The translations under genes were made by a program, and so were the position numbers. Of a DNA stretch of 48,484 nucleotides, positions 1 to 48,484 are shown piece after piece. Where the stretch lies: contig JAKPDW010000041.1 in assembly GCA_029552245.1 (NCBI GenBank), positions 1-48,484 on the forward strand. The letters run 5' to 3'. Within the stretch, counting starts at the first letter, position 1, and every line of letters starts with the position of its first letter. Source of the stretch: Deltaproteobacteria bacterium. Its GTDB lineage: Bacteria > Desulfobacterota > Desulfomonilia > UBA1062. The notes under the pieces are model-generated. The model saw only the letters and a program-made list of their open reading frames with translations. It had not been told where the DNA came from and searched no databases.

Positions 1-135
1 AAGTTTCGAGGCATGAGCAAGAGTACCTTCTATCTCCATCTGAAAGAGACCGAGTTCAGGTTCAACCACCGCAACGAAGATGTGTACAAACTGCTCCTCA
101 AAATGTTACGATCTAACCCCCTAAAGTTGTCATGA
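1..135 (+). CDS. IS1595/ISXO2-like transposase, C-terminal end (partial)
   Basis: The window opens inside a reading frame that encodes 44 residues and stops at 133-135. The piece contains FRGMSKSTFYLHLKETEFRF followed by NHRNEDVYKLLLKMLR, which matches my memory of the C-terminal tail of ISXO2-like DDE transposases of the IS1595 family, where an aromatic-rich stretch before 'FRFN-R' ends the catalytic domain. The catalytic residues lie to the left of the window, so intactness cannot be judged. The AT-rich stretch 136-175 between the stop codon and the ihfA ribosome site may hold the right inverted repeat of the element, but without the left end this cannot be confirmed. Confidence 0.8.
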   Translation, partial: KFRGMSKSTFYLHLKETEFRFNHRNEDVYKLLLKMLRSNPLKLS

Positions 136-188
136 ACCTAATTTTATTCAGTTATAGATTTGAGTGACCGCCAAGGAGGTTGAAGCGT

Positions 189-479
189 ATGGGGACCCTC
201 ACGAAAAGCGGGATCATTGACGAGATCGTGGTGAACACCGGCCTGTCGAGGAAGGATGCCAGTGAGGGCGTGGAAACCTTCATCGACATCATCAAGTCGA
301 ACCTGGCGAAGGCGGAATCCGTGAGCATCTCGGGGTTCGGGAAGTGGAAGATCAGGGAAAAAGGCGCCAGGAGGGGCCGTAACCCAAAGACGAACGAGGA
401 GATCACGATCACCCCGCGCAGGGTCGTGACCTTCTCCTTGTCCAACGTCCTCAGGGCGAAGCTCACGAACAAGGTCTGA
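189..479 (+). CDS. ihfA: Integration host factor alpha subunit (HU/IHF family)
   Basis: A 96-residue DNA-bending protein of the HU/IHF family. The N-terminal helices (LTKSGIIDEIVVNTGLSRKD) are followed by the beta-arm region, in which GRNPKTNEEITITPRRVVTF corresponds closely to the IHF-alpha signature '[20 protein letters not shown]'; the proline at the arm tip that intercalates into DNA is present in NPKT. The ATG at 189 is chosen because the ribosome site AAGGAGGT lies at 173-180; an in-frame TTG at 180 overlaps that site. In the cell it would pair with IhfB and act in nucleoid organisation and in sigma-54 promoter looping, which fits the sigma-54 element at 17.15 kb. The gene sits immediately after an insertion-sequence end, away from its common pheT neighbour. 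Confidence 0.93.
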   Translation: MGTLTKSGIIDEIVVNTGLSRKDASEGVETFIDIIKSNLAKAESVSISGFGKWKIREKGARRGRNPKTNEEITITPRRVVTFSLSNVLRAKLTNKV

Positions 480-485
480 GACCAG

Positions 486-520
486 GCGCCGGGCCCGTTC
501 CCACAATGCCGGCCCGGCGC
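486..520 (+). terminator. Rho-independent terminator of ihfA
   Basis: GCGCCGGGCC at 486-495 pairs with GGCCCGGCGC at 511-520 (10-bp GC stem, 15-nt loop), followed by TTTCCCTT. It starts seven bases after the ihfA stop codon. Confidence 0.75.
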
Positions 521-646
521 TTTCCCTTATCTGCGAACCCCGAAACCCAAGGTTACACCCGGCAAGCTACACCACCTGTCCCCCATGCCCCCATGCTCAG
601 GGACACGTACCGGCTCTCCATGCATGGTGGTCAGTGCGGACGCGAA

Positions 647-743
647 AACCGGTGACGTTCATCCCGTTCGCACCGAGCCTGGGGGCGCACCATGTTCGGT
701 GCGAAGACCTGGGGGCAAAGAACCGGTGGCGTTCGTCCCGTTC
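647..743. repeat. Imperfect direct repeat pair, period 74 bp
   Basis: Positions 647-669 and 721-743 agree at 21 of 23 bases (core CGGTGRCGTTCRTCCCGTTC). A second shared word, CCTGGGGGC, follows the first unit (678-686) and precedes the second (710-718). Confidence 0.6.
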
Positions 744-952
744 TCGTCGATCCCAAGAAGAGCGGGCTGCACGACAAGCCGTTGCACGAAAAGGGGGTCG
801 TGCCCAGCGGGTTCGTGAGAGACCGCCAGGGTCGCCCCGTGATCTGGGCGGGTGTAGGTCGCGTCACCAGTGGGAACCGGGGTGGCGACCCACAGAAAAG
901 CCCATGGCGGGTTGACCCAAGGATGGGAGATCCCGCCCGTGCCGTGGAGCCT

Positions 953-1057
953 GGAAGCGAGCCTACGGACCTAAGACGGTGCCGGGCAACAAGGGCACTC
1001 AGGGGAGACATTCATTTGGGTGTGGAAACGAGCCTGCGGGCCCAAGACGGGGCCGAG
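953..1057. repeat. Imperfect direct repeat pair, period 71 bp
   Basis: Units at 953-986 and 1024-1057 share GGAA-CGAGCCT-CGG-CC-AAGACGG-GCCG. No gene spans them. Confidence 0.6.
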
Positions 1058-1449
1058 CGCTGCGGCGGAGGCGACCGCCCGGGTGCACAGGCGGGGACGG
1101 GGCCCAGTGGATCGGCGACTCAGGCCTTGATACCTGGGATGGGAAAGGGGCCGTGCCCCGTGCGCTGCACGGTGACCCTGGTCTCGAGGATCGAAGCAGA
1201 AGACCTCCCGCCTTGAACCCCAAAGGTGTCCGCCGCCTGGACGAAGGCGGGGTGACGACCGAGGAACAATGGATAGGGCGAGGCCGGCCTCTGGGGAAGG
1301 CGGGACCGGGGCGGCATCGAGCGCAAGGGTGCGGGCGCGGGGTCCTCGAGGATGGTCAGCTGTCATGCCCCTTCAGGCAGGGGTACGTGAAAGAGAACGG
1401 GGGATACGGCCTGGTGTGTGAAGGCAGGGGGTGTCCTGTCGAGGGGAGA

Positions 1450-1472
1450 CCCGGCAGGCCCACTCTGCCGGG
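1450..1472 (-). terminator. Hairpin downstream of the ferredoxin gene
   Basis: CCCGGCAG (1450-1457) pairs with CTGCCGGG (1465-1472) with a 7-nt loop, 20 bases beyond the ferredoxin stop codon on the minus strand. The following bases are pyrimidine-rich (TCTCCCCTC) but not a clean U-run. Confidence 0.55.
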
Positions 1473-1491
1473 CCTCGAGGTGTGGTTGAAC

Positions 1492-2377
<886 letters not shown>

Positions 2378-2381
<4 letters not shown>

Positions 2382-2935
2382 ACAAGGTCAAGCAGGGGGC
2401 GCGTACGTTCTTGTTTCCCATGCCGTCCGTCCTCGTGGGGGCGACGGTTGACGGCAAGCCCAACTTCATGACCGTCGCCTGGTGCGGGATCGCCTCGCAC
2501 CAGCCGCCGACCGTGGCCGTCGCCATCCGCAAGGGACGCCACACGCTGAAGGGGATCGAGGCCCACCACTGCTTCTCGGTGAACGTCCCCACGAGCAAGA
2601 TGGTGAAGCTGGTGGATTTCTGCGGGATCTACTCCGGAAAGGATCGCGACAAGGCCAACCTCTTCACGGTGAAGCCCGGCGACAACCCCCTCGTTCCGCT
2701 CGTGGACGAGTGCCCGGTCAACCTCGAGTGCACGCTCCTGCACACGCTCGACCTCGGTTCGCACACCCTCGTGGTGGGCCAGATCACCCAGAGCCACGTG
2801 CGCGAGGACTGCATCGAGGGGAAAAAGATCGATCCCCTCAATGTAGACCCCCTCATCTACGCAACCTCCTCGGAGACGTACCATCGTCTCGGCGAGGTCG
2901 TGGGCAACGCCTTCTCGGTGGGCAAGGAGTTCTGA
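2378..2935 (+). CDS. Flavoredoxin-like flavin reductase (FMN-binding split barrel)
   Basis: 185 residues, typical of the flavin-reductase-like/flavoredoxin family. The N-terminal FLFPMPSVLVGATVDGKPNF and FMTVAWCGIASHQPPTVAVA segments form the FMN-binding split barrel, and CFSVNVP with the DFCGIYSG segment are family-typical. Such proteins hold FMN and act as electron carriers or reductases in the cytoplasm of anaerobes. The ATG at 2378 overlaps the preceding stop codon, with CAGGAGG at 2364-2370 as ribosome site. A strong terminator follows 15 bases after the stop, so ykgJ-like and flavoredoxin genes form a closed two-gene operon. The physiological substrate cannot be read from the sequence. 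Confidence 0.85.
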
Positions 2936-2950
2936 GGGGTCTTTGTCCTC

Positions 2951-2975
2951 GGCCCCCTGGCGGGAGCAGGGGGCC
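2951..2975 (+). terminator. Rho-independent terminator after the flavoredoxin gene
   Basis: GGCCCCCTG (2951-2959) pairs with CAGGGGGCC (2967-2975) with a 7-nt loop, followed by TCTCTC. Confidence 0.75.
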
Positions 2976-3335
2976 TCTCTCGCGGGAGCGGGACACGCCG
3001 TCCGGGGAAGGCGGCCCCCGGCGATGGTGCGTGTGCAACCGAGGCCGCCGTGCACGGGGTCGTTGTACGCTCGAGGCCATGCAAGGCATGCCCCGCGAGA
3101 AGGCGTGGCGCCCGGTGGGATGGTGGATGGTGGAATCCGCATCAGGCCTCGAGCCTGCCTCGCTCAGAAGGCCTGCGGCAAGGCTTGGGACAGGACAGGG
3201 TCGCAAGGATATCTGTGTTTTTGGAGAAAGGCACGAGAGGGGCTTCATCCAGGGGGCGGGGAGCGCACCCGGCGTGCAGGCACGCCCGCGACGCTCGCCC
3301 GAACCGAGATCGAGGAAGGCAGGGGGTATGAATAC
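2976..3335. other. Intergenic gap upstream of the HAD phosphatase
   Basis: 360 bases with no supported gene. An in-frame upward extension of the phosphatase reading frame crosses the whole gap, but it carries no conserved motif and the HAD family starts at the MRAVIFDMDG segment, so it is treated as untranslated. Confidence 0.5.
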
Positions 3336-3986
3336 ATGCGGGCAGTGATCTTCGACATGGACGGAACGCTCCTGGACACCATCGAGGACATCGCCCGGTC
3401 CATGAACGAGGCGCTCGGGCTGCTGGGTTTCCCCGCCCACCCGGTAGACAGGTATCTCGACTTCGTGGGTGACGGGATCGACGCACTGGCGAGACGCGCC
3501 CTGCCCGGGGATGTCTCAGACGACGCCCTCGTGCACAAGGCGGTCTTGGAGATGCGAAGGATCTACGCCTCGTCGTGGGCCTGCACCACGAGACCCTTCG
3601 CCGGGGTGCCCGAGATGCTCGACGTCCTAGCGGCAAGGGGGGTGAAGATGGCCATCCTGTCCAACAAGCTCGACGCGTTCACCAAGGACATGGCGGCGAC
3701 CCTCCTGCCGAGGTGGAGGTTCGAGGTGGTGCAGGGGCTCGAGCCCGGGCTGGCGAGGAAACCCGATCCCGAGGGCGCCCTCAGGTGCGCCAGGCTCATG
3801 GGTGTGGCGGGCGCGGAGTGCGCGTTCGTGGGTGACAGCGTCATCGACATCCTCACGGGAAAGTCCGCCGGCATGATGACCGTCGGCGTCCTGTGGGGTT
3901 ACCAGGATGGGGCGCGGCTGGCCTCGGCGGGCGCCGACGCGCTCGTGGCCCACCCCTCGGAACTGCCCGACGCGCTCCTCTCCTGA
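3336..3986 (+). CDS. HAD-superfamily hydrolase, phosphoglycolate phosphatase-like
   Basis: 216 residues. Motif I IFDMDGTLLDT gives the nucleophile D7 and acid D9; motif II is the LSNK region; motif III lysine is in RKPDPEGA; motif IV is VGDSVIDI. A helical cap lies between motifs I and II (about residues 15-80), the layout of the Gph/PGP group that dephosphorylates 2-phosphoglycolate. The true substrate cannot be fixed, since this group also includes other small-phosphoester phosphatases. The ATG at 3336 places motif I at the very N-terminus; AAGGCAGGGGG lies upstream. The gene converges with the diguanylate cyclase gene, leaving only seven bases between the two stop codons. Confidence 0.85.
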   Translation: MRAVIFDMDGTLLDTIEDIARSMNEALGLLGFPAHPVDRYLDFVGDGIDALARRALPGDVSDDALVHKAVLEMRRIYASSWACTTRPFAGVPEMLDVLAARGVKMAILSNKLDAFTKDMAATLLPRWRFEVVQGLEPGLARKPDPEGALRCARLMGVAGAECAFVGDSVIDILTGKSAGMMTVGVLWGYQDGARLASAGADALVAHPSELPDALLS

Positions 3987-3993
3987 GCGGCCC

Positions 3994-5193
3994 TCATGCA
4001 GCGGATGTCTTCCTCAGGGCCGGGTCCGTGACCAGGGCGTTCTTGCCCGATCGTTTCGCCTCGTACAGGGCCCTGTCGGCCCTCTTCAGGAGGTCGTCGA
4101 CGCTCTCGGGGCTGATGTACCTGGTGAGGCCCATGGACACGGTTACGCGGAAGTCCTCGGGCAGACCCTCGAACGAGAGGTTCGAGACCAGGCGGCGCAG
4201 GCGCTCTGCGCAGGCGGCGGCGCCCTGTATCGTGGGGTAGGCCAGGACGATGACGAACTCCTCTCCACCGTAGCGTGCCAGGTAGTCCTGGAGCCGGATG
4301 TTGTCCATGAGCATGCAGGCCAGGGTCTCGAGGACCGTGTCGCCGGCACGGTGGCCGAACGTGTCGTTGACGGCCTTGAAGTCGTCGATGTCGAAGATGC
4401 ACAGGCAGAACGTGGTGCCCTCCCTGTCAGCCAGCCCCTTTTCCCTCTTGAGGATCCTGAAAAGGTGGCCGCGGTTGTACACGCCGGTTAGGTCGTCGTG
4501 GGCCGAGCGGAACCTGATGATCTCCATGGCGTCCTTGAGCTCGCGGTTGGCGGTGTTGAGCCTCCTCCTGAGCTTGTTGATGTAGCTCCCCACGAAGGAG
4601 AACCAGAACAGCACCGAGGAGAGCACCAGGAGGTTGATAAGCTCGACCTTGAGATTCACCTCGTCCGGGTGGTAGCGGTGAAGCGAGAACACCACGAGTG
4701 CGTATCCAGCGGAGGCGAACACGGACAGTCTCAAGAACTCGCCCAAGGTGAGGCGGAAGGCGCCGAAAATGAAGACCACGAGGTAGAGCAGGAGCATGAT
4801 GCCCCTCGCGTCCTTCACGATGTAGGCGACCACCATGATCCAGAGCGTGGCGAACATCATCTGGGCGAGCGTCATGCTCGGGTCCTTGAGCCTCTTGTTG
4901 AGCCCGCTCCTGAGCACCGCGTAGAACGCCGCGTTCGTGAGGAGGGCGGCGGCGGTCATGATCATGGACCCCTCGAAGCTCAGGCGCGAGAGGCCCTGGG
5001 TGTAAAAGTACCATACGATGGCGCACCACATGCAGTACGAAGCGAAGGCCATGAGGAACCGCTTGATCCTCAACGACTGGTCGGCCTCGTTCGTCACGAA
5101 CGCTTCCCACAGGTTCTGCACAACCACCCGCCCTATCCTCGGCATCGTCTCGAGCTCCTGTAAACACTGTTCGTCACATCCCGGCATGATCAT
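3994..5193 (-). CDS. Membrane-bound GGDEF diguanylate cyclase
   Basis: 399 residues. About six hydrophobic helices (residues ~48-67, 75-95, 108-126, 130-148, 152-172, 184-205) form an N-terminal membrane sensor, followed by a short coiled-coil linker (RRRLNTANRELKDAMEIIRF) and a GGDEF domain from about residue 230. The active site is GGEEF at 309-313, an accepted active variant; DFDID/FGHRAGD elements are present. RLQD at 300-303, five residues before GGEEF, is an intact inhibitory I-site, so product feedback is expected. It should make cyclic-di-GMP at the inner membrane. The membrane segment has no extracellular ligand domain that I recognise. No riboswitch for cyclic-di-GMP was recognised in the window. 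Confidence 0.9.
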   Translation of the reverse strand: MIMPGCDEQCLQELETMPRIGRVVVQNLWEAFVTNEADQSLRIKRFLMAFASYCMWCAIVWYFYTQGLSRLSFEGSMIMTAAALLTNAAFYAVLRSGLNKRLKDPSMTLAQMMFATLWIMVVAYIVKDARGIMLLLYLVVFIFGAFRLTLGEFLRLSVFASAGYALVVFSLHRYHPDEVNLKVELINLLVLSSVLFWFSFVGSYINKLRRRLNTANRELKDAMEIIRFRSAHDDLTGVYNRGHLFRILKREKGLADREGTTFCLCIFDIDDFKAVNDTFGHRAGDTVLETLACMLMDNIRLQDYLARYGGEEFVIVLAYPTIQGAAACAERLRRLVSNLSFEGLPEDFRVTVSMGLTRYISPESVDDLLKRADRALYEAKRSGKNALVTDPALRKTSAA

Positions 5194-5477
5194 GAGAACG
5201 ACCTGTCGGGCGCCCTGGGGCCTGCGTGGTTGTGCGCCTTAGCCTACGAGATCGCGCGGGCGGTGCAGGGGCGGGGGCGTGCGGGGGGCGCGTCCGTGCC
5301 GGAAGCGCTCGATCGTGGAGCAGGGGGCGCCCGTGACGGTTCGACGGTCGGCGAGGTCTGGCGCAAGAAGGCGCCGCAGGGGGACCATGAGGCCGGATTT
5401 TCCAGGTTGACCGCTTGGGACGGGTGAGGGTACAGGGAGTCATCCGGTTCGATATCGACGCACAGAGAGGGGCACCC

Positions 5478-6158
5478 GTGGTAGGAACCCTTGCGAATAC
5501 GGCTTCCGTGATCGTGGGCTCCACGATCGGCATCATGGCGGGCAGGTACATGGGGGCCGACATCAAGCGGACGCTCATGCACGCCTTGGGGCTCGCGGTC
5601 ATGGTCATCGGGCTCAAGATGGCGCTCGACGCGACGACGCTCATCCCTTCCGTGGCCTGTCTCCTCCTCGGGGCGTTGACGGGGGAGGCGATCCGCATCG
5701 AGCATGCGGTGGAGCGTCTGGGCGAGGCGCTGAAGGCCAGGTTCGCCCAGGGTTCGAAGACCTTCGTCGAGGGTTTCGTGAGCGCCACCGTTCTCTTCAT
5801 CACGGGCGCCATGACGATCGTGGGGTGCATCCAGGACGGCACGACGGGCAACCACGACACGCTCTTCCTCAAGTCCATGCTCGACGGCGTCGCGTCCATG
5901 ACGCTGGCCTCGACGCTCGGGATCGGCGTGGCGTTCTCCGCCCTGAGTGTGCTCGTGGTCCAGGGCGGTCTCACGCTGCTGGCCGGCCACGTGGGCGTGC
6001 TGCAGGAGCCGGAGGTGCTGGGGTCCATTACCACCACCGGCGGCATGATCATCCTCGGCATCGGGATAAACCTCCTGGGTCTCACGTCGATCCGCGTGGG
6101 CAACCTCATCCCGGCCCTCGTCTACGCCGCCGTCTACCCGATCGTTCTCGGGCGATGA
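5478..6158 (+). CDS. DUF554 family membrane protein (YqgA-like)
   Basis: 226 residues, the usual length for the DUF554/YqgA family. The start GTG at 5478 (MVGTLANTASVIVGSTIG) matches the family N-terminus; AGAGAGGGG lies just upstream, while the longer open frame begins in non-conserved sequence. Hydrophobic segments alternate with conserved glycine-rich loops (LLGALTGEAIRIE, FITGAMTIVGCIQDG, TTTGGMIILGIGINLLG). The family is predicted to be a multi-pass inner-membrane protein, possibly a transporter; no substrate is known. The stop codon overlaps an in-frame ATG (6155) for the next gene, so both are probably one operon. The 284-bp gap to the divergent GGDEF gene should hold both promoters; I see no convincing box there. 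Confidence 0.88.
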   Translation: MVGTLANTASVIVGSTIGIMAGRYMGADIKRTLMHALGLAVMVIGLKMALDATTLIPSVACLLLGALTGEAIRIEHAVERLGEALKARFAQGSKTFVEGFVSATVLFITGAMTIVGCIQDGTTGNHDTLFLKSMLDGVASMTLASTLGIGVAFSALSVLVVQGGLTLLAGHVGVLQEPEVLGSITTTGGMIILGIGINLLGLTSIRVGNLIPALVYAAVYPIVLGR

Positions 6159-6199
6159 GGAGGACGCGCAGACCCGTGAGCCACGTGAGGGGGGAGACC

Positions 6200-6754
6200 A
6201 TGGAAGGCTTCGTGGAGAGGGACGAGTCGTTCCTGCTCGTCATTGACGTCCAGGAGAGGCTCCATGCGGCCATGGACGCCTCTTCGGCCCAGGCCTACGC
6301 GAGGAACTGCGGGATCCTCGTCAGAACGGCATCGAGGCTGGGGCTCCCGGTGGTGGTCACCGAGCAGTACCCGAAGGGCCTGGGCCCGACCATCGAGAGC
6401 CTTGCAGGCGTCCTCGGCGACGAGCCGAGGATGTCCAAGCTCGCCTTCAGCTGCATGCGGGAAGAGCCCATAGCGGCGCGCATACGCTCGATAGGGAGGA
6501 AAAGGGCGATCATCGCGGGGATAGAGGCCCACGTGTGCGTTTTGCAGACTGCCGTGGACATGATGCGGGAGGGCATGCGCGTGGTGGTCGCCTCTGACGA
6601 GGTATGCTCGCGGAGGGCTTCGGACAGGGATGCCGCGCTGGATACGCTGAGGACGCTCGGGGCGCTGGTGTACCCGACCGAGACCATCGCCTTCATGCTC
6701 CTGGAAAGGGCGGGGACCGACGAGTTCAAGGACCTGGCGCCGCTGTTCAGGTAA
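6200..6754 (+). CDS. Isochorismatase-like cysteine hydrolase
   Basis: 184 residues with the catalytic triad of the isochorismatase-like family: D16 in LLVIDVQE, K80 in RMSKLAFSC, C113 in GIEAHVCVLQT, each in its usual context. The cis-peptide region before the cysteine (GIEAHVC) is the form found in YcaC-like hydrolases. The substrate (an amide or vinyl ether) cannot be deduced. The ATG at 6200 has GAGGGGGGAGA just before it; an earlier ATG at 6155 would add 15 residues and overlap the DUF554 stop. It probably shares a transcript with the DUF554 gene. Confidence 0.87.
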   Translation: MEGFVERDESFLLVIDVQERLHAAMDASSAQAYARNCGILVRTASRLGLPVVVTEQYPKGLGPTIESLAGVLGDEPRMSKLAFSCMREEPIAARIRSIGRKRAIIAGIEAHVCVLQTAVDMMREGMRVVVASDEVCSRRASDRDAALDTLRTLGALVYPTETIAFMLLERAGTDEFKDLAPLFR

Positions 6755-6770
6755 GTACAGCATGTGGGTC

Positions 6771-6799
6771 TTGAAACTCGCGGATGTGTGTGGTAAAGC
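6771..6799 (+). promoter_or_regulatory. Candidate sigma-70 promoter of the rpsB cluster
   Basis: TTGAAA (6771-6776), 17-bp spacer, TAAAGC (6794-6799), about 105 bases before rpsB. A small hairpin, CCCCTT (6846-6851) with AAGGGG (6857-6862), lies in the leader and could be part of S2 autoregulation, which is known for rpsB in other bacteria; this is inference. Confidence 0.45.
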
Positions 6800-6904
6800 G
6801 CTCAACCAGCACGCACGTCCCGGTGCATGCCGGGTTCACCGGTGTCCCCTTGACGAAAGGGGATGTGGCCCGGCGGGACGGAGGAAAAACCAAGGAGGTA
6901 ACCC

Positions 6905-7789
6905 ATGTCGATCGTCACCATGAAGCAGCTCCTCGAGGCCGGCGTTCATTTCGGCCACCAGACGCCGCGGTGGAACCCCAAAATGAAACCCTACATCTTC
7001 GGTTCGCGCAACGGCATGCACATCATCGATCTCCAGAAGACGGAGAAGCTCTTTGAGAAGGCCTGCGAGGTCATCAGGGAGACCGTGGCCAACGGCGGGA
7101 AGGTCCTGTTCGTGGGCACGAAGAAACAGGCCCAGGACGCCATCGAGGAAGAGGCGGGAAGGGTGGGCGCCTTCTACGTCAACTACCGGTGGCTGGGCGG
7201 CACCCTCACGAACTTCTCCACGATCCGCAAGAGCGTGGACAAGCTCAAGTGGCTCGAGTCGATCATCGACAACGGCACCATCGAGAACTACCCGAAGAAG
7301 GAACAGATCAGCATGAAGCGCCACAAGATGAAGCTCGAGCGCTCCCTGCACGGCATCAAGGAGATGAACACCCTGCCCGACCTGCTCTACATCGTCGACC
7401 CGTCGCGGGAGTACATCGCGGTCCAGGAGGCGAGGAAGCTCAAGATCCCCATCGTGGCCATCGTCGACACCAACTGCGACCCCACGCTCATCGACTACGT
7501 GATCCCGGGCAACGACGACGCCATCAGGGCCATACGGCTCTTCACCTCCAAGGTGGCGGACGCCGTCGACCAGGGCAACCAGATCTGGCAGGAGAAGCTC
7601 TCCTCCGAGGCCAGGGAGGAAGCCCTCCCCGAGCCCGCCGCCGGGAAGGCCCCGAAGGAGGAGCAGCTCGGCAAGGGGCTCGAGGGTGAGATCGAGATCA
7701 TCGTGAAGGACGCGGGTGACGAGCCGCCCGCACGCGGGAGAAGGGCCAGGGCCGCGTCCCAGGCCGAGGAAGCGACAGACGAGGAATAG
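6905..7789 (+). CDS. rpsB: 30S ribosomal protein S2
   Basis: 294 residues. The N-terminus ([22 protein letters not shown]) and the blocks [43 protein letters not shown] and IVDTNCDP are diagnostic of S2. Compared with about 240 residues in E. coli it carries a C-terminal tail of roughly 55-60 residues rich in E, A, K and R, ending in an acidic AEEATDEE. The ribosome site AAGGAGGTAA stands 7 bases before ATG. First gene of the conserved rpsB-tsf-pyrH-frr cluster, 21 bases before tsf. Confidence 0.97.
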
Positions 7790-7810
7790 TTCACCACAGC
7801 GGAGGTACGT

Positions 7811-8410
7811 GTGCAGATAACATCCGAAGCGGTCAAGAAGCTGAGGGACAAGACGGGCGTCGGCATGATGGACTGCAAGAAGGCCCTCGAAGAGACGGGC
7901 GGGGATTTCGACAAGGCGGTGGAGATCCTCAGGAAGAAGGGCATAGAGGTCGCGAGCAAGCGCTCCGGGAGAACGGCGAGCCAGGGGGCGGTGGCCTCGT
8001 ACATCCACATGGGCGGCAAGATCGGCGTGCTCGTGGAGGTGAATTGCGAGAGCGATTTCGTGGCCAAGTCCGAGCAGTTCAACGCCTTCGTCAAGGACAT
8101 AGCGATGCAGATAGCGGCGGCGAGCCCCGACTGGGTCACCCGCGAGGAAGTGCCGGCGGAGGCCCTCGAGAAGGAGAGGGAGATCCTCAGGGAGCAGGCC
8201 CTCAAGACGGGCAAGCCCGCCAACGTCGTCGAAAAGATCGTCGAGGGCAAGCTCTCCAAGTTCTATTCCGAGCGGTGCCTCCTGGACCAGCCCTTCGTGA
8301 AGGACCAGGGCAAGACCGTCCGGCAGCTTCTGGACGAGCTCATGGCCAAGACCGGCGAGAAGTGTGTCGTCAGGCGCTTCGTCAGGTTCCAGCTGGGAGA
8401 AGAGATCTAG
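7811..8410 (+). CDS. tsf: Elongation factor Ts (short form)
   Basis: 199 residues, start GTG at 7811 with GGAGGT ten bases upstream. The N-terminal UBA-like domain ([20 protein letters not shown]) and the core motif [16 protein letters not shown] are typical. EF-Ts recycles EF-Tu by releasing GDP. The protein is of the short type, with a single core subdomain instead of the two in the 283-residue E. coli protein, as in Thermus and many other bacteria. Ten bases separate it from pyrH. Confidence 0.97.
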
Positions 8411-8419
8411 GGGTCTTGC

Positions 8420-9145
8420 TTGCACTACCGGCGCATTCTTCTCAAGCTGAGCGGTGAGGCTCTGGCCGGGGAGAAGGGTTTCGGCATCGACACTCGCATC
8501 CTCGATGAGATCGTCTCCCGGGTGAAGGAAGCGACGGAATCAGGGGTAAGCGTCGCCCTCGTCATAGGCGGGGGGAACTTCTTCCGCGGGACGCAGGCCG
8601 ACGAGGCGCTCGACAGGGTGACCGCGGACTCCATCGGCATGCTCGCCACGGTCATGAACGCGCTCGCGTTCAGGGCAGCGCTTGCGGGCTCGGGGGTCAC
8701 CTGTTGTCTCATGAGCGCGCTCGCCATACCCGGGGTGGCCGCCCCGGTCGATATCCAGGAGGCGCGAAGGCGCCTGGACGGGGGGGAGGTGGTCATCTTC
8801 GCGGGGGGGACGGGAAACCCGTTCTTCTCCACGGACACCAACGCCGCGCTCAGGGCGCTCGAGGTGGGGGCTGACGTCCTGGTCAAGGCGACCAAGGTGG
8901 ACGGCATCTATGACAGGGACCCGGTCAAGGACCCCGGCGCGGTGTTCTTCCGCGAGCTCGACTACGACGAGGTCCTCGCGGGAAGGCTGGCGGTCATGGA
9001 CGCGACCGCCGTCTCGCTGTGCCGTGAAAACGGTCTGGAACTCAGGGTCATCAATATCTTCGACCCGCTCTCCTTGAAACGGCTCGTCGCCGGAGAGGAG
9101 GTGGGGACGACGGTGAGGGGGAGGAGGAAGGACCGTGGTGGATGA
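8420..9145 (+). CDS. pyrH: UMP kinase
   Basis: 241 residues of the amino-acid-kinase fold. RILLKLSGEAL is the phosphate-binding start, ALVIGGGNFFRG binds substrate, FAGGTGNPFFSTDTNAALRA and KATKVDGIYDRDP are diagnostic for bacterial PyrH. It phosphorylates UMP to UDP with ATP. The start is TTG at 8420, since the conserved sequence begins immediately after it (MHYRRILLKLSG); the ribosome site (AGGGG) is weak, suggesting coupling to tsf. The last 11 bases overlap frr. Confidence 0.96.
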   Translation: MHYRRILLKLSGEALAGEKGFGIDTRILDEIVSRVKEATESGVSVALVIGGGNFFRGTQADEALDRVTADSIGMLATVMNALAFRAALAGSGVTCCLMSALAIPGVAAPVDIQEARRRLDGGEVVIFAGGTGNPFFSTDTNAALRALEVGADVLVKATKVDGIYDRDPVKDPGAVFFRELDYDEVLAGRLAVMDATAVSLCRENGLELRVINIFDPLSLKRLVAGEEVGTTVRGRRKDRGG

Positions 9146-9692
9146 GATCATCAATGAGATGAAGAAAGACATGGCCAAGACCCTTGACGCCATGAAGGGC
9201 CAGCTCCAGAAGGTGAGGACCGGCAGGGCCTCCATCGGCATCCTCGACGGCATCATGGTGGACTACTACGGGACGCCGACGCCGCTCAACCAGCTCGCGA
9301 CCCTGTCGGTCCCCGAGCCGAGGCTCATAACCATCCAGCCGTGGGACAAGGGTGCGCTGGGCCCCATCGAGAAGGCCATACTCAAGTCGGAGCTCGGGCT
9401 CACCCCCAACAACGACGGCAGGATCATCCGCGTCCCGATCCCTCCCCTGAACGAGGAGCGGAGGCGGGAACTCGTCAAGACGATCAAGAAGAGCGCGGAA
9501 GACTTCCGCATAGAGATCCGCAACCACAGGAGGGATGCGAACGCCCTCCTGAAGGACCTCGAGAAGGAAAAACAGATCAACAAGGACGAGCTCAAGGCGG
9601 CCCAGGACAAGGTGCAGGAGCTGACCGACGACTACATCGAGAAGATCGACGAGCTCCTTGCGGCGAAGGAAAAGGAGATCATGGAGATCTGA
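9135..9692 (+). CDS. frr: Ribosome recycling factor
   Basis: 185 residues, the standard length. The family segments LQKVRTGRASIGILDGIMVDYYG, WDKGALGPIEKAI and the long C-terminal helix region (RIEIRNHRRDANALLKDLEKE) are present (quoted in parts). With EF-G it splits post-termination ribosomes. GTG at 9135 follows GAGGAGGAAGG and overlaps the end of pyrH. In many proteobacteria uppS and cdsA follow frr; here two unrelated genes do. Confidence 0.96.
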   Translation: MVDEIINEMKKDMAKTLDAMKGQLQKVRTGRASIGILDGIMVDYYGTPTPLNQLATLSVPEPRLITIQPWDKGALGPIEKAILKSELGLTPNNDGRIIRVPIPPLNEERRRELVKTIKKSAEDFRIEIRNHRRDANALLKDLEKEKQINKDELKAAQDKVQELTDDYIEKIDELLAAKEKEIMEI

Positions 9693-9781
9693 GCCTGCAG
9701 GAACCCGAGGGCGGACCAACCCTGCAGGCTGCACGAAGGAACGGGCGCGGCGTGAATCCGGCTTGAGCGAGGAGGACACCA

Positions 9782-10279
9782 GTGAACAGCGGGAACAACG
9801 GCAAGGAGACATCGCGTTTCATGATGTATTTCAGGCCGGGCAACCTGAGCGAGCTCAGGGTGATTTCGCGCATGCTCAACATAGCGATGGTCGATTTCGT
9901 GTGCGCCGCCATGGAGGCGTACATCCACAAGAGGGAAGGGGAGCTCGGCTCCCCCATACCCCAGAGGAACAAGAAGAGATACGTGGGGCCCCGCAACGAC
10001 ACCTCGGAAAGGCGCATCCGCTACGTCATGCGCCTCGAGAAGGATCTCGTGGAGAAGATCAGGGACATAGCCTGCCACGACAACCGGAGGTTCACCCACG
10101 TGTGCGACGAGGCGATCGCGAACTTCATCTCGTTCACCAAGGCCGCGAAGAACTTCACCAACATCTGGACCAACCGGCCGGACGTGGAGGCGGTCCGGGG
10201 AAGGAAGAGCTTCAGGTCCATCGAGGAGATAGACGCACTCCTGGATCTCTACAAGAAGACACCCGTCTCCTCCCGCTGA
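9782..10279 (+). CDS. Unrecognised protein with two ribbon-helix-helix-like halves
   Basis: 165 residues, start GTG at 9782 after GAGGAGGACACCA. I do not recognise a named family. Two segments, about residues 12-50 (FMMYFRPGNLSELRVISRML...) and 77-118 (IRYVMRLEKDLVEKIRDIAC...), each show a short beta-like strand followed by two helices, the arrangement of ribbon-helix-helix DNA-binding proteins, joined by a basic linker rich in R, K and N. If right, one chain would carry two RHH units and bind DNA as a pseudo-dimer. The gene follows frr by 89 bases and may be read from the translation operon; 14 bases separate it from the HEAT-repeat membrane protein gene. Function is inference only. Confidence 0.6.
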   Translation: MNSGNNGKETSRFMMYFRPGNLSELRVISRMLNIAMVDFVCAAMEAYIHKREGELGSPIPQRNKKRYVGPRNDTSERRIRYVMRLEKDLVEKIRDIACHDNRRFTHVCDEAIANFISFTKAAKNFTNIWTNRPDVEAVRGRKSFRSIEEIDALLDLYKKTPVSSR

Positions 10280-10293
10280 GCGAGGGGCATCCG

Positions 10294-11880
10294 GTGGCCT
10301 GTCCTGCGGTACCCTCCACCCAGGAAAGCGCGGCCCCGGCCCCCGGGCCATGGAAGGAAAGGCTGACCCTCAGCCTGGGAAGCCGGGGCTTCCCGCTCGG
10401 CTCGGGTGCGTGGCATGCCGCTTCCGCAGCCGGGCTCGTCTCTGCGGCCTGTGTGTATACCCTCTACGGGCTGTACTTCGTGCACCTGCACGCCGGCTTC
10501 CTGTCCAGGGAGGCGGCCTTCATCGCGGTCTCGGGCATGACGCCCTTGGTCCCGCCCTTCGACGCACACCTCGCGGCGTTTCCCCACCTGCTCGGAAGCG
10601 CCCTGTTCTTCGGGCTCACCCTCGGTCTTCTGTGCGGGGCGGTGTGCATGGTCCTGACCCTGCCCGCCTGGTTCTCCGGGCGCCTGGGCCCGGGCGACCT
10701 GCCGCTCTTTCTCGCCGCCTCGGGAATATGCACCTACCTCGGCTTCAGCCTCGAGAACGCGGCCGTCTCCGTCGCCGCAGGCATCCTGTGCCCGGCGGCA
10801 TTTACCGCCGCCTGGGCGTTCGTTCTCGCGAAGAGATGCCACGGGCCCTCCCGCACGCGGATGTGGCCGCTGTTCCTTGCGGTTCTCTGCGCCCCCCAGC
10901 TCGTTGTCCTGGCCTCCGGCGCCTCCATGACGCACATCCGTGACGCGCTGGTCTCGAGCCCGGTGCTCTCGCGGGTGAGCGACTTCTACTACCGGCACAC
11001 CCTCCTCGCAGCGGACGTCATAAAGCCTGTGGCCGCGAGGGCCCAGAACATCATCGCCGTCTCGGCGGACCTCGGGCCGAGCGGGCCGATGCCGCACGGT
11101 ACCCTCTGGGTGAGGACCGCCGATCCGTGCGGGGTAAGGGCCGCAAGGCTCGTGGTCGCACCCGGGCCCTTGCCGTGCCCCTCGGTTGTCGCAAAGGGTG
11201 ACGGAAGGCCCCTGAATGCGGGCGACAGGGTGCTGAGGGTGCTCGCGAGGGATGCGGACCCGAACAGGATCATGAGGGGATCGATCGGTTTCTTCCTGTT
11301 CTCCGGGCCGCTCGTCGCCCTGTTCGCGTTCGTGCTCTCCCTGGCCGCCCTGTGTCTCTCGCGGCTGGCTGCACGGGCTCCGGCGACCGCCGCGGCGCTC
11401 CTCGCTCTCTACCTCTTCGCCTGCATGCCGGCCGCGAGGTGCGCCGCGCTCAAGGTCGTGCTCGAGAACAGGCCGGAAAAGGTCTCCGAGTATGCAACGT
11501 CCGGGAGCGAAACGAGGCGTTACCTCGCGGTGACGACGTTTCCCGGGGCCGTGGCGGAAGAGACGCTGAGACGGATGCTCACGGACCCCAGCCCCCGCGT
11601 CAGGATCAACGCCCTCGTGGAAGCAGGCCGCAGGCGGGCCCGGGGCCTCCTCGACGAGGTCGTCGCCCTGACGCGCGACCCGGAGCTCAACGTGAGGACC
11701 AAGGCGTGCTGGGCGCTCGGCAGGATCGGTGCCGGGAAGGCCCTCGACGAGCTCGAGAGGATCGCGAGGGAAGACCCCGAGTGGTACGTGCGCGACTACG
11801 CGTACGCGGCGATAGGCCTCCTGAAGCCCGAGGCGAGGGAGATCCTGCTTACAGGCGGGATGGAGATCGGCCGCCGGTGA
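10294..11880 (+). CDS. Multi-pass membrane protein with C-terminal HEAT repeats
   Basis: 528 residues from GTG at 10294 (GCGAGGGG upstream); the frame remains open further upstream but overlaps the preceding gene in another frame. Five hydrophobic helices occupy about residues 30-215, then comes an exported loop of about 110 residues with an SVVAKGDGRPLNAGDRVLRV region, then two further helices (FFLFSGPLVALFAFVLSL; ALLALYLFACM). The last ~140 residues are two to four HEAT/PBS-lyase-like repeats (LRRMLTDPSPRVRINALVEA; LTRDPELNVRTKACWALGRI; IAREDPEWYVRDYAYAAIGL), a protein-interaction solenoid. No catalytic motif is visible. I do not recognise the full-length architecture. Confidence 0.75.
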   Translation: MACPAVPSTQESAAPAPGPWKERLTLSLGSRGFPLGSGAWHAASAAGLVSAACVYTLYGLYFVHLHAGFLSREAAFIAVSGMTPLVPPFDAHLAAFPHLLGSALFFGLTLGLLCGAVCMVLTLPAWFSGRLGPGDLPLFLAASGICTYLGFSLENAAVSVAAGILCPAAFTAAWAFVLAKRCHGPSRTRMWPLFLAVLCAPQLVVLASGASMTHIRDALVSSPVLSRVSDFYYRHTLLAADVIKPVAARAQNIIAVSADLGPSGPMPHGTLWVRTADPCGVRAARLVVAPGPLPCPSVVAKGDGRPLNAGDRVLRVLARDADPNRIMRGSIGFFLFSGPLVALFAFVLSLAALCLSRLAARAPATAAALLALYLFACMPAARCAALKVVLENRPEKVSEYATSGSETRRYLAVTTFPGAVAEETLRRMLTDPSPRVRINALVEAGRRRARGLLDEVVALTRDPELNVRTKACWALGRIGAGKALDELERIAREDPEWYVRDYAYAAIGLLKPEAREILLTGGMEIGRR

Positions 11881-12005
11881 ACGGGGGGATGGGGCGGTCA
11901 CGGTCACTGGGCCGATGCGTGGGGGTATGCCTCGATGTTGAGATCGTTCACGTTCTGTGGTAGCAACAGGGGGTCACCCACCTCCAAAGACTCGTGAGGC
12001 TCGAG

Positions 12006-12851
12006 ATGAAGATCAGGGAGAAGACACCGCAGAAACAGCACGCGCAGGAGATCGAGGCGCTCTCGAGGCGGCTTGAGGGTATCAGGCACATCGTCATGGT
12101 CATGAGCGGCAAGGGGGGCGTCGGCAAGACCACGGTCGCGGCGAACCTCTCGGCCGCCCTCGCGCGGGAGGGCTACTCCGTGGGGATCCTCGACGGCGAC
12201 ATCCACGGGCCGAACATACCCAAGATCCTCGGCGTGGAGGGCAGAACCCTCTCCGGCAACGCCGAGGGGGACATCGTGCCCGTCGAGGTCGCCAAGAACC
12301 TCAGGCTCGCGTCGGTGGGCAACCTCCTGGAAAACCAGGACCAGCCGGTCGTCTGGCGAGGACCCATGAAGCACTCCATGCTGAGGCACTTCCTGGGAGG
12401 CGTGGCCTGGGGCGAGCTCGACTTTCTCGTGGTTGACCTCCCACCCGGGACAGGGGACGAGCCGCTCTCCATAGCGCAGCTCATACGGGAGGCGAGCGTG
12501 GACAAGGTGCCGTACGCCATCGTTGTCACGACCCCCCAGGACATCGCGCTCCTCGACTCCCGCAAGAGCGTCGAGTTCGCGCGCACGCTCGACCTGAGGC
12601 TTCTCGGCATCATCGAGAACATGAGCACCTTCTCATGCCCGCACTGCGGACACGCCATCGACCTCTTCAAGGTCGGGGGGGGCGAGCGTGCGGCCAGGGA
12701 TCTCGGGGTCCCCTTCCTCGGGGCGATCCCCATCGACCCGACAGTGGTCAGGGACACGGACGACGGGAGGCCGTTCATGTTCCACAACATGAGCAGCGCC
12801 GCCGGCATGGCCTTCGGGCGCATCGTGGAGAAGGTCCTCGCTGCTGTGTGA
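12006..12851 (+). CDS. Mrp/NBP35-type Fe-S carrier P-loop ATPase
   Basis: 281 residues. The deviant Walker A motif SGKGGVGKTT lies at residues 34-43, DGDIHGPNIPKILG is the switch I/A' region, VVDLPPGTGDEP is Walker B, and the bridging cysteines are in CPHC at 211-214, which in this family hold a [4Fe-4S] cluster shared across the dimer. It is taken to deliver Fe-S clusters to apoproteins. The ATG at 12006 is preferred (TGAGG eight bases before); a GTG at 11994 is in frame. It lacks the N-terminal DUF59 domain of E. coli ApbC. 12 bases separate it from the DUF89 gene; all three genes to 16345 look like one operon. Confidence 0.92.
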   Translation: MKIREKTPQKQHAQEIEALSRRLEGIRHIVMVMSGKGGVGKTTVAANLSAALAREGYSVGILDGDIHGPNIPKILGVEGRTLSGNAEGDIVPVEVAKNLRLASVGNLLENQDQPVVWRGPMKHSMLRHFLGGVAWGELDFLVVDLPPGTGDEPLSIAQLIREASVDKVPYAIVVTTPQDIALLDSRKSVEFARTLDLRLLGIIENMSTFSCPHCGHAIDLFKVGGGERAARDLGVPFLGAIPIDPTVVRDTDDGRPFMFHNMSSAAGMAFGRIVEKVLAAV

Positions 12852-12863
12852 GGCTGTCCGCCC

Positions 12864-13739
12864 ATGCACCTGAGGCTCGAATGCATACCCTGCCTCGTCC
12901 GTCACGCCTACGACATCTCGGTTCACGCAGCCTCGGACGCGGGCCGCGAGGGCTTCATCAGGGAGGTCCTTGCCCTGGTCTCGAGGATGGACTTCGCCCG
13001 GGTGCCGCCGCTGGCGGCCAGGGACATCTACGACCTGCTCGAGAAGACCACCGGCGTGCGCGACCCCTTCAAGGACGTCAAGGATGCATCCAACAGGAAG
13101 GCGCTCGAACTCTACCCCTGGCTCGAGGGTATCGTCGCGTCCTCTCCTGACCCGATCGACACCGCCCTGAGGGTGGCCCTGGCAGGCAACATGGTGGACT
13201 ACGGCAGGTCGAGCGCGGATGGTATCGACATGCGCGCGTCGGTACTCAGGTATCTCGAGGCCGACTTCGCCGTGGACCACAGGCGCCGTCTCAGGGAGGC
13301 GCTTGAAGGCGCGCGTACCGTTTTGTACGTCCTGGACAACGCGGGCGAGATCGTCCTCGACAGGCTGCTAGTGGAAGTGCTCGGTGCCCGAAGGGTGGTG
13401 TGCGCCGTAAGGTCTTCCCCGATCATCAACGACGCGACCATGGATGACGCCAGGGCAGCCGGGCTTGCCGACATGTGCAGGGTCATCCCGAGCGGCTCGG
13501 GTGCATCGGGCACACCGCTGGAATCTTGTTCCGACGAGTTCAGGGAGGTCTTCTCCAAGGCGGACGTCGTGATATCCAAGGGGCAGGGCAACTTCGAGAC
13601 CCTGTTCGAGGAGGACAGGGACATCTTTCACCTCTTCGTGGCCAAGTGCCCGGTGATCTCGAGAGAGATCGGGGTGGCCGAGGGGAGCGCCCTCGCCTTC
13701 TTCAACTCTGCGCTGAAACGTGAGAGGAAAGGGGATTGA
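12864..13739 (+). CDS. DUF89 (ARMT1-like) family protein, putative metal-dependent phosphatase
   Basis: 291 residues. N-terminal CIPCLVRHAYD carries a CxxC pair at residues 7 and 10 seen in the prokaryotic DUF89 subfamily; LYVLDNAGEIVLD (residues 154-166) and SKGQGNFETL (238-247) are the conserved metal and substrate motifs of the fold. Members of DUF89 studied in eukaryotes and archaea hydrolyse phosphorylated metabolites ('damage control'); the bacterial CxxC branch is not characterised. The gene lies between the Mrp-like and AsmA-like genes with small gaps (12 and 41 bases). Confidence 0.87.
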   Translation: MHLRLECIPCLVRHAYDISVHAASDAGREGFIREVLALVSRMDFARVPPLAARDIYDLLEKTTGVRDPFKDVKDASNRKALELYPWLEGIVASSPDPIDTALRVALAGNMVDYGRSSADGIDMRASVLRYLEADFAVDHRRRLREALEGARTVLYVLDNAGEIVLDRLLVEVLGARRVVCAVRSSPIINDATMDDARAAGLADMCRVIPSGSGASGTPLESCSDEFREVFSKADVVISKGQGNFETLFEEDRDIFHLFVAKCPVISREIGVAEGSALAFFNSALKRERKGD

Positions 13740-13780
13740 GGCGTTGAGGCCTTTTGTTTCGTGATCCAAGGAGGGTTGAG

Positions 13781-16345
13781 ATGAAGAAGATCCTGATCGT
13801 TGCCTCTCTCGTGGCGGCCCTTGTCGTGGGGATCCTCGCGGCGCTGCCTTTCGCGATAGACCTGAACAGGCACAAGGCCTCCCTCATCGCGCTCATCGCC
13901 AAGTACACGGACAGGCGCGTGGACTTCGAGCGGATCGACCTCACGGTGCTCACGGGCCTCGGCGCCCGCATAAAGGGACTGCGGGTCTCGGACGACCCGC
14001 GCTTTTCCGCAGGCGACTTTCTCTCCCTGGACGAGGTGCGCGTGAAGGTGGCGCTGCTGCCCCTTCTGAGGAAGGAGATCAGGGTCAGGGAGCTCTCGTT
14101 CGTCAGGCCCTCGGTCATGCTCGTGAGGGGCGAGGACGCCAAGCTCAACGTCTCCACCTTGGTGAAGCCGGGCCCGGGAAAGAAGGAAGAAGGGAAAGAG
14201 AGCGTGCTCGGAGGGGTCATGGCGGCGGGGCTCAAGGTGAAGGACGGAAAGCTCGTCTTCGTCGACAAGAGGCCCGGGAAGGCCGGTGGAGCAATCACCC
14301 TTTCCGACGTGGACCTGGATGTCGACACGATGGACCCGGCAAGGCCCACGGGGTTCACCCTGTCGGCGTCGCTCATGGGGACCGCCGCCCAGAATCTCAA
14401 TGTCATGGGGAGCGTCGGTCCGCTTCCCGGGCGCACCGGAGCGGGACCTCTGCCGATCGACATGCAGGTCGTGATCGACCCGCTCATGCTCGGCTCGCTG
14501 CCGATCGGGAAGAACCCGCTCGCCGGCGGGGCGAAGGTCAAGGCATCGGCCAAGGGTGACCTTGCGGGCGTGGTCGATGCCCGGGTGGAAGCGGACTTCA
14601 CGGGGCTCTCGTTGGCCGGTCGGAAGGGGGGGGTCGATGCCTCGTGCTCGTTCAGGGCGGCCTACGACGGGGCGCGGGGGGGGCTCCTCGTGAAGGAGGG
14701 CGCCTTCACGACGCCAGGCGGCAAGGGGAACTTCACGATCCAGCTTAAGGACATGAAGACCGACCCGTCACTGAGCCTGAACGTGTCGTCGGCCTCGTTC
14801 GCCCCGGCGCCCCTGCTCGAGGGCCTCGGCCTGGGGCGGGCCCAGGCCCTCGGAAAGGTCAAGGTGTCGGGCCCCATGGCCTTCAGGATCGAAGCCCACA
14901 GGTCAAAGGGCTCGATCAGGGTGAGGGCTTCGGTGGACATGCGCCAGGCCGCCCTTGCCTACGGGACGTTCTTCGACAAGCCGGCATCGGTCCCCATGGC
15001 CGCATCCCTGCGCATGGCAGGCACGCCGGAGACGATCTCCATCGAGTCTTTCGAGGTTGCGATCGAACGGGTCGGGATCCACGGATCGGGCAGGCTTTCC
15101 AAGGAGCAGGGGGGCAGGAGGCTCAAAATGGCGATAGCCACCGAGTCTCTCAGGCTCGCGGATGCACGGGCGCTGGTCCCCGTCCTCAAGAAGTACAGCC
15201 CCGAAGGTGTCGTCGTGGCCAAGGCCGAGATGGAGTCCGGGGCGAAGAGGCCGTTTACGCTCGGCCTCAAGGCGAGGTCCGACCGCGTGGCCCTGGTGCT
15301 CGGCGCCAAGGGGGACCGGCCCGCCCAGGGCGCGAAAGTCCTCGAGGCCCCGGCCAGGGCCGAGCTCGACTCGGTGGACCTCTCCCTGGACGCCGTCGGG
15401 CAGAAGGGCGGTCCTTCCGTAAAGGGCACGGTCCTCTCGAGGGGAGGGGTGTTTATGAAGATCCCCTACTCGAGGCTGAGCGCCGACTTCGTCATGAGGG
15501 ACCAGGCGTTCACGGTGACGTCGTTCGACATGAAGACCCTTAAGGGGTCGCTCAAGGGCGGCGCGACCTATGATCTCAAGACGAGGGAGTACACGGTCAA
15601 CCCCGTGTTCACGAACCTCCAGGCCTCCGACCTCATGGACTCGCTGACCGCCTTCAAGGGCGTGTTCTCAGGCGCCATGACGGGGGCGCTCGAGTTGTCC
15701 GGCAACGCCTCGAGACCCGCCATGGAGACGCTCGGCGCGAGGGGGAAGATCCAGATCGCGAACGGGCAGTGGAAGAACTTCGACCTGGCGGGCCAGGTAC
15801 TCTCGAGCGTGCTCGGTGTCCCGGGCGCGGGCGAGATACTGGGTCTTGTGCGCTCCGAGGTCCAGCGCTACGAGACCACCCAGTTCGAGTCCATGGAGAC
15901 GAACGTGGATCTCGATCGCAAAGTGGTCAGGATCGGCTCCATGAGACTCATGAACATCGCGAGCGGCAGGGACACGGACACCGAGTCGAACCTCAGGGGG
16001 ACGATATCCATGGAGACCCAGGCCGTGGACCTCAAGGGGGTCGTGGTGCTGCCGAAGCGTTTCTCGCAGAAGGCAACGGCGCGCGCCGAGGCCTTCAGGG
16101 AGGTCATGAACGATCAGGGAAGGCTCGTGCTCCCCGTCTCCATCGGCGGGACCATCAAGAGGCCGATTCCTACCGTGGATGTCAGGAAGCTCTCCGGCGC
16201 CCTCGCGAGGTACTACACGACCAAGGCCCTGGAAAAGGGCGTGCAGAGACTCAGGGAACGAGCGCCCGTGCCGCCGGGCGCCCAGGAAGAGACGCGCAGG
16301 GCGATCGAGGAGACCATCGAGGGGCTCTTCAAGAAGAAGAAATGA
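13781..16345 (+). CDS. AsmA-family protein
   Basis: 854 residues. One N-terminal hydrophobic anchor (ILIVASLVAALVVGILAALP) leads into FAIDLNRHKASLIALIAKYT, the typical start of AsmA proteins, followed by a long repetitive beta-rich periplasmic body and the AsmA C-terminal module around residues 600-720 (NGQWKNFDLAGQVLSSVLG; ETNVDLDRKVVRIGSMRL). The C-terminus is basic (GLFKKKK). AsmA-like proteins form lipid-carrying bridges between inner and outer membranes in other Gram-negative bacteria, so a role in envelope phospholipid transport is likely. ATG at 13781 has AAGGAGGG at 13769-13776. It is the last gene of the Mrp-DUF89-AsmA run. Confidence 0.88.
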   Translation: MKKILIVASLVAALVVGILAALPFAIDLNRHKASLIALIAKYTDRRVDFERIDLTVLTGLGARIKGLRVSDDPRFSAGDFLSLDEVRVKVALLPLLRKEIRVRELSFVRPSVMLVRGEDAKLNVSTLVKPGPGKKEEGKESVLGGVMAAGLKVKDGKLVFVDKRPGKAGGAITLSDVDLDVDTMDPARPTGFTLSASLMGTAAQNLNVMGSVGPLPGRTGAGPLPIDMQVVIDPLMLGSLPIGKNPLAGGAKVKASAKGDLAGVVDARVEADFTGLSLAGRKGGVDASCSFRAAYDGARGGLLVKEGAFTTPGGKGNFTIQLKDMKTDPSLSLNVSSASFAPAPLLEGLGLGRAQALGKVKVSGPMAFRIEAHRSKGSIRVRASVDMRQAALAYGTFFDKPASVPMAASLRMAGTPETISIESFEVAIERVGIHGSGRLSKEQGGRRLKMAIATESLRLADARALVPVLKKYSPEGVVVAKAEMESGAKRPFTLGLKARSDRVALVLGAKGDRPAQGAKVLEAPARAELDSVDLSLDAVGQKGGPSVKGTVLSRGGVFMKIPYSRLSADFVMRDQAFTVTSFDMKTLKGSLKGGATYDLKTREYTVNPVFTNLQASDLMDSLTAFKGVFSGAMTGALELSGNASRPAMETLGARGKIQIANGQWKNFDLAGQVLSSVLGVPGAGEILGLVRSEVQRYETTQFESMETNVDLDRKVVRIGSMRLMNIASGRDTDTESNLRGTISMETQAVDLKGVVVLPKRFSQKATARAEAFREVMNDQGRLVLPVSIGGTIKRPIPTVDVRKLSGALARYYTTKALEKGVQRLRERAPVPPGAQEETRRAIEETIEGLFKKKK

Positions 16346-16681
16346 AAGGCTAAGACGGCCCTCTCGCAGGGGAGAGGACCCCGCCCCATCCCGTCATGGG
16401 GCCCTTCACCGTTGGGCTCTCATGAGGGGCGGGTGGGAAAGAAAGAGGGAAAATGACCTGCAGGTTGCAACCTTGTGGGCCGGCCGCCGACATGGAGGGT
16501 GCGTTTCGCGTGGACGGGGGATCGAGGAACGGCTGTGCCTGTCGCGGGAAACGGACGTCTTGAAAGGGAGAGGCCGGGGAGCGGTCCGGGCCGGGTCGTC
16601 GCGATCGAGCCCGGCGCATGCGGGCCTTCGCCCGCGATCAGTCCGTCGGAAGGGAAAGAGGGTCATGCGTCCTTGAACAGG
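16346..16681. other. Intergenic gap after the AsmA gene
   Basis: No gene is supported. It contains a small hairpin just after the AsmA stop (CCTCTCGCAGGGGAGAGG, 16361-16378) and a perfect 12-bp palindrome AGGTTGCAACCT (16462-16473). Confidence 0.4.
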
Positions 16682-16723
16682 AAGCGGCACCCGGGCCTTC
16701 GTGGTCATGCCCGGGTGCCGCTT
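16682..16723. terminator. Strong bidirectional hairpin
   Basis: AAGCGGCACCCGGGC (16682-16696) pairs perfectly with GCCCGGGTGCCGCTT (16709-16723), a 15-bp stem with a 12-nt loop. It closes the minus-strand two-gene unit 17107-16768 (44 bases after its last stop) and could stop read-through from the AsmA operon. Confidence 0.7.
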
Positions 16724-16767
16724 TCAGAACGTGTCCCGATAAGGTGCGCCTTCTGAAGGAAGCCTGT

Positions 16768-16872
16768 TTACCTGTGAGCAGGGGCCTTTTCGACGGTCTT
16801 TGCGTGCCTTGCGAACCTGACCGTGATGGCCACGAACGCCGCGACCCCGATGGTGATGAAGAATGTCGTCAT
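16768..16872 (-). CDS. 34-residue single-pass membrane peptide
   Basis: A very short gene: start CAT at 16870-16872, stop TTA at 16768-16770. It encodes one hydrophobic helix, FFITIGVAAFVAITVRF, then a basic tail (ARHAKTVEKAPAHR), so it should insert with the C-terminus in the cytoplasm. The ribosome site GGGAGGTG lies four bases before the ATG and is strong. It follows the 59-residue membrane protein by 55 bases and both lie behind the same sigma-54 element, so they probably work together, for instance as small subunits or regulators of a larger membrane protein. No homologue is recognised. Confidence 0.6.
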   Translation of the reverse strand: MTTFFITIGVAAFVAITVRFARHAKTVEKAPAHR

Positions 16873-16927
16873 TGGGCACCTCCCTTTCCCGTCTCCCGAC
16901 GGCCCTTGTCTCGAACGTTTCCCCGTC

Positions 16928-17107
16928 TCAGCCGAGCAGGTTCATGATGAGCTGCCTGGCAGGGCCCGTGTTGATGCCGACCAGGGTGACGATCAGGATG
17001 AACACGGCGGTGGCCTCAACCGGGGTGAGCCCGAGTACCCGATAGGTGAACCTGATGCCTATACCGGTCATGAACAGGCAACCGAGAACTATCCACAGTG
17101 TCATCAT
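16928..17107 (-). CDS. 59-residue two-helix membrane protein
   Basis: Starts at ATG ATG (17107-17102) after AAGGAGGGTACGACG. Two hydrophobic helices, about residues 3-18 (TLWIVLGCLFMTGIGI) and 31-48 (ATAVFILIVTLVGINTG), are separated by a basic/polar loop RFTYRVLGLTPVE. I do not recognise a family. The 33-nt leader is consistent with initiation at the sigma-54 element at 17151-17165. It heads a two-gene unit with the 34-residue membrane peptide. Having a strong ribosome site, a sigma-54 promoter and three activator sites for such a small product suggests a conditionally expressed membrane modulator; that is inference. Confidence 0.65.
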   Translation of the reverse strand: MMTLWIVLGCLFMTGIGIRFTYRVLGLTPVEATAVFILIVTLVGINTGPARQLIMNLLG

Positions 17108-17150
17108 CGTCGTACCCTCCTTGGGTTCGTTCACTTGCACCCATGGTACA

Positions 17151-17165
17151 GCAAGGTGCATGCCA
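17151..17165 (-). promoter_or_regulatory. Sigma-54 (-24/-12) promoter
   Basis: On the minus strand TGGCATGCACCTTGC matches the sigma-54 consensus TGGCAC-N5-TTGC, with the invariant GG and GC exactly ten bases apart. Transcription would begin near 17140, 33 bases before the 59-residue gene. Confidence 0.75.
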
Positions 17166-17227
17166 GGGCTGGCTGGCTCATAACTCATTGATATCAGGGG
17201 CTTCGTGAACCCCTCGAGAGGGGAGTC

Positions 17228-17324
17228 GTGACATTTTGTCACGCGGGGGGCGTTGCGCACCGATGATGTGTACATTTTGTCACGGGACGCCTCCGCTGGT
17301 TTATGACCCGTGACAGGATGTCAC
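17228..17324. promoter_or_regulatory. Three activator-type palindromes at 41-bp intervals
   Basis: Sites: 17228-17242 GTGACA-TTT-TGTCAC (perfect), 17269-17283 TGTACA-TTT-TGTCAC (one half altered), 17310-17324 GTGACA-GGA-TGTCAC (perfect). Start-to-start distance is 41 bp both times, about four helical turns. They lie about 63-160 bp upstream of the sigma-54 -24 element, the expected place for enhancer-binding-protein sites. Confidence 0.75.
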
Positions 17325-17343
17325 AGATCGAGCCAAGGGCGGC

Positions 17344-17357
17344 GAAGAGGCCTCTTC
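17344..17357 (-). terminator. Palindrome downstream of the helicase gene
   Basis: GAAGAGGCCTCTTC is a perfect 14-bp palindrome, 20 bases beyond the helicase stop on the minus strand. It could be a weak terminator; there is no U-run. Confidence 0.3.
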
Positions 17358-17377
17358 TCACCGAGGCCGCACCGGGG

Positions 17378-18760
17378 TCAAGCCTCGGAGATCCTCACCC
17401 CGAGGTCGTGATATGCGCACATGCGGGAGTGGAAGCTGTTTCTCAGCATGGCGTTGTGGTCGAGGTAGTCGAAGATCAAGGCCTCGCGCTTGCCCTCGTG
17501 CACGCGGAGGATCCTGCCTATGTACTGCTTGACCCTGCCGGTGAACTTGATGGGCGTGGCCAAGAAGATCGACGAAAGCTGCCTGAGGTCGAAACCCTCC
17601 CCTATGAGCTGGGAGGTGGCCACCAGGACCTGCGCCTTCTCGTCGTTGAGCTCCTCCACGATCCTGGCGCGTTCCCTCACGGGCACCCCGCCGGTCAGCA
17701 GCCTCGCCTCGATGCCCCGGGAGCTGATGGCCCTGAAGAGCGTCTCGCAGTGGGAGACCCTGTCGGATATGACGAGGGATATGCCCATGCCTAGAGACGC
17801 GCGCCGATGCACGTCCTCCACGATGAGCCTGTTCCTCCTCTCGTCCGTCACGAGTGCGGCGATCATGCGCTGGTACTCGTCGGCGCTGAAGGAGAAGGCA
17901 CACCCGGTCTGCCTCACGATGAGCCGTGCGCGCATGATTCTCTTGAGCGCCTGGAGCTCTTGGGGCTGGATCGTGTGGGTGTTGTCGCCGAGGTAGAAGT
18001 GGATGAGGCTCGTGAGCTTGTCCCTGCGGTACGGGGTCGCGGACAGCCCCAGCATGTAGGTCGTGTCGAAGAGGCTCACCGCGTCCGTGAAGGTGCGGGC
18101 CGGCACGTGGTGGCACTCGTCCACCACGAGGTGTCCCACCCGCTGCCGCACCTCGCTTATGACCTTGGAGAGGGAGTTGATGAGCGCCACGGTGAGCCTC
18201 CCTCCCACCCGCCTGTGGCCGTCGCCGATGAGCCCCACCTCGTCCGGGTCGATGTCGAGGTGCTCGCAGGCCCTCTTCTGCCACTGGTACATGAGTTCCT
18301 TGGTGTGCACGATCACGAGAGCGGGCTGCCTCCTTCGCGCGATTGCAGCCAGCGCGATCACCGTCTTGCCGGCCCCCGGCGGGGCCTCGAGCACCCCGAA
18401 CCGTCGCGAAAGGATGTCCTTCAGGGCCTTGGCCTGGAAGGGGTGCAGGCTGCTCGTGAAGGTGAAGTCCACCTCGTCGAGGGCCCGCGTCCGGTCGACG
18501 AGCACGTGGGGTGTGCCCGAGAGCCGTTTCCTGAGGGTGTGGATGTACCCTCTCGGCATGATGAGGACGCCGTTCTTCCTCGTGTAGAACCTCAAGAACT
18601 CGCTCTGGAAATTCGGCCTCCTGCCCCTGCCGTAGGTCTGTACCTGTTCCCACTTGGGGTTCGGCAGGGTGAGGTCCGCCTCGATCGACATGATCGTCGG
18701 TTCGTCGAGGTCCGCCTCGAAGATCCGTACCGCGTTGTCGATATGGACGAGGACGTTCAT
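17378..18760 (-). CDS. Superfamily 2 DEAD/DEAH-like helicase
   Basis: 460 residues. Walker A APPGAGKT at 126-133, motif II DECH at 214-217, motif III SAT at 240-242, motif VI QYIGRILRVHEGKR near the C-terminus. N-terminal ~100 residues (PRGYIHTLRKRL...) precede a Q-like LHPFQAKAL. The layout matches the ResIII/XPB-like group that includes RadD-type proteins, which act in DNA repair, but the exact member is unclear. ATG at 18760 follows GGGGGAG; the extra 22 codons upstream overlap the preceding gene and lack a ribosome site. It is 13 bases after the VOC gene, so the two form a minus-strand operon. Confidence 0.86.
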   Translation of the reverse strand: MNVLVHIDNAVRIFEADLDEPTIMSIEADLTLPNPKWEQVQTYGRGRRPNFQSEFLRFYTRKNGVLIMPRGYIHTLRKRLSGTPHVLVDRTRALDEVDFTFTSSLHPFQAKALKDILSRRFGVLEAPPGAGKTVIALAAIARRRQPALVIVHTKELMYQWQKRACEHLDIDPDEVGLIGDGHRRVGGRLTVALINSLSKVISEVRQRVGHLVVDECHHVPARTFTDAVSLFDTTYMLGLSATPYRRDKLTSLIHFYLGDNTHTIQPQELQALKRIMRARLIVRQTGCAFSFSADEYQRMIAALVTDERRNRLIVEDVHRRASLGMGISLVISDRVSHCETLFRAISSRGIEARLLTGGVPVRERARIVEELNDEKAQVLVATSQLIGEGFDLRQLSSIFLATPIKFTGRVKQYIGRILRVHEGKREALIFDYLDHNAMLRNSFHSRMCAYHDLGVRISEA

Positions 18761-18773
18761 CTCCCCCGGTGGG

Positions 18774-19349
18774 TCAGGCCAGGGCCTTGTCCAGTTCTTC
18801 CAAGAGTGAACGGGCCTCTCCTGCATTGAGGAAGGCCTTCGCGGTACCGCCGCCGGGGTGCCTGAGCGTCAGGGTCACGCCGTCTCTCTCGCGCGCGACC
18901 GAGACCTTGCCCGTGCCCGGCATCCTCACCGAGGGGGCGAGCCAGTCGTCGGCGTTGAACTCGGCGATCTGGACGAGCACGCCGAAGGCGTCCTTCGGGT
19001 GGATGAAGAGCTCTTTCCAGAGGTCCCCGTACTCGGCGTACCCGAAGTACGGGACGCCTTTTCCCTCGAGGAACCGCCTCGCCGCAGCGATGTCCGGCGT
19101 CTGCAGGGTGATGTGGTGGATCCCTCCGTTGCGTCCTTTCAGGAAGTTCTCGAGGAAGGACTGTCGGCCCGTTGGGGCGATGATCTCGAACCGGCTCAAA
19201 TCCCCGAGGGAAAAGATCCGCCAGGAGTAGCCGAGCCGGTCGTCCGCCGCGGACGCGCCGGGGACGGCGCCCAGGATGTCAGTGAAGAAGCGGGATGCGC
19301 CGTCGATATCCCTGACCGCGAGAGATACATGGTCGATCCTTTCTATCAT
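18774..19349 (-). CDS. VOC-family protein, methylmalonyl-CoA epimerase-like
   Basis: 191 residues. Two vicinal-oxygen-chelate modules: IDHVSLAVRDIDGASRFF (residues 5-22) and GGIHHITLQTPDIAAARRF (75-93), the pattern of methylmalonyl-CoA epimerase/glyoxalase proteins. Predicted metal ligands are H7, E55 (RFEIIAP), H79 and Q127 (VLVQIAE); epimerases usually have Q at the second and E at the fourth position, so the two are swapped here. The last ~55 residues (KVSVARERDGVTLTLRHPGG...) are an extra beta-rich tail. Substrate is therefore open. It is the first gene of the operon with the helicase, an odd pairing. Confidence 0.8.
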   Translation of the reverse strand: MIERIDHVSLAVRDIDGASRFFTDILGAVPGASAADDRLGYSWRIFSLGDLSRFEIIAPTGRQSFLENFLKGRNGGIHHITLQTPDIAAARRFLEGKGVPYFGYAEYGDLWKELFIHPKDAFGVLVQIAEFNADDWLAPSVRMPGTGKVSVARERDGVTLTLRHPGGGTAKAFLNAGEARSLLEELDKALA

Positions 19350-19827
19350 GCGTGACCCCTTGGCTGCTGGTAGTCGAGAAGAGCCTAAGCGATGAGGCCG
19401 AGACAGTCAACGGCAAACAACCCCCTGTGCAGGTGTGCATGAAGACGGCAAGGGGTGCCGGCATCGAGACCCCATCAGGAAAGCGGGAAGGTCTCGTGCG
19501 GGAAGGCGGCCTCTCGCCGGCAGCGGCCCCAGTGGATCCAGCGGCGACTGTCTCAGGCGTGTTTCCCCTTCCCGGGAAAGGCATCCATGGGTGCGGGGCG
19601 CGAGAACAAAGCGAAGGCCGGCCCTCCTTGAACGCATGAGACGGTCGGCGCACGAGCCGGTCTCCCGCCCCGGCGCACTTGGAGCACGCAAGCCGCGGCG
19701 CACGGCCGAGCCCGCAGGCTCACGCCCCGGTCTCAGGGCATGGAGACCACGCAAACGGCGTGGAGGCGCTTTGACCTTTGGGCACGGCTTGGGCCATAGG
19801 CGCCTTGGACCAGGAAAGGCGGCGACG
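19350..19827. other. Intergenic gap
   Basis: 478 bases between the divergently placed VOC gene start and the end of the RNase Z-like gene. No gene, promoter or convincing repeat was found; open frames here carry no recognisable protein. Confidence 0.4.
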
Positions 19828-20601
19828 TCAGAGCTCGATGACCATGCCGTCGAAGGCGGGCTCGAACGCGAGGCTGCCCGTACGGGCGAGCATGGTCTCG
19901 TCCATGTGCACGATCACGATCCTCTTCGCATCGATGAGGCCCTTTTTCGAGACGAGGGTGGAGTGGTCGAGGTGGTTGGCCTTCGGGCCGTGGTAGGAGA
20001 AACACTCACAGATGAAGAGGTCCGCCCCGCGTGATGCCTCGATGAGGCCGTCGTGCCACTCGGTGTCGCCCGAGTACGCGATGACCCGCGATCCTGTCTC
20101 CACCCTCAGCGAGAGGGGGTTGCTGGCGGCCGAGTGGATCGCGGGAAAGGGGAGGATCCCCACGCCGCAGAGTTCGACCGTGACGAGCGGCCTCAGTTCG
20201 ACGAAGGACAGGGGAAACGTGACGATGGAGGTGCTGAACCCGGGAAAGAGCGTCTCCGCGAGCGTCGAGACGACCCTGCCGACACCTTCGGGGCCGGCTA
20301 TGACGAGAGGGGCCTGGCGGGCCGAGGCGAGCTGTTCCTCGAGGAGGAAGAAGGGCACGCCCCCCAGGTGGTCGCCGTGGAGGTGGCTTATGAGGATGAG
20401 TTCGACCGTGGACGGCTCGACGCCCGATCGTCTCATGGCAGGCAGCACCGCTGGGCCGCAGTCGACGAGGAAGCCCCGTTCGCCGTCTCCCACGTGCACC
20501 GCGCTCGGCAGTCTCCCCCCGCTCCCGAAGGCATCGCCGCTACCGAGAAAGGTCACCCTCGTGGGGGATCCCGTCGTTTTCTCGAGACGCGTTCTCTCCA
20601 T
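19828..20601 (-). CDS. Metallo-beta-lactamase fold hydrolase, RNase Z-like
   Basis: 257 residues. The zinc motif HLHGDH is in LISHLHGDHLGG; further ligands are AIHS, YSGDTEW and the C-terminal VIVHMDE. VTFLGSGDAFGSGGR and the overall order match the RNase Z/ElaC-like branch of the fold, but the flexible arm typical of true tRNase Z is not evident, so it may act on another phosphodiester or small molecule. The ATG at 20601 is chosen for GAGAGGAGGAGG eight bases before; an earlier ATG at 20625 would add eight residues. Nearest minus-strand neighbour is nth, 229 bases away. Confidence 0.83.
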   Translation of the reverse strand: MERTRLEKTTGSPTRVTFLGSGDAFGSGGRLPSAVHVGDGERGFLVDCGPAVLPAMRRSGVEPSTVELILISHLHGDHLGGVPFFLLEEQLASARQAPLVIAGPEGVGRVVSTLAETLFPGFSTSIVTFPLSFVELRPLVTVELCGVGILPFPAIHSAASNPLSLRVETGSRVIAYSGDTEWHDGLIEASRGADLFICECFSYHGPKANHLDHSTLVSKKGLIDAKRIVIVHMDETMLARTGSLAFEPAFDGMVIEL

Positions 20602-20830
20602 GGAGATCGCCTCCTCCTCTCTCATGTATTCCCCCGTCCGGCCAAGGCCGCGCACCGCTCTTTTGAAGAAGGCGTCTTGAGCACGCCGATGGCGCCCCGT
20701 CACCTAAGCCATGCGGCGGCAACCGCAGGGACGCGCGGTGTGCGGGGCCGCCCCGGCCTGTCCTGCTCGCCCCCGCGCGGGTGCGTAGGGGCCATAGGCC
20801 GCCTCTCATGCAATGCGCCGTAGGACCTCT

Positions 20831-21484
20831 TCACCGGGATACCCTGACCCCCACCCGGTCGCACAGGGGGAAGATGCGGCATCTCGAGCACAACGGGCTC
20901 GTGGGACGGCATATGTACTGGCCGTAGGGGACGAGGAACGAGTTGATGTCTTTCCAGTACCGCACCGGCAGGATTTCCCTGAGCCTCATCTCGGTCTGTT
21001 CCGGGGTCTTCGTCGAGACGTAACCCCACCTGTTCGTTATCCGGTGGACGTGGGTGTCCACGCATATGCCCGGTTTGTCGTAGCCGAGGGTGACCACGAG
21101 GTTGGCGGTCTTCCTCCCCACGCCCGGGAGTCGCAGGAGATCCTCGAGGGTGGAGGGGACACGCCCGCCGTGATCCCGCACGATGATCCTCGAGGTCTCC
21201 ACGATGTTCTTGGCCTTGGTCTTGTAGAACCCCACGGGATAGATCGCATCTTCGATGGCGGCCACGGGGAGGGCGATCATCTCCCCAGGGGTCTTCGCCA
21301 GCGAGAAGAGCCTGGTGCACGCCTTCTCGGTGGTCTCGTCCTTGGTCCTGAGCGAGAGCATGGTGGAGACGAGGACCTTGAAGGGGTCATTATCCCTGGC
21401 CACCCTTCCCACGATCGGCTCTTTGAGGTCGTTGACCACGCTCGAGAGGATCTCGAACACGTGATCGATCTCGTGGTTCGTCAT
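20831..21484 (-). CDS. nth: Endonuclease III (DNA glycosylase/AP lyase)
   Basis: 217 residues. Helix-hairpin-helix LPGVGRKTA at 119-127 with catalytic lysine K125, catalytic aspartate D143 in VDTHVHR, and the C-terminal iron-sulfur loop C192-X6-C199-X2-C202-X5-C208. It removes oxidised pyrimidines and nicks the strand in base-excision repair. Start CAT at 21482-21484; length is normal (E. coli 211). Confidence 0.95.
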   Translation of the reverse strand: MTNHEIDHVFEILSSVVNDLKEPIVGRVARDNDPFKVLVSTMLSLRTKDETTEKACTRLFSLAKTPGEMIALPVAAIEDAIYPVGFYKTKAKNIVETSRIIVRDHGGRVPSTLEDLLRLPGVGRKTANLVVTLGYDKPGICVDTHVHRITNRWGYVSTKTPEQTEMRLREILPVRYWKDINSFLVPYGQYICRPTSPLCSRCRIFPLCDRVGVRVSR

Positions 21485-21710
21485 GGCATCCTTTCATCAC
21501 AGCGCGGCCTGCAAGGCAAGCACGAAGGGCGCCTCCCCGGCCGCCACCCAGGCCCGCAGGCCATGGTCCCGTATGTGCTTGCACCGTCGGCCCGCCTGTG
21601 GTTGAATCGAGGACGCAAGCGGCAGGGTTCTTGCAAGATGTTCTCTCGAACGAGCGTGTTCGGACGGTTGCGCACGTGGTTGTTTCCAGAACCGTGGACA
21701 GGAGGAGGTC

Positions 21711-22157
21711 ATGATCCGGAAGGTGTTCCTTGCGTTCGCTGTCCTGGCGGCGCTTGCCTGTGCAGGGTGCAGCGACTCGGAAGAGACTGAAGGGCTCGGT
21801 TTCATACCCAAGATCAAGCTCGCCGGCGTTTTCAACGCGAACGACCCCGAGAACGTCTATGCCACGGTCCAGTTCGCACCCGGCGACACCATGACGTTCA
21901 CGGTCCGCGCCGACGACGGAGATTTCGACATGCAGACGCTCGTGTGGACCGAGTACAACGCCGACACGGACCAGATCCTGAACGGCCCGGGGGAGGTGGA
22001 CCTTCCTGAACAAGAAGGCCAGATCATGACGTACAGGTACGCGTTGACCAGGACCGTGACGGGGCCAGCCGGGAACAGGAGGATGGAGCTGCAGGTCAAG
22101 GACGCGCGGGGGAACCTGAGCAACGCATACCCCATCGAGTACCTGGTGACCGATTGA
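21711..22157 (+). CDS. Small exported lipoprotein
   Basis: 148 residues; MIRKVFLAFAVLAALACAGCSDSEE is a signal peptide with a cysteine (C20) in lipobox-like context ACAGC. The mature part is short, acidic and beta-rich (FTVRADDGDFDMQTLVWTEY; RRMELQVKDARGNLSNAYP), resembling an Ig-like or cadherin-like single domain, but I do not recognise a family. ATG at 21711 follows AGGAGGTC. Predicted location is the periplasmic face of the inner or outer membrane. Confidence 0.75.
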   Translation: MIRKVFLAFAVLAALACAGCSDSEETEGLGFIPKIKLAGVFNANDPENVYATVQFAPGDTMTFTVRADDGDFDMQTLVWTEYNADTDQILNGPGEVDLPEQEGQIMTYRYALTRTVTGPAGNRRMELQVKDARGNLSNAYPIEYLVTD

Positions 22158-22812
22158 CCGTCCCCGCCTCGTCGGCGATTCAGTGGAAACCCACGGCACC
22201 TGCAGGGTGGTGCGAGTCGGCGTGCGCACCGTAACCGCCTCGAAGGCCCTTGCAGAAAGACCGTGCCGCCCGCCATGAGGATGTAGGAAACCGCAAAGAC
22301 GCCCATCGCTCCCTAGGCGACGTCGGGCCCCCATAATGCGGCGCCCGGTCTCTCGGGAGTGCCTGCCGGGGAAGATGCAGGGCGCACGTGGGGAAGCGGC
22401 CGGGCCGGGATGGGCCCGGATCAGGGGGGCTCGGCGGTCGTGAGAGGGTGACGAAGGTGCACCCTCTCCAGGGTGCGCGCAGGCGAAGCCCGGCAGCCTG
22501 GTGCGTTGCCCTCGGGATGTGCCTGCAGGGTTCGTGTGAACGGCCCAAGAAAGGATTGCCCCGCTTCGCGAGTGCCAAAGGTCGGTTTTCCTCGCATCCC
22601 GGATGCGCGTCGAGGGAACGTGGCAGCCCGGCGGCGGCTCGAGGGGGTGGGCCCGTGGGCGAGGCAGGGCTCGACACCTGCGTTCCTCATCATGCGGCCT
22701 GAGGCTCGTGCCGGGCCACGTGGGCGTATCGGGGTGCGAGCCTCGGGACCGGCCTCCGGCGTCTGTGCGTCCCGTTCAGGGACGGCGGACCCGGCCGGGA
22801 CGGGTCGAGGTG
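22158..22812. other. Intergenic gap with GTGCCTGC words
   Basis: 655 bases between two convergent genes. No gene is supported. The word GTGCCTGC-GGG recurs (22359, 22519) and resembles the core of repeats in other gaps. No obvious terminator was found. Confidence 0.4.
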
Positions 22813-23883
22813 TCAGAGGGAGAACCCGAGCCTGATGATGTATCGCCTGTCGTGCTCCTGGCCGGCATAGGTGCCCCTCTCCTCTGCGTAGGTCGCCAGG
22901 TCGAGCTTCACCTTCCCGGTCGAGAGACCCACGCCGAACGTGGGGTAGCCCTGGTTGAGCCCGAGCCTGAGCTTGAGCCCGGTCTTCGGCGTGTACTCGA
23001 CGCCCAGGTGTATCCGCTTGCCCACGCTGTCGTCTTCGCCTACCTCGCCGAGGATGTCCACGTAATCGAGTGCGATGACGGTGTCGTCGCCGATGCGGGA
23101 TGCGAAGCCGACGTCGAGGTGTTCATCTATGTCGGCTGCGTCTCCCAGGTCATTGCCGACGAGGTTGTTCATGCTCAAGCCGGCCTGGAGTGTGCCCTGC
23201 CTGCCCGACACCTGGAATGACCCGACCTTGTAGATGAGACCGACGTCCACGAGCGCGCCCGAGCCCTCTTCCATCTCATCCTCGAGCCTGTTCTCGAAGT
23301 CGCCGGAGGTGATGTCCGACACGGTGTATTCCCGGTCGAGGCTCCTCCGAAAGAGGTACTTCACCCCCACGCCCAGGAGGAGATCCTCGCCCACGGCTGG
23401 AAGGGCATACCCTGCGCATACCGCCGCGTCCTGGACGGTCTCGACCTCGAGCACGGGGTAGACGGGGTTCTTCGATGTCAGGTCCGCCCTCGCGGAGCCA
23501 AGGATGCCGAAGGCGAAACGCGGCCTCAGGTAGGAGGGGAAGAACGACACCGCCGCGTGGCCCGTGTCCCCGAGGTTCTTGCGGAGGAAGGAACCGGTCT
23601 CCGAGGTGCTGTCGAAGTCGGTGTCGTTGAAGTCTGTGAACATGTCGAACGCCTTGTTGTTGAACTCGGCCTGGGGCAGGGGGAGGTTCACTGTTGATGA
23701 CTTCACGTCGGCGAGACCGGCCGGGTTGTAGAAGAGGGCGCAGGCGTCGTCCGACAGCGCGACGAAGGCCCCGCCCATGGCCATGACCCTCGCGTCGCTG
23801 TAGAGGCGGGGCAGCTCGCCTGCCCGTGTCTCGAACGAAACGACCGTCAGTACGGCGATCGCGGCAAAGACCATTCTCCTCAT
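22813..23883 (-). CDS. Outer-membrane beta-barrel protein, PorV/UPF0164-like
   Basis: 356 residues from ATG at 23883 (an ATG eight codons upstream is possible). A signal peptide (MVFAAIAVLTVVSFETRAGE) is followed by PRLYSDARVMAMGGAFVALS and ACALFYNPAGLA, the hallmark N-terminus of FadL-like PorV/PorQ/UPF0164 barrels. Alternating beta strands run to the C-terminus, which ends in the barrel signature YIIRLGFSL. It lies 27 bases after the TPR-like lipoprotein gene, so the two probably form an outer-membrane unit. Confidence 0.83.
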   Translation of the reverse strand: MRRMVFAAIAVLTVVSFETRAGELPRLYSDARVMAMGGAFVALSDDACALFYNPAGLADVKSSTVNLPLPQAEFNNKAFDMFTDFNDTDFDSTSETGSFLRKNLGDTGHAAVSFFPSYLRPRFAFGILGSARADLTSKNPVYPVLEVETVQDAAVCAGYALPAVGEDLLLGVGVKYLFRRSLDREYTVSDITSGDFENRLEDEMEEGSGALVDVGLIYKVGSFQVSGRQGTLQAGLSMNNLVGNDLGDAADIDEHLDVGFASRIGDDTVIALDYVDILGEVGEDDSVGKRIHLGVEYTPKTGLKLRLGLNQGYPTFGVGLSTGKVKLDLATYAEERGTYAGQEHDRRYIIRLGFSL

Positions 23884-23910
23884 CGTCTCATCCCCCGTCC
23901 TTCTCATCTG

Positions 23911-24873
23911 TCACCGCCCCTCGCCGAGCCGGTTCGCGAACGAGTACACTCCGCTCGAGCTGTACTCAAGGATCAGGTCTTCGGTGATGTCTTCCCCTGG
24001 TTCCACACCCAGGGCCGATCTCAGGAAGGCCTCCATGGTGTTCCTCAGGTCCGACGCGCCTGGGTAGGCCTGGGAGACGGCCCTGACCGCAAGGCGCACG
24101 TTCTCGAGGTCTTCCTGGAAGGAGGACCGCGAGCCTGCGGCCGTGTCGTCCTTGAAGTGGGAAGGGCTCACGAAGGCCCAGTTGTACTTCCAGTCGGTCG
24201 TCATGGAGGTCTTGTAGTAGCGGTATGCCTTCGTGTTGATGGGGACCGGCACGATGCCGTATTGCCAGGTGTCCGGTGAGCCGAACCGCATGGTCGGGTT
24301 GAGGGCGATGGCGGTCTGGTTGCCGATATGCAGGATGAAGTGGGCCGCTGATGCGAAGCCGAGCTGCACGAGGTCGTCCGCAGTGGCGAGGCCCGACTCG
24401 TCGAGCACGGTAAGGATGTGCTTGGCGGTCGACAGGTCCTCGAGGAGGTCCGCCTCGAAGGTGTCCTCACCCTTCTCGGTCTTCCCGTCCACGGCGTTCC
24501 CGAGGAGGTAAAGCTCGCCGTCGTCGATCGTCTCGTACGGCGAGGATATGATCTCCGCCATGACGTCGAAGGGATGGTCGGAGGACTGCGCCGGCAGCTG
24601 CTTCATGAGGAGGGTGAAGTCGATCCCGGCCCTTCCCATGTATGCGGAGGCGAGCATGCGGGAGACCTCCGCATCCAGTGCCGTCGTGGTGTAGATGAGT
24701 TCCAGGTCGTCGATGGCCGCATCGTAGTTGCGGCCGTCGAGCGAGGCCTGGGCGTCGACCACTCGTGCATCACGGCCCGATTTCTCGGAAATGCCCTCAA
24801 AGGCGCTGTCGTTGCTGCACGCACTCACGACGAGGGCCGCAAAGACCACGGCAGGAACAAGACGTATGTTCAT
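23911..24873 (-). CDS. TPR-like lipoprotein
   Basis: 320 residues. Signal peptide MNIRLVPAVVFAALVVSACS with lipobox VSAC (C19). Residues ~38-90 (AQASLDGRNYDAAIDDLELI and AEVSRMLASAYMGRAGIDF) look like one or two TPR helices; the remainder, including FGSPDTWQYGIVPVP and FVSPSHFKDDTAAG, I do not recognise. ATG at 24873 has GAGGGGAGGG just before. It precedes the PorV-like barrel gene in one minus-strand operon, so it is likely anchored in the outer membrane beside it. Confidence 0.75.
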   Translation of the reverse strand: MNIRLVPAVVFAALVVSACSNDSAFEGISEKSGRDARVVDAQASLDGRNYDAAIDDLELIYTTTALDAEVSRMLASAYMGRAGIDFTLLMKQLPAQSSDHPFDVMAEIISSPYETIDDGELYLLGNAVDGKTEKGEDTFEADLLEDLSTAKHILTVLDESGLATADDLVQLGFASAAHFILHIGNQTAIALNPTMRFGSPDTWQYGIVPVPINTKAYRYYKTSMTTDWKYNWAFVSPSHFKDDTAAGSRSSFQEDLENVRLAVRAVSQAYPGASDLRNTMEAFLRSALGVEPGEDITEDLILEYSSSGVYSFANRLGEGR

Positions 24874-25207
24874 GATCCCTCCCCTCAACGGCACCGAACG
24901 CTTGGGGTTCGATGCAGGTGACCGGCACCATGCGGTTCCTTTCTCGGGCGGCACGGATGTCTTCCAGTGCAAAACCGCAATGTTGCAATAATCACACCAG
25001 TCCGAACGGCGACTGTCAGCCGAGATTACGGTCGGCAGCACGGTCGGCCGATCGATGGTCTCTACCATAATGCCCTGCCTCGTACCGTGTCAATTCCCCG
25101 TTTGAACTCGCTGCCGCCTCCTTTCTCGCAGGCATAAGGACCGGGAAGGGGGGAGGCGGCGTCTTCCAGCAGGGGGAAAGGGTGAACCAGGGGATGTGGA
25201 GAGGGCG

Positions 25208-25413
25208 CCCCTCGTGCCTGGACAGAACCTTCCCCTGCCGCCATCAGGAAAGGGGCCGATGCGGGGGCGCCCCTCGTGCCTGGACAGAACCCCTGGAGAC
25301 TGGCGGCGTCCACTCATTCTTCCAGGTGTACCCCTCGTGCGGGGACAAAACGGTGCATGGGCGTCGTCTCCCTTGCCCAGGCGGGAGGTGTCCCCCTCGT
25401 GCAGGGACAAGAC
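25208..25413. repeat. Four-copy 21-bp direct repeat, period 61-62 bp
   Basis: Copies at 25208-25228, 25270-25290, 25331-25351 and 25393-25413 follow CCCCTCGTGC-NN-GGACA-RR-AC. The first two are identical; the others differ at two to four bases. Spacing is 62, 61, 62. Spacers differ in sequence but each can form an imperfect hairpin. Weaker relatives lie at 25539 and 25627. Confidence 0.7.
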
Positions 25414-25793
25414 TCCTTTCCCACTGGGTGAGGCCCTGCCCGTTGGAACAGGCCAGGCGGACGCCCGGATCCCCCGGCTTGGTGCCGGGTGAGGAACAGC
25501 GCGTCCTTGCGCCGTGTGGGACACGGGTTTGAGACTGTCTTTCGTGCCGGGGCAAAGGGTGTTTCTATCGGGAAACAACCCATACCGATGAACAAGAGCC
25601 GGTGTGCACCCGGTTTCCCTCATTTGCCCTCGTGGGGAAAGAACGGAGCGGCATTCCACCATGGAGGATGCCAACTGGTGACGCTCTCCCCTTGCCGGGG
25701 CAAGGGGCCTCCCCCATGAGATGGAACCCTTTGAGCTCGAGCAGGGCAGGTGCCCTCTCGATACCCCAGGGGGCGGGATGGCCGACACCGAAG

Positions 25794-25830
25794 TAATGGT
25801 AAATTATTTCATATGTGAAAAGTATTACAC
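25794..25830. promoter_or_regulatory. AT-rich operator-like inverted repeat
   Basis: GTAAT (25794-25798) and ATTAC (25825-25829) flank TTTCA-TATG-TGAAA (25808-25821). This is an AT island in GC-rich DNA, so a protein site is likely. No gene start lies close by. Confidence 0.4.
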
Positions 25831-25834
25831 TTTT

Positions 25835-25920
25835 GGTTCCCGGTAGACCGGGGGGTGGGTGAAGATCGGGCAGTACGCATTCGACGAGTTCTCTGGTTCC
25901 CCGTGGACCGGGGGCAGGGG
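25835..25920. repeat. Direct repeat pair, period 60 bp
   Basis: 26-bp units at 25835-25860 and 25895-25920 (TGGTTCCC-GT-GACCGGGGG) differ at four positions. Confidence 0.6.
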
Positions 25921-25983
25921 GTGGCGCTCGAAAGGGCATGTCGAAAGCCTTGGTGCATGCCTTCCCACGGTGTTTGGTGTTCT

Positions 25984-26023
25984 CACCCAGAAGTTGGGGT
26001 GTGCACCCAGAAGATGGGGTGTG
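25984..26023. repeat. 20-bp tandem duplication
   Basis: CACCCAGAAGTTGGGGTGTG is followed directly by the same unit with one change (T to A at unit position 11). Each unit can fold (CACCC with GGGTG). Confidence 0.8.
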
Positions 26024-26170
26024 CAAACCGTAAAGACGGTGTTTCCCCTGTCCCGGAGGGCTCTGCATCTCTGCATCGTGGGGGGGCGTAAAGGGCTGCC
26101 GATGGAGGGGTCATGTGAGGAAGGCCGTCCAGCCCGCCTTACCTGAGGGCGCCTCGTGAGAGGGGTTGTA

Positions 26171-26287
26171 CACTACGCGTGACGCCAGGCGCGAAGAGCT
26201 TGCCTGTGCGAGCCCGCCGCGGCCACGTAGATCGCTCGGCTCCAGGGCCACGCGTGCCGGCCGGCGCGCAGACCTTGCCTGTGCGTG
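26171..26287. repeat. Direct repeat pair, period 75 bp
   Basis: ACGCGTG (26175 and 26250) and TTGCCTGTGCG (26200 and 26275) recur at the same 75-bp offset, with GCGC-AGA-C between them. Confidence 0.6.
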
Positions 26288-27117
26288 TCGAGAGGGCTAA
26301 AGAAGTGTGGCCGCGGTCGGGGAACGCGCGGCTGGATATGCCGCGCTCCATTGCCCGTCGTGGGTGACGTGCCGTTGGTGTTCCATGTGATCGCAGGTGC
26401 CGCTGAGAGGCTCGGCTGACCTCCGGTAAGGCGGGTGGATCCGCTCCTTGCGTGTGGTGCGATCGCAGAGGCCCGGCTCAATGAATGAGGCTCGTCGCCG
26501 TGGGGAAGATCATCGGCTTTGAGCCGGTGCGACCCGGTACCGGTCGCCTCTACGATGCCTAAGGCGTTTGCCCCAAGGACGCTCAAGGTGTTGTCGTCCT
26601 TTGGGAAGCTCCTGGGTGTGGTCCCAACGGATCGAGATCCTGAGAGGGTCCGTCGAGCTCCACGAGGACTTGCCCCCACCTGTGCCTGGTCTGGGGGGAG
26701 GCGGGGGTCGGGAGGGTGAAGGCCGGGGTGTGCGGGGAAGGGGGGCGATCGCGGCAGACCGATCGGGCCATGTGCACGAGCCAGGGTCCCCAGTGGGCTG
26801 TCGCCGCCTGAAGTGCAGGAACGAGGGAGGCTTGTCCTGCCATGGGCGCGATCGAGTACCCGGCTGCCTCGTACGGCCGGGGACGCCCAAGCGCTGGATA
26901 CCGAGGGTCCCGGGTATCGCCAGCTGGAGACCCTCTCGAACCCGAGGGCCCAGGCGGCCGGAGCCGGAGCGGTCCATCTCGTCGAAACCCATCTCCCTAG
27001 ACACTCTCCCCTTCTATCCAGAGGGATCCGAACATGCGTGATCGCGAGGCCTGGCGCCCTCGGTGATGGAAGTCGGAGAAGAGAGAGGAAAAGGTATGCG
27101 AATTGCATGTTAGTCGG

Positions 27118-27160
27118 TTGACACGATGGAGCGTTTTCACAATAATGAGGATTCATTACT
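27118..27160 (+). promoter_or_regulatory. Promoter with TAATGA-N4-TCATTA operator (site A)
   Basis: TTGACA (27118-27123), exact 17-bp spacer, AATAAT (27141-27146). The palindrome TAATGA-GGAT-TCATTA (27143-27158) overlaps the -10 box, the layout of repression by promoter occlusion. The next gene is the large lipoprotein at 27616, which would have a leader of about 460 bases. Confidence 0.75.
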
Positions 27161-27374
27161 ATAGGGAGTTGATCGATCGCCCTGAAAGTACTATGATGCG
27201 TACCATGGCGAGACCAGTGAGCGTGAACCTTGCCTGCCCGGTGATCATGCACGGTGGGCCGGACCGCGAGGGAAGACAGGGTGATGGCTTCTGTGCCGCT
27301 TTCTTCCAGGGTCATGCCTTCGGCCTGGGCCGAGGCCCTTCTCCGGGGTGGACTCTCTCCGCCGGTTCTGTTGC

Positions 27375-27410
27375 GCTCGATGGTGCATCCATGCTCGATG
27401 GTGCATCCAT
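27375..27410. repeat. Perfect 18-bp tandem duplication
   Basis: GCTCGATGGTGCATCCAT occurs twice without a gap, inside the presumed leader of the 802-residue lipoprotein gene. Confidence 0.85.
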
Positions 27411-27615
27411 GGACCAAGGCCACTTTGGACCCTGTGGCAGGGGCTTGGTGAAGGGTGCGAGGCGCGCCCGCGTTTTTGTACCGTCCCTTCCTTCAAGGCC
27501 CATGGGTCTTCGGGGAAGGCGGGCGCGGCGCATGGGCCGAGCCCTGTTCACGGTGGGTTCTCAAGGATACGAACGCGCGCGACAGGCTGCTGGCGTGCGC
27601 GAAGGAGGGTGAGCT

Positions 27616-30024
27616 GTGAGGATGCGCATGGGGGATCTCGGAAAGGTTGTCTTCTGTCTGGTCTTGGCGTTGACGATCGTCTCCTGCTCGGGCAGCGACG
27701 GTTCGGGAGGGAAGGCCTCGGGCGAGTCCATCTTCGACCCCGGAGCGCCGGTTCCCGCAAGGGGATTTGCGGACTCGCTCGACATCGAGCTCCTGGCCGA
27801 GACGGCGTCGGGAACGTACCAGGCCATCGAGAACGGCAGCTACGTCGAGCCCGGCGAGAGGTCGCTCGCCGTGCGCATACAGGGCGCGGCCCCTGACGTG
27901 GAGAGGGTTTTCGTGAGTGACGGGGGCGTGTACCAGGTCGAGGCCTTGCCCGGCGACGACGGGCTGTACAGGTGTTCCTTCGAACTCAAGGCGGACAGGC
28001 TATCGAAACCCCTGCTCGTCCAGGCGATCCACACGGACGGGCGGGCATCCAAGGCCAAGGTCGTGGTGAGGACCTCCACCGAGGGCAGGCAGGACGCGCT
28101 CGTCCTGGGCGGGATGGGCCTGGCGATAGGCGACGAGATTCTCGACGCATCCCGGGGGGAGGTGGAGTCCCTCCTCGCAGAGGTGCTCCGGGAGGTAACC
28201 ACCTGCCTCGCCTCGGGTTCCGGCGGGGCTGTCACGGGGTTCTCCTTCGACAGGATGGTGGTGAACCTCGTGGAGTCCGCCCCTGAAGAGGTCTTCCCGG
28301 GCGCCGTCGTACACATCAACCTGACCCTGGAGGGTGTGGACCTCTCGGCGGTGGACGTCTACGGGGACGACCTCGTGGTCACCACGGACAACGACCTCAC
28401 CGTGGACATGTTCGTGGCGGTCACTGACGTGAGAACGGACGGCAGCCGAGGGCTGGTCCTCGAACTCGGGAATACCGCTACCGCGAGTTTCCAGAAGGAC
28501 TTCTTCCTCAGGCCGCTCGTGGAGGAGACGCTCTCGGCATCGCTCGGCCGCTTCGAGCTCTCGTGCCCTTCCGCGACGGTCGAGGAAGCCGCTTCCATGC
28601 TGAAGGAAAGGCTCCCCAAGACGCTCACCCTCGGGGACACGACGGTCGACTTGAGCGAGCTCATCTCCAACCTTGACCTGGATCTTGCGGGCTATGCGTT
28701 CTTGGACCTGTCCGGACTACCCGGTGAGGGGGGGCTCGCCTCGGCGGCATTCGAGGCGAACCTCTACATAGGACAAGGCTCCCTGCAGCCAGGGGCTGGC
28801 ACCGAACCCATGATCATCGACACGGACGAACTCTTCGGGGATATCCTGGCGACGGTGGTGGACAAGGCCTTTGCAGAGACAAGGCAGAAATACGGGCTCC
28901 TCATCTCGACCCTGTCCTACGGGGACGGTGACCCCTCCACCGACGATGTGGAGATCGAATCGGTCTCCTTCTCGGGCTCGGGCACGGCCGCAAGGACCAT
29001 GAGGGTGCGGTTTCGGGTCCTCGACGTCGATTTCGACGCCGTCACCCTCTTTGGGTACCCCGTCGTGAGAACCAGGAACAACGACCTCCTCGTGGACGTG
29101 TCCGTGGACCTCGCCCACACGAGGACGGGCGTGAACGACGACCTCGTCGTCTCGGTCAGGGATGTCCATGACGTTGAGTTCGAGGAGGACTACGTCGGGG
29201 ATATCGTCGTGGAGGAACTCGTGAAGTCGGACATCGAGGATCTCGAGCCGTTCACCTTCGACCTCGACGCGATGCTCGAGGAGATCGTGCCGCCCGACTT
29301 CATTGCGCCGTGCATGCCGAGCGGGCCGCAGTTCCCCGACGTGGACACCCTCTTCTCGAGCTACCTGTGGGACGTCGCCCTTCCGGGCGATTCGACGGTC
29401 GTGCTCGCGATCACGCAGGACACCTTCAACCACGTGTTCTCGAAGATCTTCGTCCCCGGGTTCGAGTGGGACGTCTACAAGGTGTTGAGGCCGCTCTTCG
29501 GCGAGGGCTTCACGGGGTTCGAAGAGAGCCCCGAGGAGAATGAGCAGACGATCATGAGCATGAGCGTCCCCCCGCTGTTGGACATGCGGAACGACAGGAT
29601 ACGGCTCCAGCTCGACGGCGTGAGGATCCTCTACCGCAAGGACGGCTCGGACGTCTGGGAGGCCTCGATGGACATCGACCTGATCCTGAGCGCCAGGGTG
29701 GAAGGGGGCGAACTGGCGTTCTACCTGGAGACGGCGCCCGAGAACTGCCACTTCCACATCATGAAGGACAACCCCGGGAACCTCGGGGTCTTCGACCACT
29801 CGAACCTGGTGAACGACGTGGTGGAGAGGCTGCCCAAGCTCTTGGGGAACCCCCAGGGAGGCCCGGTCTTCACGGTGAGCCTCGACGATTTCGCGCCGTA
29901 CGTGGAGTTCGAACAGGCGGACGAGCCCCTGAAGGTGAGGGCCTCGGGCGGGTGCCTGTACATCGAGGCCGCGGCGTCGAGGGTGGACGCAGGCTGGATA
30001 CGTGACTTGTTCACGAGGGGGTGA
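27616..30024 (+). CDS. Large lipoprotein with internal repeat, possibly lipid-binding
   Basis: 802 residues. The signal peptide VVFCLVLALTIVSCSGS ends in lipobox IVSC. GTG at 27616 lies six bases after AAGGAGGG; ATGs at 27622 and 27628 are alternatives. After a low-complexity start, two copies of a beta-rich unit appear: VDLSAVDVYGDDLVVTTDND (about residues 238-257) and VDFDAVTLFGYPVVRTRNND (about 474-493), each followed by L-VD-V-V and a run ending in F-KDF/F-EDY. The C-terminal part (IRLQLDGVRILYRKDGSD; ELAFYLETAPENCHFHI) has the long alternating strands seen in TULIP/BPI-like lipid-binding folds; this resemblance is my inference. It shares an operator with the downstream RND operon, so it may serve as its lipid or substrate shuttle. 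Confidence 0.75.
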   Translation: MRMRMGDLGKVVFCLVLALTIVSCSGSDGSGGKASGESIFDPGAPVPARGFADSLDIELLAETASGTYQAIENGSYVEPGERSLAVRIQGAAPDVERVFVSDGGVYQVEALPGDDGLYRCSFELKADRLSKPLLVQAIHTDGRASKAKVVVRTSTEGRQDALVLGGMGLAIGDEILDASRGEVESLLAEVLREVTTCLASGSGGAVTGFSFDRMVVNLVESAPEEVFPGAVVHINLTLEGVDLSAVDVYGDDLVVTTDNDLTVDMFVAVTDVRTDGSRGLVLELGNTATASFQKDFFLRPLVEETLSASLGRFELSCPSATVEEAASMLKERLPKTLTLGDTTVDLSELISNLDLDLAGYAFLDLSGLPGEGGLASAAFEANLYIGQGSLQPGAGTEPMIIDTDELFGDILATVVDKAFAETRQKYGLLISTLSYGDGDPSTDDVEIESVSFSGSGTAARTMRVRFRVLDVDFDAVTLFGYPVVRTRNNDLLVDVSVDLAHTRTGVNDDLVVSVRDVHDVEFEEDYVGDIVVEELVKSDIEDLEPFTFDLDAMLEEIVPPDFIAPCMPSGPQFPDVDTLFSSYLWDVALPGDSTVVLAITQDTFNHVFSKIFVPGFEWDVYKVLRPLFGEGFTGFEESPEENEQTIMSMSVPPLLDMRNDRIRLQLDGVRILYRKDGSDVWEASMDIDLILSARVEGGELAFYLETAPENCHFHIMKDNPGNLGVFDHSNLVNDVVERLPKLLGNPQGGPVFTVSLDDFAPYVEFEQADEPLKVRASGGCLYIEAAASRVDAGWIRDLFTRG

Positions 30025-30210
30025 GGGAAGCGTCCCGCGAGTCTTCGGCGCTCTGCCGGCCCGCCCTTGACCGGCAAAGAGGCGGCTGCGAGGCCCCCGC
30101 GGGCGCCCGATGAATTGTTGGGGGCATGGCCGTTGACCTGTGCCCGGGCGTCGCCGGAAGGGGGCGGCGCGGAAGAAGGCGGCCACGGTGCAAGGGGGGA
30201 CATTTTCCTC

Positions 30211-30262
30211 TTGCAACAAGGGGGTTTCACAGGTATATTGAAAATAATGAGGTTTCATTATT
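30211..30262 (+). promoter_or_regulatory. Promoter with operator (site B) of the RND operon
   Basis: TTGCAA (30211-30216), 17-bp spacer, TATATT (30234-30239), then AATAATGA-GGTT-TCATTATT (30243-30262), an 8-bp perfect inverted repeat around a 4-bp centre, at the expected start of transcription. The RND gene begins 240 bases further on. Confidence 0.8.
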
Positions 30263-30370
30263 AGAGTTGAATGGGGCGGATGGGTGCCGGAAGACCGAGC
30301 ACCGCGATGGCTTGAGACCAGTAAGGACATGCATGCCAATACCATGGAAGAGAGTGTTGTCCCGTGATTG

Positions 30371-30412
30371 ATAATGAGTTTTCATTATTAAAGCATTGCG
30401 AGAGCCTATACA
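30371..30412 (+). promoter_or_regulatory. Second operator (site C) upstream of the RND gene
   Basis: ATAATGA-GTTT-TCATTAT (30371-30388), same 6-4-6 core. A possible second -10, TATACA (30407-30412), lies downstream, so the site could cover a -35 region, but no good -35 box is seen. Confidence 0.65.
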
Positions 30413-30485
30413 GTGAAGGCAGGGGGTATGCGATGCACTGTGCCTGTCGGTGTGGAAGGTCTTCGCCTGAAGACGGGGTGACATC

Positions 30486-32927
30486 ATGAGGAGGCTCATC
30501 AGGTTCAGCATCGAGCACCCGTTTGTCGTGATCGCCGCCGTCGCCCTGGTCACGGTGGCGTTCGCCACCCAGGTCCCGAAGGTGCGGATGGACCCGAGGG
30601 TCGAGATCATCCTCCAGGAGAACAACCCTGTCGAGCGTGTCTACGCCGAGAACAAGAAGGTCTTCGAGCCGTACGCGGACATCCTCGTCGGCATGATCCA
30701 CGAAGACGTCTTCGAGCCCGCGACGCTCGCCAAGCTCGACAGGGTCGCCCGCGAGATCGAGGGGATAAAGGGCGTCAAGAAGGTTCAGCACCTCCTCAAC
30801 GTCAAGAACATCCAGGGGTCAAACGGGGGTCTCGACGTTTCCCCCATGGTCGAAGAGGGCACGGTGCCGTCGAGCCCTGAAGAGGCTGAGCTCCTGAGGG
30901 GAAAGGTCTCCTCCTGGGAGGTCTACGAGAATACCTACATTACAAGGGATCACCGGGGGGCCGCCATCGTCGCCACCCTCGAGGACGGCGTGGAGACGGA
31001 CCAGATCGTCCCCATCTACTACGCCATCGACGCCATCGTGAAGAAGTACGAGGGGCCCGAGCGTTTCTTCATATCCGGGACCAAGGTGATCGAGGCGCTC
31101 CAGGGCCACTACATGATCAAGGACCTCATCTTCCTGCCGCCCCTGGTCTGCGTGGTCCTGCTCGTTTCGCTCTTCCTCTTCTTCAGGCACTTGAGGGGCA
31201 TGCTGCTCCCCCTCGTCTCGGTCGCCATCTCCGCCGTGTGGACCGTGGGCCTCATGGCCTTGTCGCACATCCCGCTCACCATCGTGACGACGGCCCTGCC
31301 GGTCGCCCTCATGGCGTGCGGATCGGCCTACGGCATCCACGTGGTGGAGAACGTCATGGCGGACTCCTTCGCGGGCATGAGGGGGAAGGGGGGAATAGAC
31401 AACGCGGTCGCGAGGATCAGGATCCCGGTCTTCATGGCCGCGCTCACCACCATGGCGGCTTTCATCTCCCTGTGCACGACGCCCATCGTGCCCTTGACCC
31501 ACTTCGGCCTCCTCTCGGCGTTCGGCATCTTCACGGCCATGGGCCTGGCCCTCACCTTCGTGCCCGCCATGCTCACCATCCTCGAGGCGCGGGGACGTGA
31601 GATCGTCCCCCATCACCACACGAGACGGGACCTGGTCGGCCCTCTCCTCCACTGGTTTTCCAGGGTCAGCATCAAGCACAGCAGGCTCGTGATCGTGCTG
31701 AGCTTCGTCGTGCTCGCGGTGTCGATCTTCTTCGGCAGGCACGTCAAGAGCGACCTCAACCTCATCGAGGACTTCCGGGAGCGAAGCCCCATCAGGACCG
31801 CGGACAGGATCCTCAACGAGAAGTTCGGCGGGACTTCGCTCTTCCAGGTGGTGTTCGAGACAAAGGGCCAGGACGACATCAAGGACCCTGCGGTCCTCAG
31901 GGACATGGAGAGGCTGCAGGCCCGGCTCATGGACATCGACCAGGTGGGCAAGGCCGTGTCCATCGTGGACTTCGTCAAGCGCATGAACCAGGCCATGCAC
32001 GACGGCGACCCGGCCTTCTACACCATACCGGAGTCCAGGGAACTCGTGGCCCAGTACCTCCTCCTCTTCTCGTTCTCAGGCGGGGGGGAGGATCTCGACA
32101 GCTTCGTCGACTATAACTACCAGAAAGGGCAGATCCTCCTCCAGATGAAGACCCAGAGCGGGTACCTCGCAAGCGAGGTGGAGGAGGTGGTGAGGCGGTT
32201 CAACGGCTCTGAAGGCAAGGCGGAAAGGCTCGAGAACGTGTTCACCACGGGACTCGCCATGCTCGCCAAGGAGTTCAACCGCGTCGTGGTGACGAGCCAG
32301 GTGAGGAGCTTCATCTTCTCGTTCGTGCTCTGTTTCGTCATCACGGCAGGGGTATTCAGGTCTCTCAGGCTGGGGGTCTACAGCATGATGCCGCTCATCG
32401 TGCCCATCGCCCTGGACTTCGCCATCATGGGTGTCTCGGGCATCAGGCTGAACGCCGCAACCGCGACGGTCGCCAGCATCGACATCGGCATGGGGATCGA
32501 CTACTCGATCCACCTCCTCAACCGCTACAGGCACGAGAGGCGTTACGGCCAAAGCGTCGAGGAGGCCCTCTCGACGGCCATCCACACCTCGGGAAGGGGC
32601 ATCGTCTACAACGCCCTCGCCGTGGCCGCCGGGTTCCTTGTCCTGGCGCCTTCGCAGTTCGTGATCATCTCGCAGATGGGGATCCTGGTCGCGGTGGACA
32701 TGCTCACCATCGCGGTATCGGCCCTGACCTTCCTGCCTGCCTGCATCATGCTGCTGCCTCCCAGGCTCGAGGCGGAACCCGTGACGGTGCCGACAGGCAA
32801 GCCCGTGCTCGCCCTCGTGACGAAAGGGCTTCCCAAGAGGGACCATGCCGTTGTACGCTACGACGAAGAAGAGGAAGAAGGGCCCGGCCAAGGGCAGGAA
32901 AAACTCGTACGGGAGGTTCAGCAATGA
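30486..32927 (+). CDS. RND/MMPL-family exporter
   Basis: 813 residues, the size of the HpnN/MMPL branch of RND permeases. Topology repeats twice: an N-terminal helix (FVVIAAVALVTVAFATQV), a large periplasmic domain, then a block of five to six helices (LIFLPPLVCVVLLVSLFLFF; GIFTAMGLALTFVPAML), and again from LVIVLSFVVLAVSIFFG. The intramembrane motifs GSAYGIHVVENV and GIDYSIHLLNRYRHE are the conserved GxxY-H signatures of this branch; the second keeps its aspartate. Such pumps move lipids or hydrophobic molecules from inner membrane to periplasm using proton flow. The C-terminal cytoplasmic tail is acidic. The stop overlaps the LolA-like start (ATGA), so translation is coupled. Confidence 0.93.
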   Translation: MRRLIRFSIEHPFVVIAAVALVTVAFATQVPKVRMDPRVEIILQENNPVERVYAENKKVFEPYADILVGMIHEDVFEPATLAKLDRVAREIEGIKGVKKVQHLLNVKNIQGSNGGLDVSPMVEEGTVPSSPEEAELLRGKVSSWEVYENTYITRDHRGAAIVATLEDGVETDQIVPIYYAIDAIVKKYEGPERFFISGTKVIEALQGHYMIKDLIFLPPLVCVVLLVSLFLFFRHLRGMLLPLVSVAISAVWTVGLMALSHIPLTIVTTALPVALMACGSAYGIHVVENVMADSFAGMRGKGGIDNAVARIRIPVFMAALTTMAAFISLCTTPIVPLTHFGLLSAFGIFTAMGLALTFVPAMLTILEARGREIVPHHHTRRDLVGPLLHWFSRVSIKHSRLVIVLSFVVLAVSIFFGRHVKSDLNLIEDFRERSPIRTADRILNEKFGGTSLFQVVFETKGQDDIKDPAVLRDMERLQARLMDIDQVGKAVSIVDFVKRMNQAMHDGDPAFYTIPESRELVAQYLLLFSFSGGGEDLDSFVDYNYQKGQILLQMKTQSGYLASEVEEVVRRFNGSEGKAERLENVFTTGLAMLAKEFNRVVVTSQVRSFIFSFVLCFVITAGVFRSLRLGVYSMMPLIVPIALDFAIMGVSGIRLNAATATVASIDIGMGIDYSIHLLNRYRHERRYGQSVEEALSTAIHTSGRGIVYNALAVAAGFLVLAPSQFVIISQMGILVAVDMLTIAVSALTFLPACIMLLPPRLEAEPVTVPTGKPVLALVTKGLPKRDHAVVRYDEEEEEGPGQGQEKLVREVQQ

Positions 32928-33712
32928 TGTTCAGGGGTTTTGCGGCCGCGGTGCTCCTCGCCGTAGGTCTCGTCCTCATGTCCCAGGCATCGGCCCACGC
33001 CGCCGGGATGACCGCGTACCAGATCGTCAAGAAGTCCGAAGACCTGCTCGACCAGGCCAAGGACAGCAAGGCCGACATGTTCATGGTCCTCGTCAACAGC
33101 AAGGGTGAGAGGCGCGAACGCACCCTGAACGCGTACGTGAAGCGCTACGGGAACAACAAGTCCAAGTCCATCGTCTTCTTCCGCTCGCCGGCCGATGTCA
33201 AGGGCACCAGCTTCCTCGTGTGGACGGACGAGAACAAGAAGGACCAGCAGTGGCTCTACCTGCCGGCGTTGCAGCGGGTGAGGCAGATCAGCGCGAGCGG
33301 CAAGGGCGAGAGCTTCATGGGCACCGAGTTCACCTTCTACGACATGGGGAGCCACGACATAGACGATTACACCTACACCCTGCTGAGGGAGGAGCCCTTC
33401 GGGGGTGAGGATTGTTACGTGATCGAGGCGTTACCGAAGAAAGTCGAGTTCTACTCCAAGGTCGTGATCTGGATACGCAAGGGCAACTTCGTTCCCGCCC
33501 GGGCCGACCTGTACGACCCGAAGGGCCAGTTCGAGAAGCAGGGGATCTTCAAGGACGTGAAGAACATCCAGGGGATCAACACCCCCACCCGCATCGAGAT
33601 GCACAACAAGATCAACGGGCGCAGCACCATCATCGAGCTCAAGAACATCGTGTACGACTCGGGCCTCAAGGACGACCTGTTCACCGAGAGGTACATGACG
33701 AGGGGAGGGTGA
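32924..33712 (+). CDS. LolA-like outer-membrane lipoprotein-sorting protein
   Basis: 262 residues. Signal peptide (FAAAVLLAVGLVLMSQASAHAA) then a periplasmic half-barrel. WLYLPALQRVRQISASGKGE and SFMGTEFTFYDM are the highly conserved core of the LolA-like family (PF17131) that accompanies RND/MMPL exporters. It should carry the exported lipid-like substrate across the periplasm. ATG at 32924 overlaps the RND stop codon; AGGTTCAGCA precedes it. Its own stop overlaps an in-frame GTG of the barrel gene. RND, LolA-like and DUF1302-like barrel therefore form a complete inner-membrane to outer-membrane route. Confidence 0.92.
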   Translation: MMFRGFAAAVLLAVGLVLMSQASAHAAGMTAYQIVKKSEDLLDQAKDSKADMFMVLVNSKGERRERTLNAYVKRYGNNKSKSIVFFRSPADVKGTSFLVWTDENKKDQQWLYLPALQRVRQISASGKGESFMGTEFTFYDMGSHDIDDYTYTLLREEPFGGEDCYVIEALPKKVEFYSKVVIWIRKGNFVPARADLYDPKGQFEKQGIFKDVKNIQGINTPTRIEMHNKINGRSTIIELKNIVYDSGLKDDLFTERYMTRGG

Positions 33713-33741
33713 TCGGCGCATCCTCAGCCCGGGCTCCTGCC

Positions 33742-36270
33742 ATGAGCACGAGAAACGAGACGTCGCTGAACGACCGGCCGGGGCCTCAGGCACGCATCCA
33801 CCCGCGAGCCTCCTCGGGGAACGACGGTGGTCGTCGCTGGCGCGGCAGAGAGAGGGTGTGGGCACGAAGGGCACGCACCGGCGTCGAACCGTCCCCTGGC
33901 CGCCTGGCCGGAGGCCCGGAAGGAAAAGAACCTGGCTCGTCGTCCCTGATCCGTGGGTGCCTTCTCGTGGTCGTGTCGGCCGCCCTGGCCGCCTTTTGGC
34001 CATGGGCCCTCGCCTTGGCCGAACCGGCGCCCTTGGCGGGAAGCGAAGAGACGGTACGCGGTGCCGCTCCCGGCGACCTCGACCCCTTCGGCGCCTCAGG
34101 CTCAGGGTGTCTCGGGCCGTCCGGGACCATTGCCCGGGTTCCGCAAGGCCGTCTCTCGAATGACAGAAGAGGCCCTGCGGGCTCTCCTGCGCCGTTCGAC
34201 GGGGTGGTCCCAGCCCTGCGTCGCAGCGAGACACCCGGGACGGATGCGCGGCCCGGCACCCTCGATAGCCTTGCATGCCCGGCCGACGATGTGCCGTTCG
34301 CCGCGCCGACGACGGATGTGCAGCCCGTACCCCTCGACAGTGTCGCATGGGCATCCGCGAGTCCAGCGCAAACGGCGCCTCTCGTACTCGCACAACAGGA
34401 CACGCCCCGAGCGATGGGGCAGGCGCCGTCCCCACGCGGTGCGGATACAGCCGCAGGGCCGCAAGAGGGTGCGGGGGCCGCTGAGGGCGGTCAAGGGGAT
34501 GCCTCACCGGGCGAACCCCCTGCGCAAGGGCCGACGGCTGGAGAGGCCGGGGGGGATGGAGGCCGGGAAAGGTCCGCCGGGCTCGAGGAAGGCGGCCGGG
34601 CAGGGGATGGAACCTCCGGGCAACCGGTGAACGCGCCTCCTCCGGGCGTCGCGGATGCAGCCTCCACGCAGGACAGTCCCACGGGAGACGCCCAGGCCCA
34701 AGAGGAAGGGCCCATGGCTGGTGAAGGGCAGGTCCGAGGGCCCGACGAGGGAGGTACGGGAGGGGATTCAGGCGGGCAAGGTCCAACGGGGACAGCCGAG
34801 GTCGGGGAGGAGACCGAACCCCCCTCGCAGGACGCCCCGGGGGAAGAGAGCGGGTGCTCGACAAGCGGGTACATGGAGGTCAGGGGCGTCTCTGCATTGA
34901 GAAAGGAAAGTCCCGACGAGGACCCATCCTGGGAGCTCGGTCTCCAGGTCGAGGGGAAGACAGCGCCGTGGAACGCGTACAAGGTCTCGCTCGTGTCGGT
35001 CCAGGACGGCAAGGTCATCGAGCCGAGCCACGGCGGCGCCTTCCATGCCTTCAACCGCGTCTACCAGGACATGACCCCCTACATCGACATAGACGAGGCA
35101 TACCTCGACGTCTACACGGGCCGGGTGGACATCAGGCTCGGGATCCAGAAGTTCGCCTGGGGGAGGCTCGACGAGATCAATCCCACCGACAACCTCAACC
35201 CCGAGGATCTCACGGAAGGCGGGACGAACGACGAGGTGGACCGCAAGATCGGCGTGCCCGCGCTCAAGGTGAACGCCTACTCGGACGCGGCGAACGTCGA
35301 GGTGGCCTTCGTGCCCTTCTATGTGCCGTACCGGTTGCCGGACCGCGAGGAACGGTGGTTCCCCAGGGTGCTCGTGCCCCCCGAGAGCGTGGACGCCGGG
35401 GCAACCGTGGGCAGGGTCCCCGTGCGGACGTATTACCGTGACATAGACCTCCCGCCAAGGACCATGCGGAACGCCGAGGCAGGTATCAGGGTCTCCAGGC
35501 TCGTCAGCGGCTGGGACCTCTCGGCCAGCTACTTCACCGGGTTCGATCCCATGCCCCTGACCGAATCCGTGGTGGACGTGGACGTGACCCTCGTCAACCC
35601 CCTCTCGCTCGAGTACACCGCGGCCTCGAGGGTCACCCTCATGCCGGCCCTCCACCGGATCCACGTCTTCGGGTTCGACTTCACGGGCACGCTGGGAGAC
35701 TTCACGCTCCGGGGCGAATACGCATACTTCCACGGCAAGCGGTACAACCGCAGGCTCGAAAGCGTGCTCGACGAGCTCGTCACGAGGGAGACGATCGACG
35801 ACATGTACTCGGACTTCCTCGTGGATTACTTCGCGTCCGGCGGGAGGACGACCTCGAAGAGCTTCAGGCTCGATGCCGAGGCCGTCTCCAAGATGGACTC
35901 CATGAAATACGGCTTCGGCGTCGACTACATCCACGGCGACACGAGCCTGAGCGTACAGCTGATACAGGAGTTCGTGCCGGACCACGACAACGCGCGCCCC
36001 GTCTATTTCGTGAAGGACGGCTTCGACACCCTCTCGACCTTTCTCCTCAAGCAGTTCTTCCTCCAAAACACCCTGGAGCTCAACCTCAGGGTCGCCTACG
36101 ATCTCGAGTTCCACGACCACCTGGTCAAGCCCTCGGCGAGGTATCACTTCACCGACAGGCTGCAGGGGACCGTGGGCGCGATAGTGATCGGCGGCGGCAG
36201 GAAAGACTCGCTCCTCGGGCAGTTCGGGATGAACGACCAGGTCTACGCGCAGCTTCGGTGCTCTTTCTGA
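33742..36270 (+). CDS. DUF1302-like outer-membrane barrel with a long disordered N-terminal region
   Basis: 842 residues if it starts at ATG 33742. An export signal (LLVVVSAALAAFWPWALALA) lies only at about residues 72-91, after a basic, unusually long leader. Residues ~100-375 are low-complexity, rich in G, A, P, E and Q, with no fold. From about 380 the barrel starts: DEAYLDVYTGRVDIRLGIQK, FAWGRLDEINPTDNLNPEDL and FVPFYVPYRLPDREERW are the DUF1302 porin hallmarks, and the protein ends on LRCSF with a terminal F. The start is unsure: GTG 33709 overlaps the previous stop and GTG 33856 would shorten the leader. It is the likely exit channel of the RND-LolA route. Confidence 0.8.
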   Translation: MSTRNETSLNDRPGPQARIHPRASSGNDGGRRWRGRERVWARRARTGVEPSPGRLAGGPEGKEPGSSSLIRGCLLVVVSAALAAFWPWALALAEPAPLAGSEETVRGAAPGDLDPFGASGSGCLGPSGTIARVPQGRLSNDRRGPAGSPAPFDGVVPALRRSETPGTDARPGTLDSLACPADDVPFAAPTTDVQPVPLDSVAWASASPAQTAPLVLAQQDTPRAMGQAPSPRGADTAAGPQEGAGAAEGGQGDASPGEPPAQGPTAGEAGGDGGRERSAGLEEGGRAGDGTSGQPVNAPPPGVADAASTQDSPTGDAQAQEEGPMAGEGQVRGPDEGGTGGDSGGQGPTGTAEVGEETEPPSQDAPGEESGCSTSGYMEVRGVSALRKESPDEDPSWELGLQVEGKTAPWNAYKVSLVSVQDGKVIEPSHGGAFHAFNRVYQDMTPYIDIDEAYLDVYTGRVDIRLGIQKFAWGRLDEINPTDNLNPEDLTEGGTNDEVDRKIGVPALKVNAYSDAANVEVAFVPFYVPYRLPDREERWFPRVLVPPESVDAGATVGRVPVRTYYRDIDLPPRTMRNAEAGIRVSRLVSGWDLSASYFTGFDPMPLTESVVDVDVTLVNPLSLEYTAASRVTLMPALHRIHVFGFDFTGTLGDFTLRGEYAYFHGKRYNRRLESVLDELVTRETIDDMYSDFLVDYFASGGRTTSKSFRLDAEAVSKMDSMKYGFGVDYIHGDTSLSVQLIQEFVPDHDNARPVYFVKDGFDTLSTFLLKQFFLQNTLELNLRVAYDLEFHDHLVKPSARYHFTDRLQGTVGAIVIGGGRKDSLLGQFGMNDQVYAQLRCSF

Positions 36271-36736
36271 GCCGCCCGGTCCTAAGCCTTTCACCGGCAC
36301 GTTAACAGGCGGCCCCCTGTGATGCTTGTTGTCAGACAGCCCCCGCATCGGCGAGGACAGCCTGCCCGGTACGTTTCAGAACGTCTCCCTGTGATGCCTG
36401 CCCGGCGTGAATGCAGGCATGCCGAGGCGGGCAGGGTGCGCCACCCGGGACCGCGCCGCCCGGTGTGCCGGGGATACCCCGGCCTGATCACCCTGCCCGG
36501 GTTATCGTTCTTCCTCTCCCGGGTCTGCTCAGCTCGGTGTCCCGGGGATACCCAGGTATGCCTGCGTGAAGGATCGGCCGCGCCGGGAGAGGCGCGCCCG
36601 GAACGCCTGCTTCGGCTCCTGCATGGGGCGGGGACATGCCTCAGGCGCGTCTTCGAGGATGCCCATCGTGTGTGTCGCTTGAGAAGGACCGCCCCGTGAG
36701 GAAGAACACCATGCAGAACAGGGGCGCACAAAAGTC
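36271..36736. repeat. Gap with four units at 72-74 bp spacing
   Basis: 466 bases without a gene. CCCTGTGATGC occurs at 36315 and 36387; CGGTGTGCCGGGGATACCC at 36461 recurs with one change at 36535. The four starts are 72, 74 and 74 bp apart, and the two kinds of unit show only slight likeness to each other. GCCTGC (36396-36401) can pair with GCAGGC (36413-36418). Confidence 0.5.
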
Positions 36737-36783
36737 TTGCATGGGGACGAGATCTTTGTTATAAAAATAATGAAGCTTCATTA
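36737..36783 (+). promoter_or_regulatory. Promoter with operator (site D), no gene downstream
   Basis: TTGCAT (36737-36742), 17-bp spacer, TATAAA (36760-36765), then the perfect 16-bp palindrome TAATGAAGCTTCATTA (36768-36783). It has the same layout as site B. The only genes on the plus strand beyond it start more than 7 kb away. Confidence 0.8.
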
Positions 36784-36893
36784 CCAACGCAGGGGCACAC
36801 TGGTATCGGGAGATACAGGGGAGCAGGTGACAGGACGGTCACTCTCTTCAGCCCTCCTGCCCGGCCGGGCAGGAGGGCGTCTTGTGCCTCCTT
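36772..36893 (+). ncRNA. Candidate small RNA or very short gene under operator D
   Basis: A transcript from the site D promoter would start near 36772 and reach the perfect hairpin at 36851-36878 after about 105 bases. No protein family is visible. One tiny open frame begins at GTG 36825 after AGGGGAGCAG and ends at TGA 36891-36893 (22 codons), which would run through the hairpin, so a non-coding RNA is the simpler reading. This is inference from promoter, operator and hairpin only. Confidence 0.4.
36851..36878. terminator. Perfect 28-bp palindrome
   Basis: GCCCTCCTGCCCGG (36851-36864) is followed directly by its exact reverse complement (36865-36878). On the plus strand GTCTTGTGCCTCCTT follows, a loose T-rich tail. 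It could also end the minus-strand PAS gene transcript about 200 bases beyond its stop. Confidence 0.6.
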
Positions 36894-36898
36894 GAAAT

Positions 36899-37038
36899 GA
36901 ACCCGGCTTACCTTTGCGTCGGGGATCTCCGCAACCAGCCCAATCGCCGCAACGAGGTCTGGCGCCACTTTGACGAACCCGGCGGACCTTCGCGCCTGGG
37001 ATTAAGGCATCCAGCCAAGCGCAGCGACAAGGTCGAGC
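36899..37038. repeat. Direct repeat pair of about 64 bp, period 76
   Basis: Units at 36899-36963 and 36975-37038 share GAACCCGGC, ACCTT-GCG-C-GGGAT, GCA-CCAGCC-A and AC-AGGTC in the same order, roughly three bases in four. The offset of 76 is not a multiple of three, so the repeat does not reflect a repeated protein. Confidence 0.7.
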
Positions 37039-37080
37039 GCGCCTCTCTTTGGTGCGCTCTTGAAGTGAGGGCGCAAGCGC

Positions 37081-40000
37081 CTAGCCGAGGGTCATGAGGT
37101 ACGAGCGGAGGTTGGTCTTTGAGTTCTTGAGCCCCAGCTTGTCGCGGATGTTGTTCCGGTGGAACTCCACGGCCCGCTCGGAGATGCCGAGCACCTCTGC
37201 GATCTGCTTGGTGGACTTCCCGTCCTTGATGAGGTCCGCCACCTGGATCTCCGTGGGCGTCAGGTTGAGGTAGTGTGAAGAGAGCTTTTTCAGGAAAGGG
37301 GAGATGATGTCGTTCAGGTTCGATTCGAGGATCTCCACGTAGGTCTTCTGCTTCTCGTCCAGGTTGCCCATCTTGAGCTTCTCCACGTAGGGCAGCACGA
37401 GTTCCTTGATGTTCGCGAGCACCTTGTCCTCGAGTTCCTGCTTGTCCTGCTCCCCCCTCTTGAGGAGGACCTTGAGCGCCGTGTTGGCCTCCTCGAGGTT
37501 CAGGGATTTCATCCGCAGCTCTTCTTCCTTCTGGAGCAGGCTCTGTTCCGCCTGCCTGCGCTCCTCGATCTCCCTCTTGAGCCTGATGTTCGCCCTGACG
37601 AGTTCCTCGGTCCGCTCCGCCACCCGCTGCTCGAGCCCCTCGTAGGCCTTCTGGAGCTTCTGCTCCGCCACGATGCGCTCGGTGATGTCCACGAAGGAGG
37701 CCATGAGGCAGATGGGCGTTCCGTCGTCGTTCTTGACCATGTTCGCGGCGAGCTGCACCACGATGAGCCTCCCGCTCTTCTTGCGCGCCGTGACCTCGCC
37801 GGTCCATGTGCCTTCCTCGATCACGGACTTCAGGATGCGCTCTGCGTCGCTCTCGTTCTCTGCGAACGATATGATCGAGCGCCCTATGACCTCGGAGGGG
37901 TCATTTCCCCCCCAGAGGTCGAGGAACGCACTGTTCACGTAGGTGATGGTGCCCGTGAGGTCGCCTATGACGATGCCGTTGATGGAGGACGCGATGGCGA
38001 AGTCCTTGATCCTGAGCTCCTCCTCCATGCGCTTTCGATCCGTGATGTCCACGAAGGAGTCCATCATGCACACGGGCTCGCCCTTGTCGTTCCTCACGAG
38101 GCTCGCCGAGAGGTGCACCGTGACGGGCGAGCCGTCCTTGCGGTAGCCCGAGACCTCCCCGGACCAGCTCCCCTCCTCGAGCACCAGGCGGTAGATCGTC
38201 AGGGCCTCTTCTTGCGACTGCGCGAGGGAAAGGACGGACGTGCCGATCACCTCCGAGGGATCCTCGGCCCCCCACATCCTGAGCGCCGCCTCGTTGACGT
38301 AGATGATGTTGCCCTCGAGGTCGCTGATGCCGATGCCGTTGATGGAGGAGGCGATGGCGAAGTCCTTGATCCTGAGCTCCTCCTCCATGCGCTTGCGCTC
38401 GGTGATGTCCACGAAGGAGTACATCATGCACACGGGCTCGCCCTTGTCGTTCCTCACGAGGCTCGCCGAGAGGTGCACCGTGACGGGCGAGCCGTCCTTG
38501 CGGCTGCCCGAGACCTCCCCGGAGAAGCTGCCGTGTTCGAGCACCGCCGTTATGACCGCCTGGGCTTCGTCCTTGGACGAGACGAGCGACATGATCGACG
38601 ACCCGACGACCTCGCCGGGGTCGGATGCGCCCAACATCCTGAGCGCCGCCTCGTTGACGTAGGTGACAATGCCCTCGAGGTCGGTGATCCCGATGCCGTC
38701 GATGGAGGAGGCGATGGCGAAGTCCTTGATCCTGAGCTCCTCCTCCATGCGCTTTCGGTCCGTGATGTCCACGAAGGAGTCCATGCCGCAGACGGGCTCA
38801 CCCTTCTCGTTCTTGACGAGGCTCACCGACAGGTGCACGGTGATGGGCGACCCGTCCTTGCGGTAGCCCGAGACCTCCCCCGACCAGCTGCCGTTTTCGA
38901 GCACCGACCGGTAGATCTCCATGGCCTCCTCCTGGGACCTCGCAAAGGAGAAGGCCGACCGGCCGATGACCTCCGAGGGGTCCTCGGCGCCCCACATCCT
39001 GAGGGCCGCCTCGTTGACGTAGATGACGTTGCCCTCGAGGTCCGTGATCCCGATGCCGTCGATGGAGGACGCGATGGCGAGGTCCTTGATCCTCAGTTCC
39101 TCTTCCATGCGCTTGCGTTCCGTGATGTCCAGGAACGAGTCCATGGTGCAGATGGGCTCACCCCTCTCGTTCTTCACCAGGCTCGCGGTGAGGTGCACGG
39201 TGATGAGGGACCCGTCCTTCCTCCTGCCGGAGATCTCGCCCGACCAGCCGCCCTTCTCCATGAACTCGGAGAAGACCCTGATGGCCTCCTCCTGGGACTC
39301 GGCGAACTCCAGGGCGGACCGGCCGACGACCTCCGAGGGGTCGTCGGCGCCCCACATCTTGAGCGCCGCCTCGTTGACATAGAGGATGTTGCCCTCGAGG
39401 TCGCCGATGCCGATGCCGTTGAGAGAGGAGGCGATCGCGCACTCCTTGATCCTCAGCTCGTTCTCGATCCTCTTGTGCTCCGTCACATCGATGAAGGAGC
39501 ACATGAGGTGGGCCGGCTCCCCATGCTCGTCTTTCACCAGGCTCGCCGTGAGGTGCACCGTGATGGGCGCTCCGCTCATGGTCCTCCCGGTTATCTCGCC
39601 GGACCAGCTGCCTTTCTCGAGCACGATCGAGAGGATCTCTCTTGCCTCCTGTTCGGACTCGGCGAACACGGTCACGTGCCTGCCCATGATCTCCGAGGGG
39701 TCTTTGGCGCCCCACATGTCGAGGGCGGCCTTGTTCACGTAGGTGATGGTGCCGGAGGGGTCGCCTATGACGATGCCGTTGATGGAGGACGCGATCGCCG
39801 ATTCCTTGACCCTGAGCTCCTCCTCCATGCGCTTGCGCTCCGTGATGTCGATGAAGGAGCACACGATGCAGACAGGCCTCCCCGCGTCGTCCTTCACGAG
39901 GCTCGCGGAGAGCAGCACGGTCACCGCCTCGCCGTTTTTCCTCCAGCCGGAGACCTCGCCCGACCACTCGCCCTTGACAAGCACCGTCTCGAGTATCCCG

Positions 40001-40254
40001 AGCGCCTCCTGCTCGGACTTGGCGAATATGGTCGCGCGCTTGCCGATGATGTCGGAGGGGTCGTCGGTACCGTATATGGAGAGCGCGGCCTTGTTCACGT
40101 AGGTGACGACGCCGTCCAAGTCGCCTATGGCCATCCCGTTGATGGACGAGGCGATGGCATAGTCCTTTATGTGGATGTCTTCGGCCGCACCACCGTGGGT
40201 CGTCAGGCCGTCGGACTCTGTACGGGCGGTTCTGTCCACGCCGTGCTCATCCAT
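37081..40254 (-). CDS. Seven-PAS sensor with LuxR-type DNA-binding domain
   Basis: 1057 residues. Seven PAS domains follow one another, each beginning with a variant of IKDFAIASSINGIGISDLEG and ending with S-VDITERKRMEEELR; each unit is 120 residues (360 bp). After them comes a coiled coil (about residues 870-985) and a C-terminal LuxR/GerE helix-turn-helix (LTPTEIQVADLIKDGKSTKQ, then ERAVEFHRNNIRDKLGLKN). There is no membrane segment, kinase or receiver domain, so it looks like a cytoplasmic one-component regulator. ATG at 40254 has GCGGAGGAA upstream; the longer frame lacks a site. Units 4-7 are the most alike. Target genes are unknown; it is convergent with the RND operon. Confidence 0.88.
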   Translation of the reverse strand: MDEHGVDRTARTESDGLTTHGGAAEDIHIKDYAIASSINGMAIGDLDGVVTYVNKAALSIYGTDDPSDIIGKRATIFAKSEQEALGILETVLVKGEWSGEVSGWRKNGEAVTVLLSASLVKDDAGRPVCIVCSFIDITERKRMEEELRVKESAIASSINGIVIGDPSGTITYVNKAALDMWGAKDPSEIMGRHVTVFAESEQEAREILSIVLEKGSWSGEITGRTMSGAPITVHLTASLVKDEHGEPAHLMCSFIDVTEHKRIENELRIKECAIASSLNGIGIGDLEGNILYVNEAALKMWGADDPSEVVGRSALEFAESQEEAIRVFSEFMEKGGWSGEISGRRKDGSLITVHLTASLVKNERGEPICTMDSFLDITERKRMEEELRIKDLAIASSIDGIGITDLEGNVIYVNEAALRMWGAEDPSEVIGRSAFSFARSQEEAMEIYRSVLENGSWSGEVSGYRKDGSPITVHLSVSLVKNEKGEPVCGMDSFVDITDRKRMEEELRIKDFAIASSIDGIGITDLEGIVTYVNEAALRMLGASDPGEVVGSSIMSLVSSKDEAQAVITAVLEHGSFSGEVSGSRKDGSPVTVHLSASLVRNDKGEPVCMMYSFVDITERKRMEEELRIKDFAIASSINGIGISDLEGNIIYVNEAALRMWGAEDPSEVIGTSVLSLAQSQEEALTIYRLVLEEGSWSGEVSGYRKDGSPVTVHLSASLVRNDKGEPVCMMDSFVDITDRKRMEEELRIKDFAIASSINGIVIGDLTGTITYVNSAFLDLWGGNDPSEVIGRSIISFAENESDAERILKSVIEEGTWTGEVTARKKSGRLIVVQLAANMVKNDDGTPICLMASFVDITERIVAEQKLQKAYEGLEQRVAERTEELVRANIRLKREIEERRQAEQSLLQKEEELRMKSLNLEEANTALKVLLKRGEQDKQELEDKVLANIKELVLPYVEKLKMGNLDEKQKTYVEILESNLNDIISPFLKKLSSHYLNLTPTEIQVADLIKDGKSTKQIAEVLGISERAVEFHRNNIRDKLGLKNSKTNLRSYLMTLG
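37583..40130 (-). repeat. Seven tandem 360-bp PAS-coding units
   Basis: Matching positions recur every 360 bp exactly (for example near 37943, 38303, 38663, 39023, 39383, 39743, 40103). Long near-identical stretches, such as 38023-38160 against 38383-38520, show recent duplication or gene conversion. Confidence 0.85.
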
Positions 40255-40657
40255 CGCCGTTCCTCCGCTTTGGGTCGTGTGTGCGCCTGCTGGCGGGATG
40301 TCCCATCGCAAGTCGGTGGGTCATGCGTGAGGTGCTTCTACCATACGAGGTCGCGGCTGGGCAACATGGTGCCAAAGGGGCTCTCGTCGCCGCGTCCGGC
40401 CCTCCTGGACGTGGGGCCTCATGGCCCCGGGAGCCGCTGCTCTTCTTCCACAGGGCGCCTCGGGCCTCGACGCACAGGGCGTCAGGGTCTCTGCGCGTCT
40501 CTGCGACTGCCTTCGACGGTAGGCCCCGGTCGAGATTCGCTGGGTGCGGCGGCAGGCCTCGCACCCGCACTGCATCCATACCCTTGAGAACGAGACCGAA
40601 AGGCATACTCAGGCCGTCGACGTCAGGCCCCCGGCCGTGCGAAAACCCGCATATGCA
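40255..40657. other. Intergenic gap
   Basis: 403 bases between the start of the PAS gene and the end of the next minus-strand gene. No gene, terminator or clear promoter was found. Confidence 0.35.
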
Positions 40658-42208
40658 TCAGAACGGGACCACGAAGCCCACCTGGATGTTCGTCACGTAG
40701 ACCTCTTTGTACACGCCCACCCTCACCGGGTCCTCGTAGCTCCACTGGGAGAGGTCGGAGCCGGGGTACCAGTCCGGATTGGGCCTGGTGAACGAGACCT
40801 CCAGCACCGGGTCGAAGGCCTTCAGGTCGTACAGGGTGGTGGTCGCCTCCGCCACGAACGTGAGCCTGCCGTACACCGGCATGCTCATGCCCGCGCCCAG
40901 GTTCACCAGCAGCCCCGTGACGGATTGCGAGCGGTTGATCGCCACGCGGTACTCGGGGCCCTGGAAGTACTTCTCCTTGACGGCCTTGCTGTCGCAGTCC
41001 CTCACCGCGGTGCAGAAGCCGAGGCCGCCGGTTACGTACGCGTTGAACTTCGGGCTCTGCTTGACCTGGTAGACTGCGTTCAGTGACACGGGGAAGAGGT
41101 AGAGGTCGGTGTGGACGTCGATGCGCTCGAGCGACTCGGAGCTCGTTACCACGGCCTCTGCCTCGGCGTGGTAGCTGATGCCGAGGTTCTCGTCCGGCAG
41201 CTCCTCGGGGGTGATGACCACGCCGGGCTCCTTCACGTAGCCCGGGTAATACTCCTCGGCCGCCACGAGGATGGACTGCCTGTCACCCTTGATGGACCAG
41301 TCCCCGCTCAACACGCCCACCCCGACGGTGGCGCTCAGGGTGAGCTTGTCGCTCATGCGCTTTCTCGCGCCCATGGTGACCATGCCGCCGTAGTCTACGA
41401 ACTTCTTGAAGGTCGAGTCCACAAGCGGCACGAGGACGCCCGCGGAGACGAAGGAGAACGTGTCCTTTTCTGACACGGCGGTCGCCAAGGCCTGGTGGGT
41501 CAATTCCTCTTCACCGCTCGCCTGGGCCAGCTTCACACCGCGTTGCGCCGTGCCGTCTGCGCCCGTTGGGCCCGCGGGACCGGCCGTCTCCTGGGGCTGC
41601 GCCTGCACGTTCGTGGTGTACAGGCCCAGTATGCCCGTTTTTTGGGGGACGTCTGCGAGCTCGAGGTGCGCGGGTTCGTCCTTGTCCGCGGCGGTCTCCG
41701 TCGCCTGCATGGGGGAGGGCACCCTGACGTCGGATCCCGCTGTCATGAGGGTCTCGACCGCTGTGGTCTGCCCGGATGCCGAACCGAGGATCCCGCCTGT
41801 TTGCGGGGTCGTGTCGAGTTCGGCGTGCACGATCTCGTCGCCTGGGCCTCGGTCTGCAGCCGGCTCGATGGCTGTCCTCGGCATGGAGGACGAAGAGGGC
41901 TTGGACTCAAGGCCAGGACCTGGGGCCGGGTTTTCGAGACGCGCCTCCTGCCGCCTTGTCGGTGAGAGCAGGGAGCGTATGAACCCGAGCAGGCTTTCGC
42001 TCTGGGGGGATGTCGACAGCTCCTGGTGCGTGATGCCCTCCTCCACCGGGTCTTTCACGGCCTGGGCGGTTGCGGCGCTCGGCGGCGACGAGAAGGCCTG
42101 TGAGGACAGCGACTCGTCCCCGGGCCCGTCCGCCTCGGCCGGGCCCGCCGGCGCAAGGGCGATCGCCAAGGTTGCGGCAAGAACAGCTGCGTACAGAGAG
42201 CGTCTCAT
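40658..42208 (-). CDS. Outer-membrane barrel protein with repeated short motif in a disordered N-terminal half
   Basis: 516 residues. Signal peptide LYAAVLAATLAIALAPAGPAEA. Residues ~30-245 are disordered (A, P, E, S, T, Q) and contain a repeated motif: EEGITHQELSTSPQ-LLG (56-75), DEIVHAELDTTPQ-ILG (124-142), DEPAHLELADVPQ-ILG (177-195) and a weaker EEELTHQALATAV (233-245). From ~250 an OmpW/OmpA-like eight-strand barrel is likely (TFSFVSAGVLVPLVDSTFKK; SLNAVYQVKQSPKFNAYVTG), ending in IQVGFVVPF with terminal F. ATG at 42208 lies nine bases after GGGAGGG. Family not recognised; role of the motif unknown. Confidence 0.75.
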   Translation of the reverse strand: MRRSLYAAVLAATLAIALAPAGPAEADGPGDESLSSQAFSSPPSAATAQAVKDPVEEGITHQELSTSPQSESLLGFIRSLLSPTRRQEARLENPAPGPGLESKPSSSSMPRTAIEPAADRGPGDEIVHAELDTTPQTGGILGSASGQTTAVETLMTAGSDVRVPSPMQATETAADKDEPAHLELADVPQKTGILGLYTTNVQAQPQETAGPAGPTGADGTAQRGVKLAQASGEEELTHQALATAVSEKDTFSFVSAGVLVPLVDSTFKKFVDYGGMVTMGARKRMSDKLTLSATVGVGVLSGDWSIKGDRQSILVAAEEYYPGYVKEPGVVITPEELPDENLGISYHAEAEAVVTSSESLERIDVHTDLYLFPVSLNAVYQVKQSPKFNAYVTGGLGFCTAVRDCDSKAVKEKYFQGPEYRVAINRSQSVTGLLVNLGAGMSMPVYGRLTFVAEATTTLYDLKAFDPVLEVSFTRPNPDWYPGSDLSQWSYEDPVRVGVYKEVYVTNIQVGFVVPF

Positions 42209-42728
42209 GTCTGATCCCTCCCGGCGGCCTTCGTCCAGAACGGGCCGCCCCATACAATGAAAGACATCATCGGTCTCGATCCTCCAAGGTCTGCCTGCTC
42301 GACCTGCCTTGTCGGTGCCTGCGTCATAATAGAACAAAAACCCCGAACCCGTAAGGGGGCAGTTGGGTGCTTCCCAACCCGCTTCATGCATGCTCCATCT
42401 TTCTCCAGCCTTACTCCAGGGGCTCGACAGGCCGTTGCATGCCGGCATCGAGCCGTGCGCATGCTCGTGCAGCGCAGGGATCACGGCCGTCGTCACGCAC
42501 GAATACCCCCTTGTTTTTGTGCAAGAAACATTCCCTTGACACCGCTCGATGGTACGTGAGTGATCTCGGGACATTGCACGGCATCTCCATGGTGCGGGAT
42601 CCCAGGCGAGACCGGGTGTGTGCATTTTCAGGGCAACAAGTGAGCAACATTTTTCTCCTGCAGAGGGCGTCTTGGTGCCTGGACGTGTCACCCCTGATCG
42701 AGGGGCTGCTGTTTCTTCCGCAGGGCCT

Positions 42729-42840
42729 GTGCGGTCACCCTCGAAGAACCCGGGCTGTCCCCGCAGGCACGGCATCGACCTCCCTCTCCTGTGCGGTTAG
42801 GGTTCCATCAACGGCTCCCGCTGGCACGGCATCGACACCC
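42729..42840. repeat. Direct repeat pair, period about 57-62 bp
   Basis: GTGCGGT occurs at 42729 and 42791; GGCACGGCATCGAC at 42766 and 42823, followed by CCTCCC in both. CAGGGCCTG flanks the pair at 42721 and 42853. Confidence 0.6.
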
Positions 42841-42945
42841 TCCCGGACCCGGCAGGGCCTGAGGAGGTGCTTCCCGAACGGGCGATGCGTAGGCGGCGTG
42901 ATGATCCTTTGAGAGGACGCCGAACGAGGCATGCCATACCTAGTA

Positions 42946-43109
42946 CGGTTTCCATGGCGTGCTTTCGCCTCAGGCCCGACCGGGGGGCCGTAACGCGTCG
43001 AGCCCTGTGCTTTTCCGTCATTCCAGAGGAAGGAGGTGACGCCTTGAGACCGGGGAGGGACGAAGACAGCGGCAAGAAGAGCGAGCGGAGCCCTGGTTGA
43101 ACAAGTACC
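42946..43109. repeat. Long dispersed repeat, copy 1
   Basis: About 160 bp, aligned almost without gaps to 47261-47422. Shared words in order: CGGTTTCCATG, GTGCTTTCGCCT, GGGGCCGTAACG, GAGCCCTGTGCTT, GAGGAAGG-GGTGA, GACAGCGGCAA, GGTTGAACAAG. No gene on the plus strand starts after this copy within 1.1 kb. Confidence 0.8.
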
Positions 43110-43251
43110 TCGGGGAGAAATCCGAAGGATCGGGCGCAGCTCCGCTCTCGTGCGTATCCACGCCCGCGTGCCTTGGCCCGGAGATGTCGCATCGTGCGCA
43201 TCTCGCAGGCCGGTTCGCAAGGTCGAGCCTGTGGCCGCCCTTGGCGTCTTG

Positions 43252-43812
43252 TCACTTCCCGGCCGGGTCCAGGCCGGAGCCCGCCTGCTCCCAGAAGCGC
43301 CTGAACGCCTCGAAGTTCTTCTTCGAGAAGCGGCGCTTCAGCGTGCCGGAATCACCCCGGAGAACCACGGTCACCTCCGTGGAGGAAGCCAGATCGCGCA
43401 GCAGATCCGGGGCCACGTCGTGGTAATAGGAGGTCTCCTCCACGAGCCCTATGGAGATGGGGACCCTGTGATCTTTCGAGCCTCTCCCGTTCAGCTCGAC
43501 CCTCCTCCCGTCGATCTCGAGAACAAGGCTCTGCCCAGCAGCCACCTCCATGAACGACGGCCCGCGATACACGACGAACAAGGAGAACGAGGGGTTCCCT
43601 TCCTTGAGAAAGCGCTGGGCGTTGAGCTCCAGGGTCTTGAACCCGCCTGCGAGCCGGTTGCCGCTCATGCGGATGACCTCGGCCGAGGTGGAAGGGTCCG
43701 TGAAGGTGGTGACGACGGCCGAGCAGGCGGTCGCCATCAGGGTGAGGGCTGCGGCTATAAAGGCTGGAAAGATCATCCGGGTCTTCTTCGGTGTCCGTGT
43801 CGTGTTGCTCAT
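43252..43812 (-). CDS. Small exported protein, probable lipoprotein
   Basis: 186 residues. A basic start (SNTTRTPKKTR) and hydrophobic segment MIFPAFIAAALTLMATACS suggest a signal peptide; the cysteine is in ATAC, a weak lipobox. The mature part is beta-rich (SFSLFVVYRGPSFMEVAAGQ; LVLEIDGRRVELNGRGSKD) with a basic C-terminal helix (RRFSKKNFEAFRRFWEQAG). No family is recognised. Start CAT at 43810-43812 follows GCAGGGAGACACC. Confidence 0.7.
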   Translation of the reverse strand: MSNTTRTPKKTRMIFPAFIAAALTLMATACSAVVTTFTDPSTSAEVIRMSGNRLAGGFKTLELNAQRFLKEGNPSFSLFVVYRGPSFMEVAAGQSLVLEIDGRRVELNGRGSKDHRVPISIGLVEETSYYHDVAPDLLRDLASSTEVTVVLRGDSGTLKRRFSKKNFEAFRRFWEQAGSGLDPAGK

Positions 43813-44193
43813 GGTGTGTCTCCCTGCATGAACGTATTCGTTGCGCTCGGCCGACCCCCGCCCTTTGCGGGCTGCCATGCTTGTATGCAAACTCGATGCC
43901 CGGGCGTGACAGCGGGGCACACCCCGCTGCACTGTTTTTATGCAGGGGATCGCGCTCCCCCTACCTGGCCACTGTTCACGTAACGACATGCGCCAGGGAA
44001 GCGTTTCCTCTCTTCTCGTTCATGCAGTGGGTTGCGCCTGGAATGACCGAGTCAGGCGGAGGCTCGAAGGCTTTTTCACGGATCGCCCTTTCGCGGGCTG
44101 GTTGCACGCACGGCAGGTCGGTGGTATCGACGGGGCGGGCGAGCACAGGGAACGGGTGACGGAGAGCGGGCTCACCTCGCGCACGAAGGCGGG
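43813..44193. other. Intergenic gap between divergent lipoprotein genes
   Basis: No gene is supported. Two small hairpins occur: GCGGGG-CACA-CCCCGC (43912-43925) and GGGG/CCCC (43946-43961). Confidence 0.4.
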
Positions 44194-44222
44194 TTGTCTT
44201 TTCCCGGCATCATCGTTATCCT
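44194..44222 (+). promoter_or_regulatory. Candidate promoter of the 305-residue lipoprotein gene
   Basis: TTGTCT (44194-44199), 17-bp spacer, TATCCT (44217-44222), about 45 bases before the start codon at 44276. Confidence 0.5.
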
Positions 44223-44275
44223 TGATCTCGTACTGGTCGATTGAACGGTGAAGGACGATGCAAGGAGGGAAGGAC

Positions 44276-45193
44276 ATGAAGCACAGGACACTGCGTCTCC
44301 TCGTGTTCGTCGCATGCGTGCTCGCATCCGCCTACGTGTTCCAGGGATGCTCCACGGGCGGGGACACAGAGGAAGAGGAGCCCATAGAGACCCCGGATCT
44401 CTCCGGGGTGTGGTGGGGTTTGATGAGGAGCGAACTCGTGTTCGGGGTCGTCGTCCCGCTCGAAGGCGACGACACCGGCCTGGAGTACCGGACCATGCTC
44501 GTCTCGGACGCCAGCGCCTACATCTCGCCCGTGGAGGACGTGTACGACGCCTTCCCCTATGACGCCTTGCCCTTGAGGGTGGTCCAGGAGAACGCTGCGG
44601 TCATCGGGGGCGACCTCGTGCAGTACGAAGGCGGCTCGCTCGCCTATGCCGCGGCCGTGGAGGAGAAGCTGTGGCTCAACGGCGTGGGCTACGAGAAGAG
44701 CCTCTTGGGCGGTCCTCTGCTCGGAAACGGCGCTGTCAGGTTCTACAGGAAAGACGTGGATGGGGAGCTCGAGAGCGGCAGGGTCTCCCAGTTCGTCCTG
44801 TATTACAACGACGCCTTCGAGGACGCGCCGAACGTCAGGGACCTCCAGGGGACCTGGACTCTCTCCGGCGGCTGGGCATTCGGCAACGACATGGAGCTCA
44901 CCATCACCCCCTACGTGACCACGACAACGGGGGGCACCGTCTCGGGCAGGGATGCAAGGGGCAACACCATAAGCGGCACCATCGTGATCCACGCCACGGA
45001 GCCGGCCTCGAGCGTCTACGACCTGGATCTTTCCTTGAACGGCGTCCCCATGAGCGGGCTCGCAGCCAAGATCGTGTTCAGCGAGTCAGACGAGAACAAA
45101 CCCTCCGGGATGAGCGAGGGGGTATACCTCGTCTTGTGCGCGGCGAGCGCCGACTTCTCCAGGATACTGGGAGGGCTGGCAGAGCCTGAGTGA
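44276..45193 (+). CDS. Lipoprotein of unknown function
   Basis: 305 residues. Signal peptide LLVFVACVLASAYVFQGCST with lipobox FQGC. ATG 44276 lies six bases after AAGGAGGG; an ATG at 44258 would add six residues. The mature protein opens with an acidic stretch (DTEEEEPIETPD) then LSGVWWGLM and later LQGTWTLSGGW, two 'G-W' openings reminiscent of lipocalin-like repeat units, each followed by beta strands. I do not recognise a family and the resemblance is only suggestive. Confidence 0.7.
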   Translation: MKHRTLRLLVFVACVLASAYVFQGCSTGGDTEEEEPIETPDLSGVWWGLMRSELVFGVVVPLEGDDTGLEYRTMLVSDASAYISPVEDVYDAFPYDALPLRVVQENAAVIGGDLVQYEGGSLAYAAAVEEKLWLNGVGYEKSLLGGPLLGNGAVRFYRKDVDGELESGRVSQFVLYYNDAFEDAPNVRDLQGTWTLSGGWAFGNDMELTITPYVTTTTGGTVSGRDARGNTISGTIVIHATEPASSVYDLDLSLNGVPMSGLAAKIVFSESDENKPSGMSEGVYLVLCAASADFSRILGGLAEPE

Positions 45194-46351
45194 GGGTGGG
45201 GCCTGTGACCACCCAGGACGATCGTACCCTCTCGTGCACGCGTTCCCTGGGGGTGGGGTGACCGCACAGGATACCTCCTCGTGGGATCCGCACGCGGGCA
45301 ATGGCCCGACCTGAAAAGGCTTTTCGCGTAATCGCCGATGTCGAGGGACCTGGATGCGGGCTGGGACCCTGCTGTCTGACGAGTGACTCTTCCAGGAGAC
45401 TTTGGTCCGCCTCTCGAGACCCGTCCTGTGCATGGGGGCGCTCGGTGATCCAGGATGCCGGCGAAAGGGTGAGGTATGTCAGTCGGATGTCCCGACTCTT
45501 CAATAATGCCCCCTTCTCGCTCGAGAGAAATGCCCCCGTGGGAGAGGTCTGGGAGGATGGTCTACCTGGTGTGTAAACTCAAGAGGATGGGGCACGGGAA
45601 GGCCCGCCCGGTGGATATGATGCCCAGGGTCTCGGCGGCGAACCCCAGTGTGTATACTTAAAGGTTCGGGTAGGCCCGCCTGGGGCATGTCCGGGGACCC
45701 GGTCGTACAGGGTGACCGCAGGGAGAGGGCCAGTCAGCCGGGCGAGGGGCCTTGAGAAGATATAAAAAAGGAAGCAGCCACGGGGCTGGGGTACGTCGCC
45801 CACTGCGTCGGCACGCCAGGCCATCTCGGGGAGGGTATCGGGGGAGCGGCCACGGTCCCGGTCTGGACAGGTCTCTCGCGGGCGAGGCCGTGCGCGCCTG
45901 GATGATCCGGTCTCATCCCGCGCGATAGACACCGAGGCCGCGCTGCCAGGAAACCCGAGTCCCATGGCACCGTGGATGACCCAGGTTGACCGAGCTCGTG
46001 GTATCAACCGGGGATTATTATATTGTATGTCGTGCCATGCCCATGACCAGGGGTCTCCTGGACTGGCGCGCCTACAAGGGGTGGGGCATGATGAGGCGGC
46101 ACCAAAGGGTATCCCCCAGGTCCTGCTGAACGGGCCCTGAGTCATTGAAATCTTTTTCCTCTTCAGCGAGGGAAAGAACTTTCACTTTACCCATGGGTTA
46201 TAAGGGTCATAGAGCATAACCTATTGAGAAATTGATGGGATTTGGGGCCTCCACCCTGTGGCATGTTTATTGCTCGATGGTCTGACGTATGACCATTCGC
46301 CACGCATCGACGAGGGCAACAGCTGACGCAGTTCCTGTTTCAGGGAGATGA
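45194..46351. other. 1.16-kb gap with AT-rich right end
   Basis: No gene is supported. It contains a repeat pair (45569-45687). The last ~200 bases (46140-46350) turn AT-rich (for example CCCATGGGTTATAAGGGTCATA near 46190), where the promoter of the next gene probably lies; no box pair is convincing. Confidence 0.45.
45569..45687. repeat. Direct repeat pair, period about 72-79 bp
   Basis: GTGTGTA-ACT-AA (45569 and 45648) and GGCCCGCC (45601 and 45673) recur in the same order, with a small length difference between. Confidence 0.5.
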
Positions 46352-47032
46352 ATGATGAAACGGTGCAATGAAAGAGGTTTGTACACGCTTGTTGCAACCC
46401 TGGCGGCCGTGGTGTTGATCACCTGGCAGGGGGTCGGTTTGTGTGCGGAGGCGTCCGGCGCTTCTGCCGTCACCTCGCACGACTACCTCATGGACAAACA
46501 GGCGGACTACGGGTGTTCCATGGCCATGCTCGACGACAGCGAGCTGTCCGACGCCGTGGCCTCCGGTTTCTCGAAGTTCGACCTCGACACCACCACCGGG
46601 CTCGCCCGGGTGTACCTCAACGTGGATTCCCGCTCGTTCGTCGAGGTCGACTCCATCAAGATGGGGTACTACAATTCCGGCTGGGACCAGGACTGGACGA
46701 ACGTGTCCTTCGGCGCCGCGGGTGACCTGCTCGAGTGCAGGGGCCTGTTCATCGAGGCCCAGTTCGCCGACATCACCGACCCGGTCAACCGGAGGCTCGA
46801 GAGCCTCAAGGTCGGGACCCCGTCCATGACCGGGCCCATCTCGGCCACGTTCAACTCCTTCAGCGGGCACATCGAGAACCCCATCGACGGGGTGCTGGTG
46901 GACGGCTACAGGTTGAACCTCGGCACGAGGACGATCCAGAGCACCAACAGCGAGTTCTACGTGAAGTTGTCAACGACCGGCGCCCAGACGGGGTGGTGGT
47001 TCTACTGGAACAACGCGACCATAACACCGTGA
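46352..47032 (+). CDS. Exported protein, distant DUF6160/FilA-like candidate
   Basis: 226 residues. Signal peptide YTLVATLAAVVLITWQGVGL-CAEA, then a mature chain with MAMLDDSELSDAVASGFSKF, a variant of the 'SD-DLS-V-GQ' element found at the same distance from the signal peptide in the next gene product. The body is beta-rich (ARVYLNVDSRSFVEVDSIKM; YRLNLGTRTIQSTNSEFYV). ATG at 46352 or 46355 follows CAGGGAG. By association with the DUF6160-like neighbour it may be a surface or pilus-linked protein; that is inference. Confidence 0.65.
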   Translation: MMKRCNERGLYTLVATLAAVVLITWQGVGLCAEASGASAVTSHDYLMDKQADYGCSMAMLDDSELSDAVASGFSKFDLDTTTGLARVYLNVDSRSFVEVDSIKMGYYNSGWDQDWTNVSFGAAGDLLECRGLFIEAQFADITDPVNRRLESLKVGTPSMTGPISATFNSFSGHIENPIDGVLVDGYRLNLGTRTIQSTNSEFYVKLSTTGAQTGWWFYWNNATITP

Positions 47033-47260
47033 GGGAAAGGGACGCTTGGCGAGGGGCCGCGAGGTCGCCCGGCAAGGGCGGGCAGGCCCTGGAAGACGGG
47101 GGTTGGGAAGAAAAGGACGAGGCGGCCGACAAGAAGGGCACGTTGAAAGGTCAAGCGGCCGCCGCCGGGACAAGGAAGAGAAAGACGAGAACCTGGACGA
47201 GGCTGAGGGTTGCACAGATGGTGTTTATACAGGCACACGGGGCGCATGCGGCAATCGAGC
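47033..47260. other. Short gap before the second repeat copy
   Basis: 228 bases with no supported gene. Two bases before 47261 the word GGCGCATGC resembles GGCATGCC ahead of copy 1, so the repeat may extend slightly leftward. Confidence 0.3.
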
Positions 47261-47422
47261 CGGTTTCCATGATGTGCTTTCGCCTGCGGTCCTACCGGGG
47301 CCGTAACGTGTTGAGCCCTGTGCTTCTCCATAAATCCTGAGGAAGGGGGTGATGCCTGGGGACCGAGGAGAGTCGGAGACAGCGGCAATGAGCGGTAACG
47401 AAGCAAAGGTTGAACAAGCACC
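47261..47422. repeat. Long dispersed repeat, copy 2, in a gene leader
   Basis: Second copy of the ~160-bp repeat (first at 42946-43109, same orientation). It ends 37 bases before the start codon of the DUF6160-like gene and just ahead of its ribosome site, so it would be transcribed as that gene's leader. Confidence 0.8.
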
Positions 47423-47459
47423 AGTGAAAGACAAATAACACATTGGAGGCAAAAAAGTT

Positions 47460-48443
47460 ATGAAGAGAGTATTGACGATTCTGGCCATCCTTCTGCTGCC
47501 CCTTTCCGTCTGGGCAATGACCCCTGTGTCTGATTCCGATCTTTCGAACGTGACAGGTCAGGCCGGTGTCAACATCAACGCCGACCTCACCATGAACATC
47601 ACCATCGGCACCATGGCATGGGGCGACGCTTCCGGTATCGGCACCGGGTTCGCCCAGTGGGGCTGGGGCACGGCTGACACGACAGCCGGTTATGTCGGTG
47701 TGACCGGGTTCAACATCACCAACCTCGGGATCAAGGCCCGCGAGTCTGACACCTACAACGGCTACACCACGACCCTGCTGAAGCCCATCACCATCGACGT
47801 CGGCTCCGGCTCGTCCCATGGCGGCGCCACCTTCGTGCGCTTCGGCCTCGGGTCCCTCCAGATCACCATGGACTCCATGACCCTGACCGTGGCCCTCGGC
47901 ACCGCCGGTAACGACCTCACCCAGGTGCTCGGCACGGCCAACCTCGGCCCGATGGGGATCTACATCAACCCGGCGAGCTACGTTGACATCTACGCCGCGA
48001 GCGACGTCGTGGGCGTGAACTTCACGATGGACGTGATCGTCGACCAGTTCTCCATGACCTACATGTCATGGGGTGACACCGACGGCGCGGGCAGCAACGT
48101 GGGCGCCGGCGGCGTTTCCTGGTACGAGAACAGCACCGCCGGCTACATCGGGCTCGACAACCTCGTCGTGGGCGGGCCGATCTCGATAATCGGCTCCGTC
48201 AGGATCGACGTGGGTACCGTGAATACAGGGTTCTATGCAAAACACGGCCCAACCACCGTGGTCCACATGGTCTTCGGCGACAACTTCACGTTCAACGTGA
48301 CCGGTCCGATCACGGCGAACGTGATGCTCGACAGCGCGGCTGCCCTCAACAGCGCGGGCGCCCATACGCTGGGTAACATCTACATCTCCAGCTTCGGCGT
48401 GTCGATCGCCAACGGCAGCTGGGTCGACATCTGGGCCCACTAA
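47460..48443 (+). CDS. DUF6160/FilA-like exported protein
   Basis: 327 residues. Signal peptide MKRVLTILAILLLPLSVWA is cleaved ahead of MTPVSDSDLSNVTGQAGVNI, the typical mature start of DUF6160/FilA-like proteins. The rest is highly repetitive beta structure rich in G, T, N and D: MTINITIGTMAWGDASGIG-type units recur (first near residue 46, again near 199 as FSMTYMSWGDTDGAGSN), and TAGYVGVTGFNITNLGI is echoed by TAGYIGLDNLVVGGPISI. It was probably built by internal duplication. It should be secreted or surface-exposed. ATG at 47460 has TTGGAGG ten bases before. A terminator follows. Confidence 0.82.
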   Translation: MKRVLTILAILLLPLSVWAMTPVSDSDLSNVTGQAGVNINADLTMNITIGTMAWGDASGIGTGFAQWGWGTADTTAGYVGVTGFNITNLGIKARESDTYNGYTTTLLKPITIDVGSGSSHGGATFVRFGLGSLQITMDSMTLTVALGTAGNDLTQVLGTANLGPMGIYINPASYVDIYAASDVVGVNFTMDVIVDQFSMTYMSWGDTDGAGSNVGAGGVSWYENSTAGYIGLDNLVVGGPISIIGSVRIDVGTVNTGFYAKHGPTTVVHMVFGDNFTFNVTGPITANVMLDSAAALNSAGAHTLGNIYISSFGVSIANGSWVDIWAH

Positions 48444-48457
48444 TTCGTAACGCTCGA

Positions 48458-48483
48458 GGAGGCCGGGGTAATCCCCGGTCTCC
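48458..48483 (+). terminator. Terminator of the DUF6160-like gene
   Basis: GGAGGCCGGGG (48458-48468) pairs with CCCCGGTCTCC (48473-48483), 11 bp with one G-T pair and a 4-nt loop (TAAT). The window ends one base later, so the tail is not seen. Confidence 0.7.
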
Positions 48484-48484
48484 T

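Follow-up and report, generated by a model that had tools for sequence, protein, structure and literature searches.

On the minus strand of the window, which here means the whole analysed stretch of 48,484 nucleotides from a Deltaproteobacteria bacterium of the UBA1062 lineage, a small operon encodes two tiny membrane proteins, pep1 and pep3, behind a sigma-54 promoter with three putative activator sites, and the same control design is found at every complete copy of the operon in the family. From its sequence conservation, this control architecture is near certain to be real. The role of the operon is proposed more tentatively: at a probability of about 0.4, both for the reading as a whole and for the synthase as the target, it would be a dedicated sigma-54 switch whose small membrane proteins, jointly with AtpZ-like factors, target the F1Fo ATP synthase.

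All elements of the window operon, namely the -24/-12 box, the three palindromes, the two ORFs and a hairpin, lie on the minus strand. The box TGGCATGCACCTTGC, recognised by its sequence pattern at 17165-17151, bears out the sigma-54 promoter called in the earlier note, and transcription would be expected to start at about 17140; sigma-70 boxes, which that note had raised as the rival, are not seen: a scan of 16600-17400 for sigma-70-like sites came back empty. Upstream are three activator sites, putative from sequence and conservation: a distal site 1, GTGACATCCTGTCAC (17310-17324), an imperfect middle site 2, GTGACAAAATGTACA (17269-17283), and a proximal site 3, GTGACAAAATGTCAC (17228-17242), which fall on about the same helix face. 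The exact 41-bp steps first reported between them hold in the window, but in relatives the steps are 40-44 bp. Between sites and promoter, where IHF had been suggested to bind, an IHF-like site TATCAATGAGTTA (17181-17193) agrees at 9/9 consensus positions and occupies the stretch from 28 to 16 bp before the TGG in the -24/-12 box. The reading frames were likewise correctly recognised: pep1 (17107-16928, stop codon included; ORF with homologues) is a 59-aa membrane hairpin protein, and pep3 (16872-16768, stop codon included; ORF) is a 34-aa single-helix membrane protein, each preceded by a good, GGAGG-type ribosome site. The strong hairpin said to end the unit is present downstream of pep3 as a GC-rich structure at 16723-16682 (z -4.8), but it is without a U-run, a terminator scan returned nothing there, and it is not a canonical intrinsic terminator.

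Taken alone, the two full sites in the window are unremarkable: 0.63 full palindromes are expected in 48 kb by chance, and at least two occurred in 11 of 100 shuffles. It is because of conservation in the upstream regions of homologues, and not because of window statistics, that the sites are regarded as real. Three TGnCA-N3-TGnCA sites stand upstream of pep1 in 46/46 complete upstream regions, the last of them about 60-65 bp (~63) from the promoter, and all 46 copies keep a TGGCA[CT]-N5-TTG promoter whose last base is A instead of C in some sublineages; peptides and palindromes are thus conserved together in relatives, the point that the earlier note had proposed to check. The interval between sites and promoter usually holds a match to the IHF consensus, a putative bend site, which reaches at least 8/9 positions in 31/46 regions (shuffles: mean 2.8, maximum 8); its distance upstream of the TGG is nearly always 28 or 27 bp. 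When 60 genomes, 24 of the window's family and 36 of other families, all of them uncultured assemblies, were searched with a pattern combining the promoter and the proximal site, 22 family genomes (own included) and 0/36 other genomes matched, with 0 matches in a reversed control. A contig-edge pep1 copy in a further genus shows the same promoter design.

The pep1 protein itself follows the same distribution. Its 52 strong matches fall in 22 of the 24 family genomes (own included), at one to five per genome; a 23rd family genome holds the contig-edge pep1 fragment mentioned above, and the family genome without a match is 78% complete. The 36 genomes from other families yielded no strong match, and the only assemblies that came up in a scan of the genome collection were of Deltaproteobacteria type, with UBA1062 and UBA6087 among these. 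Purifying selection on pep1 is shown at the sequence level, with a mean column identity of 78% and a median dN/dS of about 0.15 among unsaturated pairs. Neither pep1 nor pep3 matches a Pfam family, and the assignment of pep1 to a known Pfam or NCBIfam family gave nothing convincing. AlphaFold predicts pep1 as a helical hairpin (pLDDT 85), for which Foldseek returned no fold match at E <= 0.001. The pep3 proteins (of L040, L047 and other copies) resemble the first helix of pep1 at E about 0.01 to 1, as if pep3 were half of the same protein. No earlier description of either protein was found in the literature searched, which agrees with the novelty that the earlier note had supposed. Small size, membrane helices and several copies could also suggest hydrophobic, toxin-like peptides as in type I toxin-antitoxin systems; however, the operon usually has three genes, elaborate positive control and very strong conservation, and 16600-17400 offers no sigma-70-like site from which an antisense RNA could start, so that a toxin role is very improbable.

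Where the two peptides had been taken for the whole unit, comparison of the copies revises the picture: the usual gene order is pep1, an AtpZ-like gene (about 79 aa) and pep3 (about 35 aa), the latter two often overlapping. The middle gene is present in most copies and belongs to PF09527 (45.9 bits for a sister copy and 42.9, 42.1 and 32.6 bits for others, against a cut-off of 26.6). The sister copy lies in the same genome, at C75, with all three genes and three sites. In the window copy the AtpZ-like gene is absent, with only 55 nt from the pep1 stop to the pep3 start, and the gene is also missing in three other copies of the window's genus and a few elsewhere; from these comparisons the window copy appears to be a reduced paralogue of the three-gene operon. 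A tandem pair of pep1 genes under one control region, without an AtpZ-like gene, was seen at L048:1722-2089.

The neighbours of the pep operons differ between genera, and apparent amino-acid ABC transporter genes stand upstream of several copies. This variation by genus, together with a pep3 size and layout like those of one-helix accessory peptides generally known, would suit small subunits that assist or modulate some other membrane complex or a transporter, with reuse of the AtpZ-like fold, an idea that must be called quite improbable given that no neighbouring complex is constant across copies. Two pep operons often flank a cluster (L040, L041, L047; window 17378-20703), which can contain metallo-hydrolase, SDR, glyoxalase-like and helicase genes; the window operon comes after the helicase gene.

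The pairing with an AtpZ-like gene can itself be read in two ways. Pfam describes PF09527 as a putative Ca2+/Mg2+ transporter, and atpZ of an alkaliphilic Bacillus supports Mg2+ acquisition (PMC4453477), from which an uptake or channel complex of AtpZ-like protein, pep1 and pep3 for Mg2+ (or Ca2+), induced by ion scarcity, could be proposed. Against it, several copies, the window's included, are without the AtpZ-like gene, and the predicted hairpin gave no Foldseek match at the threshold stated above. Sigma-54 control of Mg2+ uptake would also be unusual as far as is generally known, and the cation module is distinctly unlikely. Three observations suggest the alternative, action on the F1Fo ATP synthase: the AtpZ-like identity of the usual partner, a second sigma-54 operon in which a 91-aa homologue of pep1 is likewise accompanied by an AtpZ-like gene, and the c subunit as the top non-family hit when whole genomes are searched with pep1. 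As in the known AtpZ/ATPase_gene1 (PF09527) pairing with AtpI, the middle gene of most pep copies is a PF09527 member, and the order atpZ-atpI-atpB occurs elsewhere in the same genome. Unlike atpZ of atp operons, the AtpZ-like copies lie outside atp operons, with pep1 before, pep3 after and sigma-54 in control, and the window copy has no such gene at all. The content of the operon points more specifically to the synthase than to the stress- or nutrient-triggered membrane modulator first imagined.

The homology of the 91-aa protein to pep1 is given by hhalign (E 1.6e-6, probability 90%). It has a signal-peptide-like start, several copies of its family (L077-L084) stand behind a sigma-54 box of their own with different upstream motifs, an AtpZ-like gene follows it in several genomes, and in two genomes it directly follows an NtrC-type activator. 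A sigma-54 box also stands in front of a paralogous ATP synthase c subunit with a signal peptide (L215 around 1500, reverse strand; G000:C49 at about 105.6-106.0 kb); this arrangement is conserved in G004 and G009, and both rpoN and a related activator lie a few kilobases away from the gene. Canonical atpZ-atpI-atpB genes occur separately, as does an N-ATPase-type operon. In one genus only does a pep operon lie near an atp operon: at G009:C22:11181-18593 it is about 5.5 kb from canonical atpZ-atpI-atpB and c-subunit genes. A wider reading would join the second sigma-54 operon, of 91-aa and AtpZ-like proteins, and the sigma-54-driven spare c subunit into one programme with the pep operons, which is doubtful.

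The resemblance of pep1 to the c subunit has been weighed separately. With the pep1 profile against five whole genomes, c subunits were the top non-family matches in four (E 0.045-0.12); Glu31 of pep1 aligns on the ion-binding Glu of the c subunit, and scores against a c-subunit profile exceed those of segment-wise shuffles (fraction about 0.0007). Among fetched loci, which were chosen for similarity, a transporter-like segment of other genomes outscores the c subunits. At family level pep1 is unsupported as a true c subunit, with no PF00137 match at E up to 1 and an hhalign probability of only 2.3% against c subunits. Because of these two results and the better-scoring transporter-like segment, the relation is to be considered a lead and not a finding. 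A further comparison is AtpTheta of cyanobacteria, a small regulator of the F1Fo ATP synthase that prevents ATP hydrolysis in unfavourable conditions (PMC9241938). The pep proteins are likened to it by small size and proposed target; host, control and operon context differ. A literature search for sigma-54 together with AtpZ found nothing related.

In the window's genome, fixed-pattern scans found 29 strict sigma-54 boxes against 4 in a reversed control, and one copy of RpoN is encoded (E 1.3e-62). Since the activator sites occur upstream of only the two pep operons and at no other strict box, the sigma-54 regulon looks dedicated to them. One of the other strict boxes, TGGCATGTTTATTGC, is in the window at 46259-46273 on the plus strand, ahead of an ORF starting MMKRCNERGLYTLVATLAAVV. 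A site with one mismatch at C70, where a probable glycosyltransferase gene begins, was taken as chance. The genome encodes about 20 activators, and no activator gene lies beside any copy of the operon in the flanking DNA covered, at most about 5 kb. The earlier note had suggested tracing the activator through its own gene carrying the same site, which did not succeed: a scan of 45 activator loci did not find the motif in any. Shared orthologues did not decide the assignment either: the small genome G009 yielded 13 activators, and for 11 of them the window's genome contains a reciprocal best match.

Two known sigma-54 systems may be compared. In the NorR-norVW system, norR adjoins its target. 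At norVW of E. coli, three enhancer sites upstream of the sigma-54 promoter scaffold the NorR oligomer (PMC2941729). The pep operon likewise places three putative activator sites ahead of its sigma-54 promoter; its activator is unlinked, its site is TGnCA-N3-TGnCA and its products are small membrane proteins, unlike those features of NorR-norVW. The psp operons combine sigma-54, an activator, an IHF site and small membrane proteins, and the sigma-54 box, IHF-like site and small membrane proteins of the pep operon recall them. An envelope-stress module of the Psp kind, in which membrane damage or loss of proton-motive force would be sensed and the small proteins would stabilise the membrane, with the ATP synthase not the target, draws on this likeness, and the high copy number and unlinked activator would suit a general stress response. 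It is nevertheless unlikely, as the usual partner is AtpZ-like, no operon protein matches the PspB or PspC family (or any other Psp family), and no activator gene adjoins any copy; the restriction to one bacterial family and the several copies per genome are also unlike psp.

If the pep operons do serve the F1Fo ATP synthase, a signal would be sensed by an activator encoded away from the operon, and three activator dimers, by analogy with NorR, would assemble on the three sites into an active hexamer. IHF may bend the DNA between sites and promoter, allowing sigma-54 polymerase to produce a burst of small membrane proteins. These may then act on the synthase, through assembly of the c ring or through restraint of its activity, which would help a bacterium living near its energy limit. 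For want of an AtpZ-like gene of its own, the window copy would add to the supply of pep1 and pep3 while depending on the second copy for the AtpZ-like protein.

Two membrane-protein families with no earlier characterisation emerge from the analysis, together with a three-site sigma-54 regulon that is apparently dedicated and is kept at every complete copy across a whole uncultured family. UBA1062, a family of Desulfomonilia, has been described as potentially syntrophic (PMC13248872), and the host organisms probably live by syntrophy, a way of life in which cells manage minute energy yields. If the link to the ATP synthase is true, these bacteria would switch the cell's main energy machinery at the level of transcription.

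Follow-up and report, generated by a model that had tools for sequence, protein, structure and literature searches.

Introduction

In Vibrio cholerae, the small RNA FarS comes from the 3' UTR of fabB and, together with FadR, acts on fadE in a mixed feed-forward loop (PMC9438474). The V. cholerae RNAs OppZ and CarZ are likewise 3'-UTR products; they are autoregulatory and silence their own operons (PMC7398697). MalH and MicX occupy the same genomic location, MalH being processed and MicX being made from its own promoter (PMC9438474).

The locus described here lies in a stretch of 48,484 nucleotides from an uncultured deltaproteobacterium (contig JAKPDW010000041.1, assembly GCA_029552245.1), analysed as a whole and referred to as the window. 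It resembles FarS in that the putative RNA is linked to an operon with a lipid-related role, that the regulon includes acyl-CoA dehydrogenase genes as well, and that the location is in a 3' UTR, here in sister species; it differs in that this genome carries a stand-alone, operator-controlled copy, that no sequence kinship is claimed, and that any target or processing of the RNA is putative. As with OppZ and CarZ, a 3'-UTR RNA is associated with a multi-gene operon (a transport operon in the case of OppZ) and in this genome its seed can pair with the leader of its own operon, but this pairing is predicted and is not conserved in relatives. The parallel with MalH and MicX is a single 3'-end location from which one lineage would process its RNA while another would transcribe it from a dedicated promoter, with the differences that the separate promoter here bears the operator of the operon itself and that one copy is found at another locus. 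Finally, the palindromic operator at start points (AATGANNNNTCATT) recalls TetR-type regulators of lipid and efflux genes, such as FadR of Bacillus and AcrR, and TetR genes adjoin the acyl-CoA dehydrogenase site, although the candidate protein scores far under the cut-offs of the NCBIfam models.

Results

The export operon and its neighbourhood

The features of the locus are compiled in Table 1. The start of the DUF1302-like gene is uncertain, its conserved portion being 34873-36270. In relatives, the orthologous operons also have the DUF1302 gene followed by the convergent PAS-LuxR gene. The latter encodes seven closely similar PAS units and is syntenic across genera. The 802-aa lipoprotein-like gene adjoins the MMPL operon and is under the same operator in relatives. 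A literature search for this type of operon with a TetR regulator returned mycobacterial MmpL papers only. Genomes are numbered as follows: G000 is this genome, G001 and G004 belong to the same genus, and G011, G016 and G018 to a second genus.

Table 1. Coordinates of genes, operators and elements of the candidate RNA; positions refer to the window unless a contig is named.
Feature	Position	Strand	Remarks
Operator before the lipoprotein-like gene	27142..27159	.	with TTGACA-17-AATAAT promoter
Large lipoprotein-like gene, 802 aa	27616..30024	+	no Pfam/NCBIfam family
Operator 1 before the MMPL export operon	30244..30261	.	
GAAGAGAGTG in the MMPL leader, between the two operators	30347..30356	+	fully complementary to the seed; species-specific candidate target
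Operator 2 before the MMPL export operon	30371..30388	.	
MMPL/RND-type transporter gene	30486..32927	+	PF03176, 3.7e-39
LolA-like outer-membrane lipoprotein-sorting protein gene	32924..33712	+	PF17131, 3.9e-64
DUF1302-like outer-membrane protein gene	33713..36270	+	PF06980, 22.6 bits, just below cut-off
Candidate promoter TTGCAT-17-TATAAA	36737..36765	+	read directly; -35 starts 30 nt before operator; in other regulon promoters -35 is at -33/-34 and -10 ends at -4 to -6
Operator ATAATGAAGCTTCATTAC, 18 bp	36767..36784	.	covers the expected start point, ~36772
Inferred small RNA	36772..36889	+	inferred from promoter, operator and hairpin
ACTCTCTTC box	36841..36849	+	candidate C/U-rich seed
Perfect 28-bp palindrome (hairpin)	36851..36878	+	terminator-like, without U-run
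PAS-repeat/LuxR-type regulator gene, convergent	37081..40311	-	syntenic in relatives
Operator before two acyl-CoA dehydrogenase-like genes	C2:15533-15550		TetR genes flanking

One operator connects the export genes, an acyl-CoA dehydrogenase operon and the candidate RNA

When the operator pattern ATAATGANNNNTCATTAT was searched in the 3.27-Mb genome, five places were found with up to two mismatches, compared with two for the reversed control, and five compared with none when a single mismatch was allowed. Four of the five sites are in the window, clustered around the export operon, and the fifth is at C2:15533, before genes whose naming as acyl-CoA dehydrogenases comes from reading the sequence. 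Pattern search and synteny show that this operator precedes the same genes in relatives as in this genome. The best promoters at seven operator sites have a -35 element starting 32-35 nt, and a -10 element ending 3-6 nt, before the operator; judged from the sequences, this spacing is the geometry of a putative repressor at the start point.

On contig C2, the acyl-CoA dehydrogenase operon has a TetR gene on either side, the two being paralogous (one at 14328-15005, the other starting near 19,460 with its TetR domain at 19553-19693), and either of them could, from its position, be the regulator of the operator. A TetR gene adjoins the operator in G004 and G007 too. On contig C6 of this genome (229-242), a related palindrome, AATGAATTTTCATT, lies upstream of another TetR gene, after which come genes of TolC, membrane-fusion and RND type; the palindrome is probably a different operator.

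Downstream of the DUF1302 gene, the operator that the preliminary description placed at a likely start point is indeed read there, with a perfect 14-bp core, AATGAAGCTTCATT, at 36769-36782; with up to three mismatches, this core has four matches in the window, compared with 0.41 expected. The accompanying promoter is weaker than first described. Its hexamers (TTGCAT at 36737-36742 and TATAAA at 36760-36765, by direct reading) match the sigma-70 consensus at 8 of 12 positions, a score that 38% of shuffled versions of the surrounding 80 nt also reach, and the promoter fails a sigma-70 scan. The label “near-consensus” is therefore too strong, and the credibility of this candidate rests more on its position against the operator than on its letters.

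A box and a hairpin form a module

The perfect palindrome that had been noted about 80 nt beyond the promoter was found as described (GCCCTCCTGCCCGG/CCGGGCAGGAGGGC), and the letters after it, GUCUUGUGCC, contain no U-run. Directly before this strong GC hairpin is the stretch ACUCUCUUC, and we refer to the two together as the module. No gene follows on that strand, in agreement with the preliminary description, the next one being the convergent PAS-LuxR gene.

The ACTCTCTTC box occurs 13 times in the genome, compared with 19 for the reversed control, and a strong stem follows only the copy at 36841. Its interpretation as a general terminator motif was rejected on these counts. In this genome, the module lies about 560-570 nt beyond the end of the DUF1302 gene, with the promoter and the operator in between. 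The inserted segment (36271-36836) matched nothing else in 25 genomes, this one included, and the region 36840-37085, considered as a dispersed repeat, was dismissed because it matches itself alone. No Rfam family was found for the module or the RNA above the gathering cut-off. Just 3' of the palindrome there is an imperfect 42-nt direct repeat (76%; 36899-36940 and 36975-37016, 76 nt apart), unique in the genome.

The module is conserved at the 3' end of the export operon in relatives

In G004, G011, G016 and G018, a box and a hairpin that align with window positions 36836-36889 are found 16-35 nt after the DUF1302 stop codon, within the 3' UTR of the gene that ends the export operon. The box reads (T)ACTCTCTTC in relatives, and GCTCTCTTC in G016; its CTCTCTTC portion is identical in all six species, including G001 (see below), while the flanks of the box vary. 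Compensatory changes were observed at 5 of 11 hairpin pairs across the six species, and 97% of the cells in the hairpin alignment are paired, compared with 38-53% when the alignment is slid. Structure conservation, proposed beforehand as a check, is seen for this module in five relatives. Proper U-runs follow the hairpin in G011, G016 and G018; the one in G004 is poor, and none is present in the window or in G001.

In a class-wide search of a 42-genome set, strong matches were limited to six genomes of two genera. A 30-bit match in G003 was set aside; it lies 3' of a chemotaxis-receptor gene, has no operator, and its box is broken. The module was not found in relatives of genera g4 and g9, in some of which the DUF1302 and PAS-LuxR genes almost touch. 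Two g4 genomes have perfect palindromes of 53-57 nt (GGGGTCAGGTCTCAACAT...) at the 3' end of DUF1302, with the gene end repeated (L089, 7170-7380; L091, 9670-9840); from their sequences, they look like a small mobile repeat inserted there.

A second stand-alone copy lies behind the same operator

A covariance model, R1, was built from five copies, G001 being left out, and run over 24 family genomes; alignments A5 and A7, which misplace the G004 stem, were left out of the models. Beyond its own members, R1 gave one strong match, on the minus strand of G001 (C40:25156-25210; 50 bits, E 1.1e-7), the next match having 26.6 bits. The pattern search, independently of R1, had placed an operator on this strand about 126 nt upstream of the module; the promoter that follows the operator, TTGACT-17-TATTAT, matches the consensus at 10 of 12 positions. 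Unlike in the window, the operator is just upstream of the -35 element and not over the start point. The locus, between dGTPase-like and convergent ligase-like genes (named from reading the sequence), is unrelated to the export operon, and the G001 assembly contains no DUF1302.

The stand-alone copies of G000 and G001 share the order of operator, promoter, 70-100 nt, box and hairpin at different loci, and their 5' parts have no resemblance. A further model, R3, made from G001, G018, G016 and G011 only, with the window and G004 left out, was searched against 114 kb; its two top matches were the G004 copy (33.2 bits) and window positions 36838-36886 (25.7 bits), followed by one of 13.1 bits. The operators, the conserved module and the two stand-alone arrangements are thus present in the sequences themselves.

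Predicted structure and pairing of the RNA

The RNA would start at about 36772 and end at 36886-36893. Its predicted fold (36772-36889) has -57.8 kcal/mol and a z-score of -3.9, which becomes -1.4 without the palindrome. An outer stem joining 36791-36799 with 36885-36893 was rejected, since with the palindrome removed it is not beyond chance (z -1.4). The seed is predicted to be paired in this RNA, with unpaired probabilities of 0-0.23. A gene for Hfq is present (71 bits, G000:C27).

The predicted pairing of the seed with GAAGAGAGTG at 30347 in this genome has -26.4 kcal/mol and p 0.004; the window also contains a handful of further sites whose pairing is equal or stronger. In five relatives, such self-targeting of the MMPL leader is at chance level. 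Purine-rich, GGAAGAAAGA-like stretches occur near the same place of the leader in G004, G016 and G018, and pair poorly. Among 22 tests at operon start regions, two gave values below 0.05, neither common between species, and the operon genes that were examined yielded no conserved target. The proposal that the RNA tunes envelope mRNAs in a feed-forward design is kept here as a hypothesis, because the leader pairing is not reproduced in relatives and no operon-start site is shared.

Discussion

We consider it rather probable, from the sequence comparisons, that the locus is a small RNA gene under the repressor of the export operon, homologous to an RNA of that operon's 3' UTR in sister species. 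The earlier claim that both are switched by the same regulator stands as far as the arrangement goes, given that the same operator precedes both and that the module is found behind it again in G001; the switching itself is predicted. The preliminary description did not foresee that the RNA is linked to an element in the 3' UTR of its own regulon. The 3' end of the RNA is kept in five relatives, as a message tail in four and as a separate gene in one, and the RNA is therefore probably a real regulator, as far as can be predicted.

The most durable alternative, though in our judgement an unlikely one, is that the hairpin simply terminates the export operon and the box is part of its context, the operator and promoter being a stray or decaying copy and any short transcript a by-product. 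A terminator agrees with the position of the module, which closes the operon in four relatives and has ordinary U-runs after it in three of them, and with the presence of only one strong hairpin after DUF1302 in the window, the weak promoter, and the lack of a conserved target. However, a terminator would not account for a box that is invariant between variable flanks and unused at other terminators of this genome, and the g4 relatives do without the module. Its recurrence beside the same operator at the unrelated G001 locus would also have to be a coincidence, of order <=1e-3 by our own estimate.

That the locus is a collapsed operon, in which promoter, operator and terminator remain after gene loss from a duplicated copy, appears improbable. 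Promoter and hairpin do represent both ends of the regulon operons with only about 80 nt between them, and nothing related to the ~560-nt insert was found in 24 other genomes, but the loss would have had to happen independently in G000 and in G001, each time at a different locus and leaving 70-100 nt, and the promoter flanks are unlike those of the operon promoters beyond the operator and hexamers. Still less probable is an operator acting as a decoy or titration site with no functional transcript, which would suit the weak promoter but not the conserved module directly downstream in two species. A 22-aa peptide gene (MTGRSLSSALLPGRAGGRLVPP) from the GTG that was first given at 36825 and is actually at 36827 has GGGGAG closely upstream and is hardly credible, because the distance from box to stem varies from 3 to 6 nt among species, not in multiples of three, so that no reading frame is shared and no peptide is conserved across the module.

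In the mechanism that we infer for a small RNA gene under the operator of the export operon, the transcription of the RNA, the choice of TetR protein, control by repression, and the pairing with its targets are all predicted. The 3' module would be the working part of the RNA. A TetR-type protein would repress the lipoprotein, MMPL, LolA-like and DUF1302 export genes, the acyl-CoA dehydrogenase operon and the small RNA alike, and upon its release the export proteins and the RNA would rise together. The strong GC hairpin would end and protect the RNA, and the C/U-rich stretch may pair with purine-rich ribosome-binding regions with the help of Hfq. Where the module belongs to the 3' UTR of the operon mRNA, as in the sister species, it would therefore be cut from the message or end it. 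A more extended history is possible, if tentative: that this RNA family has moved between the 3'-UTR tail of the export operon and a free gene that keeps the operator, in two species and at two loci, with the export operon controlling itself through its leader in this species.

Few small RNAs have been described in uncultured deltaproteobacteria. The present results provide, in these organisms, evidence at the level of sequence for an RNA that appears tied to lipid or envelope export and would share the repressor of the export genes. With a free gene in two species and a message tail in four, the route from an mRNA tail to an RNA gene becomes directly testable.
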